Below are positions 1 through 54,550 of a DNA stretch of 54,550 bases, one piece after another. Source of the stretch: Rhodothermales bacterium (lineage in GTDB: Bacteria; Bacteroidota; Rhodothermia; Rhodothermales; UBA10348); assembly GCA_040221055.1 (NCBI GenBank), contig JAVJVN010000006.1:1-54550 (forward strand). The letters run 5' to 3'. A program made the position numbers and the translations under genes. The notes under the pieces were generated by a model. The model did no database searches, had not been told where the DNA came from, and saw only the letters and a program-made list of their open reading frames with translations. Positions within the stretch are counted from its first letter, which is position 1, and every line of letters starts with the position of its first letter.

Positions 1-24
1 GGTGCTGTTCCGGATATTGGACAT

Positions 25-106
25 AACCCGTTGGGTGTTGCATGGAACTTGTTTGTTCGCACCATCAAGATACCAATTATATGCAACTTAGCCCAACGGG
101 TTTTTT
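25..106 (+). terminator. Long-stem terminator-like hairpin
   Basis: Two complementary blocks enclose a 37-base loop. AACCCGTTGGG (25-35) pairs with CCCAACGGGTT (92-102), and GTTGCAT (37-43) pairs with ATGCAAC (81-87). The right arm runs into six T's (101-106). On the plus strand this fits an intrinsic terminator for a gene left of the window; the large loop is unusual, so it could also be a structured small RNA or the end of a mobile element. The pairing is seen directly; the function is inferred. Confidence 0.5.
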
Positions 107-136
107 GTGTCCGTACGTCAGAATCGCACAGCTTAG

Positions 137-715
137 GTGATAGTAATACCTACCCTGCTGCTTGCCGCATGCGGAGTCCCAGGCAAGGAGGCAGTGCTCA
201 TTGATGAAGCCACTCGTGCAGAGTTGATTCGTTTAATGCAGGTTGATCAGCAGATCAGGAACGAGATTCTCGAATCTGGCGCGTCGTTTGAGGAACGTGG
301 GAAGGAGGTGATTGCCATTGATTCAGCCAGTACCGAGTATCTGAAAGGTGTTGTAGAACGCTATGGCTGGCCTGATAGCATGATTGCAGGGTCAGAAGCA
401 TCACATGCTGCATTTCTCTTGGTTCAGCATTCAAATGACAACGATTTTCAGAAGCATGCACTGACGCTCATGACTGAGGTGCTTGATCATGGCGGAATCG
501 ACCTGGAGGACTATGCGTTTTTGTATGACAGGGTCCAGGTGCGCGAAGGAAAACCTCAGAAGTATGGATCTCAAGCGTACTCGGACAGCCTGGGCGTCTA
601 CCATTTCTACCCTATAGCTGATTCAATCAACATCGACGCCCGGCGTGCAGAAATGGGAATGATGCCGTTTTCAGACTACATCAGGTTGATGAAGCAAGTT
701 TATCAATTTGAGTAG
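137..715 (+). CDS. DUF6624 family lipoprotein, possibly with shortened signal peptide
   Basis: The protein has 192 residues. The body matches the DUF6624 pattern: a DQQIR block near residue 37, a GWP block near 77, LLVQHSND near 95, then DRVQVREGKPQKYGSQ toward the C-terminus. No biochemical role is known for this family. The N-terminus reads IPTLLLAACG, an apparent lipobox, so it is probably a lipoprotein. The GTG start at 137 directly follows an in-frame TAG (134-136), and the usual positively charged n-region is missing. The signal peptide may therefore have been shortened by mutation. Base composition is less GC-rich than the core genes that begin at 2184. Family call confident; the start and export are uncertain. 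Confidence 0.72.
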   Translation: MIVIPTLLLAACGVPGKEAVLIDEATRAELIRLMQVDQQIRNEILESGASFEERGKEVIAIDSASTEYLKGVVERYGWPDSMIAGSEASHAAFLLVQHSNDNDFQKHALTLMTEVLDHGGIDLEDYAFLYDRVQVREGKPQKYGSQAYSDSLGVYHFYPIADSINIDARRAEMGMMPFSDYIRLMKQVYQFE

Positions 716-858
716 ATCTCGGGTTTGTCAGAATGCAGAGCAAGCGCATGTTGCTGACTCGCCTATCTGTTTTACTGATCTGAAACGGTTATTTTCTGGC
801 AGGGGAGCGCTGGCTCGCCGCAAATCCGCCAACCGTTCGCCGTGGAAAAAATCCGCTC

Positions 859-1038
859 ATGGACAAAAAACTCCTCGTCATCGCAATCGCAGTCGGCGCC
901 ATGGTGATAACGACGTTGATTCAGGTCTTCATGCAGGGTCGCGAGTGGACTCCGAAAGGAAAGTTGCTGGTATGGGTCACCTTCCTCGCAGGTCTTGCGG
1001 TCTTGATTGGGTTCTCGATCTTTTTCCTGATGCGTTAG
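859..1038 (+). CDS. Small two-helix membrane protein, 59 residues
   Basis: ATG at 859 opens a frame of 59 codons ending in TAG at 1036-1038. The product begins MDKKLLVIAIAVGAMVITTL. It has two hydrophobic segments, about residues 4-24 and 37-57, joined by a short charged loop (QGREWTPKGK). The lysines at the start and the clean alternation of hydrophobic and charged parts argue for a real inner-membrane protein. It lies 16 bases before the next gene on the same strand, so the two may be co-transcribed. I do not recognise a family. Confidence 0.6.
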   Translation: MDKKLLVIAIAVGAMVITTLIQVFMQGREWTPKGKLLVWVTFLAGLAVLIGFSIFFLMR

Positions 1039-1054
1039 CTGGTGACCGCCCGCT

Positions 1055-1459
1055 ATGATTTCGAATTCCTCGTTGAGCGCTCTTGAAGGCAGACATCAGC
1101 GACATGACCGGGCTGCACCGTATTGGGCAGCGACCCTTGTTGTTTTAGGTGCTACAGGCGTTTCGACGACATTTTTATCGTTGGGAGCATTCTGGGATGG
1201 ATATGTACTCGACATCACGGGTCCCGCGTGGAATTACATCCTGTTTCGACGACTCTTCCACGGGTATGCCGACGACGCATGGACTCGATTCTTCACTCCC
1301 ACGCGAACGCTGCTCATTTTTCTGGTTGTTGCTTTCGGGATCGAGTTCATCCAGTATCTGGAGCTATACGATTCTACGTTTGACCCATGGGACCTTGTGG
1401 CGTACATCTTCCTCTTGCTTCCCCTCTACGTTGTTGATTCCATGGTCAGGAGGGGGTAG
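1055..1459 (+). CDS. VanZ-like integral membrane protein
   Basis: This 134-residue protein has hydrophobic segments near residues 24-45, 85-102 and 112-128. The stretch GIEFIQYLELYDSTFDPWDL resembles the conserved E-x-x-Q...FD-x-x-D motif of VanZ-like and DUF2809-like small membrane proteins of Bacteroidota. It follows the 59-residue membrane protein by 16 bases, suggesting one transcript. The function of these chromosomal homologues is unknown, and I do not infer a link to glycopeptide resistance. Start ATG 1055 is the first available. Confidence 0.55.
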   Translation: MISNSSLSALEGRHQRHDRAAPYWAATLVVLGATGVSTTFLSLGAFWDGYVLDITGPAWNYILFRRLFHGYADDAWTRFFTPTRTLLIFLVVAFGIEFIQYLELYDSTFDPWDLVAYIFLLLPLYVVDSMVRRG

Positions 1460-1469
1460 TCGGACGAAT

Positions 1470-2142
1470 ATGCGCATGTTGCGGACTCGCAGTTCTGGGC
1501 GTACTGACCGCTCTCGGTGCGGGGTCTTGGGTCCGATACAGTTTTGACAGGTCAGTTGAAGAGAGCTACCCGGAGCGATTCCTGGATGATGTCCAATACG
1601 ACATCGCCGAGCTCGAGTTTGTGCTTGGCCAGCATGCTGTTGATGGACAACTCACGTCAACGGGTCCTGGGATCCTGGCGACACACGTGTTCGTGGCTTC
1701 CGGGGGCAGAGCTCCGGACCTTGGCAGAGGAACGTGGGACGAGGCACTTTCTTCCGGTCGTATCGCCCTGGTTCAGAACCTGGGTGTCCTGTCGGCACTG
1801 GCCAACCATGACAGAGCGATTCGTGAGTCGCAGGATGCATGGAAAAACAACCTGGAATTGCCCCTCTGGACAGCAACGATGCGTGCAATCGCAAGTGCCG
1901 TGCCAAGCCTGATGATGAGCGGCTGTTTGGAGGCCCCGGTAGCAGCCCGATGCACGGCAGAGATTCTGCCTTTTGAAGGCCGCCGAGTCATGGACATGAT
2001 CTCGAATGAATCGTTTATCGGTGACTTGAATCGGGATTATGCCTTTCGCGGATTGGCCGGTGCCCTTATCATGCAGTCCGTTCTTCCCGCGGCCAGAAAG
2101 CTGGAAGCCGAACTCATGAATGAGTTGGGTTTCCAGGATTGA
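1470..2142 (+). CDS. Membrane-anchored hypothetical protein with apparent frameshift at its start
   Basis: The long frame ending at 2142 has no ATG/GTG/TTG until GTG 1621. Its coding-like sequence extends back to about 1468 and includes a hydrophobic anchor (CGLAVLGVLTALGAG), then SYPERFLDDVQYDIAELEF. A purine-rich AGGAGG (1448-1453) and ATG codons at 1470 and 1476 lie upstream, but in another frame. Removing one T near 1479 would join ATG 1470 to the anchor. So either a one-base insertion or sequencing error has broken the start, or translation begins at a non-standard codon or at GTG 1621. The soluble part (about 200 residues) resembles no family I know. Convergent with the FtsX-like gene. 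Confidence 0.5.
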
Positions 2143-2183
2143 TTCAAACTCTGTGACAAGCCCATGCCTGCCTTCCCCCCGCC

Positions 2184-4601
2184 CTAATCGTGCCGCAGGG
2201 CCGTGGCCGGGTTCAGGCGCGCGGCCGACCAGGTCTGGGAAAGCACCGTGACGACCGCAATCAGGAGCGCGATGACCGATGCGCCCACCAGGATGATCCA
2301 GTCCACGTCCACGCGGTAGGCGAATGAATCCAGCCACCGGTTCGATGCGAGCCACGCCAGCGGCCAGGCGAACACGTTCGCCAGCAGGACCCACTTGGCG
2401 AAATCCACCACCAGGAGCTGCATGATGGAGCCCGACGATGCGCCGAGCACCTTCCGCACGCCGATTTCCTTCGTCCGCTGCGTCGTGGCGTAGCTGGCCA
2501 GACCGAACAAACCAAGGCAGGCAATCAGAATGGCCAGCATGGAGAACACGTTCACGACCCGACCCGTCACCCGGTCGCGGGCGTAGATCTCGTCGAATTC
2601 GTCGTCCAGGAACGTGTAGGAGAACGGATAGTCCGGATACACCGATCGCCACGCCGCCTCGGCGGCACCCACGGCATCGGGCACCCGACCCGCCTGGACG
2701 CGGGCCACGACCGTGCCGCCGGGATTGGTCGCCAGCGGGAAAATGATGAGCGGCTCGATGGGCTGATGGATGCCGGAGAAGTTGAAGTCCCGGGCCACGC
2801 CAATGACCTGCGTCCCCACGGAGTCCTGTGTGCCGATGTAAATCCGGCGTCCGACGGGGTCGTCCCAGCCGAGCTGTCCGACGGCCGTCTCATTCACGAT
2901 GACGACGCCCTGGTTGTCGGCCTCCCGGTTCCGGTCGAAATTCCGGCCCTGCGCCATCTCAATGCCGAGGGCCGGCAACGTCTCGGGGGCGGCGGCCATG
3001 TTGCTCCAGATCCAGATGTCCTCGTCGGGTACGCCCTCGGGCCGGACGCGCGTCCGCCCGAAACCCCGCCCCGGGACGTTGCCGGCCGTGGAAACCGATG
3101 TGAACGCCGCGTTCCGTTCGAGTTCATCCCGGAACAGGTCCTGTGTCTGGGCCATGCTGCCATCCACCATGTCCAGCAGCATGACCTGCTCCCGGTCGTA
3201 GCCCATGTCCCGCTCCTGGATGTAGCCGAGCTGTTTCTGCACCATGCCCGTCGTGCCAATGAGCGCAATGGACAGCGCGAACTGGAACACGACGAGCCCG
3301 ACGCGGACGTACTGCCCGCTCCGGCTCGTCTTGAACCGCCCCTTGAGGACAGCGATGGGCTTGAACCGGGCGAGGACGAACGCCGGATACAGACCGGCCA
3401 GCACGCCGGCCACAAGCACCAGCAGCAGGGCCGACCCCACCAGCAACAGCGGATTGCCGGTGGCCAGGCGCAGGTTGGTCTCGGCAAGGGTATTCAAGGC
3501 CGGCAGGAGCGTCCAGGCCAGCACCAGGGCCAGTACGAGCGCCGTGAATGCCGTCAGCACGGATTCCACCATGAACTGGCGAACCAGCTGCCCCTCGGTC
3601 GAGCCGACCACCTTGCGCATGCCCACTTCGCGGGCCCGGTCGGTACTCCGGGCGGTCGACAGGTTCAGGTAGTTCACGACCGCAATCAGCAGGATGAGCA
3701 GTGCGATGGCCGCGAACACGATGACCGTATTCCGATCGCCCTTGTTCTGCACGGGGTCAAAAATCACGTCCGACGATCCGAGATGAACGTCGGTCAGTGG
3801 CTGCAAGGTGATGTCGAAGTTTTCGGCCACACCGTTGTCCCGGACGTGCTTCGTGAGCCGCGCATCGAACCCCTCGGCCGAGGCCCCGGGGGCGAAGCGC
3901 GCGTAGGTCGGCATGGCGACCGACCCCCATGTCTCGGTGAAAATGGGATTCGTGGAACCGGGCTGTTGGTTGGCCCGGGCCTGGGCACTGACCGTTTCCA
4001 TGGAGCCGAGCGCATCGAACTCGAAATGCGTGTTCTCCGGGAGGTCGCGCAGGACGGCCGTCACGGTCAACTCCAGGCCACTGCCGGTCTGGACCGGCTG
4101 TCCGACGGCCGATTCGTTCCCGAACAGCGAGCGCGCCAGGGACTCCGTAAGCACGAGCGAATAGGGCTCCCGCAGAGCGGTTTCCGGATTGCCCTCCACG
4201 AACGCGAAGTCGAACACCTCGAATACGTTCGGATCGGCGTTTCGCAGCTGCTCGGCGTAGATGGGCATGTCGCTCCCCCGACGCAGCAACGTTTGGCCGC
4301 CGAACGTCATACGCACGGCCGCATCGATTTCCGGGAAGGCATCGGCAATCGTCCACCCCACCGCGGGCATGGTGATGCCCACCCGCTGATTGTTTGTTCC
4401 AAGCGCCTTGTCGACGGTCAGGACCCGATAGATCCGGTCCCGGTCCTGGTGCATGTCCTCGAACGAGACTTCCCGCTCAATGAACAGCACGATGAGCAGA
4501 CAGGCGGCCATGCCGGCGGCGAGTCCGAAAATATTGATGAAGGCGTAGACGGGCTGGCGCCGGACGTGGCGCCAGAACAGGCGGGCTTGGTTCGAGAACA
4601 T
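2184..4601 (-). CDS. FtsX-like/MacB-type ABC transporter permease
   Basis: The protein has 805 residues, the usual length for Bacteroidota duplicated FtsX permeases. A first membrane helix (about 22-42) is followed by a periplasmic MacB_PCD-like domain, three helices (about 285-410), a further helix near 435, a second periplasmic domain, and three C-terminal helices. The conserved cytoplasmic loops are present: TDRAREVGMRKVVGST after the first core helix and TQRTKEIGVRKVLGASSGS in the second half. Such permeases work with an ATPase related to MacB/LolD in exporting lipoproteins, peptides or antibiotics, but no ATPase gene is adjacent here. The substrate cannot be assigned. Confidence 0.92.
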   Translation of the reverse strand: MFSNQARLFWRHVRRQPVYAFINIFGLAAGMAACLLIVLFIEREVSFEDMHQDRDRIYRVLTVDKALGTNNQRVGITMPAVGWTIADAFPEIDAAVRMTFGGQTLLRRGSDMPIYAEQLRNADPNVFEVFDFAFVEGNPETALREPYSLVLTESLARSLFGNESAVGQPVQTGSGLELTVTAVLRDLPENTHFEFDALGSMETVSAQARANQQPGSTNPIFTETWGSVAMPTYARFAPGASAEGFDARLTKHVRDNGVAENFDITLQPLTDVHLGSSDVIFDPVQNKGDRNTVIVFAAIALLILLIAVVNYLNLSTARSTDRAREVGMRKVVGSTEGQLVRQFMVESVLTAFTALVLALVLAWTLLPALNTLAETNLRLATGNPLLLVGSALLLVLVAGVLAGLYPAFVLARFKPIAVLKGRFKTSRSGQYVRVGLVVFQFALSIALIGTTGMVQKQLGYIQERDMGYDREQVMLLDMVDGSMAQTQDLFRDELERNAAFTSVSTAGNVPGRGFGRTRVRPEGVPDEDIWIWSNMAAAPETLPALGIEMAQGRNFDRNREADNQGVVIVNETAVGQLGWDDPVGRRIYIGTQDSVGTQVIGVARDFNFSGIHQPIEPLIIFPLATNPGGTVVARVQAGRVPDAVGAAEAAWRSVYPDYPFSYTFLDDEFDEIYARDRVTGRVVNVFSMLAILIACLGLFGLASYATTQRTKEIGVRKVLGASSGSIMQLLVVDFAKWVLLANVFAWPLAWLASNRWLDSFAYRVDVDWIILVGASVIALLIAVVTVLSQTWSAARLNPATALRHD

Positions 4602-4612
4602 GTGCGTCTGAA

Positions 4613-4688
4613 CGGATGATATGGTTCTGCGAGTGGGGGCCGCCGGGCTGCGTACGTATCATCCGGAAAGAAGGATGCACGGCGGCCC
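4613..4688 (-). other. Two interleaved 9-bp inverted repeats in FtsX gene leader
   Basis: Between the PLP-enzyme gene and the FtsX-like gene, CGGATGATA (4613-4621) is complementary to TATCATCCG (4657-4665), and GGGCCGCCG (4637-4645) to CGGCGGCCC (4680-4688). The order A-B-A'-B' is that of a pseudoknot or of two competing hairpins. The segment ends about 12 bases before the FtsX start codon on the minus strand. One GC-rich hairpin alone could be a terminator for the upstream gene, but no T-run follows it. Pairing is seen; regulation is inference. Confidence 0.4.
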
Positions 4689-4689
4689 A

Positions 4690-5943
4690 TCAAACCGTTC
4701 GGCTCTGTGCGTCCACGGTCCAGGTATCCACGACCTCGTCGCCGTCCACCACGTACACCTCGCGCTGCGTGTTCACGACGACACACGCGTGGTTGGGGAT
4801 GATACGCACGGTGTCGCCCACGTCGAGGGTCGCCCCCCCGCGCACGCCGACCCAGCCGTGCTCTTCGGAGAGCCCCGTTATCCGGTGATGCGGCAGCGGC
4901 TCCATGGTCTGGTGGTTGTACAGGATGACCCCATATCCCTCGTGTCCGTAGGCGGAGTCGGAGGTGAAGACTTTCTTGCCGGCATCCAGGAAGAGGCGTT
5001 CGCCACCGTCCCGGTTCCGATGCTTCGAGATGACGGTGGCCTGGACGGTCAGGGCGCACTGGCGGTAGGAGGCCACGCCGAGGCCCACCTGCGTGGCATC
5101 GTGGAAGACGTAGTTTCCGGGGCGGATTTCGGTCACCCGAAATCCGCCCGTAACGGCGTTCTCGAAGTAGCGGAGGCTGGGGGTGGAGCCTATGCTTATC
5201 TCAAAGGCGGGGCGAACAGTATCTCCAGATTGCTTTCTGGCATCCTCTCGCGATGGTACAGCGAAACCGGCCTCGGTCGGCGCAACAGCCAAACCTGCCT
5301 TGGAAAGCCGGACGGCGGTCTCCAGCATGCGGTCGCGCTCGGCGTTGGAGGCCCGCCGCAGGGCCTGCTCCCGGGTTTCGCGGACGACGCCGTCGGCGTC
5401 GGGCTGCGGGCCGTAGTAGGCATCGCCCGCGTGGGTCAGGATGCCAATCAGGTCCAGGCCCGGCAGGTCCGCCATGGCGCGGGCCACCTCGGGCAAATCC
5501 GGATCGTCCCACTGCACACCGCATCGGTGGTAGCCGGCGTCGATTTCCAGGAGGACGCGGGCTCGGCGGTCGTGCGCGGCATACCAGTCCGAAACGGCGC
5601 GAGCACCTTCGGGCGTATCGACACAGAACGAAATCCGGGCTCCCGCATCTTCCAGTCGGACCAGGCGCGCCCACTTTTCGGCGCCGAGGGTGACGTAGGC
5701 CAGGCGGATATCGGTGAATCCCCGGGCCGCAAAGACTTCGGCCTCGCCCACCTTGGCCACGGTAAGACCCGTGGCGCCAGCGGTCCGCTGCAGGCCTGCC
5801 AGCGCCACCGACTTGTGTGTCTTGGTGTGCGGCCGGAGAGCCACGCCCTGCGTTTCGGCGCGTTCGGCCATGGCGTCCAGGTTGGTCTGGAGGCGCGTCC
5901 GGTCAATGAGGACGGCGGGCGTGGGGAGCTCGGAAATCAGCAT
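4690..5943 (-). CDS. D-threonine aldolase/D-serine dehydratase-like PLP enzyme
   Basis: This 417-residue protein has the fold-type III pattern. An alanine-racemase-like N-terminal barrel opens with ELPTPAVLIDRTRLQTNLDA, and RPHTKTHKS holds the probable PLP lysine (K41). The C-terminal domain of the D-serine dehydratase-like family ends with PNHACVVVN, whose His-x-Cys pair matches the metal ligands of that family. It should act on D-hydroxy amino acids in the cytoplasm, by aldol cleavage or dehydration; the sequence alone does not separate the two. The PD40 lipoprotein gene lies just 7 bases upstream, suggesting co-transcription. Confidence 0.85.
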   Translation of the reverse strand: MLISELPTPAVLIDRTRLQTNLDAMAERAETQGVALRPHTKTHKSVALAGLQRTAGATGLTVAKVGEAEVFAARGFTDIRLAYVTLGAEKWARLVRLEDAGARISFCVDTPEGARAVSDWYAAHDRRARVLLEIDAGYHRCGVQWDDPDLPEVARAMADLPGLDLIGILTHAGDAYYGPQPDADGVVRETREQALRRASNAERDRMLETAVRLSKAGLAVAPTEAGFAVPSREDARKQSGDTVRPAFEISIGSTPSLRYFENAVTGGFRVTEIRPGNYVFHDATQVGLGVASYRQCALTVQATVISKHRNRDGGERLFLDAGKKVFTSDSAYGHEGYGVILYNHQTMEPLPHHRITGLSEEHGWVGVRGGATLDVGDTVRIIPNHACVVVNTQREVYVVDGDEVVDTWTVDAQSRTV

Positions 5944-5950
5944 GGCAATC

Positions 5951-6931
5951 CTATTCGTTCAACGCGTCGATGGCAGAAACCGGGATCCGGACCACGTCGG
6001 CCTGCCCGTCCTTGTGGGTGGTGAAGTGCAGGTAGGCGTCCGATGTGAACGGGTAGGGAATCCACGCCCCGTACTCGTACTCGGCGGTGTTCACGAGCGG
6101 CCCCAGATTGACCGGTTCGGACCAACCGCCCGCCGTGCGCCAGGAGACGTACAGGTCATCGCCGCCGAACGAGTCGTCGGCTGCGGTGCGGGAAAAGATG
6201 AGGAACCGCTCTGCCGGGTCCGCGAACACATCGGCTTCCGAAAACGCGGTATTGACCGGGCCCTCCAGCCGCGCGACGACGTATCCGCCGCTACCGAGCT
6301 CGGCGCGGTAGATGTCGGAACGTCCGGCACCACCCTCGCGGTCGGAGGCGAAGTAGATGACGCCGCCTTCGGTGACACTGGCGTGGAAATCATTGGCATC
6401 CGAATTCACGGCATCGAGCGGTTCGGGGGCCATCCAGTCCTCACCGTCGTGCATGGCAATCCAGATGTTGAAGTCCCGCATGCCTTCGTTCGCCTCTGCG
6501 GCTCCGTCGGCTGTGGAAGGAGCGACTTCCGCGCCGGCGTCGGCCGGATGCGGGCGGTCGGAGCTGAACAGGAAGGCGTCGAGCGCCGGATAGAAGCGGG
6601 GCGCGCGATCGTTGTAGGTGCCCGAAAACGGCATGACGGCCGGCGCGGACCACGTCCCGGTGGAATCCTGGATGGTTTCCCAGAGGGTGTGGCCGGACCA
6701 ACCCTCGGCGTGGCGGCCGAAGACCATGCGGGTGCCCTCCCCGTTCATGCTCAGCCAGGCTTCCCCTTCCGGCGTGGAAATGTGGGGCACAGGCTCGGCG
6801 GTGGCGAAGGCGATGTCGTTCGCATCGGGAGCGTCGCCGCTGCAGCCCGCAAGCAGTACCAGAGACAGCAGGACGGCGGGCAAGAAGACGATGGCCAATG
6901 CGACGGCGGGAATTCGGTTGTGGAGCGGCAT
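5951..6931 (-). CDS. PD40/TolB-like beta-propeller lipoprotein
   Basis: The 326-residue product begins with a hydrophobic signal ending VLLAGCSGD, a lipobox with Cys near residue 30. The mature part contains WD40-like PD40 repeats: DRAPRFYPALDAFLFSSDRP, GVIYFASDREGGAGRSDIYR and AERFLIFSRTAADD, each with the S-D-R/S-R turn of TolB propeller blades. It is probably anchored to the outer or inner membrane facing the periplasm. Such proteins commonly bind partners or substrates, but no specific role is known. It is probably first in a transcript with the PLP enzyme 7 bases downstream. Confidence 0.8.
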   Translation of the reverse strand: MPLHNRIPAVALAIVFLPAVLLSLVLLAGCSGDAPDANDIAFATAEPVPHISTPEGEAWLSMNGEGTRMVFGRHAEGWSGHTLWETIQDSTGTWSAPAVMPFSGTYNDRAPRFYPALDAFLFSSDRPHPADAGAEVAPSTADGAAEANEGMRDFNIWIAMHDGEDWMAPEPLDAVNSDANDFHASVTEGGVIYFASDREGGAGRSDIYRAELGSGGYVVARLEGPVNTAFSEADVFADPAERFLIFSRTAADDSFGGDDLYVSWRTAGGWSEPVNLGPLVNTAEYEYGAWIPYPFTSDAYLHFTTHKDGQADVVRIPVSAIDALNE

Positions 6932-6981
6932 GAAGGTAATGCGTTCAGACGATGGACGATTGCCGGAAAAACACAGCGCAC

Positions 6982-7015
6982 GAAAAAGGCCCGCCGACGA
7001 TTGTCAGCGGGCCTT
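6982..7015 (-). terminator. Rho-independent terminator after atpC
   Basis: Perfect 9-bp stem: AAGGCCCGC (6986-6994) with GCGGGCCTT (7007-7015). Read on the minus strand the hairpin is followed by a T-run (plus-strand AAAAA 6983-6987). It lies 24 bases past the atpC stop and clearly ends the atpD-atpC transcript. Confidence 0.85.
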
Positions 7016-7038
7016 CAATATACGATGAGGGACGAGCC

Positions 7039-7461
7039 TCAGTTGTGCTGTCCGACGTGCCCCATGGATACGCGCAGGCGGTTGCGGGCCCGCTCCAGAG
7101 CGGCCGCGTACAGTGCGCGCTCTTCTTCGGACGTTGCCGCGTCCAGGACTTCCTGGGCGCGCTGCTCGGCCGAGCGGGCGCGTTCAACGTCGATCTTGCT
7201 GGCCATTTCAGCGGTTTCCGCCAGGATGGTCACCCGGTTGCCCGAGACCTCCAGGAAGCCGCCGCTCGTGGCGAACGGAATCCGGGTGTTCTTGGCGTCG
7301 GTCACCGTCAGCGTTCCCACGGCGATGGTCGCGACCATCGGGGCGTGATTGTACAGCACGGCGAACGATCCTTCGAGGCCCGGGGCCTGCACGGAAACGG
7401 CATCACCTTTGTAGATGGAGCCGGTCGGCGAAACGATGTCAACGTGGAGTGTGCCAGCCAT
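7039..7461 (-). CDS. atpC: ATP synthase F1 subunit epsilon
   Basis: The protein has 140 residues, the usual length for bacterial epsilon. The N-terminal beta-sandwich begins with LHVDIVSPTGSIYKGDAVSV and contains the conserved FAVLYNHAPMVATIAVGTL. A C-terminal two-helix region is rich in E, R and A (DVERARSAEQRAQEVLDAA). Epsilon links gamma to the c-ring and can inhibit ATP hydrolysis. It follows atpD by 33 bases on the same strand and is closed by a strong terminator. The other ATP synthase genes are not in the window. Confidence 0.95.
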   Translation of the reverse strand: MAGTLHVDIVSPTGSIYKGDAVSVQAPGLEGSFAVLYNHAPMVATIAVGTLTVTDAKNTRIPFATSGGFLEVSGNRVTILAETAEMASKIDVERARSAEQRAQEVLDAATSEEERALYAAALERARNRLRVSMGHVGQHN

Positions 7462-7494
7462 GATGGGGTCCGTTTGGGTTGAAGTCCGTCAGGA

Positions 7495-11612
<4,118 letters not shown>

Positions 11613-11615
11613 CCG

Positions 11616-12686
11616 TTACGCGTCTTCGTCCGCCGGACCGCCGTTGCCGCCGAAATTGTGCTGGTAGCCCTGCGGAAAGAGGGGCAGCAGGCCGGTTTCG
11701 GGACTGTAGGTGCGCAGGCCCTTCGTGGCTTCCTCGATGTTGCCGATGACGGAGACGCCGCCCATGGCATCGATGAGCGGGACGTCGTCCGGGTGGACGG
11801 TGAACAGCAGTTCGTAGTCCTCACCGCCGAACAACGCGAACGTATCGACATCTTCCATGAACTGGTCGGCCACGGCGCGGGTCTCCTCGTCAAACGGCAG
11901 GGCGGGGATGCGGATGGTGGCGCCCACCTGGCTGGCAGCGGCAATGTGATGGATTTCCGAGGCCACGCCATCGGATACATCAATCATGGACGTGGGCTTG
12001 ACGCCGGCCTTGCGCAGGCCCTGCAACACATCCAGGCGGGCCTTGGGGCGGAGTTGGCGGCCGATGACGTACCGGTGGGCATCCAATTGCGGCTCGTAGG
12101 CATCGCCCAGGTCGTTCAGGGCCTGCCGCTGGTCCAGCAGGATTTTCAGCCCGGCGTAGGCCGCACCGATGTCGCCCGACACGCAGATCATGTCGCCCGG
12201 ATTGGCGCCCCGCCGGAACGTGACCCGCTCCGGCGACACGTGCCCCACGACCGTGACCGACAGATACAGCGCGTGGGCCGTCGTGGTGTCGCCACCCACG
12301 ATCTGCATGCCGTAGTGCTTGCAGGCATCGAGCATTCCGGTATACAGCCCGTCGACCATTTCGACCGAAAGGTTGCGGGGAATGCCCAGCGTCACGGTGG
12401 CGTAGAGGGGCTCGGCGTTCATGGCCACCACATCGCTGGCATTCACGGAAATGGCCTTCCAGCCCAGGTACGGCATGGGCGTGAACGCGCGGTCGAAGTG
12501 CACGCCTTCAATGAGCGCATCGGTCGTCATGACGTGCATGCGGTCGTCGCTCACGCGGTAGACGGCAGCGTCGTCCCCGATGCCCATGATGAGGTCTTCG
12601 GGGCCCGGAGCGGCGGCTACCTGCTCGCGGAGGCGATCGATGAGGCCGAATTCGCCGAGGTTCGAAACAGGTGTGAAGGTGCTCAT
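11616..12686 (-). CDS. thiL: Thiamine-monophosphate kinase
   Basis: ThiL phosphorylates thiamine monophosphate to the cofactor thiamine pyrophosphate, using ATP. The 356-residue protein starts at ATG 12686 (MSTFTPVSNLGEFGLIDRLR). It carries IMGIGDDAAVYR, the TTDALIEGVHFDR block, GGDTTTAHALYLSVTVVG, MIDVSDGVASEIHHIA and GGEDYELLFTV, all typical of the AIRS/PurM-like kinase. It is the last gene of a seven-gene operon and overlaps anmK by four bases (ATGA). No other thiamine genes are nearby. Confidence 0.95.
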   Translation of the reverse strand: MSTFTPVSNLGEFGLIDRLREQVAAAPGPEDLIMGIGDDAAVYRVSDDRMHVMTTDALIEGVHFDRAFTPMPYLGWKAISVNASDVVAMNAEPLYATVTLGIPRNLSVEMVDGLYTGMLDACKHYGMQIVGGDTTTAHALYLSVTVVGHVSPERVTFRRGANPGDMICVSGDIGAAYAGLKILLDQRQALNDLGDAYEPQLDAHRYVIGRQLRPKARLDVLQGLRKAGVKPTSMIDVSDGVASEIHHIAAASQVGATIRIPALPFDEETRAVADQFMEDVDTFALFGGEDYELLFTVHPDDVPLIDAMGGVSVIGNIEEATKGLRTYSPETGLLPLFPQGYQHNFGGNGGPADEDA

Positions 12687-13858
12687 GTCGTTGGGTGGGT
12701 TTGGGGATGCGATGGGCAAAGGACGCCCTGGAAGGCCACGCCGCGTGCGCCCGTGACGGACGGCATGCCGGTGGCCACGCCGTTCCAGGCTTCGTGGGCC
12801 AGTACGGCAAAACAGATGGCCTCTTTGGCGTCGACGTCGGCGCCGAGTTCGGAAAGGGGAGATACGGGGAGCGGGTGCGTGCCGGACGCGTCCAGGCCCT
12901 GCCGGAGTCCCGCCAGGAGGGTGCGGTTGTGGGCCCCGCCACCCGATACGTACAGGTGGTCCGCGCCGGGAGCGTACGTCCGGATGGCGTCGGTGATGCT
13001 CCGGACGGTCAGGGCGGTAAGGGTGGCAATCGTGTCCTCGGGCGAGAGGTTGGCGGCGCGGGCTTCGGCCAACCGTTTGTCCAGATAGGCGTCCGAGAAC
13101 AACTCCCGCCCCGTGGACTTGGGCGGCGCGAGGTGGAACCAGGGATGGTCCAGCCAGGCGGCCAGGAGGGTTTCATCGGGTCGGCCGGATGCGGCCCTCG
13201 CGCCGCCCTCATCGAACGACTCGTTGAACAGCCGCTGCATGGCGCCGTCAATCAGACGGTTGGCCGGGCCGGTGTCGAACGCCCGGACGGCGCCGCGCTC
13301 CGCGTTCGGGGGAAGCAGGGTCATGTTGGCAATGCCGCCCAGGTTCAGCAGGATCCGGTATTCGGCGGGATGGGTGTACAGGCACCAGTCCACGTACGGC
13401 ACGAGGGGCGCCCCCTGCCCACCCAGGGCCACGTCGCCTGTGCGAAAGTCGCCGACCACGGGTACGCTGAGGAGGTGGGCGAGCATGGACGGGTTGCCGG
13501 CCTGGAGGGTGTAGGGGGGATCGGCGTCGGGGGCATGCCACAGGGTCTGTCCATGCGAGCCCACCAGGCCGAGCCGCTCGGTTGGCAGTCCGGCTTCCCG
13601 CAGGGCGGCCCGGGTGCAGGCGGCGTAGAGGGCGGCCAGGCGGGCATCCAGCGAGCCGATCATGCTGGCGGGGGCCGGGTTTGTGCCGGGGGCTGCGCCC
13701 ATGGCCGATTCCAGGTCGGCCTTCAGGTCAGACGGGAGCGGGAAAACCTGGTGGTGCAGGACCTCCAGGCGGAGCTCCCGGCCGGTGCCGGTCACGTCCA
13801 CCAGGGCCACATCGACCCCGTCCAGGGACGTGCCCGTCATGATTCCCGCCGTGATCAT
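12683..13858 (-). CDS. anmK: Anhydro-N-acetylmuramic acid kinase
   Basis: AnmK opens and phosphorylates 1,6-anhydro-MurNAc to MurNAc-6-phosphate during recycling of peptidoglycan fragments. The 391-residue protein starts MITAGIMTGTSLDGVDVALV, matching the family's phosphate-binding start. It continues with GSHGQTLWHAP, VVGDFRTGDVALGGQGAPLV, LLNLGGIANMTLLP and LYVSGGGAHNRTLLAGL. It overlaps the TPR gene before it and thiL after it by four bases each, so translation is probably coupled. Whether MurQ is present elsewhere cannot be seen. Confidence 0.95.
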   Translation of the reverse strand: MITAGIMTGTSLDGVDVALVDVTGTGRELRLEVLHHQVFPLPSDLKADLESAMGAAPGTNPAPASMIGSLDARLAALYAACTRAALREAGLPTERLGLVGSHGQTLWHAPDADPPYTLQAGNPSMLAHLLSVPVVGDFRTGDVALGGQGAPLVPYVDWCLYTHPAEYRILLNLGGIANMTLLPPNAERGAVRAFDTGPANRLIDGAMQRLFNESFDEGGARAASGRPDETLLAAWLDHPWFHLAPPKSTGRELFSDAYLDKRLAEARAANLSPEDTIATLTALTVRSITDAIRTYAPGADHLYVSGGGAHNRTLLAGLRQGLDASGTHPLPVSPLSELGADVDAKEAICFAVLAHEAWNGVATGMPSVTGARGVAFQGVLCPSHPQTHPTT

Positions 13859-14505
13859 GCCGTTCCCGTGGCCTTTTGACGCATTTCGTGGGCCTTGCGG
13901 GAAAAGTCCCCGGCCCGCTCCGGGTGTTTCAGGGCCAGCTTCTCGTACACCGCGGCCGCGTCCAGATAGTAGGCCTGGTTGGCATAGATGCGGGCGAGCG
14001 TTTCGCTGACCACTTCTTCCGGCTCGTTGGCGGCTTCGGCTTCCGCCAGTTCCTCTTCGGAGAGGGGCTGGACATCCGGATCGGGCACAATCCGGGCGGT
14101 TTCCAATTCTTCGATGAGGCGGTTCAGGTCTGCGAACCCCTGGGTGGAAGAATCACCGGGCGCACCGTCCGCTCCAGCGCCGGCGACGGAACCAGCAGCA
14201 GCACCCGCATCAGATCCGCCAACCGCGCCAGCCGCCTGGGCACCGTATTCGCGGCGCAGGACCGCCATCCGGAGGCCTTCCTGGACCACGGGGCTTCCCG
14301 GGCAGAGCCGCGCCGCGTGCTGCCAGTGGTGGCAGGCCGTTTCCAGGTCCTGTTCGCCTTCCGATGCGCGCGCCAGCAGGACGCGCGGCGCGGCGGCGAG
14401 GGGCGCCTGCCGGACCAGGTCATCGAGCATGCCGCGGGCGGCACTGAAATCTCCTTCTTCCAGGAGCAGCATGGCACGATGGATGTCTGGAGTCGCGGAA
14501 GTCAT
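13855..14505 (-). CDS. TPR-repeat protein
   Basis: The product has 216 residues from ATG 14505 (MTSATPDIHRAMLLLEEGDF). There are two TPR-like helical hairpins at residues 8-75, then a low-complexity Ala/Gly-rich linker (about 88-120). An acidic helical region (PLSEEELAEAEAANEPEEVV) and a final TPR-like pair (SETLARIYANQAYYLDAAAV) end the protein. No signal peptide is seen, so it is probably cytoplasmic. It lies between a GT2 glycosyltransferase and anmK with 4-base overlaps on both sides. An adaptor role in envelope synthesis is possible but only inferred from position. Confidence 0.8.
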   Translation of the reverse strand: MTSATPDIHRAMLLLEEGDFSAARGMLDDLVRQAPLAAAPRVLLARASEGEQDLETACHHWQHAARLCPGSPVVQEGLRMAVLRREYGAQAAGAVGGSDAGAAAGSVAGAGADGAPGDSSTQGFADLNRLIEELETARIVPDPDVQPLSEEELAEAEAANEPEEVVSETLARIYANQAYYLDAAAVYEKLALKHPERAGDFSRKAHEMRQKATGTA

Positions 14506-15986
14506 GGGCTTATGGGATGACGGCGTCGGATCGCCTGAAGCAGGTTGTACACGGTAACAAACAAAAAACCGGCGGCAAAAAGAAGCTGGAACGGCAGCCC
14601 GGCCCAGTGTCCGGCGTCCACCAGCCGGAACACCCAGTACACCGACCAGACGGCCAGGATTCCTTCCACCCAAACCAGCATCGGAATACCCATGGATGCA
14701 TAGGGCAGCTGCCACCAGGCCCGGGGCGCGCGTCCACCGGCTGCGAATTTCGGGGTGCGGTGGAACGGGGTTTCCCGCCCTACCAGGACTTCGAGCGCCG
14801 CGACCGTGTTGTTCACGCACATCCCGACACTGCCCGCCATGAAGACCGGAAACAGCGCCATGCGTCGCATCCAATCGGGGTGGGCCGTCTGCTGCGACCG
14901 CACGTGCGCCAGGAGGAATCCCAGGAACCCCAGCAGCCCCACGGACATGACGGCAAAGTACAGGTCGCCCGGGCCGTCCCGCAAGAGCAGGACCGGCGCG
15001 TGCACGAGCGCCGCCAGCAACAGGAAGGGAAACACCAGGTTGGCCGTCAAATGCAGGAGGCCCTCAGCCTTCACGCGGCGCGGGAGCCGCGCCCGGAGCA
15101 GCCGGGGCAGCAACTTCACGGCCGTCTGCACCCCGCCTTTCGTCCAGCGGTGCTGTTGCATGCGGAACGCGTTCATGGATACCGGCAATTCGGCCGGGAC
15201 CACGGTGTCCACGTCGTATTTCAATCGCCAACCCATCAATTGCGCGCGGTAGCTCAGGTCCAGATCCTCGGTCAGGGTGTTGGACTCCCACCCTCCGGCC
15301 GCCTCAATGGCTTCCCGCCGCCACACACCGGCCGTACCGTTGAAATTGATGAAGCACCCCAGCGCCTGCCGCATGGGCTGCTCGATGGTGAAGTGCGCAT
15401 CGAGTCCGAACGCCTGGACCCGCGTGAGCAGCGATTCGTCCTCGTTCAGGTGCCCCCACCGGGCCTGCACCAGACCCACGTCCGGCGCATCGAGCTGCGG
15501 CACCAGCCGCCGCAGAAAATCGGCCCCCGGCAGGAAGTCGGCGTCCAAGATGGCAATCAGGCTGCCCGTGGCGGTGTCCAACCCGTTCTGCAGGGCGCCG
15601 GCCTTGTAGCCGTCACGCGATGAGCGTCGAACGTGTACGATGTCGACGCCGCGGGCCGTCCACTCGGCCACCCTCTCCGCCACCACCTGCACGGTTTCGT
15701 CGTCCGAATCATCGAGGACCTGGATCTGCAACCGGTCCCGGGGCCAGTCCAGGCGCGCGCACGCATCGGTTATCCGGGCGGCCACATGGCGCTCATTATA
15801 GAGCGGAATCTGGACGGTCACGCGCGGGAGCCCGGCGAGCGCATCTTCCGGAAATGCAGGATCTGCTGATTGGCCATCTGCATCGGCGTGGCCCCGCCGG
15901 ATGTCCACCCATGCCAGCAACAGGAGATGCACGCCGAACACGAACAACACCAGCATGGCCAGTGCATATAGAACCGGGACTACCAA
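14502..15986 (-). CDS. Processive family 2 glycosyltransferase, membrane bound
   Basis: The 494-residue protein has an N-terminal membrane helix (about 7-27) and a GT-A domain. That domain contains PRVTVQIPLYNE, the nucleotide-sugar-binding LIAILDADFLPG, TEDLDLSYRAQLMGW, and QQHRWTKG, the Q-x-x-R-W motif of processive cellulose/hyaluronan-synthase-like enzymes. Four or so helices follow (about 310-370 and 430-480). It should polymerise or add a sugar at the inner membrane. It overlaps lptE by seven bases and the TPR gene by four. No PilZ domain or BcsB partner is seen, so it is not a standard cellulose synthase. Confidence 0.9.
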   Translation of the reverse strand: MVVPVLYALAMLVLFVFGVHLLLLAWVDIRRGHADADGQSADPAFPEDALAGLPRVTVQIPLYNERHVAARITDACARLDWPRDRLQIQVLDDSDDETVQVVAERVAEWTARGVDIVHVRRSSRDGYKAGALQNGLDTATGSLIAILDADFLPGADFLRRLVPQLDAPDVGLVQARWGHLNEDESLLTRVQAFGLDAHFTIEQPMRQALGCFINFNGTAGVWRREAIEAAGGWESNTLTEDLDLSYRAQLMGWRLKYDVDTVVPAELPVSMNAFRMQQHRWTKGGVQTAVKLLPRLLRARLPRRVKAEGLLHLTANLVFPFLLLAALVHAPVLLLRDGPGDLYFAVMSVGLLGFLGFLLAHVRSQQTAHPDWMRRMALFPVFMAGSVGMCVNNTVAALEVLVGRETPFHRTPKFAAGGRAPRAWWQLPYASMGIPMLVWVEGILAVWSVYWVFRLVDAGHWAGLPFQLLFAAGFLFVTVYNLLQAIRRRHPISP

Positions 15987-16501
15987 TTCGACGTGGCCGC
16001 GGTAAAGATGTCGTCGGCGATTTTTTCCAGGGCGGCGCTCGCGGCCGCCTCCTCGAGCGAGGGGTCCAGGGGATCGTAGTCCTCGAACGCCGAGAACGAC
16101 CGGTTCAGCAGTTCCTGCTCGCGGACGCGGTCGGTGTAGACGACCTGGACCGCGATGGACACCCGGTTGCGGCTGGCCTGCTCGTTGCCGGTGATGGATG
16201 TGGGCTGGTTGGTGTAGCGCAGAATCCGGGCGCGGAGCACGGCGTCGGCCCGATTCTCGTCCTGCTCGAGCGAGAGCCGCGTCTGCTGGACGAACCGGTC
16301 CAGGAGCAATTCTGTCATGGTATCCTCGAGCGAGGTCACCGTCGAGACGCTCTCATCGATCACGAGTGGCACGGCAATGGTCCCGAGGTGTTCGGGAATG
16401 CTGGCACCCGTGAAGGTATAGTATCCGCAGCCGCCCAGGGCGAGGACGGCGGCGACCAGCAGCACGGCGCGCGAACAGGCGGTATGCAGGCGGCGCATCA
16501 T
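15980..16501 (-). CDS. lptE: LptE family outer-membrane lipoprotein
   Basis: This 173-residue lipoprotein has a signal ending LALGGCGYYTFTG, with the lipobox Cys near residue 25. The GCGYY-TF-G start and the following block IPEHLGTIAVPLVIDES are typical of the Bacteroidota LptE family. LptE plugs the LptD barrel that inserts lipopolysaccharide into the outer membrane. It sits just after the sigma-54 activator and miaB, an order I recall as common in this phylum. It overlaps its upstream neighbour by four bases and the GT2 gene by seven. Confidence 0.85.
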   Translation of the reverse strand: MMRRLHTACSRAVLLVAAVLALGGCGYYTFTGASIPEHLGTIAVPLVIDESVSTVTSLEDTMTELLLDRFVQQTRLSLEQDENRADAVLRARILRYTNQPTSITGNEQASRNRVSIAVQVVYTDRVREQELLNRSFSAFEDYDPLDPSLEEAAASAALEKIADDIFTAATSNW

Positions 16502-17844
16502 TCGTCGAGGACGTCCATGTCCTTCAGTTTCCGGTAGAGGGTGCGCTCGGAGATCCCGAGGGCCTCGGCGGTCTGCCGGCGGTTGCCTTCGAATCGTTCC
16601 AGGGCGGTGGCAATCAGGGTCCGTTCGGCTTCCTCCAGGGTCGGGAGCCGACTGGGGTCATCGTTCTCAACCGACGCCGCCCCTTCTTCGTCCAGCTCAT
16701 AGGGCACGTCTTCGATATATCGATCTTCGTCGCCGCCGTGCAGCATGAGGTAGCGGGGCGCATCTTCCGGCTCGGCGGTGGCGCGGCCCGAGGGCGCGGG
16801 TCCGGCAGCGTGCCCATGCGAATGCCCGGCCGAATGCCCGTGTTCACCGCGCGCCACGCCCGCAGAACCGGACCCGGTACCGGAACCGGACGCGGCCATG
16901 AGGGCCATCTGCTCTTTCATTCCCCGCACTTCCTCGCGCAATTCAATCAGGGCCCGGTATATGATTTCGCGCTCCTTCCCGCTCTGCCCCGAATCGCTCG
17001 AAAAACTCTCCTGTCCGGCCGCGTGCCCCACCGGAACCAGGCCCACGCCGGAGCCACTCGCCGACACGCCCCGCAGATACGGCCGCACGTCCTCGGCGGT
17101 GACTTCATCGCGGCCCAGCAACACCACGGTCTGCTCGGCCACGTTGCGCAGCTCGCGGATGTTGCCCGGCCAGCGGTACTGCAGGAAAAGCGAGCGCGCA
17201 TCGCTGGACAGCCGGGGCGCCGACGAATTGTATTTCTGCGCGAACCGGTGCTGGAAATGCTCGAAAATGGGCAGGATGTCCTCGCGCCGCTCCCGGAGCG
17301 GGGGCACGCGGATGATGACCGTGCTCAGCCGGTAGTACAGGTCCTCGCGGAACCGCCCGGCTTCCACTTCCCGCGCCAGGTCCTTGTTCGTGGCCGCAAT
17401 CACGCGGACGTCGGATTTCAGGAGATTCGATGCGCCCACGCGGCTGAATTCGCCCGTCTCCAGCACGCGAAGCAGGCGGACCTGCGCCGTGAGGGGCATT
17501 TCGCCGATCTCATCCAGGAAAATGGTGGATGCGTTGGCCTCCTCGAAGTACCCCGTACGCCGCTCGACGGCCCCGGTGTAGGCGCCCTTCTCGGCCCCGA
17601 ACAATTCGGATTCGATGAGCCCCTCCGGAATGGCCCCGCAGTTCACAATGAGCATGGTCTTGTGCCGGCGGGCACTGAGGTCATGGATGGCATGCGCCAC
17701 CAGTTCCTTGCCGACCCCGCTCTCCCCCTCAATGAGCGCCGTTATGCCCGTTGCAGCAATCTGGCGTACGCGGTCAATGACGTGCCGGATGCCGGGCGAC
17801 GTGCCGATGATCCCGAACCGTTCCTGGAGTGAGCTTCTGTCCAT
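16498..17844 (-). CDS. Sigma-54-dependent activator, AAA+ with Fis-type HTH, His-rich linker
   Basis: The start is ATG 17844 (MDRSSLQERFGIIGTSPGIR), giving 448 residues with no receiver or GAF domain ahead of the AAA+ core. Walker A is GESGVGKE; the sigma-54 contact loop reads GAYTGA (a known variant of GAFTGA); Walker B is TIFLDEIGEM; RWPGNIRELRNV follows. The C-terminus is a Fis-type helix-turn-helix (RRQTAEALGISERTLYRKLK). Between core and HTH lies a roughly 100-residue linker with GEHGHSAGHSHGHAAG, which is His-rich. With no sensory domain, its activity must be set by abundance, a partner or the linker. Co-transcribed with miaB (4-base gap) and lptE (ATGA overlap). Confidence 0.92.
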   Translation of the reverse strand: MDRSSLQERFGIIGTSPGIRHVIDRVRQIAATGITALIEGESGVGKELVAHAIHDLSARRHKTMLIVNCGAIPEGLIESELFGAEKGAYTGAVERRTGYFEEANASTIFLDEIGEMPLTAQVRLLRVLETGEFSRVGASNLLKSDVRVIAATNKDLAREVEAGRFREDLYYRLSTVIIRVPPLRERREDILPIFEHFQHRFAQKYNSSAPRLSSDARSLFLQYRWPGNIRELRNVAEQTVVLLGRDEVTAEDVRPYLRGVSASGSGVGLVPVGHAAGQESFSSDSGQSGKEREIIYRALIELREEVRGMKEQMALMAASGSGTGSGSAGVARGEHGHSAGHSHGHAAGPAPSGRATAEPEDAPRYLMLHGGDEDRYIEDVPYELDEEGAASVENDDPSRLPTLEEAERTLIATALERFEGNRRQTAEALGISERTLYRKLKDMDVLDE

Positions 17845-17848
17845 GGCG

Positions 17849-19267
17849 TCAGGCCGTGTGCGAGGACAGACCCAGGGCCGTGCCCAGCAGTGTCGCCGAG
17901 GTGCAATCGTCCACGCGGACGCGGACGTACTGGCCCTTCTCGTAGGACTCCCGGTCGAAGACGACCATCTTGTTGGTGTCCGTCCGGCCGGAGAGCTGCT
18001 CGTCGCTGCGGCGCGACGGGCCCTCGACGAGCACCACGTGTTCACGGCCGATTTCCGCCCGGTTGCTCTCCAGCGAGATCCCGGACTGCAATTCAATGAT
18101 GTCGGTCAGGCGTCGCTTCTTGACGGCTTCCGGCACGTCGTCCGTGTATTTGCGGGCGGCGTACGTGTCCGGCCGCTCGGAATACATGAACATGTAGGCG
18201 TGTTCGTAGCGGACGGCTTCCATGAGCGACAGCGTATCCTGGTGCTCCTCCTCGGTCTCGCCGCAGAATCCGGTAATGATGTCCGTGGACAGCGAGACGC
18301 CGGGCACGATCTTCTTGGCCCGCTCGACGAGGTCCAGGTACTGGTCCCGCGTGTAGGTGCGCCGCATGCGGGCCAGCATGTCGGTGTTGCCGTGCTGGAC
18401 GGGCAGATGGATGTAGTTGCACACGTTCGGCCGCTCGGCGTGTACGTGCAGCAATTCCTCGGAGCAGTCCTTGGGATGGCTCGTGGAATAGCGAATACGC
18501 AGCTCGGGCGAAATCAGGCTGATCCGGTACAGCAACTCGGCAAACGATACGCCCGGCGCGCTGTACGAATTCACGTTCTGTCCGAGCACCGTGACCTCCT
18601 TGAAGCCGGCCTCGACCAGGGCCTTGCACTCGTCCAGGATGCTCTCGGCGGATCGGCTGCGCTCGCGGCCCCGCGTGAACGGGACGACGCAGAACGAGCA
18701 CATGTTGTCGCATCCCCGCATGATGGTCACGAACGAGGAAATCCCGTTCGTATCGTACCGGACGGGCAGGATGTCATCGTACGTCTCCTCCTTCGAGAGC
18801 TGCACGTTGACGGCCGCCTGGCCCGTATCCCAGGCCTGGGACAGCAGGTTCGGCAGGTCGCGGTAGGCATCCGGGCCGACCACCATGTCCACCAGCTTCT
18901 CCTGCTCCAGGAGCTTGTGGCGCAGCCGCTCGGCCATGCAGCCCAATACGCCCAGCCGGAGGTCGGGATTGCGCTTGGTCTTCTCGGAGCGGAGCTCATC
19001 CAGGCGGCGTCGCACCTTCTGCTCGGCGTTCTCGCGGATGGCGCAGGTGTTGATGAGCACCACGTCGGCCTCCGCGAGGTCGTGCGTGAGCCCGTACCCG
19101 CCCTCTTTCAGGACCGACGCAACGATTTCCGAATCCGATACGTTCATCTGGCACCCGTACGTCTCGATGTACACGTTGCGGTGCCCGGAGGCCGTGGCGG
19201 AAATCGACTTCGGGCGGTCCAGTTCGGCCGGATCGTCCAGGATGGGGATGTCGTCGGTAAGCTGCAT
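17849..19267 (-). CDS. miaB: tRNA-2-methylthio-N6-dimethylallyladenosine synthase
   Basis: MiaB adds the methylthio group to i6A37 of tRNAs reading U-starting codons. The 472-residue protein has the N-terminal methylthiotransferase domain ([20 protein letters not shown], then [17 protein letters not shown], then [10 protein letters not shown]) with its three cluster cysteines. The radical SAM motif is [21 protein letters not shown]-terminal TRAM domain ends the protein. It is the first gene of the seven-gene operon, and its upstream region (19268-19396) is shared with the divergent yebC gene. Confidence 0.96.
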
Positions 19268-19396
19268 GGTCCTCGTCGGTGAAGGACAGGTGGAATACCC
19301 GACAAAATGTCAGGTTCCGAATCCCGCCGGCATTTGTGGGCGTTACACCGGCCATTCACAATCGCAATCTCCTGACCGCGCACCGCGCAGACTCCC

Positions 19397-20143
19397 ATGG
19401 CTGGCCACAATAAATGGTCAAAGATCAAGCGGCAGAAGGCCGTAACCGATGCCCGGCGCTCCAAGGCCTGGGCCCGCATTACCCGTGATATCATGGTGGC
19501 CGCCCGCGAAAGCGGTGGCGACATCGGCATGAATCCGCGCCTGGCGCTCGCCGTGGACAAGGCCAAGGGCGAAAACATGCCCAAGGACAACATTGAGCGG
19601 GCCATCAAACGCGGCACGGGCGAAATCCAGGGCGCCGACTACGTCGAAATGGCGTACGAGGGCTATGCGCCGGGCGGCATTGCGGTTTTTGTTGATGCGC
19701 TCACCGACAACACCAACCGTTCGGTGGCCGACATCCGGGCCGTGTTTTCGAAGGCCGGCGGCAGCCTCGGCCAGAGCGGCTCCGTCGCGTTCCAGTTTGA
19801 GCGGAAAGGAGTTTTCGAGGTCCCGGCTGACAAATACGCCGAGGACACCCTCTTCGAACTGGCGGTGGAAGCCGGCGCGGAAAACCTGGAGCTCGAGGAC
19901 GACATGTTCGTGATCACGTCGCCCGTCGAAGCCTTCGGCGACGTCCAGCATGCGCTTGAGAAGGCCGACATCGAGATTGCCGAGTCGTCCCTGCAGCGGA
20001 TTCCGACCACCACGACGGTCGTCGACGCCGAGACCGCGCGCAAAGTGGCCCGCCTGATAGAAAAACTGGAAGAACTGCAGGACGTGCAGTCCGTCTGGAC
20101 CACCATGGAGTTCACGGAAGACACCCTGGAGGCCATTGCGTGA
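19397..20143 (+). CDS. yebC: YebC/PmpR family protein (TACO1-like)
   Basis: The 248-residue protein begins MAGHNKWSKIKRQKAVTDAR, the near-invariant family start, followed by KGENMPKDNIERAIKRGTG and YEGYAPGGIAVFVDALTDNT. The family was annotated as transcriptional regulators. Work on homologues also links it to translation of proline-rich stretches. It overlaps ruvC by four bases (GTGA), a pairing of YebC with Holliday-junction genes seen in many bacteria. Confidence 0.95.
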   Translation: MAGHNKWSKIKRQKAVTDARRSKAWARITRDIMVAARESGGDIGMNPRLALAVDKAKGENMPKDNIERAIKRGTGEIQGADYVEMAYEGYAPGGIAVFVDALTDNTNRSVADIRAVFSKAGGSLGQSGSVAFQFERKGVFEVPADKYAEDTLFELAVEAGAENLELEDDMFVITSPVEAFGDVQHALEKADIEIAESSLQRIPTTTTVVDAETARKVARLIEKLEELQDVQSVWTTMEFTEDTLEAIA

Positions 20144-20682
20144 TTATCCTGGGCATTGATCCGGGGTCGCACGTTACCGGGTTCGGCGTCGTGCTGGCCG
20201 AGGACGGCCGTGAGCGGCTGCTGGACTCGGGCATCATCCGCGTGGCGGGCACGCCGGACCACCAGCTCCGCCTGAAGCGGATTTACGAGGGTGTCTGCGA
20301 ACTGATCGGCCTGCACAGACCGGATTGGTGCGCCATCGAAATGCCCATCTACGGCAACAACGCGCAGTCCATGCTGAAACTGGGCCGCGCCCAGGCCGCG
20401 GCCATGATGGCGGCCCTGAACCACGAAATTCCCGTCCTGGAATACACCCCGAAGCAGGTCAAGAAGTCCGTCACGGGCAACGGAAACGCCTCAAAGGAGC
20501 AGGTCCATTACATGATCCGCTCCATCCTGCACCTGGCCGACGACTTCGCCCTGACCATGGACACCACCGACGCCCTCGCCGTCGCCCTCTGCCACGCCCA
20601 CCGCGACGAGCCCACCACCGGCGGCGGCAAAAAAGACTGGGCCGCCTTCATCCGGAACAACCCGGAGCGGTTGAAGGGTTAG
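20140..20682 (+). CDS. ruvC: Holliday junction endodeoxyribonuclease RuvC
   Basis: RuvC resolves Holliday junctions by symmetric nicking. The 180-residue protein starts with GTG at 20140 (MIILGIDPGSHVTGFGVVL). The four acidic catalytic positions are visible: D7 in GIDPG, E in CAIEMPIYG, and the aspartates in TMDTTDALAVALCHAH. It is translationally coupled to yebC. Its TAG stop (20680-20682) lies inside the left inverted repeat of the MITE-like element, so the last codon choice is fixed by that element. Confidence 0.95.
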   Translation: MIILGIDPGSHVTGFGVVLAEDGRERLLDSGIIRVAGTPDHQLRLKRIYEGVCELIGLHRPDWCAIEMPIYGNNAQSMLKLGRAQAAAMMAALNHEIPVLEYTPKQVKKSVTGNGNASKEQVHYMIRSILHLADDFALTMDTTDALAVALCHAHRDEPTTGGGKKDWAAFIRNNPERLKG

Positions 20683-20950
20683 GGCGTGTTCACACTACGC
20701 CAGAACCCGCTGTAGCTGTCAGAAATGGCGTTTATCACGGCGAGAGGAGTGAAGTATGGCAGCGTCATACGAGTGACGAACAACACAGAGAAACGCCATT
20801 TCCGACGCTACCCGAAGGGACGGGGCCAATTTGGCACCCACCGGCGTTGTCCTCACCTCGAGTAACGCTGCTACACTTCGGCTCGTCCGCCTTGGCGGAC
20901 ACCAAATTGGCCACCGTCAGCGGGTTCTGGCGTAGTGTGAACACGCCCTA
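20680..20950. repeat. MITE-like element with 33-bp perfect terminal inverted repeats
   Basis: Bases 20680-20712 and 20918-20950 are perfect reverse complements (33 bp; outer ends TAGGGCGTGTTCACAC and its complement). Removing the outermost TA from each side leaves 31-bp repeats flanked by a TA duplication, as made by IS630/Tc1-mariner-like and some IS5-family transposases. Inside are nested inverted repeats: GAAATGGCGTTT (20722-20733) with 20791-20802, GGCCAATTTGG (20824-20834) with 20902-20912, a GTATG/CATAC stem (20754-20770), and GTCCGCC-TT-GGCGGAC (20885-20900). There is no transposase. The TAG stops of ruvC and of the opposing gene both fall in the outer repeats. It may also act as a bidirectional terminator. 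Confidence 0.8.
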
Positions 20951-21232
20951 GTTCTTCAGCGTCACGCCGCGCTCTTCGTCGCGGAGCTTGATGATTTCCT
21001 TGACCTCGTCCTGGTCCACGTCGCCGTGGCTCATGCGGTGGATGAGGTGCGCAATCTGATTGCCCTTGTGGGCAGCCTGGTTCCACTCGGGATGGGCCTG
21101 CTCGATGATGGCGACCAGGATCCGGATGTAGCCGTAGCGCTCCTCCTTGGTGGGGATGGCACCGATCTTGCGGGCGAAGAGCTCGGCGTTGCGGCCTACC
21201 TGGCGATCGGAGATTTTTTCGAGCTTGGTCAT
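20948..21232 (-). CDS. DUF4290-like protein, possibly truncated
   Basis: The 94-residue product (MTKLEKISDRQVGRNAELFA) resembles the N-terminal half of DUF4290, a Bacteroidota family of unknown function. The matching parts are GRNAELFARKIG, TKEERYGYIRILVAIIE and the NQIAHLIHRMSHGDVD block. From memory, full-length members are about 200 residues. This one ends at a TAG supplied by the terminal repeat of the adjacent MITE-like element. It may have been cut short by insertion, or belong to a short subgroup. It is divergent from the 90-residue gene at 21308. Confidence 0.55.
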   Translation of the reverse strand: MTKLEKISDRQVGRNAELFARKIGAIPTKEERYGYIRILVAIIEQAHPEWNQAAHKGNQIAHLIHRMSHGDVDQDEVKEIIKLRDEERGVTLKN

Positions 21233-21307
21233 ATCCGTTGGGAATCTGATGGGATGCGTTCGGACGTGTGCATTCGCGCGCGGTTCCCTAATTTGCCATG
21301 GTCCGCC

Positions 21308-21580
21308 ATGAAAAAAGACCTCACAACATATCGCCTGGAGCTATTGCCCATCGTGCCGGCGTTCCATCGTCGCGCACGCAACAAGGGCCGGTTCGACGAT
21401 GGACAACTGGTCTATTACGGCCCCATGCCCTCGTATTACGGCATTGGTGAGGTGCGCCGCATGGTGGACGGCTTCGTGAGCGTGGATTTCCGGGGAACCG
21501 GGCAGTTCGGCGTCCACGAGGATGTCTTCCGCCCCGAGTACCTGATTCCCATTCCCGCTTCCACCCTGAATCTCCTCTGA
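21308..21580 (+). CDS. Conserved-looking small hypothetical protein, 90 residues
   Basis: ATG 21308 gives MKKDLTTYRLELLPIVPAFH. Composition is that of a soluble protein rich in aromatic and basic residues (GRFDDGQLVYYGPMPSYYGI; RMVDGFVSVDFRG). No signal peptide or membrane segment is seen and I recognise no domain. Codon use is like the surrounding core genes. It precedes the lipoprotein gene by 12 bases on the same strand, so a shared transcript is likely. Confidence 0.6.
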   Translation: MKKDLTTYRLELLPIVPAFHRRARNKGRFDDGQLVYYGPMPSYYGIGEVRRMVDGFVSVDFRGTGQFGVHEDVFRPEYLIPIPASTLNLL

Positions 21581-21592
21581 TCCGGATTCGTC

Positions 21593-22207
21593 ATGAACCT
21601 GCGGCACGTACTTCTGGTAACGCTCCTTCTGGCCGGGTGCAGCGACGCACCCACCATCCGCCCCATGATTGGCGGCGAAGTGGACGACTTCGAGGACGGC
21701 GATCCATACAGCCTCCTCGGCACGACGTGGACGGCTGTTGCGGACGGGGGCGAAACCACGGCCACCATTTTCGTTGACTCGCAGAATCCCCACCCGGGTT
21801 CCGTGTACCACCTGACGGTGGGCGGGCAGCGTCCCCTCGGCAGCGCGGGCAACCAGGTCTCCGGTGTACGCCTGCCCATGGGCGCCGAAGGGACGGCCGC
21901 CGATGTATCCACGTTCGATGGCCTGGAGCTGTCCATGCGCGGATCCATGGGTACCTTCATCGTCCAACTGGGTACCGCCTCCGTCTCGGACTTCGATTAT
22001 TTCAACGCCTACATCGTGGCCTCCGACGAATGGACCACGTTCCAACTCCCTTTCTCCAAGTTCAATCAGGAAGGATTCGGCAAGCGCGTAACCTTCACGG
22101 GTGAGGACGTAACGCACATAGCCGTCTTCAGCGGAAATGAAGGACCCTACGACATCGCCATCGACGACATCCGCTTCTACCGAGCGGAAGACCCGGATCA
22201 GGACTGA
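21593..22207 (+). CDS. CIA30/galactose-binding-like lipoprotein
   Basis: This 204-residue lipoprotein has a signal ending LLLAGCSDAP (lipobox Cys about residue 16). The mature part resembles the CIA30/CBM11-like beta-sandwich: VDDFEDGDPYSLLGTTWTAV near the N-terminus, DVSTFDGLELSMRGSMGTFI in the middle, and ISIDDI-like YDIAIDDIRFYR at the end. Such domains bind carbohydrates or act as scaffolds. It is probably exposed in the periplasm or on the outer membrane. The ABC exporter genes begin 31 bases downstream. Confidence 0.65.
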   Translation: MNLRHVLLVTLLLAGCSDAPTIRPMIGGEVDDFEDGDPYSLLGTTWTAVADGGETTATIFVDSQNPHPGSVYHLTVGGQRPLGSAGNQVSGVRLPMGAEGTAADVSTFDGLELSMRGSMGTFIVQLGTASVSDFDYFNAYIVASDEWTTFQLPFSKFNQEGFGKRVTFTGEDVTHIAVFSGNEGPYDIAIDDIRFYRAEDPDQD

Positions 22208-22238
22208 TCGCCCCCAACGAATCACCCCAGACTGAATC

Positions 22239-23198
22239 ATGCACACCCTCGACGTCCAAGGCGTCCGCAAGCAGTACGACACCGTGCTGGCGGTCGACAA
22301 TGTGAGCTTCAAGGCCGAGCCGGGGCGCATCCTCGGGCTCCTGGGGCCGAACGGCGCCGGAAAAAGCTCGACCATCCGGATGATCACCTACATCACCATT
22401 CCGGATGAAGGTCGCATCCTTTTCGGTAATGAACCGGTCAGCCCCCGCACGCAGGCCATCATGGGGTATCTGCCGGAAGAGCGTGGCCTGTATCCGAAGA
22501 TGAAAGTGGCCGAGCAGCTGGTCTATTTCGGGGAGCTGAAGGGGCTTTCGCGGGCCGATGCCAAGCGGAAGGCGGCCTACTGGCTGGACCGGTTCGGCGC
22601 GCGCGACTGGGTGAACAAGCCCACGAGCGACCTGTCGAAGGGCATGCAGCAGAAAATCCAGTTCATTGCGACCATCCTGCATGACCCGAAACTGCTCATC
22701 CTGGACGAACCGTTCGGCGGCCTGGACCCCATCAACGCCGACCTGCTGCAGTCCATCATCATGGAATTGAAGGACGACGGGCGGACCATCCTGTTTGCCA
22801 GCCACCGCATGGAACAGGTGGAGCAGTTGTGCGACGACATCTGCCTGGTATCGAAGGGCCAGATCGTGCTGTCGGGGCCGCTGAACGAGGTCAAGCGCCG
22901 GTTCGGCCGGAACACCGTCGAGATCGATTTTGAAGGCACCCCTGATTTCGTGGATGCACTCCACGGCGTCCGGGTCACCCAGCGCAGTTCGCGCCACGTG
23001 CAACTGCAGCTCGGGGAAGGATCCGATCCTGCGGCCATCCTGCAGGCCGCCATTGCCGGGACGGACGAGCTCATCCGATTCGAGCGCATGGAACTCCCCA
23101 TGCGGGAAATATTCGTCAAGGCCGTAACCGAGGAGCAGGGAGCGGCGGCCGCTGCCGAAGCCGGCGCGGACGTCCAAACCGTTGGAGGTGCCAAATGA
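22239..23198 (+). CDS. ABC transporter ATP-binding protein, NatA type
   Basis: The 319-residue ATPase has Walker A GPNGAGKSSTIRM, Q-loop region GYLPEERGLYPKMKV, signature LSKGMQQK, Walker B LLILDEPFGGLDP and H-loop FASHRMEQVE. The C-terminal about 90 residues are the DUF4162-like extension of Nat/drug-export ATPases. It powers the ABC-2 permease encoded next, whose start overlaps its stop by four bases (ATGA). The order and subunit types match NatAB-like exporters of sodium ions or small molecules; the substrate is not evident. Confidence 0.92.
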   Translation: MHTLDVQGVRKQYDTVLAVDNVSFKAEPGRILGLLGPNGAGKSSTIRMITYITIPDEGRILFGNEPVSPRTQAIMGYLPEERGLYPKMKVAEQLVYFGELKGLSRADAKRKAAYWLDRFGARDWVNKPTSDLSKGMQQKIQFIATILHDPKLLILDEPFGGLDPINADLLQSIIMELKDDGRTILFASHRMEQVEQLCDDICLVSKGQIVLSGPLNEVKRRFGRNTVEIDFEGTPDFVDALHGVRVTQRSSRHVQLQLGEGSDPAAILQAAIAGTDELIRFERMELPMREIFVKAVTEEQGAAAAAEAGADVQTVGGAK

Positions 23199-24475
23199 AC
23201 CGGATTTCTGTCATTGCCCGCAACGAATTCGTGACCCGGATCCGCACCAAGGGATTCATCATCACGACGCTCCTGGGTCCCATCATCCTGATCGGGTTCT
23301 TCGTGGTCATCGGCATTGTGTCGGTGAAATCGCTGACACCGGACCGCAGCGAAATTGCCGTACTGGATCCCGGCGCGCGGCTCGTGGACCGGCTTGAGAA
23401 CGACATGATTTCCTTCATGCCCGTCGACGTGCCGGAGGATTCCGCGCGGGCGGCCGTCCTCGCGGGCCAGTGGGACGGGTACCTCGTGGTGCCGGAGGAC
23501 GTGAGCACGGGCGGGACGCTCCGCTACTACACCACGTCCGGAGGCGGGTCCATCTTTTCGTCCGACCTGCGCAATACGGTCGTGGCGGCCGTTCGGGCGC
23601 TGCGCGTGGAAGAACAGCAGGTGGAGGCGGATGTGTACGAGTCCATCATGGCCAATGTGGCCTTTGACACGGTGCAGCTCACCGACACGGGCGAGGACCG
23701 GGGCAATACGGCGGCCTTCATGGTAGTCGGCTTTTTCATGGGCTTCCTCATCTACATGGCCATGCTCATCTATGGGTCGGTGGTCATGCAGGGGGTCATG
23801 CAGGAAAAGACCAACCGGGTCGTGGAAATCATCGTGTCCTCCGTCAAACCGTTCGACCTGCTGCTCGGCAAGGTCCTGGGCATCGGCGCGATGGGATTGC
23901 TGCAGATGACGTTCTGGGCCATCCTGATTGCCGCCGGCACGTTCTTCTCGGGAGCTGTCATCAGCCTGTTCGTGGATCCGGCGTCCTTGCAACTGCCCGC
24001 GACGGCATCGACCGACGAGGTCCTGGCCGCCATGGACTTCACCGTACCGGCCATCGGCGCCGACCTGTTCGTCTGGTTCGTGCTGTATTTCCTTGGAGGA
24101 TACATGCTCTACGCCACGCTTTTCGCGGCCATCGGCTCGGCGGTCGAGTCGCAGCAGGATGCGCAGGGGCTGACCATTCCGGTGATGATGCCCATCATCA
24201 TGTCCATCGTCTTCATCCAACCGGTCATTGAGGCGCCTGACTCCACGCTGGCGACGGTCCTCTCGCTCATTCCGCTGACGTCGCCCATCCCCATGGTCGT
24301 GCGGATAGCCGTGACCGATGTGCCGCTGTGGGAGATCGCCCTGTCGTACGGATTGCTCGTCGTAGCCATCCTGGGCGCGGTCTGGATTGGTGCCCGGATA
24401 TACCGCGTGGGCATCCTGATGTACGGGAAGAAGGCCACTTATCGGGACATAGCGCGTTGGATACGGCAGTCGTAA
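23195..24475 (+). CDS. ABC-2 type permease, NatB-like
   Basis: The 426-residue permease begins MNRISVIARNEFVTRIRTKG, a typical NatB start, with a first helix at about 20-42. A large extracytoplasmic domain follows (about 45-175), then five or so helices: AFMVVGFFMGFLIYMAMLIY, the GLLQMTFWAILIAAGTFF region, FVWFVLYFLGGYMLYATLFA, VMMPIIMSIVFIQPVI and the last near 385-405. The QEKTNRVVEIIVSSVKPFDL loop is characteristic of this family. It works with the ATPase just upstream. Confidence 0.92.
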   Translation: MNRISVIARNEFVTRIRTKGFIITTLLGPIILIGFFVVIGIVSVKSLTPDRSEIAVLDPGARLVDRLENDMISFMPVDVPEDSARAAVLAGQWDGYLVVPEDVSTGGTLRYYTTSGGGSIFSSDLRNTVVAAVRALRVEEQQVEADVYESIMANVAFDTVQLTDTGEDRGNTAAFMVVGFFMGFLIYMAMLIYGSVVMQGVMQEKTNRVVEIIVSSVKPFDLLLGKVLGIGAMGLLQMTFWAILIAAGTFFSGAVISLFVDPASLQLPATASTDEVLAAMDFTVPAIGADLFVWFVLYFLGGYMLYATLFAAIGSAVESQQDAQGLTIPVMMPIIMSIVFIQPVIEAPDSTLATVLSLIPLTSPIPMVVRIAVTDVPLWEIALSYGLLVVAILGAVWIGARIYRVGILMYGKKATYRDIARWIRQS

Positions 24476-24493
24476 CGCCGTACCCTGTCGTAC

Positions 24494-27400
24494 ATGCTCC
24501 GCAACCTCTTTGCTTCCATCCCGCAGCAGGCCGCCATCCGTCTCGTGATGTTGACGGCCCTCGCGTGCGTGGTGGCGCTGCCGGCGGAAGCGCAGTATTT
24601 CCGGTACGGCAAGAACAAGGTGCACAGTGAGGACCGGACGTGGTTCTACCTGCAGAGCCGGCACTTCACGGTGTACTGGCACGACGGCAACGAGGACCTG
24701 GCCGATTTCACCATCCGGGCCGCCGAGGACGCCTATGTCCAGGTCTCCCGCCTCTTCGATTTCCGTCCGACGCGGACCATTCCCATCATCCTGTACGAGG
24801 ACCACGGGGAGTTCGCCGTCACGAATGCCGTGGACCTGCCCACGTACACGGACGGCATTGGCGGCGTCACGGAACTCTTCAAGAACCGGATAGCCCTTCC
24901 CTTCACCGGCGACATGCGGGATTTCCGGCGGGTGCTGCACCACGAAATCGTGCACGCCATGCTGAACGAGTATTTCTACGACGGGACCATCCAGACGTTG
25001 ATTTCGGGCGGGCCGACCGTCCGCCTTCCACTCTGGTTCAACGAAGGTCTGGCTGAATATGCCGCCCTCGGTTGGGATACCCAGTCGGACATGTTCGTCC
25101 GGGAAGCGGTGCTGTCCGGGCACCTCGCGGACATCCGCAGGCTGTCCGGGTACTTTGCCTACCGGGGTGGCCAGGGCGTCTGGGACTATGTGGCGGAGCA
25201 GTACGGCCAGGAGAAGATTGCCGAGATCCTGCGCCGCGTAAAGACACTGCGCAACGTGGACCAGGCCTTCGAGCGCTCCATCGGCATGAATCTCGATGAG
25301 CTCAGCGCACGCTGGCACCGGGCCCTCCGGGAAATCCATTTCCCTGAAGTCACGGCGCGCGAAAGCATGGCCGATCTCGGCCGCGCCCTCATCACGCGGG
25401 AGCACGGGTTCTACAATGTCAGTCCCGCACTGTCCCCGCTGGGCGACCGGATGGTCTACATCACCACCACGCAGGGACTGTTCGACATCTACCTGACGAA
25501 CACCGGCGGCGAGGCCGAGCCCGTGCGACTGATTGCCGGACAGACGTCCCGGGACTTCGAGGCGCTGCCCGTACTCACGCCCGGATTGTCGTGGGCGCCC
25601 GATGCGCGGCGCGTGGCCGCCGCCGTACGCCGCGGCAGCGTCGAGAGCGTGGCCATCCTGGATGTGCGCACCGGCCAGCGCCGACACATCGACGTCCCGG
25701 CCGTGCAGCAAATCCTGAGCCTGGACTGGAGCCCGGACGGATCCCGCCTGGCCCTCAGCGCCAGTACCGGGCAGCAGAGTGACATTTTCGTGCTGGACCT
25801 GGCCACGGAAACCCTGTCGGCCGTCACCGACGACGTGTTCAGCGACCACGAACCGACGTGGCAGCCGGACAGCCGGGGCCTCGTGTTCCATTCAGACCGG
25901 GGAGAGCCCGCGTTCGACCGGTTCAACCTTTTCCTGATCGACCTCGACTCGACGGATCGCATCCGCCGGCTCACCGATCATCCGACCTGGGACAGTTGGA
26001 GCGCGCGGTTCGGCGCATCCGTCCACGAACTGTACTACCTGTCGGATGCGAACGGCATCCCCAACATCCACATCATGGACCTCGAAACCGGCCGGTCGCG
26101 GCCCGTCACGGACCTGGACGTGGGCGTCATGCAACTCGCCGTATCCGGGGATGGTCGTACGCTGGCCGCGGTAGCGCTGCGCGAGGGCGTGCCGTCCATC
26201 CATATCGTGCGGGACCTCGCGCCCCGACGCCTGGCCGCCCCCCGGCCGAATGTATGGGCGCAGCGGGTGGAGCCGCCGGCTCCACCCGTACCGGGAGCGC
26301 CTGTAATAAACGATTCCGCCCAGATGTCCCCGGCCCTTGCCCTCGCCAACGAGACCGCCCGCACCCAGAATCCATTCCTTCGGGATATCCTGGACGGGCG
26401 GCCGTACGTGCGCGGACGGGACCGGGTGGCCCTGCTCGCGGGAGGGGCGCTCCTGCCCGAAGAGGCACCCCGTACGCCGCCCCCGCCGCCGGATTCCCTG
26501 TTCGGCGGGGTCACGGTGGACTTCGAAACCCTGCGCAATCACGGCCGGATTCCGCCCTCGGCCGACGTGCAGGCGCTCGGCGAGCCGGCGGCCGACGGGG
26601 CCCACGTGGATTCGACCGGGCGCTATGTGCCGCGCCGGTACAAACTGCGTTTCACGCCGGACATCGTCTACGGCGCGGCCGGCTACGATCCGCTCTACGG
26701 CGTGCAGGGCGTCACCCAGATGATGTTCAGCGACATGCTGGGCGACCACCGGTTCATGGTGGCCACGAACCTGCTGCTGGACCTGCGCAATTCGGACTAC
26801 CTGATTTCCTACGACTATCTGCCGCGGCGCCTGGACTGGTCCACGTCGCTCTTCCACGTGTCCCGGCTGCTGGCCGATTTCGAGCGCACGAATCCCACCT
26901 ACTACCGGTACCGGCAGTACGGCGCGCGCCTGGCCGTGCGGTTTCCGTTCGACAAATTCCATCGGCTGGATGCCGAAGTCGGTGTGGTGGGCGTCAGTCA
27001 GGCGGATATCACGGACGTGGCGCGCCCCACCCGGTCCCGGACCCTCCTCATTCCGCGCATTACCTTCACGCGGGACAACGCCGTGCCCGGATTCCTGTAT
27101 CCGGTGGGCGGGTCCCGGTTCGCCATGGCGCTCTCGGGCAGTCCCGTGGCCCTGTCCAGCGACCGGATCCGGTTCGGCACCGTCCTGATGGATGCCCGGA
27201 CGTACCTGTCGGCCGCCGGCAACCGGCTGGTCTGGGCGTTCCGCGTATCGGGCGCTGCTTCGTTCGGCCCGCATCCCCAGGTGTTCTACACGTCCGGCGT
27301 CCAGAACTGGATAAACCGGGATTTCGATGACGTGAACGGCTTCCCGATTTCGGATGTATCGGACTTCGTGTTTGCCACGCCCATGTCCCCGCTCCGCGGA

Positions 27401-27700
27401 TTCGACATCAACGCAGCCAACGGATCGTACTTCGCGCTGGCCAACGCAGAATTCCGCTTTCCGCTGGCGGGCGACGTGGTGCTGTTTCCGCGCATTGAAG
27501 GGTTGGTTTTTGTGGATGCGGGCTCCGTCTGGGGGGGACGGACCACCACCGCAGCCCTGGATGACATCCTGGCCGGGACCGGCTTCGGTGTGCGAACCCT
27601 GTTCCTGGGATGGCCCGTCCGGCTCGACTTCGCCTGGCCCTTCGACGGCACCGAGTTCGGCGATCGGCGGACCTACATATCGGTCGGGTTGGATTTCTGA
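24494..27700 (+). CDS. Peptidase MA-like/TolB propeller/outer-membrane barrel fusion
   Basis: This 1068-residue exported protein has a signal peptide ending ALPAEAQ. Three parts follow. First is a gluzincin-like peptidase domain (about 35-290) with HHEIVHAMLNEY and, downstream, GLAEYAAL, giving HExxH plus a possible third-ligand Glu. Second is a PD40/TolB-like propeller (about 300-600) with blades such as LDWSPDGSRLAL and PDSRGLVFHSDRGEP. Third is a C-terminal region ending YISVGLDF, with aromatic beta-strands typical of BamA/surface-antigen-type barrels. A Pro-rich linker separates propeller and barrel. It probably sits in the outer membrane with the peptidase in the periplasm. Related proteins occur in Bacteroidota; their role is unknown. 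Confidence 0.82.
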   Translation: MLRNLFASIPQQAAIRLVMLTALACVVALPAEAQYFRYGKNKVHSEDRTWFYLQSRHFTVYWHDGNEDLADFTIRAAEDAYVQVSRLFDFRPTRTIPIILYEDHGEFAVTNAVDLPTYTDGIGGVTELFKNRIALPFTGDMRDFRRVLHHEIVHAMLNEYFYDGTIQTLISGGPTVRLPLWFNEGLAEYAALGWDTQSDMFVREAVLSGHLADIRRLSGYFAYRGGQGVWDYVAEQYGQEKIAEILRRVKTLRNVDQAFERSIGMNLDELSARWHRALREIHFPEVTARESMADLGRALITREHGFYNVSPALSPLGDRMVYITTTQGLFDIYLTNTGGEAEPVRLIAGQTSRDFEALPVLTPGLSWAPDARRVAAAVRRGSVESVAILDVRTGQRRHIDVPAVQQILSLDWSPDGSRLALSASTGQQSDIFVLDLATETLSAVTDDVFSDHEPTWQPDSRGLVFHSDRGEPAFDRFNLFLIDLDSTDRIRRLTDHPTWDSWSARFGASVHELYYLSDANGIPNIHIMDLETGRSRPVTDLDVGVMQLAVSGDGRTLAAVALREGVPSIHIVRDLAPRRLAAPRPNVWAQRVEPPAPPVPGAPVINDSAQMSPALALANETARTQNPFLRDILDGRPYVRGRDRVALLAGGALLPEEAPRTPPPPPDSLFGGVTVDFETLRNHGRIPPSADVQALGEPAADGAHVDSTGRYVPRRYKLRFTPDIVYGAAGYDPLYGVQGVTQMMFSDMLGDHRFMVATNLLLDLRNSDYLISYDYLPRRLDWSTSLFHVSRLLADFERTNPTYYRYRQYGARLAVRFPFDKFHRLDAEVGVVGVSQADITDVARPTRSRTLLIPRITFTRDNAVPGFLYPVGGSRFAMALSGSPVALSSDRIRFGTVLMDARTYLSAAGNRLVWAFRVSGAASFGPHPQVFYTSGVQNWINRDFDDVNGFPISDVSDFVFATPMSPLRGFDINAANGSYFALANAEFRFPLAGDVVLFPRIEGLVFVDAGSVWGGRTTTAALDDILAGTGFGVRTLFLGWPVRLDFAWPFDGTEFGDRRTYISVGLDF

Positions 27701-27725
27701 TCGGGGCCTGGGCGCCAAGTGAGGT

Positions 27726-27786
27726 CCTGTGGATTCAGTTTTGGTGAAAACACTGCAGGACGGGCAACAAGCCCTTCTCCCACAGG
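27726..27786 (+). other. Potential three-way-junction RNA leader before tig
   Basis: CCTGTGG (27726-27732) pairs with CCACAGG (27780-27786), enclosing two hairpins: GTTTT-GGTG-AAAAC (27738-27751) and GGGC-AACAA-GCCC (27762-27774). Together they can form a three-way junction about 50 bases before the trigger factor start. The individual stems are short and could occur by chance; regulation of tig is only a suggestion. Confidence 0.3.
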
Positions 27787-27836
27787 TATTTCAGCGATTA
27801 CCGTCCACCGCCTCTTTTCCGAGCCACCCCACGCGC

Positions 27837-29138
27837 ATGCAGACCGAAATCAAGAACCTGTCCGACGTCGAGCTCCAGCTCGAAATCACCGCCACCTTCG
27901 ATGACATGAAGGAAGACCTGGAGAAGGCACTTCGGGCCCAGCGCACGCGGACGACCATGAAGGGCTTCCGGCCGGGCAAGGTCCCCACGTCCATGGTGCA
28001 GAAAATCTACGGAAAGGCCCTGGCCTACGGCGTGGCAGAGGATCTGGTGCAGCGAACGTTCCAGGAGGAAGTGCTCAAGGACGGCAAATACGATGTGCTC
28101 GGGCAGCCGACCATCACCGACCTGGAATTCGACTACGATACCAAAGGCAACCTGACGGCCACCGTCGGTTTCGGCATCCGCCCGACGTTCGAACTGCAGG
28201 ACATGTCGAAGACGGAAATCCGCCGCCTGGTGCACACGGTCGAGGACGACGAAATCGAGAAGGAAGTCCAGGCCATGCTGGAGTCCCGCGCCGAGTTCTT
28301 CCCTGAGGAAGGTCCGGCCACCAAGACCTCCTACGTGGTCGTGGACCTGGAGCGCGTGGACGAGAAGGGCGAGACGGTCGAAGGCAGCCGCCAGGAATCG
28401 GTCCCCTTCCTGCTGTCGGACGAGAACCTCATGCCGGCCCTGCGCAAGGGCCTCACGGGCGCCAAGGAAGGCGAGACGGTGGACGTGAAATTCCCTGCCC
28501 ACGACTCGGACGAGGAGCGCTCCTACAAGATGACCGTCAAGGAAGTCAAGCGCCGCGAACTTCCGGAGCTGACGGACGAACTGGCCAAGGAGCTCACCAA
28601 CGAGCAGCTGGAAACGGCCGACGCGCTGCGTGCGGAAATCCGCAAACAGGTGGAAGGCGGCTGGAAGAAGCGCCAGACCGAGATGTTCGAATCGGACGTG
28701 GTCGAGGCCCTGATTGCCAAGCATGATTTCCTCATTCCGGCCTCGGTCGTGGAAATGTACCAGGATGCCTACGTCAAGGAGCTGAAGAGCCGGCAGAAGG
28801 ACGACAAGCTGCCCGCCGGATTCGACGTGGATGCCTACAAGGAGTCGCGTCGCGAGGAAGCCGAGGATCAGGCCCGCTGGATGTTCATCCGCGATGCCAT
28901 CATTGCGAAGCACAACCTCGAGGTCAGCGACGAGCAGATGGACGCCCACTACGCGCAGATGGCCGAAGAGGGCGGCTTCCCGGCCGAGATGATGAAGCAG
29001 TACTACCAGTCCATGCCGCAGATGCTGCAGAACGTGCAGGAGCGCATGCTGTCGGAGCAGGTGTTCAACACACTGGCTTCCGAAATGAAGGTCACGGAAG
29101 TGGATCTGGAAACGTACCGCAAGAAGGCGGAGAAGTAG
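27837..29138 (+). CDS. tig: Trigger factor (ribosome-associated chaperone)
   Basis: Trigger factor binds nascent chains at the ribosome exit tunnel and has peptidyl-prolyl isomerase activity. The start is ATG 27837 ([20 protein letters not shown]), giving 433 residues. The ribosome-binding signature [13 protein letters not shown] lies near residue 42, a central domain with [16 protein letters not shown] is the FKBP-like PPIase, and the acidic, helical C-terminal chaperone domain ends in [13 protein letters not shown]. An upstream in-frame ATG would add a poorly conserved extension. clpP follows 97 bases downstream, the usual tig-clpP order. Confidence 0.95.
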
Positions 29139-29235
29139 CCACCGCGCACGCGCGTCGCGGCGCGGAACCCGCCCGGACCGGGAAGGGTTTGCAGGACACC
29201 TCACTTCGCAGGGCACTCCACAAATCCACGGTTCC

Positions 29236-29931
29236 ATGGTCGACGATTTCCTGAAGTTCAGCCGCAGCCTCGGCAAACTCCCTTCCGACATTTACTCGGG
29301 CCCGTCCCGTGACGGCCAGATGAGCACGCTCGTGCCCATGGTCGTCGAGCAGTCCAGCCGTGGCGAGCGCGCGTACGACATCTTCAGCCGTTTGCTGAAG
29401 GAGCGGATTATCATGCTCGGATCGGGCATCAACGATGCCGTAGCCAACCTCATGGTCGCCCAGCTCCTGTACCTGACGAGCGAGGACCCGGACCGGGACA
29501 TCAACATCTACATCAACTCGCCGGGTGGTTCCATAGACAGCGGTCTCGCCATCTACGACACCATGCAGTACATCCAGCCCAAAGTCTCGACCATCTGTGT
29601 CGGACTTGCGGCATCCATGGGCTCGGTCCTCCTGGCGGCCGGCGCGAACGGCAAGCGCGCGGCGCTGCCCAACTCGCGCATCATGATCCATCAGCCCTGG
29701 ATGGGCGGCGTGCAGGGCCAGGCATCGGACATCGAAATCCATGCCCGCGAAATCCTGAAGATGAAGCAGGTACTCTACCAGATCCTGGCCGACCACTCGG
29801 GACAGACGCCCGAGCGGATTGAATCCGACGGCGACCGCGATCACTGGATGAGCGCAGCCGAAGCCAAGAACTACGGCCTCATTGACAACGTCCTGACGCC
29901 GGGTACCAACACCCAGAAGAAGGCGGAGTAG
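29236..29931 (+). CDS. clpP: ATP-dependent Clp protease proteolytic subunit
   Basis: ClpP forms the tetradecameric serine protease chamber fed by ClpX or ClpA/C. The protein has 231 residues, with an N-terminal extension before [20 protein letters not shown]. The catalytic Ser is in [10 protein letters not shown], the His in [11 protein letters not shown], and the Asp in [16 protein letters not shown]. It follows tig, but clpX, the common next gene, is replaced by a convergent DinB-type gene. Confidence 0.96.
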
Positions 29932-29964
29932 CCAGAGGGTGTCGCGCGCGTGAGCCCGGTCTGA

Positions 29965-30438
29965 TCAGTCCCCGGCGGCGGTCAGAACGGCTTTCAAATG
30001 ATGCTCCAGGTGGTCCGTGTAATCCACGACCAGCGCCAGCAACGTCATGGGCGGGTAGGTGCCTATCCGGCATTCCTTGTCGGCAGCGGCATCCGGAAGA
30101 TGCGCCATGACGCGGGCGAGGGTCTGGTTGTACAGCGTCCACAGCGTCACCAGGTGGTCCCAGTCCATGTCCTGCCAGGCGGCCAGTTCCACGGACCGGT
30201 TCTGGTCGTACTGGGGAAACCGGAAGGGCCCATCGGCGAAGGGCGCCCGTACGAAGCGCTGATGATTGTTCGATGCGCTGTCCACGAGATGCCCCATGAT
30301 CTCCAGTCGGGACCATTTTCCGGGAGCTGGCCGATGCGCCGCGGTCTCGTCATCGATGTCCCGGAGGAGCGGGGTGGTCTGGCGGATGACGGCGGAAAGC
30401 CGCTCGGATTGCTCGCGGAACGTGGTGGTTTCGGACAT
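29965..30438 (-). CDS. DinB/YfiT-like four-helix protein
   Basis: The 157-residue protein (MSETTTFREQSERLSAVIRQ) matches DinB_2-type proteins. It has PGKWSRLEIMGHLVDSASNN with a first His, a middle helix with YNQTLARVMAHLPD, and the C-terminal VVDYTDHLEHHLKAVL supplying further His ligands. DinB-like proteins bind a divalent metal and include thiol-dependent transferases such as bacillithiol S-transferases; the substrate here is unknown. It is convergent with clpP and downstream of the EamA gene on the minus strand. Confidence 0.82.
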   Translation of the reverse strand: MSETTTFREQSERLSAVIRQTTPLLRDIDDETAAHRPAPGKWSRLEIMGHLVDSASNNHQRFVRAPFADGPFRFPQYDQNRSVELAAWQDMDWDHLVTLWTLYNQTLARVMAHLPDAAADKECRIGTYPPMTLLALVVDYTDHLEHHLKAVLTAAGD

Positions 30439-30463
30439 GGGTTTCCGGGATCGGGTTCGTTGA

Positions 30464-31372
30464 TCAGGTTTCGGATTGGAGGAGCGGGTCTACGCGGGCT
30501 CGGCGGTCGCGCCCGAAATACACGATGAGGGCTACCGCCGAGGTCAGGATGCACATGGCCAGGCCAGTGCGGGGTGTCAATGTCTCCGACGCCAGCCACC
30601 AACCCAGCAGGACCGCGACGACCGGGTTAACGAAGGCATAGGATGCGACCTGCTTCGACGGCACGTGCTTCAGCAGCCAGACGTAGGCCGAGTAGCCCAC
30701 GAGGGAGCCGAACACCACCAGATACGCCCAGCTCAGGAACGACCGGGCGGTGACGTCGGTGGGCGAGAATCCGCTCCATTCCCCCCAAGCGGCCGATACC
30801 ACCGCCAGGAAGAGGCCGGCCCCGATCATCTGGGCGGCCGCGGACATGAGCGGATCCTGGGGCATGGTGCTGCGCTTGCTCTGCATGGACCCGATGGACC
30901 AGGACGCCGAGCCGAAGAGCACGGCCAGGACGCCGATACCGGCCGCCCCGGAGCGCAGATCGGGGCCGGCCAGGATGCCGATGCCGATGGCGCCCAGCAC
31001 CAGGCCGAGCACCACCTGCCAGACGGGCGCGCCCCCGTTGAAAAACTTCCAGTCAATGAGCACCATCCAGAACGGGACGGTCGTGACGACGAGGGCTATC
31101 ACCCCCGACGCCACATGCTGCTCGGCCCAGGCCACCGCGCCCGTACCCACGCCCAGGCTCAACGCCCCCACCCAGAAGGCATGCAGGACCGGCGCCCGGA
31201 GTGGCGGGGGCGTGCCCCTGAGCCGCAGCCCCCCATACAGGATGGCCCCCGCCACGCCGAACCGGAGGGCCAGCATCATGAACGGCGGCAAGGTCTCGAT
31301 GGCGAACGCAATCGAAATGTAGGTGGACCCCCAGATGACGTAGACCGCCAGGAAGGCCAGGAGTTTTTTCAT
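30464..31372 (-). CDS. EamA/DMT family transporter
   Basis: ATG 31372 gives 302 residues starting MKKLLAFLAVYVIWGSTYIS; two earlier in-frame ATG codons would add a hydrophilic tail and are less likely. Ten hydrophobic helices form two EamA repeats: WGSTYISIAFAIETLPPFMM marks the first, and SWAYLVVFGSLVGYSAYVWL with ASYAFVNPVVAVLLGWWLAS the second. Such carriers export amino acids or other metabolites across the inner membrane. The DinB-like gene follows after 25 bases. Confidence 0.9.
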   Translation of the reverse strand: MKKLLAFLAVYVIWGSTYISIAFAIETLPPFMMLALRFGVAGAILYGGLRLRGTPPPLRAPVLHAFWVGALSLGVGTGAVAWAEQHVASGVIALVVTTVPFWMVLIDWKFFNGGAPVWQVVLGLVLGAIGIGILAGPDLRSGAAGIGVLAVLFGSASWSIGSMQSKRSTMPQDPLMSAAAQMIGAGLFLAVVSAAWGEWSGFSPTDVTARSFLSWAYLVVFGSLVGYSAYVWLLKHVPSKQVASYAFVNPVVAVLLGWWLASETLTPRTGLAMCILTSAVALIVYFGRDRRARVDPLLQSET

Positions 31373-31623
31373 GAGCGACGGCGTGTCAAGCATGAAGGGA
31401 AAGCATGGATCGGGGTCCGGATGGGAGTTCAATGCCCATCATGACATTAGTTTCACTCACGATCCTGATGCACGTTTTCAGTCTGGCTCAGGGTGAAGTG
31501 TTCGTGGAGCCTTGTTGCGTCGAAACCCGGCATTTCCGTTTCCGTGTTTGTGTGGATTACGGACTCGCGCCGGGCTGCCATCGAGTCTACCCTTTCACCC
31601 CCGACCCTTCTGGTCATCCGCTC

Positions 31624-32952
31624 ATGAACCGAATTCTCTTTTTCCTCGCCCTGTTGGCTGCTGCCTTCGTGCAGCACGTCCACGCCCAAGCCGTCGGCGT
31701 GGTTGACGACGTCACCTACTTCGCACAGTCCGAGCCTGGTGGATCGCTCGAGCTGCAATCGCGCTCTGTCTTCGAATACAATGGCCCGTACGTCACCCAG
31801 TCCACCGACGAAGTCTGGACCGGCCAGTCCTGGGCGCCTGAGTCCCGCACCACGTACTCCGGTAACCTCTTCAACATGGAGACCGGAAGCTCCGTGTGGA
31901 ACGCCGTGTCGGCGTCATGGGAGCCCGTCGACCAGACGACCATCGAGTGGTTTTTCGACCTCTTCACGGGCGAAATCATGGCTCCTGCCTCTGAAGTCTA
32001 CGCCATCTGGGACGGCACGGCGTTCGTGAACGATACCCGCACCGTCTACACCTACGACGACAACGCGGTCATCGAAGTGGAACAGACCGACACGTGGAAT
32101 GGTGGGGCATGGATACCGACCGAACGCGAACTGTACACCGAGGAGAACGGCCAGGTCATGGTTACGACGCAGGAATATGACGGAGCCGCGTGGACCAACA
32201 CGGCGCGCGTGACCTGGCCGTTTGCTACCCGCGCGGAGTTCCAGGAATTGGCACTTGAACTGGCCCAATCCAGCGTCCACTACGACGGAATCCTGCTTAT
32301 CCTCGCCTCCCTCCCGGTCACAACGACCGACTATTGGACCGGATCGGACTGGATGCCCGCGGAACGGGGAAACGCGCTCTACGACTTGTTCACCGGCAGA
32401 CGTCTCAGCGTGACCCAGGAGATGTTCGACGGTCAGACGTGGACGGCCGTCAGCCGCTTGTCCTTCGCGTACAATGAGTCGGGCCAGATGACCAACTTGA
32501 CGTTCGAGTTGGCCGATGGACCCGAAAGCTGGTCTGCCTGGCAGTCCGATTCATATACCTGGAACGACAAGAACGACCTCGCCAGCATCTCGTCAGAAAT
32601 TTTCCCGGGAACCGAATTTGCCATCCTTACACGGACGGACCTGACCTGGAGGTATTTCAGCGTGGACACGGAGCCCGATCCACAGCCGGTCTCGCATGAA
32701 CTGCTGTCGACCTGGCCGAACCCGTTCAACCCGTCGGCGCAGATCGGCTACCGCGTGGCAACATCCGGTGACGTGACCGTGGCCGTGTACGACCAACTGG
32801 GCCGTCACATTGCCACGCTGCACGACGGATTCCAGTCCGCCGGGGAGCACCAAGTGACCTTCCGCGCCGACCACCTGCCCAGTGGCAATTATGTCGTACG
32901 AATGACCACGCCCGTCGGGCAATCGACGCGTATGATGACCCTGTTGAAGTAG
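31624..32952 (+). CDS. T9SS-sorted secreted protein with W-x-G-x-x-W repeats
   Basis: The start is ATG 31624 with signal peptide MNRILFFLALLAAAFVQHVH (cleavage after AQA), giving 442 residues. The body has about six irregular repeats of 30-45 residues built around W-[TND]-G-x-x-W followed by R-x-x-Y/T (TGQSWAPESRTTY, NGGAWIPTERELY, TGSDWMPAERGNALY, DGQTWTAVSRLSF). The C-terminal 80 residues are a type A T9SS sorting domain: WPNPFNPSAQIGYRV, VYDQLGRHIATL, SGNYVVRMTT. It should cross the outer membrane by the type IX system and be anchored or released. The binding role is unknown. Confidence 0.85.
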   Translation: MNRILFFLALLAAAFVQHVHAQAVGVVDDVTYFAQSEPGGSLELQSRSVFEYNGPYVTQSTDEVWTGQSWAPESRTTYSGNLFNMETGSSVWNAVSASWEPVDQTTIEWFFDLFTGEIMAPASEVYAIWDGTAFVNDTRTVYTYDDNAVIEVEQTDTWNGGAWIPTERELYTEENGQVMVTTQEYDGAAWTNTARVTWPFATRAEFQELALELAQSSVHYDGILLILASLPVTTTDYWTGSDWMPAERGNALYDLFTGRRLSVTQEMFDGQTWTAVSRLSFAYNESGQMTNLTFELADGPESWSAWQSDSYTWNDKNDLASISSEIFPGTEFAILTRTDLTWRYFSVDTEPDPQPVSHELLSTWPNPFNPSAQIGYRVATSGDVTVAVYDQLGRHIATLHDGFQSAGEHQVTFRADHLPSGNYVVRMTTPVGQSTRMMTLLK

Positions 32953-32957
32953 GTCTT

Positions 32958-35378
32958 CTACAGGTCCACCTCCCGTTTGCGGAGCACGAACATTCCTTCC
33001 GCCTGGCTGCTGACCACGATCACGCCGCTCTTGAAGAAGGGGTAGTTGCTCCACGACCCGGCGAACCCGAACATATTCTCGGCCCAGGGAGCCGTGTCGA
33101 AGTGTCCGACTTCGACAGGGCTCTCGGGGTCGGAGATGTCGAGGATCCGCAGACCGGCGTTGTAATTGGACTGGTACATGAGGTTGCCCTTGACGTACAG
33201 GTTGTGGTCACTGGCGCCGTTCGAGTGGTAGAACTCGTTCACGAGGATGGGCTCGTCCAGATCACTCACGTCCCACACCAGCGTCCGCGTGCGGTCCACG
33301 ATCTTGTTCATTTCGTCGAGCTCGTCGTTCATGTAGAAGTACCGGTGGTCCTCCGTCAGCCAGCCCTGGTGGGTATAGGCGGTGTTGGGGTAGCGGGCTA
33401 CCGAAATGGTCTCCGGATTGGCCTTGTCGGTCACGTCGGCAATGATGAAGGCGTTTCCGTTGGAGTTCAGGCAGATTTCCTGGCCGTGGTGGTCGGTGTC
33501 GGGACCCCGGTAGACCACGCATTGCGCATCGTGCGTGCCGCCGAATTCCTGATGCGTGTAGCATCCCACGAATGTCGGATTGGCGGGGTCGCGCAGATCG
33601 ATCATGTGCAGCTGACCGCCGCACCCCATGGCACCCGAACCGGATCCCGTGGCGTATCCGAACCCGGTTTCTTCGTTGATCACGATGTTGTGCGAGCTGG
33701 CCACGCCCCGGTAGGTGGTCGTCGGCTCGAAGTCGACCGGCATGTCGGCCGGATTCACATCGCGGAGCTGCGTCAGGTCGAACACCTGCATGCCGTGGTC
33801 GCCTGAACCGTCCGCCACGATGTAGGCGTGGTCCTTGTAGACCTTGACGTCACGCCACCAGGCGCCCGGCGAGCCTTCCGTACGCATGAGCTGGCCCACG
33901 TACACCGGCATTTCGGGATTGCGGATGTCGATGAACGACACACCGTCGGTGCGGGCAGCAAGTACGTATTCGGCACCCGTTTCGGGATCGGTCCAGCCCC
34001 AGATGTCATTCAGGTTGGCCCCGCGGTCATTCACCAGTTCAGCGGTCGACAGCATGGACAGCAAGTCGACCTGCTCGCACGGATAGAGGCCGGCGGCCAG
34101 GCCGTCCTCGCACTCAATCTTGCTGCCGGTGACCGACGACAACCCGACGACGTCGCCGAGCGCATCGGACGTCTCGGCCCAGGAGCCGTCCGGCTGCAGC
34201 GCGTAGATGATGGCGCGGCCGGAGCCGTAGTCCGCGCTGGGCGCGCCTACCGCAAGTGCATCACCCGAAACCGCGAGACCCACGCCGAAATTGCGGCCGC
34301 GTTGATCGCCCGGGGTTTCCAGACGGGTCGGTGGCGCATCCAATGCGTCCAGCGCCAATACGAATGCGCCGCTGCGCGCGCCCACCAGCAGATGCGTATC
34401 CGACAGCGCCAGGCCGTGGCCAAAGTCCCCGGCCGGACGTGCTTCTTCCGCTGTTTCCTGCTGCAGTACATGGGTTTGCGACCACGTGCCGTCCGACGCC
34501 AGGTCGTACACCACGACGGCTCCGCTGCCGCCGTGCTTGATGGCGCCCACGTACACGCGGTCGCCGTCGGCCGCGAGTGCGCGACCCAGCATGGCCCCGG
34601 CATCCAGCCCGTCCGCGCTCAGTGTGGCCGTCTGCATCCAGTGGTTGCCCATGTGGAGTTCATAGACCAGCACTTCGCCGCGGTTGTCGTTGGCCGTCGG
34701 CGCACCGATGAAGAGCCGGTTCCCGGACGCGGCGATGGCCCAGGCCGGGGCGTCCACCAGCGTCCGGAAGGACGAACCGTCCTCCGTCACGAGGACCGAG
34801 CCCTCGTTGGTGTCGCCATTGTAGGTGGTCACGGCCGTGAAGGGCGCGACACGGGCAATGGTCTGCGTGCGATACCCGCCGCGGGCGTAGGCGCCGCCCA
34901 CTTCATGACCGGCCGGCACCAGGGCCGCCGCGGGAGACCATGCGCCGACTTCCTTCCAGTCCTTCGCGCCGCTGTAGTCCGCCACGCGCTCGAACACGTA
35001 CACCGTCTGCATGGCCGGGGCGCCTACATACAGCCGGCCATCGGCGGCCAGGATGGAGCGGCCGAATTCATCGCCGTGTTCGCCGTTGGAAGCCATGATG
35101 CGACCGATTTCGGCCCACGATCCATCAGCCTGCCGGGCGTACCGGTAGATTTCGCCAGCCGGATCGGAACCGGACGGCCAATCGATAGGCGCCGAGCCCA
35201 CCAGGATTTCGCCGTCGGCCATGGCAATGGTGGCCCCGAATCCGAGCATGGACGGGGTCTCGCCGGTCGGAATGGACTGGGCGGCGGCGGGCGGCGTGGT
35301 GACGAGTGCGAAGGCCAACGTCATGACAGCGAAAACGGCCAGACGCGCGGCGACAATAACGGAACGGAGCGTGTGCAT
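32958..35378 (-). CDS. Secreted choice-of-anchor B family protein with two propellers
   Basis: ATG 35378 (MHTLRSVIVAARLAVFAVMT) gives 806 residues with a signal peptide ending AAAQS. The N-terminal half has FG-GAP/integrin-like repeats (FGATIAMADGEILVGSAPID, FGRSILAADGRLYVGAPAMQ, LGRALAADGDRVYVGA). The C-terminal half has LVIVD-type repeats (EYVLAARTDGVSFIDIRNPE, HNLYVKGNLMYQSNYNAGLR) typical of choice-of-anchor B proteins. No T9SS domain is seen at the C-terminus (ends MFVLRKREVDL). It is convergent with the T9SS-sorted gene, 5 bases between stops. Function unknown. Confidence 0.85.
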   Translation of the reverse strand: MHTLRSVIVAARLAVFAVMTLAFALVTTPPAAAQSIPTGETPSMLGFGATIAMADGEILVGSAPIDWPSGSDPAGEIYRYARQADGSWAEIGRIMASNGEHGDEFGRSILAADGRLYVGAPAMQTVYVFERVADYSGAKDWKEVGAWSPAAALVPAGHEVGGAYARGGYRTQTIARVAPFTAVTTYNGDTNEGSVLVTEDGSSFRTLVDAPAWAIAASGNRLFIGAPTANDNRGEVLVYELHMGNHWMQTATLSADGLDAGAMLGRALAADGDRVYVGAIKHGGSGAVVVYDLASDGTWSQTHVLQQETAEEARPAGDFGHGLALSDTHLLVGARSGAFVLALDALDAPPTRLETPGDQRGRNFGVGLAVSGDALAVGAPSADYGSGRAIIYALQPDGSWAETSDALGDVVGLSSVTGSKIECEDGLAAGLYPCEQVDLLSMLSTAELVNDRGANLNDIWGWTDPETGAEYVLAARTDGVSFIDIRNPEMPVYVGQLMRTEGSPGAWWRDVKVYKDHAYIVADGSGDHGMQVFDLTQLRDVNPADMPVDFEPTTTYRGVASSHNIVINEETGFGYATGSGSGAMGCGGQLHMIDLRDPANPTFVGCYTHQEFGGTHDAQCVVYRGPDTDHHGQEICLNSNGNAFIIADVTDKANPETISVARYPNTAYTHQGWLTEDHRYFYMNDELDEMNKIVDRTRTLVWDVSDLDEPILVNEFYHSNGASDHNLYVKGNLMYQSNYNAGLRILDISDPESPVEVGHFDTAPWAENMFGFAGSWSNYPFFKSGVIVVSSQAEGMFVLRKREVDL

Positions 35379-35471
35379 GGTGGGGCGGGATGGGTTGCAG
35401 TAGAATCCCAATCTACACCCCGCACGCATTCCGGGCCAGCATCCTGCCAACGGCCGCCCGCCGTGCGGATT

Positions 35472-37034
35472 CTATGTGCTTTTCCCCTTCCACTCAATCC
35501 GGTACAGATCGCGGCGGCGGTCCAGGTAATTCCGGACGGACCCCTCGTTCTGGAGCACGTTCAGTTTCTCCAGGTCCAGGTCCACAATCAGCGTCATTTC
35601 CGTGTTCGGCGTGCTCTCGGCCATGATGGCATCGTGCGGAAACGCGAAATCGGACGGCGAGAACACGGCTGCCTGCGAGTACTGGATGTCGGCGCCGTCC
35701 ACCTTGGGCAGGTTGCCCACACTGCCGGCAATGGCCACGTAGCATTCGTTCTCAACGGCCCGTGCCTGGGCACACAGGCGGACGCGCAGGTAGCCGTTCT
35801 TGGTGTCCGTCCAGAACGGCACGAACAGCATTTGCATGCCTTCCTCGGATTGCAGCCGGGCCAGCTCGGGAAACTCCACGTCGTAGCAGATGAGCACGCC
35901 GATTTTGCCGAAATCCGTGTCGAACACCTGCAGGCGGTCGCCGCCCTGCATGATCCACGCCCGCTTCTCGTGCGGCGTCGGGTGGATTTTGTATTGGGTA
36001 TCGACCGATCCGTTGCGGTGGCAGAGGTACGCCACATTATACAGATCGCCCCCTTCCATGATGGGCATGGAGCCCGCAATCACATTGATGTTGTACGATA
36101 CGGCCAGCTTCGAGACCGCCTCCACGATTTCGTCCGTGTAGGTGGCGAGCGCCTTGATGGAGTCCACCGAATCGTAGTGATGCGATATGCCCATGAGCGC
36201 GGCATTGAAGAACTCCGGAAAGAGCGCCAGGTCGCACTGGTAGTCCGAGAGCGCATCCACGAAGAACTCTACCTGTTGGATGAGCTCATCCACCGAGTGC
36301 ACCGTGCGCATTTGCCACTGCACGCATCCTATGCGGGCCGACGTCCGCGGCGCCCCGATGAGCGGCGTCTTTTCGGGATCGTAGTAGAGGTTGGTCCACT
36401 CCAGGAGCGTGGCGTATCCCCTGGATTCCCTGTCCTCGGGGAGGTACCCCTTCATCACCCGCTTCACGTCGAAGTCGTTCGACAGCTGGAACGTCAGGAT
36501 GGGGTCGTAGATCAGCTTCTTGCGGACCTTTTCGATGTACGCCTGGGGCGACATTTCGTGGGCATGATGCCGGTAGTTCGGAATGCGCCCACCGGCAACG
36601 ATGGCGCGCAGGTTCAGGTTCTGGCACAGTTCCTTGCGCGCCTCGTAGAGCCGCCGGCCCAGCCGCATGCCCCGGTAGTCCGGGTCCACGAACACGTCGA
36701 CGCCGTACAGCACATCGCCTTGCGGGTCGTGCGTCGTGAGGTAGGCGTTGCCCGTGATTTCGTCGTAGGTGTGCTGGTCCCCGAACTTGTCGTAATCCAC
36801 GATCACGGAAAACGCCGCGGCCACCACCTTCCCGTGATCCTCAATACAGATCTGGCCCTCGGGAAAAACCGTGAGTTGCGCCTTGTACTTCCGGTCCGGC
36901 CACGCACCATCCAGGTTCGGATAGACCTTGTCCATGATGGCCTGCACGTCCGGATAGTCGTCCGGCGTGAGCTGGCGGAGCTGGATGTTGTGTTCCGGCT
37001 CCTGGGCGGGGTCGTCTTCGTGGGCGGGTGTCAT
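35472..37034 (-). CDS. GNAT acetyltransferase-nitrilase fusion protein
   Basis: The 520-residue protein starts at ATG 37034 ([20 protein letters not shown]). Residues about 15-210 form a GNAT domain with the acetyl-CoA loop [18 protein letters not shown]. Residues about 235-515 form a carbon-nitrogen hydrolase with the full Glu-Lys-Cys triad: E in [11 protein letters not shown] in [11 protein letters not shown] in [12 protein letters not shown]. The enzyme may cleave an amide and acylate an amine, but substrates are unknown. It overlaps the start of the upstream CopB-type ATPase unit by four bases (ATGA at 37031-37034), suggesting operon expression. The fusion is known in Bacteroidota. Confidence 0.9.
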
Positions 37035-39037
37035 GTGAGCGATTGGCGTTTCAGGAGTTGGGCGTTGATGGCCACGATGACCGTGCTGGCGGACATGAGT
37101 ACCGCACCGACGGCAGGGGAAAGGGAAAGGCCCCAGGGGATGAGTACGCCGGCGGCCGCAGGGATGGCGAAAATGTTGTAACCGGCCGCCCACCACAGGT
37201 TCTGGATCATTTTCCGATGCGTTGCGCGTGACAGGGCCATGATCTTGGGGACATCCCGGGGATCGGACCGGACCAGTACGATATCTCCTGCTTCAACGGC
37301 CACGTCCGTACCGGTTCCGATGGCAATCCCCACGTCGGCGGCCGCGAGCGCCGGCGCATCGTTCACGCCGTCCCCCACCATGGCCACCGTGCGGCCCTCG
37401 CGCTGCAGGGCCTTCACCTTGTCGGCCTTGTCCTCGGGCAGGACCTCGGCGAGCACCTCGTCGATTTCGAGCTCAGCGGCGACGGCTTCGGCCACGGCCC
37501 GGGCATCGCCCGTCAGCAGCACGACCTGCATGCCCTGGTCGTGCAATGTCTTGATGGCCGCACGACTCTCTTCCCGGATGGCATCGGCCACGGCGAAGAC
37601 CGCCACGACGTGCCCGTCCCGGAGGAGGTGGATGGCGGCCTGTCCACGTTCGGCGGCCTCGTCGGCCGCATGCTCGAGCCGCCCGTCCGGGGTCGCGCTC
37701 TCAGCCTCCAGCAAGGCCGGACCGCCGAGCATGAACGTCTTCCCGTCCACTTCGCCGGCCACCCCCTTGCCTGTGATGGAGCGGAAATCGGTGACATCGG
37801 GTATGGAGAGGTCCCGGTCCTTGGCCGTAGCTACAATACCGCGCGCAATGGGATGCTCCGAATCGCCCTCCACGGCGGCGGCGGCGGCAAGAAGCGCGTC
37901 CTCATCCTCGCCGTCGGCCACCGTCAGCTCCACCACCCGGAATTCCCCGAGGGTCAGCGTCCCGGTCTTGTCGAAAATCACGGTATCGACGGTGCGCGCC
38001 GTCTCCAGGCCCACGCGATTGCGGACCAGGAGTCCGTTCGTCGCGCCCATGGTGGTGGATATGGATACGACAAGCGGCACCGCCAGCCCCAGCGCGTGCG
38101 GACAGGCAATGACCAGCACCGTGACAACCCGTACGACCGCATCGTTGACCGATGCGCCGAGCAGCAACCACACCACCAGCGTTACGACGCCCGATCCAAT
38201 GGCCACCCAGGTCAGCCACGCGGCCGCGCGGTCCGCCAGGTGCTGCGCCCTTGACTTCGAGGACTGGGCGTCCCTCACGAGCCGCATGATGCCGGAGAGT
38301 GCGGTTTGTTCGCCTGTTTTTGTGACTTCCACCTGCAGCGAGCCCTCCCCGTTCACAGACGCCGCCACAACGTCGTCGCCTTCTGCCTTGTCGACCGGGC
38401 GGGATTCGCCGGTCAACATGGACTCGTTCACCTTCGAGGTGCCCTTCCGGACCACGCCGTCGACGGGAATCCGCTCGCCGGGCCGTACGAGGACCACGTC
38501 CCCGACCTCCAGCTCATCCACGGCGACCTCTTCTTCCCCGTCGTCGGTCAGGCGGACGGCCGTGTCGGGCAGCAATTCGGCCAGCGCATCGAGTGCTCCT
38601 TCGGCGCGGGAAACGGATCGCATTTCCATCCAGTGGCCGAGCAGCATGATGGCCACGAGGGAGGCCAGCTCCCACCACAGGGGAATGGCCTGCAGCAGGC
38701 CCACCTGGACCACCCACGAGAACACGAAGGCCACCGATATGGCCAGCGAAATCAACGTCATCATCCCCGGCTGGCGCGCGCGGATTTCGGCGGCCGCACT
38801 CTTCAGGAAGACGAGCCCGCCGTACAGGAAAACGAGGGTGCCGAGCACCGGCGCTATCCACGCGGACCCCGGAAAAACCGGCGCGTCATACCCCAGCAGC
38901 TCCTGGATATGCCGGGACCACAGGACGATGGGCAGGGTCAGCGCCAGGGACCACCAGAATTTGTCGCGGAACATGCCGGGATCGTGGCCGGCGTGCTTAT
39001 CGTGGTCGTGGTCGTGGTGGTGATGGTCGTGGTTCAT
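37031..39037 (-). CDS. copB: Heavy-metal P1B-type ATPase, CopB-like
   Basis: This 668-residue transporter has a His-rich N-terminus ([19 protein letters not shown]) instead of a CxxC metal-binding domain. The membrane metal motif is CPH ([13 protein letters not shown]), the mark of the CopB/P1B-3 group that exports copper or silver. Other motifs are TGES ([12 protein letters not shown]), [11 protein letters not shown] with the phosphorylated Asp, and [10 protein letters not shown]. It pumps metal out of the cytoplasm using ATP. It overlaps the TPR gene before it and the GNAT-nitrilase gene after it by four bases each. No copper-responsive regulator is adjacent. Confidence 0.93.
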
Positions 39038-39912
39038 GGTCGGTTCCGTATGATGGCAGCCCGTTCCTCGAGTTCGGCCGCCTCCTCGGCTCGGCCGGTC
39101 TTCCAGAGGACCCGGGCCAGGTTTTCAAGACTCTCGGCGACCGGCAATTGACCGGGACCCAGGAGTTCCTCCCGGATTTCCAGGGTCCGTGTCCAGGAGG
39201 CATGGGCGTCGGTCAGCCGATCCTGCATCCAATAGACGTGACCCAGGGCATTATGGACGCTGGCCACGGCCAGATGGGTGGGGCCGAGCTCCGATTCCCG
39301 GATGGCGAGAGCCCGGTGGAGCAAGTCGAGGGCTTGTTCCGAATTCGCCAATTCCATGTACGCGTCCGCCAGATTCATCTGGCTCTGCGCCACCACCAGG
39401 GCGCCCACGTCCGGCGCCCGTTCCTGGATATACAGGATGCGCTCCAGCAGCGGCACCGCCTGTTCCACGTGCCCGGTCGAGCGATACATCCGTGCCAGAT
39501 TGCCGAGCTCCACGGCCACCGAGGGGTGATCCTCGCCCAGAACCTCCTCCAACAAGGTCACCGATGCCGCGAAGTGCCCCTCCGCCTCCGCGAGGTTGCC
39601 GAGACGTTCCTGGATGAGTCCGGCCGTGCGGTCCGACAGCGCCACGGAGGGATGCCGATCGCCGAGCTCCACTACGGCAAACGCCCGGGCCCGCTCGGCG
39701 AAGGTCAACGCTTCGGTGTACTTCTCCTGGCGGAAGAGCGCCAGCGCCTGCTCGTTCAGGATGGTCCAATCCTCCGACTGGGCTGCGGCGGGCAGCGCGA
39801 CCAAACAAAGGGCGACCACGGCACCGGTCAACGCGCCGAGCCGACGTGTTCGACGGCAGGGCCGCGCAACGCAAGGAGGGATTTCCGGGGCATGGTCAGG
39901 TATCTCAGGCAT
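39034..39912 (-). CDS. Secreted TPR-repeat protein
   Basis: The 292-residue protein has a signal sequence ([20 protein letters not shown]) after a long basic n-region. At least five tetratricopeptide repeats of the kinesin-light-chain type follow, with blocks such as [40 protein letters not shown] and [20 protein letters not shown]. It ends [12 protein letters not shown]. It is likely periplasmic and a protein-interaction scaffold. ATGA overlap with the CopB-like gene suggests coupled translation; whether it serves metal export is unknown. Confidence 0.82.
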
Positions 39913-39933
39913 GCCCCAAGATACCCAACGACC

Positions 39934-41391
39934 CTACTCCCATGCCGTGACGGGCATGAACATGGAAAACGCCTCCCGAACGTCCCACCCGGCCCGGTCC
40001 GCGGCCGTACGGATTTCCCACCGGGCATGCGACCCGGTCAGCGTCATTCCGGGTGGAAACAGCGTCGATCCGCCGTAGAGCAACGCGTACTCCGGAAACC
40101 ATGCCAGCAGCGTCCCGCTGGTGCCAGGACCTTGCCCCGGCGTGACCTCCATCCGGTTCGGACCGCTTCCAATGGCGGTCGGCTGGCTCACGAACGTGAC
40201 CTGCCAGTCGGGACGGCCCGTATGGGCCGAGACCAGCGCATCGAACACCTGCTCGCTCTGCGCGGACACATACACCGGAATCCCCGCCTCGGCCAGCGCC
40301 GCCACCCCGCCGAATTGTGTGAGCGCATCGGCTGCTACAACGGCCGCCTTCACCGGCACGCCCGGCCAGCGCTCTGCAATCCGCATCAACAGATGCTGCG
40401 TGGACGCCGGGGAAATGGGCGTCTCAACGAGCACGAGTCCATCCTCCTGCTCCACGACGACGGCCGGAAAGAATTCGGTCACGATCACGGTCACGCCGTC
40501 GGCAACCTTCGCGCGTTCCGTGAGCGGCGCCGGACCGGCCGACTCGCGCGCATCCCAGGCCTCGCGGATGCCTTCCGGGATGTCCAGCAGCCCGGCTTCC
40601 AATTCGGGGTTCACGCGCACACCGGTCACCATGCGGGACATGTACGGCATGCCGTTGCGCGAAATGTCCCACTGGAACGGAATCCGCACGCCGGATTCGT
40701 GCTCCACCCAATTGTACCACGTGGTGCGGACGCTCAGGTCCCCCCACATGGCCCACGAGAAGTCGTACGGACGCGCCCCACGGACCTCTGTCTCGTACGG
40801 CAGGTCGGTCGCGGCATCCAGATGGACGTGAACATCCAGCCCTTCCCAGCTGAAGGACAGATGATGCGTCGCCCGGCCATCCCGGACGGCATCGGCATGC
40901 CGCACCAGGTCCGGTGCCCCGAGCGCCGTCTGCATGAGCCGCAGCGGATGCAGTGCAAGCAGTTCGCGCGCATCCATCAGGTCCAGTTTGCGTGCGGGAA
41001 GGGTCCGCTCGTTTCCGTCCGGCATGGCGAACACCATCGCCGCCACGTCCGGCGCCGTCACGAAGGTCATCACCCGACCCGGGCGCTCCGACGCAATGAA
41101 CACGGCCTTGCGGAGTCGCGTCCGTTCGCCGTCAAAGTCCAGGATGTGCCGGATTTCGTCGTATTCAACGGGTTTCGGGCCACCATCCTGTTCAAACGCG
41201 TCGAGAATGAACTCGTGGCCCCGGATGTCCATGTCCAGCACGTTGACAGCGGCGAGCGCCTCGGGGCCGCCGAGGGCCTGGATGGCGGCGTGGGCCAGGT
41301 CGCGGGCGGTATCGCCGTCGGCTTGGGATTGGGAGACGGCCGGCGCCGCAAACGCGAGGATAAGTAGAGCCGTACACAGAAATCGAAGCAT
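39934..41391 (-). CDS. Secreted metallo-beta-lactamase-fold-like protein lacking the HxHxDH motif
   Basis: The 485-residue protein has a signal peptide (MLRFLCTALLILAFAAPAVS). The first 300 residues resemble outer-membrane lipoprotein-type domains found ahead of MBL domains in Bacteroidota. From about residue 300 the order of an MBL fold is recognisable: VTVIVTEFFPAVVVEQEDG, VLVETPISPASTQHLLMRIA, then GVAALAEAGIPVYVSAQSEQ. Where an active enzyme would read HxHxDHxGG it reads VVAADALTQFGG, and later His positions are also absent. It is probably not a metal hydrolase and may bind a ligand. The fold assignment is inferred from pattern. Confidence 0.6.
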   Translation of the reverse strand: MLRFLCTALLILAFAAPAVSQSQADGDTARDLAHAAIQALGGPEALAAVNVLDMDIRGHEFILDAFEQDGGPKPVEYDEIRHILDFDGERTRLRKAVFIASERPGRVMTFVTAPDVAAMVFAMPDGNERTLPARKLDLMDARELLALHPLRLMQTALGAPDLVRHADAVRDGRATHHLSFSWEGLDVHVHLDAATDLPYETEVRGARPYDFSWAMWGDLSVRTTWYNWVEHESGVRIPFQWDISRNGMPYMSRMVTGVRVNPELEAGLLDIPEGIREAWDARESAGPAPLTERAKVADGVTVIVTEFFPAVVVEQEDGLVLVETPISPASTQHLLMRIAERWPGVPVKAAVVAADALTQFGGVAALAEAGIPVYVSAQSEQVFDALVSAHTGRPDWQVTFVSQPTAIGSGPNRMEVTPGQGPGTSGTLLAWFPEYALLYGGSTLFPPGMTLTGSHARWEIRTAADRAGWDVREAFSMFMPVTAWE

Positions 41392-41579
41392 GGTTACAAG
41401 GCGTTGGTCAGTGAAAATCCAAGCTTAGCGCGCGTTCAGACGGCCGTCCTGAGGGCGACCCGAGAACGGCCTGATGTTTTACCGATGACCGTAAATACCG
41501 GCCTCCGGGTATGCCCTCGCGCGTGCGCAACAGATAGGTTGTGCACCCACTCCTGTAAATCATTCCGAACCGACGCGTC

Positions 41580-42923
41580 ATGTCCAAACGGCTACTCCTG
41601 TTCGTTCTCCTCATTACTGCTGCTGCCTCGCTCCTGATGGCGTCCAACGCAAGCGCCCAGTGGGTGAATATCTCCGAACCCGGCCGCAACTACACCGATT
41701 TCACGATTTCAGGGACGACCATCCTGGTCGGAAACGACGGTGGAAGCGGCGAGGCCACGCTCCGGTCACCCGACCTCGGGCAGACCTGGGCCATTACGCG
41801 AGCATCTGTTGCTTTCGAGGCACGCTCAGTTCAAGCGCTGCCGGATCGATTCATCATTCAGCACACCGGTAACCGCGACTTCATTTCCATGGATGATGGA
41901 TTGACCTGGACAGGCATTGATGGACCGGGAAGCAACGTCACGGATACGTTCTTCGACGAAAGCACGGGAATCCTGTACGTCACCACGCAATCCCGCAACC
42001 TCCGCCGCAGCCTCGATCTGGGTGACACCTGGGAAGACATGGGAATCGCGAGCTCCGGCGATGAATTGACCTGGGTCCACGCCCGCGGCGATGTCATCAT
42101 GTCGGGATACAACAATTATGGGGGCGGAACGTGGCTCTCGACCGACGGTGGGGCATCCTTCGCTGCCGTGGCCGGGCTGGGGCAGTCCTCCGCCGGATTC
42201 GTCGCCGAAAACGGCGATCTGTACGTTCTCAAGTCGGATGCCCTGCAATCCACGGTCAGCGGCACGCTCATGCGCAGCAGGGACAATGGGGCCACCTGGG
42301 CGTTGGTGGCCACCCCGCCGAATCGCGAAGGTGTTTTCGGCGGCCAGCAAACGCCGCTGCGACAGGAGGCCCTCCTGTTGGAAGCCGGTGGATCCATCAT
42401 GTTCGGGCACAACGACCGACTGTATGTGACCCATGATGATGGAGCCACCTTGACCGAGTTCAGCGAGGGCTTGATTGACGCCGGCCCCCGCGCATCGGCC
42501 GTGAAGAACTGGGACATTGTCGGGGATGACCTCTACATCCTGCTCATCAACTCGAACGAAGTGGGACCCACGGACCAAGGATTCGGGCTGTACCGTCGAC
42601 CGCTGGCCGAAATGGGTTTTGACCCGACGGCCGTGGCCGTTGAGCACCTTCCAGGCGCTGAAAAGCACCTCCTGCTGGACATCTACCCAAATCCGATAAA
42701 CGGTCGGGCAATGGTACGGACGGAATTGTCGTCGACCGCATCCGTCCAGGTCAGCCTGTGGGATTTGCAGGGCCGGGAAGTCGCGCGCCGCGATTACGGC
42801 CATCTCCCGGCGGGTTCACAGACCGTTGGACTCTCGACGCTCGGCGTACCGGCCGGCATGTACCTCCTGCGCGTGGAGACCGGAAGCACGTCCACGACCC
42901 GAACCGTGGCGGTGGTGCGCTAG
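41580..42923 (+). CDS. T9SS-sorted secreted protein with BNR/sortilin-like repeats
   Basis: The 447-residue protein has a signal peptide (MSKRLLLFVLLITAAASLLM...NASAQ). The body has repeated BNR-like turns (RSPDLGQTWAIT, SMDDGLTWTGI, RSLDLGDTWEDM, STDGGASFAAV, RSRDNGATWALV), each S/D-x-D-G-x-T-W, making a likely beta-propeller. The C-terminal 80 residues are a type A T9SS sorting domain: LLDIYPNPINGRAMVRTEL, SLWDLQGREVARRDY, VPAGMYLLRVETG. It is exported by the type IX system. Convergent with the SBP56-like gene, 5 bases apart. Confidence 0.85.
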   Translation: MSKRLLLFVLLITAAASLLMASNASAQWVNISEPGRNYTDFTISGTTILVGNDGGSGEATLRSPDLGQTWAITRASVAFEARSVQALPDRFIIQHTGNRDFISMDDGLTWTGIDGPGSNVTDTFFDESTGILYVTTQSRNLRRSLDLGDTWEDMGIASSGDELTWVHARGDVIMSGYNNYGGGTWLSTDGGASFAAVAGLGQSSAGFVAENGDLYVLKSDALQSTVSGTLMRSRDNGATWALVATPPNREGVFGGQQTPLRQEALLLEAGGSIMFGHNDRLYVTHDDGATLTEFSEGLIDAGPRASAVKNWDIVGDDLYILLINSNEVGPTDQGFGLYRRPLAEMGFDPTAVAVEHLPGAEKHLLLDIYPNPINGRAMVRTELSSTASVQVSLWDLQGREVARRDYGHLPAGSQTVGLSTLGVPAGMYLLRVETGSTSTTRTVAVVR

Positions 42924-42928
42924 CGCAT

Positions 42929-44170
42929 TCACTGCCGCGGAGTTCCGAACAATGCACCGTGAACGACCGCCTTGCCGGAGGCCCCGTGTGGCCACTCGGC
43001 ACGGTCGAACGAGATGCTCGGACCGCCGGGCGCTATCGTGCCGGTGTTCGGGTCGAACGTCAGGATATCGACCCGCGACATCGACATGCCCGTCACGACC
43101 AACCGGTTCGACGTCCGGTCGGCAGCAACCCAGTGGGGCATGGTGTCCATGGGGTACCGGAAGGCCTCAACGGGCTCCAACGGATTGGACACGTCCAGCA
43201 CGATGAGCCCGGGAAGCGCCGGAACCGTCTGGATGTACCAGTCGCCGACCACCACGGGCACCGCGCACTCCTGACCCGGCTCCAGCCCGCCGGGAAAGGT
43301 ATGGACCAGCGTTGCCGTCGGTGCACGGGAGGCCACGTCATCGAGCCGGTAGAGTCCACAGCCGAACGTGTTCACGTACACCGTGCCATCGGCCAATACA
43401 CGGGGTTCGTTGGGGGCAAAATGATGCTCTCCCGTCCCGGACTCGGGCAGCGGGACCGTAGCCACGAGCTCAAGCGGATCCAGTGACCACGTCTGGACAT
43501 GATACGTGTAGTGGTAGCTCCATTCGTTGAATGGCACGCGTCCCATGTCCGAGTTGGTCGATACGACCCGGTTCAACCCGGGCACAACAGCCAGGCTGTA
43601 GGGCCACGTCAGGGAACTGTCCAGCTGGGCCGAGGCTGCCGACGCCACCCGACGCGTGTCACCGCGGGGTCCCATTTCGGCAAGGCCACCGATGGGCGCA
43701 TAGTCGGGCCCGGCGGACTGCATGGTCGCCAGCACACCCCCATCCGGGAGCCGCGCGTAGGCGTGGGGATACCAGTAGCCGCCCACGGACTCGACGGACG
43801 CCACAAGCTCTGGACGAAGCGGATTGGACAGGTTCATCACGAACGTCTGTCCAGTCGTCCAGCCATTGGCAAAGAGCGTGTCGCCGACGGGAAATTCGTA
43901 CTCGGTGTGGTGCGGTTCGGAAAGAAATGCGCCAACCGGAAGTGTTGCCACCACATCGCCGTAGGATGGCGCGTCGGCACGGGCATCAATGACCGCCAGG
44001 AAATCCGACTCCGCGCCATCCACATCGCCGGCCCACACGAACAGGTAATCGGCAGGATCGGCGTCAGGGACGGGTGTTGGTTCCGGCGTTCCACACGCCG
44101 CGAACACCAGCATGGTCACCATCAATGACGCCGATAGCCGTGCCGACGCATCCATGCGATTGGATATCAT
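42929..44170 (-). CDS. SBP56/selenium-binding-protein-like lipoprotein
   Basis: ATG 44170 (MISNRMDASARLSASLMVTM) gives 413 residues with a lipobox-like MLVFAACGTPEP. The mature protein is a propeller with histidine-containing blocks like those of SBP56/methanethiol-oxidase proteins: LSEPHHTEYEFPVGDTLFAN, YWYPHAYARLPDGG, GTGEHHFAPNEP, DTMPHWVAADRTSNRLVVTG and AEWPHGASGKAVVHGALFG. In that family His residues bind copper. It is coupled by a four-base overlap to the GDCCVxC gene upstream. Whether it oxidises thiols is not known. Confidence 0.7.
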   Translation of the reverse strand: MISNRMDASARLSASLMVTMLVFAACGTPEPTPVPDADPADYLFVWAGDVDGAESDFLAVIDARADAPSYGDVVATLPVGAFLSEPHHTEYEFPVGDTLFANGWTTGQTFVMNLSNPLRPELVASVESVGGYWYPHAYARLPDGGVLATMQSAGPDYAPIGGLAEMGPRGDTRRVASAASAQLDSSLTWPYSLAVVPGLNRVVSTNSDMGRVPFNEWSYHYTYHVQTWSLDPLELVATVPLPESGTGEHHFAPNEPRVLADGTVYVNTFGCGLYRLDDVASRAPTATLVHTFPGGLEPGQECAVPVVVGDWYIQTVPALPGLIVLDVSNPLEPVEAFRYPMDTMPHWVAADRTSNRLVVTGMSMSRVDILTFDPNTGTIAPGGPSISFDRAEWPHGASGKAVVHGALFGTPRQ

Positions 44171-44385
44171 GTGCAGCACCCTTTGCCGTCCTGCTGGACC
44201 GGAGGACACGGTACCGATCCATGGGAGCAGAAAACGCAGCAGTCTCCGGGTAGCGTCCGGATGATCTCCCCACAGGCCGTGCAGTCGTAGAAACGGACGC
44301 ACGCGTTCTCCGGCATGGTCTCGACGGATGCATGCCCGCAAGCGGGGCATGTGAGGGTACTTTCCAGGGTGACGGGTTCGCGCAT
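44167..44385 (-). CDS. GDCCVxC domain (seleno)protein family member, Cys form
   Basis: The 72-residue protein has 11 cysteines. It shows TCPACGHASVETMPENAC, then FYDCTACGEIIRTLPGDCCV, then FCSHGSVPCPP, which matches the small GDCCVxC family; some members carry selenocysteine at one of these cysteines. Here all positions are plain TGC/TGT codons. The two CxxC pairs suggest a zinc ribbon. The gene starts 11 bases after the 3' end of a tRNA-Glu gene on the same strand, and its stop overlaps the start of the SBP56-like gene. Molecular function unknown; the pairing suggests a shared thiol or metal role. Confidence 0.85.
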   Translation of the reverse strand: MREPVTLESTLTCPACGHASVETMPENACVRFYDCTACGEIIRTLPGDCCVFCSHGSVPCPPVQQDGKGCCT

Positions 44386-44395
44386 GACCGTAATG

Positions 44396-44468
44396 TACCG
44401 CGTACGGGATTTGAACCCGTGTTACCGCCGTGAGAGGGCGGCGTCCTGGACCCCTAGACGAACGCGGC
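44396..44468 (-). tRNA. tRNA-Glu (anticodon CTC)
   Basis: The minus strand from 44468 reads GCCGCGT TC, D-arm GTCTAGGGGTCCAGGAC, anticodon stem CCGCC/GGCGG with loop CTCTCAC (anticodon CTC at 44434-44432), TAACA variable loop, T-arm with GTTCGAAT, and acceptor 3' strand ACGCGGT plus A. The 73 nucleotides fold as a standard cloverleaf. Two details stand out: the first acceptor pair is G1-U72, a wobble, and no CCA is encoded. A GC hairpin (44474-44480 with 44487-44493) lies just upstream. Confidence 0.93.
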
Positions 44469-44529
44469 ATGGGGCCGCCCTGAACCGGGCGGCGGCATGA
44501 TACCGGCGCGTATCGAAAGGAGTTCCTGT

Positions 44530-45600
44530 TTATTGCGCGGCCAGTTCGAGAACGAACGTGCGGGCGCGGACCAGGCTGCCGGGCAGCAGCAGCGGGTTGT
44601 GCCCCGCGCCGGGTTCCGTGTAGATAAAGGCTTCGAACGAGGGCGCCGTGCGGCCGATGGCGGCCATGGCATCCATGAGATGCTCGGTCTGAGAAACAGG
44701 CACAATTGCGTCGGCGGTGCCGTGATGCACCTGCATCCGCGGCAAGTCACGCGCCCAGAGCGCCGGTGATCGCCGGACCAGCTCCAGTCGAACGTCGTCA
44801 ATCGTCAATGCCCCGGCCGCCAGCGGGGCCACAAAGCGCTCGTTCAGCACATCCAGCCCCGGAAGGTCCCGCGGCGAGCCCAACAACGCTTCGGTGAACA
44901 CCTCCTGGACGAACGGGCCGAAGAAATCCGTGGGACCGAAGAAGTCCACGACGCCGTCAATCCGGTCATCGCGCAGGGCCATGAGCATGCCGACGGCACC
45001 GCCCCGGCTGAAGCCCAATACACCTATTCGCGACGCATCCGCCGAAGGCTCGATGTCCAGGGCCGTGTTCAGCAGGGCGAGCGCATCATCCACATCCCGA
45101 TCCCAGGGACTGGCGGGACCATCGGACATCCAGGTTTGCCCGCCGAAGCGCAGCGGTTCATCGCGGAACGAGGGCATGACGATCACGAAGTCCGACACGA
45201 TCTGCGGAAACAGTTCGAAGACCGCCGCCGCTTCGTTCATGTCCAGTCCGCTGTCACCTCCGTGGGCGTACACCAAGACCGGGAGCTCCCCCGCGCCGAA
45301 GCCGGTGGGCGTCACGACGGCGCCATAGTGGCGAACGCCGTCCACCGCGTGCCCGACAATCTGCACCTGCACGGAGACCCCGGCAATGGTCGCAGGTGTG
45401 GTCTGGAGGACCTGAACGTCGGCCGGCGACACGTCACGGGTGGCCCATTCGGCCTCCACGGCCGCCATTTCAGCGGCGCTGGCCGGTTCGAACAGCACGT
45501 CCAGGTCCACGCCGGCCACGACGCGATCGGCATCGGGCGACGCGGCCAGTTCGCAGCCTGCGAGAAGTACGACCAGAAGAAACAGGAGCAGACGCGGCAT
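44530..45600 (-). CDS. Alpha/beta-hydrolase lipoprotein, prolyl-oligopeptidase-like
   Basis: The 356-residue lipoprotein has a signal ending VVLLAGCELAAS. The hydrolase fold shows the oxyanion region LPVLVYAHGGDSG, nucleophile elbow GVLGFSRGGAVGML (catalytic Ser), the Asp in HHGTADAIVPVSQTE and the His in TEPGAGHNPLLL. It is related to dienelactone-hydrolase and prolyl-oligopeptidase groups and should cleave an ester or peptide in the periplasm. It shares a 185-base divergent region with the TonB receptor gene. Confidence 0.88.
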   Translation of the reverse strand: MPRLLLFLLVVLLAGCELAASPDADRVVAGVDLDVLFEPASAAEMAAVEAEWATRDVSPADVQVLQTTPATIAGVSVQVQIVGHAVDGVRHYGAVVTPTGFGAGELPVLVYAHGGDSGLDMNEAAAVFELFPQIVSDFVIVMPSFRDEPLRFGGQTWMSDGPASPWDRDVDDALALLNTALDIEPSADASRIGVLGFSRGGAVGMLMALRDDRIDGVVDFFGPTDFFGPFVQEVFTEALLGSPRDLPGLDVLNERFVAPLAAGALTIDDVRLELVRRSPALWARDLPRMQVHHGTADAIVPVSQTEHLMDAMAAIGRTAPSFEAFIYTEPGAGHNPLLLPGSLVRARTFVLELAAQ

Positions 45601-45751
45601 GGGCGGATCCGTTAGAAGTTGAACAGCCGCTGGGACGACACCGACGATATGATGGTTTCTTGAAATTGCAGGAACGCGCTGGTTCTTGTTTGGACCGGGT
45701 CTAAATTACGCCCTGTTATCTGGACTGAATCCAAACAAGCAAGCTGAAGCA

Positions 45752-45781
45752 AACGCAAACGCCGACGCCAACGCCAACGCC
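45752..45781 (+). repeat. Five-unit hexanucleotide repeat before the TonB receptor start
   Basis: Five tandem 6-bp units, AACGCA-AACGCC-GACGCC-AACGCC-AACGCC, end four bases before the ATG at 45786. A unit count that changed by slippage would alter spacing between the ribosome-loading region and the start codon. It is short and imperfect, so it may be chance. Confidence 0.6.
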
Positions 45782-45785
45782 CATC

Positions 45786-48239
45786 ATGTCCCATCTGCTC
45801 TCCGCAACCACCCGGTTGCTCGCGCTCCTCGCCCTCCTGCTGCTCGCCGGTGCCCCGGCCCTTGCCCAGTCCCACGGCAGCATCTCCGGGTACGTCACCG
45901 ACGCCGACACCGGGCAGCCGCTTGCCGGCGCGCACGTTTCGGTCCACGAGACCACCTTCGGCGCCGTGACGGACGTGTCCGGGCGGTTCCGGCTGGAAAA
46001 ACTTCCGGCCGCACCCTACCGGCTGACCGTATCGTCCATCGGATTCGAGCCCATGACCATCGATGTGCGCGTATCGGCCGAGCGAGAGAGCACCGTCCGG
46101 CTGGAACTTCGCCCGGCCGTGCTGGAATTCCCGGAGTTGGTGGTTGAGCGGGCCAGCATGCTGACGCATCCCATGGGCATGGAGGGCATTCCCGGCTCGG
46201 CGCATCGGGTGACCACGCGGAGCCTCGCACAGTATCAACAGAATGACATCAGCCGGGCGCTGCGCAGCATCCCGGGCATGAACATCCAGGAGGAGGACGG
46301 CTATGGATTGCGTCCGAACATCGGCATCCGGGGTACGGGGGCAGAGCGGTCCTCGAAGATTTCCCTGATGGAGGACGGCATTCCGGTGGCGCCGGCGCCC
46401 TACGCCGCTCCGGCCGCCTACTACTTTCCGACGGTCGGCCGCATGGAGGAGATCGAGATCCGCACGGGATCGAGCCAGATCAAGTACGGCCCCTACACCA
46501 CTGGAGGCGCCCTGAACCTGCTTTCCAAGTCCATTCCCCAGGTGTTTTCCGGCTCGGCCACCCTGAATCGGGGCGAGCGGGACAACATGACGCTCAAGGG
46601 ACACGTGGGTACGTCATGGACCCATGGCGGCGTGCTGTTCCAGGCCTTCAACGCGCAGACGGACGGGTTCAAACAGCTCGACAACGGCGGCGCGACCGGT
46701 TTCAACAAGACGGATATCCTGGCCAAGGCGCGCGTGAACACGGGTCCCGACGCCCGCGTCCAGCAGGCGCTCTCCGTGAAATACCTGTACACGGATGAGC
46801 GCTCCGACGAAACGTACCTGGGGCTGACGAACGCGGATTTCCAGGCCAATCCCCTGCGCCGGTATGCGGGCTCCGCACAGGATGAGATGGATGCGGGCTA
46901 CGAGCAGGTCATGATGCGCCACCTGGTGCAGCCGAACGATGCGCTGCGGGTGGTGACCACGGCCTACCGGTCCACCTTTGACCGGAACTGGTACAAGCTC
47001 GACAAGGTGGGATCGGTGGGCATTTCCTCGCTCCTGGAGGACCCGGCCGCCCATCCGACCGAGTTTGCCACGGTGTCCGGGCGGGCCACCGGGGCCGACG
47101 TGCCACTCCTGGTCAAGGCCAACAACCGCGCCTACCTGTCCCGCGGCATCCAGTCGGAAGTGGCGTGGACCCTGAACCGGACGGTGGACCTGGAGGCGGG
47201 CGTACGCATCCACCAGGATGAAATGGACCGCTTCCAGTGGGTGGACGAGTGGCGACTGACGGAAGCGGGCATGACGCTCGCGAATGCCGGGACGCCGGGA
47301 ACGGAATCCAACCGGATTGAAACGGCACGGGCCAATGCGTTCTACATCCAGCCCCGCTACATGGACGGCCGGCTGACCGTCCAGCCCGGCCTGCGCCATG
47401 AAACCATCACCATCCGCCGCGAGGACTTCGGCAAGAACGACGTGGCGCGCACGGGAGCGAACCTGGCCACCCGGGAGAACGAGGTGTCGGTCTGGATTCC
47501 GGGGCTGGGCGCCAGCGTGCGCCTTGCGGACGGCACGACCGTGTTCGGCGGCGTCCACCGGGGATTCGCGCCTCCCGGATCTGCCGAAGGCACGCGGGCC
47601 GAAAAGAGCGTGAACTGGGAAGTGGGTGCGCGGCATGAGGCCGGGGCCTTTCGGGCCGGTGTTGCCCTGTACTACAACGACTTCTCGAATCTGCTCGGAT
47701 CGGATCTGGCGGCCTCAGGAGGCACGGGCTCGGGCGACCAGTTCAACGGTGGCCAGGCCGACGTGAAGGGCGCCGAGCTGCAGCTGTCGCGCAACCTCGG
47801 GACGCTCCTCGATTGGCGATTCTCCGTCCCGCTGTCGGTAACCTATTCGTACACCCATGCCACGTTCGGCTCCTCGTTCGAGAGCGATTTCGATGCGTGG
47901 GGCACGGTCCAGGCGGGCGATGAACTGCCGTACATCCCCCGGCACCAGGGTTCCGTCGAGCTCGGCCTGGAAGGCAACGCGTTCGATGTGCAGCTGCAGG
48001 CGGTCCACGTAGGACGGATGCGTACCGTGGCCGGGCAGGGCGACTTCAATCCGACGGCGTCCACGGACCGGCACTTCCTGCTTGAGGCATCGGCCGGCTA
48101 CACGTTCCGGGACCACGTCCGCGTGTTCGCCGTCATGCGCAACATCACGGACGAAGTCTACGTCGCGGCGCGGCGGCCGGCGGGGCTCCGCCCGGGACTG
48201 CCCCGGACCACCATCCTGGGCATGACGGTCTCGTTCTGA
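45786..48239 (+). CDS. TonB-dependent receptor, FecA-like, with carboxypeptidase-regulatory-like domain
   Basis: The 817-residue outer-membrane receptor has a signal peptide ending PALAQS. A CarboxypepD_reg-like domain follows (GSISGYVTDADTGQPLAGAH, about 28-110), then a plug (about 125-240) with IPGMNIQEEDGYGLRPNIGI and KISLMEDGIPVAPAPYA. A 22-stranded-type barrel ends in the aromatic-rich GMTVSF with terminal Phe. It imports a ligand, probably a ferric chelate, with energy from TonB. The plug resembles that of ferric-dicitrate receptors, but the ligand is unproven. No TonB or FecR/sigma gene is near. Confidence 0.92.
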   Translation: MSHLLSATTRLLALLALLLLAGAPALAQSHGSISGYVTDADTGQPLAGAHVSVHETTFGAVTDVSGRFRLEKLPAAPYRLTVSSIGFEPMTIDVRVSAERESTVRLELRPAVLEFPELVVERASMLTHPMGMEGIPGSAHRVTTRSLAQYQQNDISRALRSIPGMNIQEEDGYGLRPNIGIRGTGAERSSKISLMEDGIPVAPAPYAAPAAYYFPTVGRMEEIEIRTGSSQIKYGPYTTGGALNLLSKSIPQVFSGSATLNRGERDNMTLKGHVGTSWTHGGVLFQAFNAQTDGFKQLDNGGATGFNKTDILAKARVNTGPDARVQQALSVKYLYTDERSDETYLGLTNADFQANPLRRYAGSAQDEMDAGYEQVMMRHLVQPNDALRVVTTAYRSTFDRNWYKLDKVGSVGISSLLEDPAAHPTEFATVSGRATGADVPLLVKANNRAYLSRGIQSEVAWTLNRTVDLEAGVRIHQDEMDRFQWVDEWRLTEAGMTLANAGTPGTESNRIETARANAFYIQPRYMDGRLTVQPGLRHETITIRREDFGKNDVARTGANLATRENEVSVWIPGLGASVRLADGTTVFGGVHRGFAPPGSAEGTRAEKSVNWEVGARHEAGAFRAGVALYYNDFSNLLGSDLAASGGTGSGDQFNGGQADVKGAELQLSRNLGTLLDWRFSVPLSVTYSYTHATFGSSFESDFDAWGTVQAGDELPYIPRHQGSVELGLEGNAFDVQLQAVHVGRMRTVAGQGDFNPTASTDRHFLLEASAGYTFRDHVRVFAVMRNITDEVYVAARRPAGLRPGLPRTTILGMTVSF

Positions 48240-48292
48240 CGGTGTTCTGAGCGCACCCGGAACGCCAACCGGCATTCCCGATTCAAGCAGGC

Positions 48293-49396
48293 ATGATCTA
48301 CTTCGACAACAATGCCACGACGGCCGTTGAACCGGCCGTGCTCGATCGGATGCTGCCGTTTTTCACGGAGCATTACGGAAATCCCTCCAACACGTCGCAC
48401 GCGCTGGGATGGGCCGCCGATGAAGCGGTGAACCTGGCACGCGAGGATGTCGCCGGGCTGGTCGGCGGTTCGCCGGACGACGTGATTTTCACCGCCGGAG
48501 CCACCGAAGCCATCAATATGGCCATCCGGGGCGTGGCAGCCGCCGCGACGGGACGGCACATCGTGACCGTCGCCACAGAGCACAAGGCAGTGCTGGAAAC
48601 CTGTCGCAGCCTGGAAGCCGACGGCTTCGAGATCACGGTCCTGCCGGTCAACGCGGACGGCGTGGTATCGGTGCGGGCGCTGGAGCGCGTGCTGCGACCG
48701 GATACCGTGCTGACCTGCGTGATGTGGGCCAACAACGAAACGGGCGCCGTCCAACCGGTGGAACGGATTGCCGCCGTTCTCGCCGACCACCCATCCCTGT
48801 TTTTCTGCGATGCGACGCAAGCGGTCGGCAAGCTTCCGATTTCCATGGACGGCGTGGATCTGCTGGCCCTTTCCGGCCACAAATTCTATGGTCCCAAGGG
48901 CGTTGGCGCGCTCCTGGCGAAGCCCTCGGTCCGCCTGGTACCCGTCGTGCGCGGTGGTGGACAGGAAAAGAGCCGCCGGGCCGGTACGCTGAATGTGCCG
49001 GGGATCGTGGGGTTGGGGGCGGCGGCAGCGGTGGCCGGCCAGCGGCTGGACGCTGACCGCCGCGCAATGCAGGACCGTCGGGATCGCTTCGAAAATGCCG
49101 TACTCCATCATTTCCCGGACGCCCGCGTGAACAGCGCCGGCGCAGAGCGCCTTCCGCAGACTTCCAGCATCATGTTTCCGGACATCAAGGCCGCCGACAT
49201 GATGGCCCAGATCGGGACGGTGGCCGTGTCCACGGGCAGCGCCTGCTCTACGGGGTCAGGCAAGCCCAGCCACGTCCTGGCTGCAATGGGCCTCGACAAG
49301 CAAGCCGCCGCCGGAACGGTCCGCTTCTCCATGGGCCGCCACACGACGGATCAGGAGGTCGATGCCGTCGTACGAGCCCTTGCCGCCTTCAGTTGA
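48293..49396 (+). CDS. Cysteine desulfurase, NifS/IscS class
   Basis: The 367-residue PLP enzyme takes sulfur from cysteine for Fe-S cluster or thio-cofactor synthesis. It starts MIYFDNNATTAVEPAVLDRM. It has the PLP-contacting ATEHKAV, CDATQAVGK and SGHKFYGPKGVG (K197), and the active-site Cys in VSTGSACSTGSGKPSHV (C318). Length and the long Cys loop place it with class I NifS/IscS enzymes. No IscU or SufBCD is adjacent; a DUF2480 gene follows 17 bases after its stop. Confidence 0.93.
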   Translation: MIYFDNNATTAVEPAVLDRMLPFFTEHYGNPSNTSHALGWAADEAVNLAREDVAGLVGGSPDDVIFTAGATEAINMAIRGVAAAATGRHIVTVATEHKAVLETCRSLEADGFEITVLPVNADGVVSVRALERVLRPDTVLTCVMWANNETGAVQPVERIAAVLADHPSLFFCDATQAVGKLPISMDGVDLLALSGHKFYGPKGVGALLAKPSVRLVPVVRGGGQEKSRRAGTLNVPGIVGLGAAAAVAGQRLDADRRAMQDRRDRFENAVLHHFPDARVNSAGAERLPQTSSIMFPDIKAADMMAQIGTVAVSTGSACSTGSGKPSHVLAAMGLDKQAAAGTVRFSMGRHTTDQEVDAVVRALAAFS

Positions 49397-49413
49397 TCCC
49401 CCTGTCCCCGCCC

Positions 49414-49923
49414 ATGGAACCCATCATCCGGAATCGTGTCGCCGAAAGTCCCATTGAAGTCTTCAATCTGGAAGATTTCCAGGAGGATGCGCGCGTCGTG
49501 GACGTCGACCTGGCCGCGTTCCTGGACGGCGGATTCATATTGCGCGAGAAGGCCTTCCGGGATCAGGTGAAGGCCCACGACTGGTCGTTCGCCGAAGGCA
49601 GGCACGTGGCCATCCACTGCACGACCGATGCCATCATCGCGCCCTGGGCCTACATGTTGATTGCCGCCCGCCTGTCGGACGTGGCCGCATCGGTGCAGGT
49701 GGGCCCGCTCGACACCGTCCGCAGCATGGTCTGGTCCCGCCTGCTGGCCGCCGCCGATTTCAGTCGGTTCGATGACCGGATTGTGGTCATCAAGGGATGC
49801 GGCAACCGGAACGTCCCCGAAACCGCCTACGCCGAAGCCACGCTCCACCTGCAGCGCGTGGCCCGCAAGATCATGTACGGCGAGCCCTGCTCCAGTGTCC
49901 CGGTCTGGCGACGCCCGGCTTGA
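49414..49923 (+). CDS. DUF2480 family protein
   Basis: The 169-residue protein starts MEPIIRNRVAESPIEVFNLE and matches DUF2480, a Bacteroidota family. Conserved-looking blocks are VVDVDLAAFLDGGFILREKA, VAIHCTTDAIIAPWAYMLIA and VVIKGCGNRNVPETAYAEAT, with Cys in HCTTD, KGCG and EPCS. In other genomes the family is often found near Fe-S assembly genes (recalled). It lies directly after a cysteine desulfurase here, which fits such a link, but no function is proven. Confidence 0.85.
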   Translation: MEPIIRNRVAESPIEVFNLEDFQEDARVVDVDLAAFLDGGFILREKAFRDQVKAHDWSFAEGRHVAIHCTTDAIIAPWAYMLIAARLSDVAASVQVGPLDTVRSMVWSRLLAAADFSRFDDRIVVIKGCGNRNVPETAYAEATLHLQRVARKIMYGEPCSSVPVWRRPA

Positions 49924-49951
49924 GTAACCGCCCCACCTGCTCGCCACGGCC

Positions 49952-51040
49952 GTGCTGATTGCCCACCTCACCCAATTCTGGAACCGGCACGAGCGATGGC
50001 TCGGCATGCTGTTCTTCGTGTCCGGAATCATCTGGGACCTGCTCACGCTGCGCCGGATTGACAACTGGGTCGACAACACCATCCTGCTGTCGTACTACGT
50101 GGTCCTGGCCGCGGTCGTCGTGGCCCACGGTAATCTGGTGGGCGGGAAGCGGGTTGTGCCTTGGCTCATCCGGTTCCGCCATTGGATCCGCCCCGCCATC
50201 CAGTTCCTGCTCGGTGCCTTGCTGTCCGGGCTGGTCATTTTCTACGCCCGGTCCATCACGTGGACCACCGGCTCGGCGTACTGGGGAGCGCTGGTCATCG
50301 GACTCGTGGCCAACGAAATCCTGCTCCGTCGGCGCGTCTCCTACCAGGCGCTGGTGGTCATGATTTTCCTGGTCGGCGCCACGATTGCGGGCTACCTGGT
50401 GCCGGTCGTCGCGGGTCGCCTGGGCCTGGATCTGTATCGTGTGGCGCTGGTCATTGCCCTGTTACCGGCTGGACTGCTGGTGACGCTCGGCGTCCGGCTT
50501 CAGGCGTTCCGGTCCCACGGGCGAATGGTCTGGACCGTCATCCTGTTGGCGGTGCTGCCCGTCCTGCTCGACACGGCCTACCGCCACAACTGGATTCCGC
50601 CGGTCCCGCTCGCCGTACAGGCCGGTGGGATCTACGAATCGTCGCAGCGCGACGGGGATGAATTCGTGCTGACATGGCGCAGCGACGACTTCCACCTGTT
50701 CCGCCGCGACTATGATCGGGACGTCTACTGGACTCCGGGCGATACGGTGTATGCCTTCTCGGCCGTGTTCGCCCCGACGGGACTCACGGAGCGGATTTAC
50801 CATGTGTGGCAGCAGCGGCAAAACGATGCGTGGGTCTCAACCGATCGGATTGGCTACGCCGTGAAAGGTGGTCGGGACGGCGGCTATCGGGGCGTGACCT
50901 TCAAATCGCAGGTCCGGCCGGGCGACTGGCGCGTGCTCGTGGAGACGTCCGACGGCCGAACCTTGACCCGGATTCCGTTCACCGTGATTGAGGCCACCCC
51001 CGAAAACCGCCCCAATCGGGTCCTGGAGCGCCGTTTCTAA
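49952..51040 (+). CDS. DUF2914 domain membrane protein
   Basis: The 362-residue protein has about seven or eight helices in residues 15-235, then a soluble C-terminal DUF2914 domain: TLRxT-like FSAVFAPTGLTERIYHVWQQ, and GGRDGGYRGVTFKSQVRPGD followed by WRVLVETSDGRTL. DUF2914 is often fused to membrane domains in this way; its role is unknown. Its TAA stop forms part of the 25-bp palindrome at 51039. It is the last gene of the GC-rich core in this window. Confidence 0.85.
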   Translation: MLIAHLTQFWNRHERWLGMLFFVSGIIWDLLTLRRIDNWVDNTILLSYYVVLAAVVVAHGNLVGGKRVVPWLIRFRHWIRPAIQFLLGALLSGLVIFYARSITWTTGSAYWGALVIGLVANEILLRRRVSYQALVVMIFLVGATIAGYLVPVVAGRLGLDLYRVALVIALLPAGLLVTLGVRLQAFRSHGRMVWTVILLAVLPVLLDTAYRHNWIPPVPLAVQAGGIYESSQRDGDEFVLTWRSDDFHLFRRDYDRDVYWTPGDTVYAFSAVFAPTGLTERIYHVWQQRQNDAWVSTDRIGYAVKGGRDGGYRGVTFKSQVRPGDWRVLVETSDGRTLTRIPFTVIEATPENRPNRVLERRF

Positions 51041-51063
51041 ATGTAACCTGGCAGGTTACATTT
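51039..51063. terminator. Perfect palindrome at core/accessory junction, likely bidirectional terminator
   Basis: AAATGTAACCT (51039-51049) and AGGTTACATTT (51053-51063) are exact reverse complements around GGC. The TAA stop of the DUF2914 gene overlaps its left arm, and the beta-propeller gene ends 7 bases beyond the right arm on the opposite strand. It can terminate both converging transcripts. It also marks the drop in GC content, so a recombination site is an alternative. Confidence 0.65.
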
Positions 51064-51069
51064 AACGAT

Positions 51070-52206
51070 TTACGGTTTTTGGTATGATGGAGCCATCGCC
51101 CTGACACGTGGATAAAGATGGGAGTCAATGAGATAAAATAGCCCATCATGGTACGCTCCTACTTCAATCTGGCTCTGGACACTGGACAATCGGCCCGCCC
51201 CGTTCTCCCGAAAACGGGCCGAGGACAACAGCTCACCGTCAACTGAATACTCTTCCATCCTGATTACGAATTCACCCTCGTCGCTCTCTGAATCCAGTAT
51301 GTAGAACAACGCTATAGTCTTGTCGCTGGTAAACAAGACGCCGATGGCTCTGGACAATATTTTTGCAGCATAATCACCCTCGACAACGGTCCTGATGAGT
51401 AGAGCATCTGTCGGGCGATCGTCAGGGTCATACACAGCTATCGGATCAGACAAAAAGGACGACGTTTCTACGAATCGAGCCTTCGACCACCGCGATCCAT
51501 CATATTCGAAATAATATATCCTTCCTTCAAATACAGGAGGGACATATACGAGACTGGATTGATGAACATCAAAATAGCCTGGATTATAGTCCATGAAATT
51601 AGCGACGAACCCGGTTGTATCCACCTGCATATGTCTTGTCATTCCGAACTTGGAAATAACGCTGAACTCGCGATCGACGTGCGCGAACAGCGGCCGTGAC
51701 TCTTCGACAGGCCTCCCGGATCGACCCACCAGGATCACATATTCGCCGCTATCTATTTGTCGTATTCTACGCGGAAAGCCTACGTTGTCAAACGCATGGG
51801 TTGCGTCCAGATCTCCAGAGGACGAGAACACCTTGAACCGTCTCGACCGATAATCCGACACAACCAAACTGCCATCCGAATTGACCGTGAACGTGGACAT
51901 GGAGCTCAATTCCTCAGGTGCGAGACCTCTGCTTCCATATACATTGACGACTTTACCTGACGCGTTTACCTGCCTGACATGCATCGGCATATCATCCGCA
52001 ATGTAAATACTGTCTGCCGACAATACGAAGATATCATCGATATCACCGAAAAGATCCATTTCATCCTCTGAATCCATTTTGCCAATCGAAAACGACTCCG
52101 TCCACCCCGTAGTCTGAGCAACAACATGATCACTCTGCACACTGTATGACAAAGCGATAACGATAATCAATATTTTTCGCATTACTTTATAGTATTTAAT
52201 ACGCAT
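51070..52206 (-). CDS. Secreted 6-bladed beta-propeller protein
   Basis: The 378-residue protein begins MRIKYYKVMRKILIIVIALS, with a signal peptide ending VVAQT. An AAGG lies 7 bases before ATG 52206; ATG 52182 is the alternative start. The body matches the NHL-like 6-bladed propeller family of Bacteroidota: GDIDDIFVLSADSIYIADDM, VNVYGSRGLAPEEL, FTVNSDGSLVVSDYRSRRFK. It ends with VGAYHDGLFYLIDSHLYPRV. It is the third gene of an AT-rich cassette with the Cys-rich peptide and thioredoxin-like genes. Related propeller genes near small Cys-rich NVEALA-type peptides are known in gut Bacteroidota (recalled). Function unknown. Confidence 0.8.
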   Translation of the reverse strand: MRIKYYKVMRKILIIVIALSYSVQSDHVVAQTTGWTESFSIGKMDSEDEMDLFGDIDDIFVLSADSIYIADDMPMHVRQVNASGKVVNVYGSRGLAPEELSSMSTFTVNSDGSLVVSDYRSRRFKVFSSSGDLDATHAFDNVGFPRRIRQIDSGEYVILVGRSGRPVEESRPLFAHVDREFSVISKFGMTRHMQVDTTGFVANFMDYNPGYFDVHQSSLVYVPPVFEGRIYYFEYDGSRWSKARFVETSSFLSDPIAVYDPDDRPTDALLIRTVVEGDYAAKILSRAIGVLFTSDKTIALFYILDSESDEGEFVIRMEEYSVDGELLSSARFRENGAGRLSSVQSQIEVGAYHDGLFYLIDSHLYPRVRAMAPSYQKP

Positions 52207-52232
52207 CAGTTTACCTTATGCTTTACGCGAAT

Positions 52233-52262
52233 GAGCGGGGTACCCATAGAGGCACCCCGCTC
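52233..52262 (-). terminator. Intergenic hairpin between peptide and propeller genes
   Basis: GAGCGGGGT (52233-52241) and ACCCCGCTC (52254-52262) form a perfect 9-bp GC-rich stem in an otherwise AT-rich gap. It stands between the Cys-rich peptide gene and the start of the propeller gene on the minus strand. No clear T-run follows, so it may be a partial terminator or a mRNA 3'-end protector that lets the peptide be made in excess. Confidence 0.45.
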
Positions 52263-52320
52263 TTTGATAAAAACACATTACAATGGAATATCTACCGCAT
52301 CATTGCGTTGACAGCAGTCA

Positions 52321-52569
52321 TCAACATTCCGAGTTCCATTCATTGCACATGTCTGGCCCGTCTTCACAGCTCCATGGATGTGTATCTTGCGTACAAGAAA
52401 AGTAGCCTGACACCGACTGTACACACACCAAGCCTTGACAATCTAGACAGCATTTTTCCGGGGCGGCCGTACTCGTAGCTTCAGCAAGACCACTTGGAAA
52501 CATAAGTGCGGCTGCAAGTAATAAGCACGCTGCGATAGGTGCAATGTTGTTTTTGATATTCTCCATCAT
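52321..52569 (-). CDS. Secreted cysteine-rich small peptide (8 Cys)
   Basis: ATG 52569 has a strong GGAGGG (52577-52582) seven bases upstream; the product is 82 residues. Residues 10-30 are a signal peptide (PIAACLLLAAALMFPSGLAE). The mature part, about 50 residues, has cysteines at 40, 41, 44, 49, 59, 68, 75 and 82, ending WNSEC. This could form four disulfides. It is similar in plan to NVEALA-type peptides of Bacteroidota, but the NVEALA motif itself is not present. Directly downstream of the thioredoxin-like gene, which could oxidise or reduce it. Could be a signal, toxin or structural peptide; unknown. Confidence 0.72.
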   Translation of the reverse strand: MMENIKNNIAPIAACLLLAAALMFPSGLAEATSTAAPEKCCLDCQGLVCVQSVSGYFSCTQDTHPWSCEDGPDMCNEWNSEC

Positions 52570-52576
52570 CGAATTA

Positions 52577-52596
52577 CCCTCCGTGTTTTGATTATA
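52577..52596 (-). promoter_or_regulatory. Candidate -10 box and strong RBS for the Cys-rich peptide
   Basis: On the minus strand a TATAAT (52591-52596) lies 21 bases before the ATG, followed by GGAGGG (52577-52582). No good -35 is seen. A near-palindrome, GGCGcGAGGT-ACCTCaCGCC (52611-52630), overlaps the stop of the preceding gene just upstream and could be a terminator or operator. Confidence 0.4.
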
Positions 52597-52623
52597 CCTC
52601 ACCAAAAGATGGCGCGAGGTACC

Positions 52624-53196
52624 TCACGCCTCCAGCTTGGATCTTAGACGCTCGGCGAATTCAATTTTTAAGTCCAAAGGCGACACCGAATTAGCCCTCA
52701 GTTCATTGTTCCAGATTAGTCTACCCGACTTAATATCTATGATCATCATTCTCCTCGGACCTACGTCCGCAATTGGTAATTTAAATTCCTCTACCAATTC
52801 TGAGTAAGTCAAAGCATGTGTATCTACCTTGATGCCTGAAATACGAATGAATCTTTCGGCATTTCTTAATGTCGAATCGACCACAATAACAGCTTTGGAG
52901 CTTACAGTAATACTGCCAAAATCAAATTTATTGAGGAGGCTGTCAAATTGTTCAATCTCAAGCAGACACCCCGTGCACGAGCTTGGTACAATGATGTAAT
53001 AGACCAGGTAATCAGCTTGACTGTTTGACGCCAGTGATGGGATTCCAATTTCTTGATTCAATAACGTTACCCAGTCTTCCCCAGCATCGTCTCCAATCCG
53101 ACCGTCACCGGTATAAACGATCTTTGCGACAACAACTACGAATGCCATCAGAGCAACAATCATACTAAAAACTGTTTTCAGACGCTGTCTGCCCAT
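52624..53196 (-). CDS. Membrane-anchored thioredoxin-like (TlpA-type) protein
   Basis: The 190-residue protein has one N-terminal helix (about residues 8-27) and then a periplasmic domain. YLVYYIIVPSSCTGCLLEIE carries a CTGC motif (C74, C77) at the end of a beta-strand, as in thioredoxin-fold proteins, followed by a helix (QFDSLLNKFD). RRMMIIDIKSGRLIWNNE looks like the later strand region, but the cis-proline is not obvious. It is likely a thiol-disulfide enzyme or a redox-active partner for the cysteine-rich peptide encoded 54 bases downstream. The gene is AT-rich and unlike the core genes in codon use. Confidence 0.7.
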   Translation of the reverse strand: MGRQRLKTVFSMIVALMAFVVVVAKIVYTGDGRIGDDAGEDWVTLLNQEIGIPSLASNSQADYLVYYIIVPSSCTGCLLEIEQFDSLLNKFDFGSITVSSKAVIVVDSTLRNAERFIRISGIKVDTHALTYSELVEEFKLPIADVGPRRMMIIDIKSGRLIWNNELRANSVSPLDLKIEFAERLRSKLEA

Positions 53197-53238
53197 TGGA
53201 CGTAATGATTATCAGTTCTTTATTGGTCCACTGTCAGG

Positions 53239-53267
53239 ACACTACAAAAAAAAAACTAGTATGTCAA
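53239..53267 (-). promoter_or_regulatory. Promoter of redox-peptide cassette with T10 spacer
   Basis: On the minus strand TTGACA (53262-53267), a 17-base spacer and TAGTGT (53239-53244) make a close match to -35/-10 boxes, 43 bases ahead of the thioredoxin-like ATG. The spacer holds ten consecutive T's (53246-53255), and slippage there would change promoter spacing. GGACACT (53237-53243) and AGTGTCC (53270-53276) form an inverted repeat that brackets the promoter, a possible operator. Confidence 0.5.
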
Positions 53268-53323
53268 GCAGTGTCCCGTATTAGTGCGTTCCACTCTACT
53301 TCCAACCGCCGAGGCCAACAGGC

Positions 53324-54550
<1,227 letters not shown>

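Follow-up and report, generated by a model that had tools for sequence, protein, structure and literature searches.

On the minus strand of the window, by which we mean the whole 54,550-nucleotide stretch of DNA analysed here, a run of ten T's (T10) lies between a -35-like and a -10-like hexamer. It stands 49 nucleotides ahead of a cassette of three genes, which encode a CxxC protein, a cysteine-rich peptide and a beta-propeller protein. Judged from the sequence, T10 is on balance probably a slippage-prone promoter spacer, and the cassette that it would control has probably been acquired horizontally. The evidence favours a phase-variable promoter of the kind described for porA and fetA of Neisseria.

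In the proposed mechanism, polymerase slippage would add bases to T10 or delete them, and a changed tract length would set the distance between -35 and -10 to 16, 18 or worse instead of the present 17 nucleotides. The 17-nucleotide spacing that comes with ten T's is predicted to be active and near-optimal, and other lengths would weaken the promoter. Cells of one population would then express the cassette at differing levels.

The promoter-like site

The site occupies positions 53237-53276 of the window, where the minus strand reads GGACACTGCTTGACATACTAGTTTTTTTTTTGTAGTGTCC. From 53276 to 53237 its layout is GGACACTGC-TTGACA-TACTAGTTTTTTTTTTG-TAGTGT-CC. The original prediction had described TTGACA and TAGTGT 17 nucleotides apart on this strand, with ten T's in the spacer and a GGACACT/AGTGTCC repeat bracketing the whole, and each of these elements is present. 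The -35-like TTGACA (53262-53267) agrees with the consensus at six of six bases. T10 itself (53246-53255) lies inside the 17-nucleotide spacer (53245-53261), and one base past it comes the -10-like TAGTGT (53239-53244), which fits TAnnnT. With T10 there is a homopolymer of at least eight bases between the two hexamers, as in promoters of the porA and fetA kind, next to a -10 that matches TATAAT at only three of six bases. A transcript driven by TAGTGT would start near 53232, 36 nucleotides before the ATG at 53196.

The promoter is flanked by the 7-bp inverted repeat, with arms at 53270-53276 and 53237-53243, which is a possible operator. Its fold is mildly unusual, since 3 of 200 shuffles of 56 nucleotides fold equally well (z -2.6), and on its own the repeat around T10 is weak evidence.

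Our promoter scan requires at least four of six matches per hexamer. The pair TTGACA-17-TAGTGT is absent from its output because the -10 scores 3/6, and the promoter listed there is CTGACA-18-GATAAT (53208-53237, minus strand; 10/12). It may be that this second site is the active promoter, and that the tract and the inverted repeat together form an upstream control site of variable spacing, comparable to the R28/Spy1337 case discussed below. We regard this as unlikely but worth keeping in view. The repeat does frame T10, and a T9 tract in genome G201 sits upstream of another possible promoter, TTGATT-17-TTAACA. A transcript from CTGACA-18-GATAAT would, however, begin only a few nucleotides from the ATG, and we saw, by eye, no inverted repeat around the A10 and G10 tracts described below.

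The promoter consensus of the host may differ from that of sigma-70, and we found no enrichment signal for the sigma-70 or the Bacteroidota type. The Bacteroidota-type promoter consensus is TTTG / TAnnTTTG. In upstream regions of the same genome, TAnnTTTG, which would stand about 20 nucleotides after TTTG, occurs in 0 of 154 (1.6 expected by shuffling), and the sigma-70 consensus is likewise unenriched (4 of 154 against 2.7 expected).

Rarity of the tract in its genome

Apart from T10, the window has no run longer than its two 7-mers. The 3.32-Mb genome holds five A/T runs of at least ten bases, and only two of them are interior, namely T10 and a run on contig C20 (C20:137229-137238); the remaining three are at the very starts of contigs C13 and C18, within 61 bases. 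Three more interior A/T runs are 9-mers, on C9, C19 and C22, and by eye these look like intrinsic terminators. We also considered T10 as a terminator and rejected this, a GC stem being absent, by eye, directly before the tract.

T10 exceeds chance expectation in this genome. Against shuffles of its own 150-nucleotide upstream region its p-value is 0.0002. Of 170 control regions taken upstream of genes in the same genome, 15 of them with less than 50% GC, none has a run longer than six; these controls were drawn from 450.5 kb, comprising 20 sampled stretches (one partly masked) and the window up to 50,500. The T10 segment has a GC content of 44.5%, in an island of 44-47%, against 64%, and so low a GC content favours A/T runs.

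This compositional difference is the starting point for another explanation, that T10 is an ordinary A/T-rich spacer in a foreign low-GC island with no role in switching. Most related cassettes lack a long run, as described below, which fits such a spacer. The empty own-genome controls, including those of low GC, argue against it, as do the G runs found at a similar place in relatives and an enrichment across the class that survives stratification by GC. We consider it rather improbable.

Poly-G of this kind of length is commoner. Overlapping poly-G matches of at least nine bases number 93 in the source genome (G000), 8 in G001, 105 in G002 and 230 in G003, and among the matches listed many cluster at contig ends or in palindromes. 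Finding a run of G is therefore less exceptional than finding one of A or T.

A further cassette of the source genome, and its relatives in congeners

The other interior run, an A10 on the coding strand of C20, lies 35 nucleotides before a second Cys-rich peptide gene, which is followed by a propeller gene. Here the coding strand carries TTGCGC-18-TACAAT, with A10 within the spacer. Each of the two sole interior A/T runs of at least ten bases in the genome is upstream of such a cassette. Searched with our propeller profile, the source genome gives three propellers at an E-value of 1e-20 or better, among the matches listed, and the Pfam model adds one further propeller on C15. A Cys-rich peptide (among ORFs of at least 60 amino acids) stands beside two of these four, and both cassettes carry a run of ten.

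Of the three congeners, two have relatives of the C20 propeller, at 49% and 39-50% identity. The run in G002 is a G10 whose end lies 40 nucleotides ahead of the peptide start, with TATCGT after it. The run in G001 is a G7 whose end lies 36 nucleotides ahead of the peptide start, with TATTGT after it, and there the frames of both peptide and propeller are broken. A10, G10 and G7 are thus homopolymers at a matching promoter position whose base differs among the congeners, where matching means an equal distance from the start and not base-by-base homology; non-coding DNA aligns poorly. The differing bases (T, A, G) at a similar place suggest that it is the homopolymer that is kept, rather than a sequence that is bound or an A/T tract that is bent. 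The G runs likewise make an UP element, or bent A/T-rich DNA, an unlikely account of T10. G008 encodes a more distant relative of the C20 propeller (28% identity), which lacks a recognisable peptide and has no tract ahead of its gene.

Survey of the class

With a profile built from four first-gene proteins, relatives come up in 20 of the 244 genomes searched in the class, which we take to be Rhodothermia, at 28 places including the window, and the propeller profile reaches 70 of the 244, among the matches listed. We fetched 25 and 80 stretches, mostly by rank, and those left out were mainly weaker or contig-edge propeller places. Together with the window and loci L048, L139 and L140 this gave 109 loci with 158 propeller ORFs. 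Among these loci a script recognised 40 cassettes of a Cys-rich peptide and a propeller, 26 of which have a CxxC gene. The 40 exclude the broken G001 copy (L140) and include two with doubtful peptides (L105 at 1049, and L227). The tracts at L241 and L245 were left uncounted because genes there are broken or unrecognised, and a match to the first-gene protein at L014 was left out, since its translation pointed to a different gene. A script scan for unrecognised Trx-like genes ahead of the peptide-led cassettes found none.

Runs of at least eight bases in the 150 nucleotides before the first gene are found in 11 of the 40 cassettes, compared with 3 of 131 control regions upstream of other genes at the same loci (p = 7e-6). 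These counts follow the transfer by hand of one locus, L278 (T13, 44 nucleotides upstream), from the controls to the cassettes, because its gene turned out on reading to head a cassette; before this move they stood at 10/40 and 4/132 (p = 8e-5). Propellers without a recognised peptide also serve as a comparison, where 10/40 cassettes stand against 3/95 (p = 3e-4). The enrichment persists when the test is stratified by GC and, in that test only, four near-duplicates are dropped to leave 36 non-redundant cassettes (p = 4e-5). In the highest stratum, with upstream GC above 50%, all 5 cassettes lack a tract.

For runs of at least seven that end 30-65 nucleotides upstream, the GC-stratified p-value is 6.5e-6. 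Among the 17 cassettes outside the set from which the hypothesis was formed (L278 included), 5 have a run at that position, against 3 of 131 controls (p = 5e-4) and 0 of 15 of their own controls (p = 0.03). For runs of at least eight, the same cassettes do not differ significantly from their own controls (3/17 against 0/15, p = 0.14). Of 27 Trx-led loci, 25 had an upstream region that could be used. Shuffle p-values at these, in a comparison that has no control genes, are for the most part unexceptional (mean of 0.47; Fisher chi-square of 72.6 with 50 degrees of freedom). The longest run is at most five bases at 15 of the 25.

Tract-bearing cassettes span eight genera in five families. The idea that every such cassette has a tract was rejected, as 29 of the 40 lack a run of at least eight.

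From these results we tentatively put forward a wider reading, which we would call possible but would stop short of calling probable. Across the class, mobile cassettes of a CxxC redox protein, a variable secreted Cys-rich peptide and a propeller would be contingency loci with a homopolymer switch in the promoter spacer. The base of the tract would be interchangeable (T, A, G, perhaps C), and the switch would be repeatedly gained, lost and replaced, as under frequency-dependent selection on, for example, a peptide toxin, a signal or a phage-exposed surface factor.

Tract bases and flanking hexamers

The tracts of at least eight bases are T13 in G166, A12 in G107, T10 in the window, A10 on C20 of the source genome, G10 in G002, T9 in G029 and in G229, G9 in G069, and T8 in G083 and in two copies in G097. 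A TAnnnT hexamer begins at the tract end or no more than three nucleotides from it in nine of the eleven (8/10 when only distinct tracts are counted), where shuffled flanks predict 1.39 of 11; at the end of control runs of at least seven it is found in 4 of 15. TTG[AC] starts 20-25 nucleotides before the tract end in seven of ten distinct promoters (0.83 expected), and is absent at the tested distance in G107, G069 and G002. Both hexamers accompany five of the ten distinct tracts, those of the window, C20, G029, G097 and G229, although in G229 the spacing from TTGACA to TACCCT is only 13 nucleotides. Because the hexamers and the limits of distance and position were chosen after examples had been viewed, all of these figures are optimistic.

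The tract ends bear on the suggestion that T10 belongs to a control site upstream of CTGACA-18-GATAAT. Many tracts elsewhere end at TAnnnT, and the one in G029 ends at a perfect TATAAT, which fits that suggestion poorly; short arms, AGGGT/ACCCT, around the T8 of G097 fit it better. The promoter-spacer reading, in which the hexamers at either end of the tract are the promoter itself, is the one that we continue to prefer.

Differences between copies, and the assemblies

The tandem copies a and b of the cassette in G097 differ by five substitutions over about 885 nucleotides (99.4% identity) and by two indels. One of the indels sets T8 in one copy against T4CT2 in the other, and the second indel is an A3/A4 step. 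In G201, copies that differ by 12 substitutions in about 900 nucleotides have a T run of T6 or T9; these are the copies whose T9 precedes the separate promoter mentioned above, and their genes are broken. In both genomes the tract changes are between paralogues and not within a clone.

The original prediction that a homopolymer may switch this promoter is strengthened by the A10 on C20, the G10 and G7 of the congeners, the enrichment in the class, the flanking hexamers and the altered tract in G097. It does not extend to the tract-free majority of the cassettes.

The end of the contig is 1.3 kb away from T10, and the starts of C13 and C18 (L005 and L009) are rich in homopolymers and look to be of low quality; the length of T10 and the splitting of the neighbouring orfB, described below, are therefore uncertain. 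The possibility that T10 is an assembly artefact is countered by the tract on C20, which is deep inside its contig, and by the cases in congeners and in the rest of the class, which come from separate assemblies.

Several further observations were made at the multi-copy loci. The G097 locus (L105, on C6) has three tandem cassettes in which promoter and CxxC gene are near-identical; the propeller sequences differ, and so do those of the two peptides that were recognised. This suggests diversifying selection or recombination past the first gene. Just past its T8 tracts lies a 15-nucleotide palindrome, ACCCTGAATCAGGGT, that overlaps the -10-like hexamer and is a possible operator. The G201 locus (L245) also has three tandem cassettes, with broken CxxC genes, and two of its copies show no substitution over about 900 nucleotides, yet differ in the lengths of their C runs. 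At L260 (G050, C24), runs of G25, G14, G12 and C49 occur at 4945-5116, in and just after an ORF, and are a probable assembly artefact.

Relation to known systems

Phase-variable promoters are known chiefly in host-associated pathogens. In Mycoplasma, poly-A tracts are found in the promoters of the Vlp surface lipoproteins. Switched genes tend towards exposed or costly products, so the function of the cassette would, if our reading is true, become more approachable. The bacteria of the source clade are presumably free-living. The reading would then imply that a secreted redox-peptide system is switched stochastically outside hosts, in several genera and with a spacer of interchangeable base. 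In the open-licence literature we found no report that describes promoters or cassettes of this kind from the clade.

The closest parallel is with Neisseria. According to one account, the length of a homopolymer between -35 and -10 sets the spacing of the porA and fetA promoters and thereby their transcription, the tract of gonococcal porA is a mixture of poly-T and poly-G, tract lengths differ between strains, and an effect on fetA expression is reported (PMC5320596). The window promoter resembles porA and fetA in having a homopolymer between a putative -35 and -10. It differs in that those are single genes, whereas the window case belongs to a recurring family of cassettes in a different phylum and with a different product.

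An intergenic poly-T tract of 8-13 bases is also described for Spy1336/R28 of Streptococcus pyogenes, where a change of one base alters transcript levels (PMC7098570). The window cassette is similar in having an intergenic poly-T upstream. The model given there, however, is an altered site or spacing for the neighbouring regulator Spy1337 and not a -35/-10 spacer (PMC7098570).

The cassette and its surroundings

The first gene of the window cassette (52624-53196, minus strand) encodes a membrane-anchored thioredoxin-like protein of 190 amino acids with the CxxC motif CTGC. It is followed on the same strand by the gene for a probably secreted Cys-rich peptide of 82 amino acids with a hydrophobic signal segment (52321-52569), and by one for a six-bladed beta-propeller protein of 378 amino acids (51070-52206), which matches Pfam DUF5128 at E = 5e-5, barely past the cut-off. 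The products may be exposed at the surface, to judge by their hydrophobic signal and anchor segments only.

The original prediction spoke of a redox-peptide cassette, and in outline this was right, as the order of CxxC protein, Cys-rich peptide and propeller recurs in related loci. The first protein may have a thioredoxin fold of the StoA/ResA-like kind, to judge by weak matches. The protein itself has no meaningful match in Pfam. Among 22 relatives, three give a weak match to AhpC-TSA, the best at E 0.0013. A profile of the family matches StoA (3erw), a thiol-disulfide oxidoreductase, at E = 0.001. CxxC is kept in 22 of 26 aligned first-gene proteins, counted by eye.

An IS3-family remnant (53323-54294, minus strand) lies upstream, with its orfB in two frames (53614-54285 and 53354-53779). 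DNA matches to other IS3 copies run from about 53323, and this end of the remnant is 46 nucleotides upstream of the inverted repeat. The start of a second insertion sequence follows (54295-54550, plus strand) and ends at the contig edge; we take it to be ISL3-like, and 126 nucleotides of it recur without a difference close to the end of another contig. The low-GC island and the flanking insertion sequences make the cassette look horizontally acquired.

The IS3 remnant is on the same strand as the cassette and could contribute read-through transcription. Taken further, the cassette might be expressed, if at all, only by such read-through, or might be decaying, with the tract as a relic. The proximity of the remnant and its divided orfB would fit this, as would the isolation of the first protein, whose best relative among the 244 genomes of the class is only 26% identical, with nothing closer. 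All three cassette frames are open, however, and no substitution breaks T10, and we think this explanation very improbable.

Two structures lie within the cassette itself. A terminator-like hairpin is found at 52611-52630, at the end of the CxxC gene and ahead of the peptide gene, and a GC-rich stem at 52230-52265, between the peptide and propeller genes. Either of these could uncouple the expression of the three genes.
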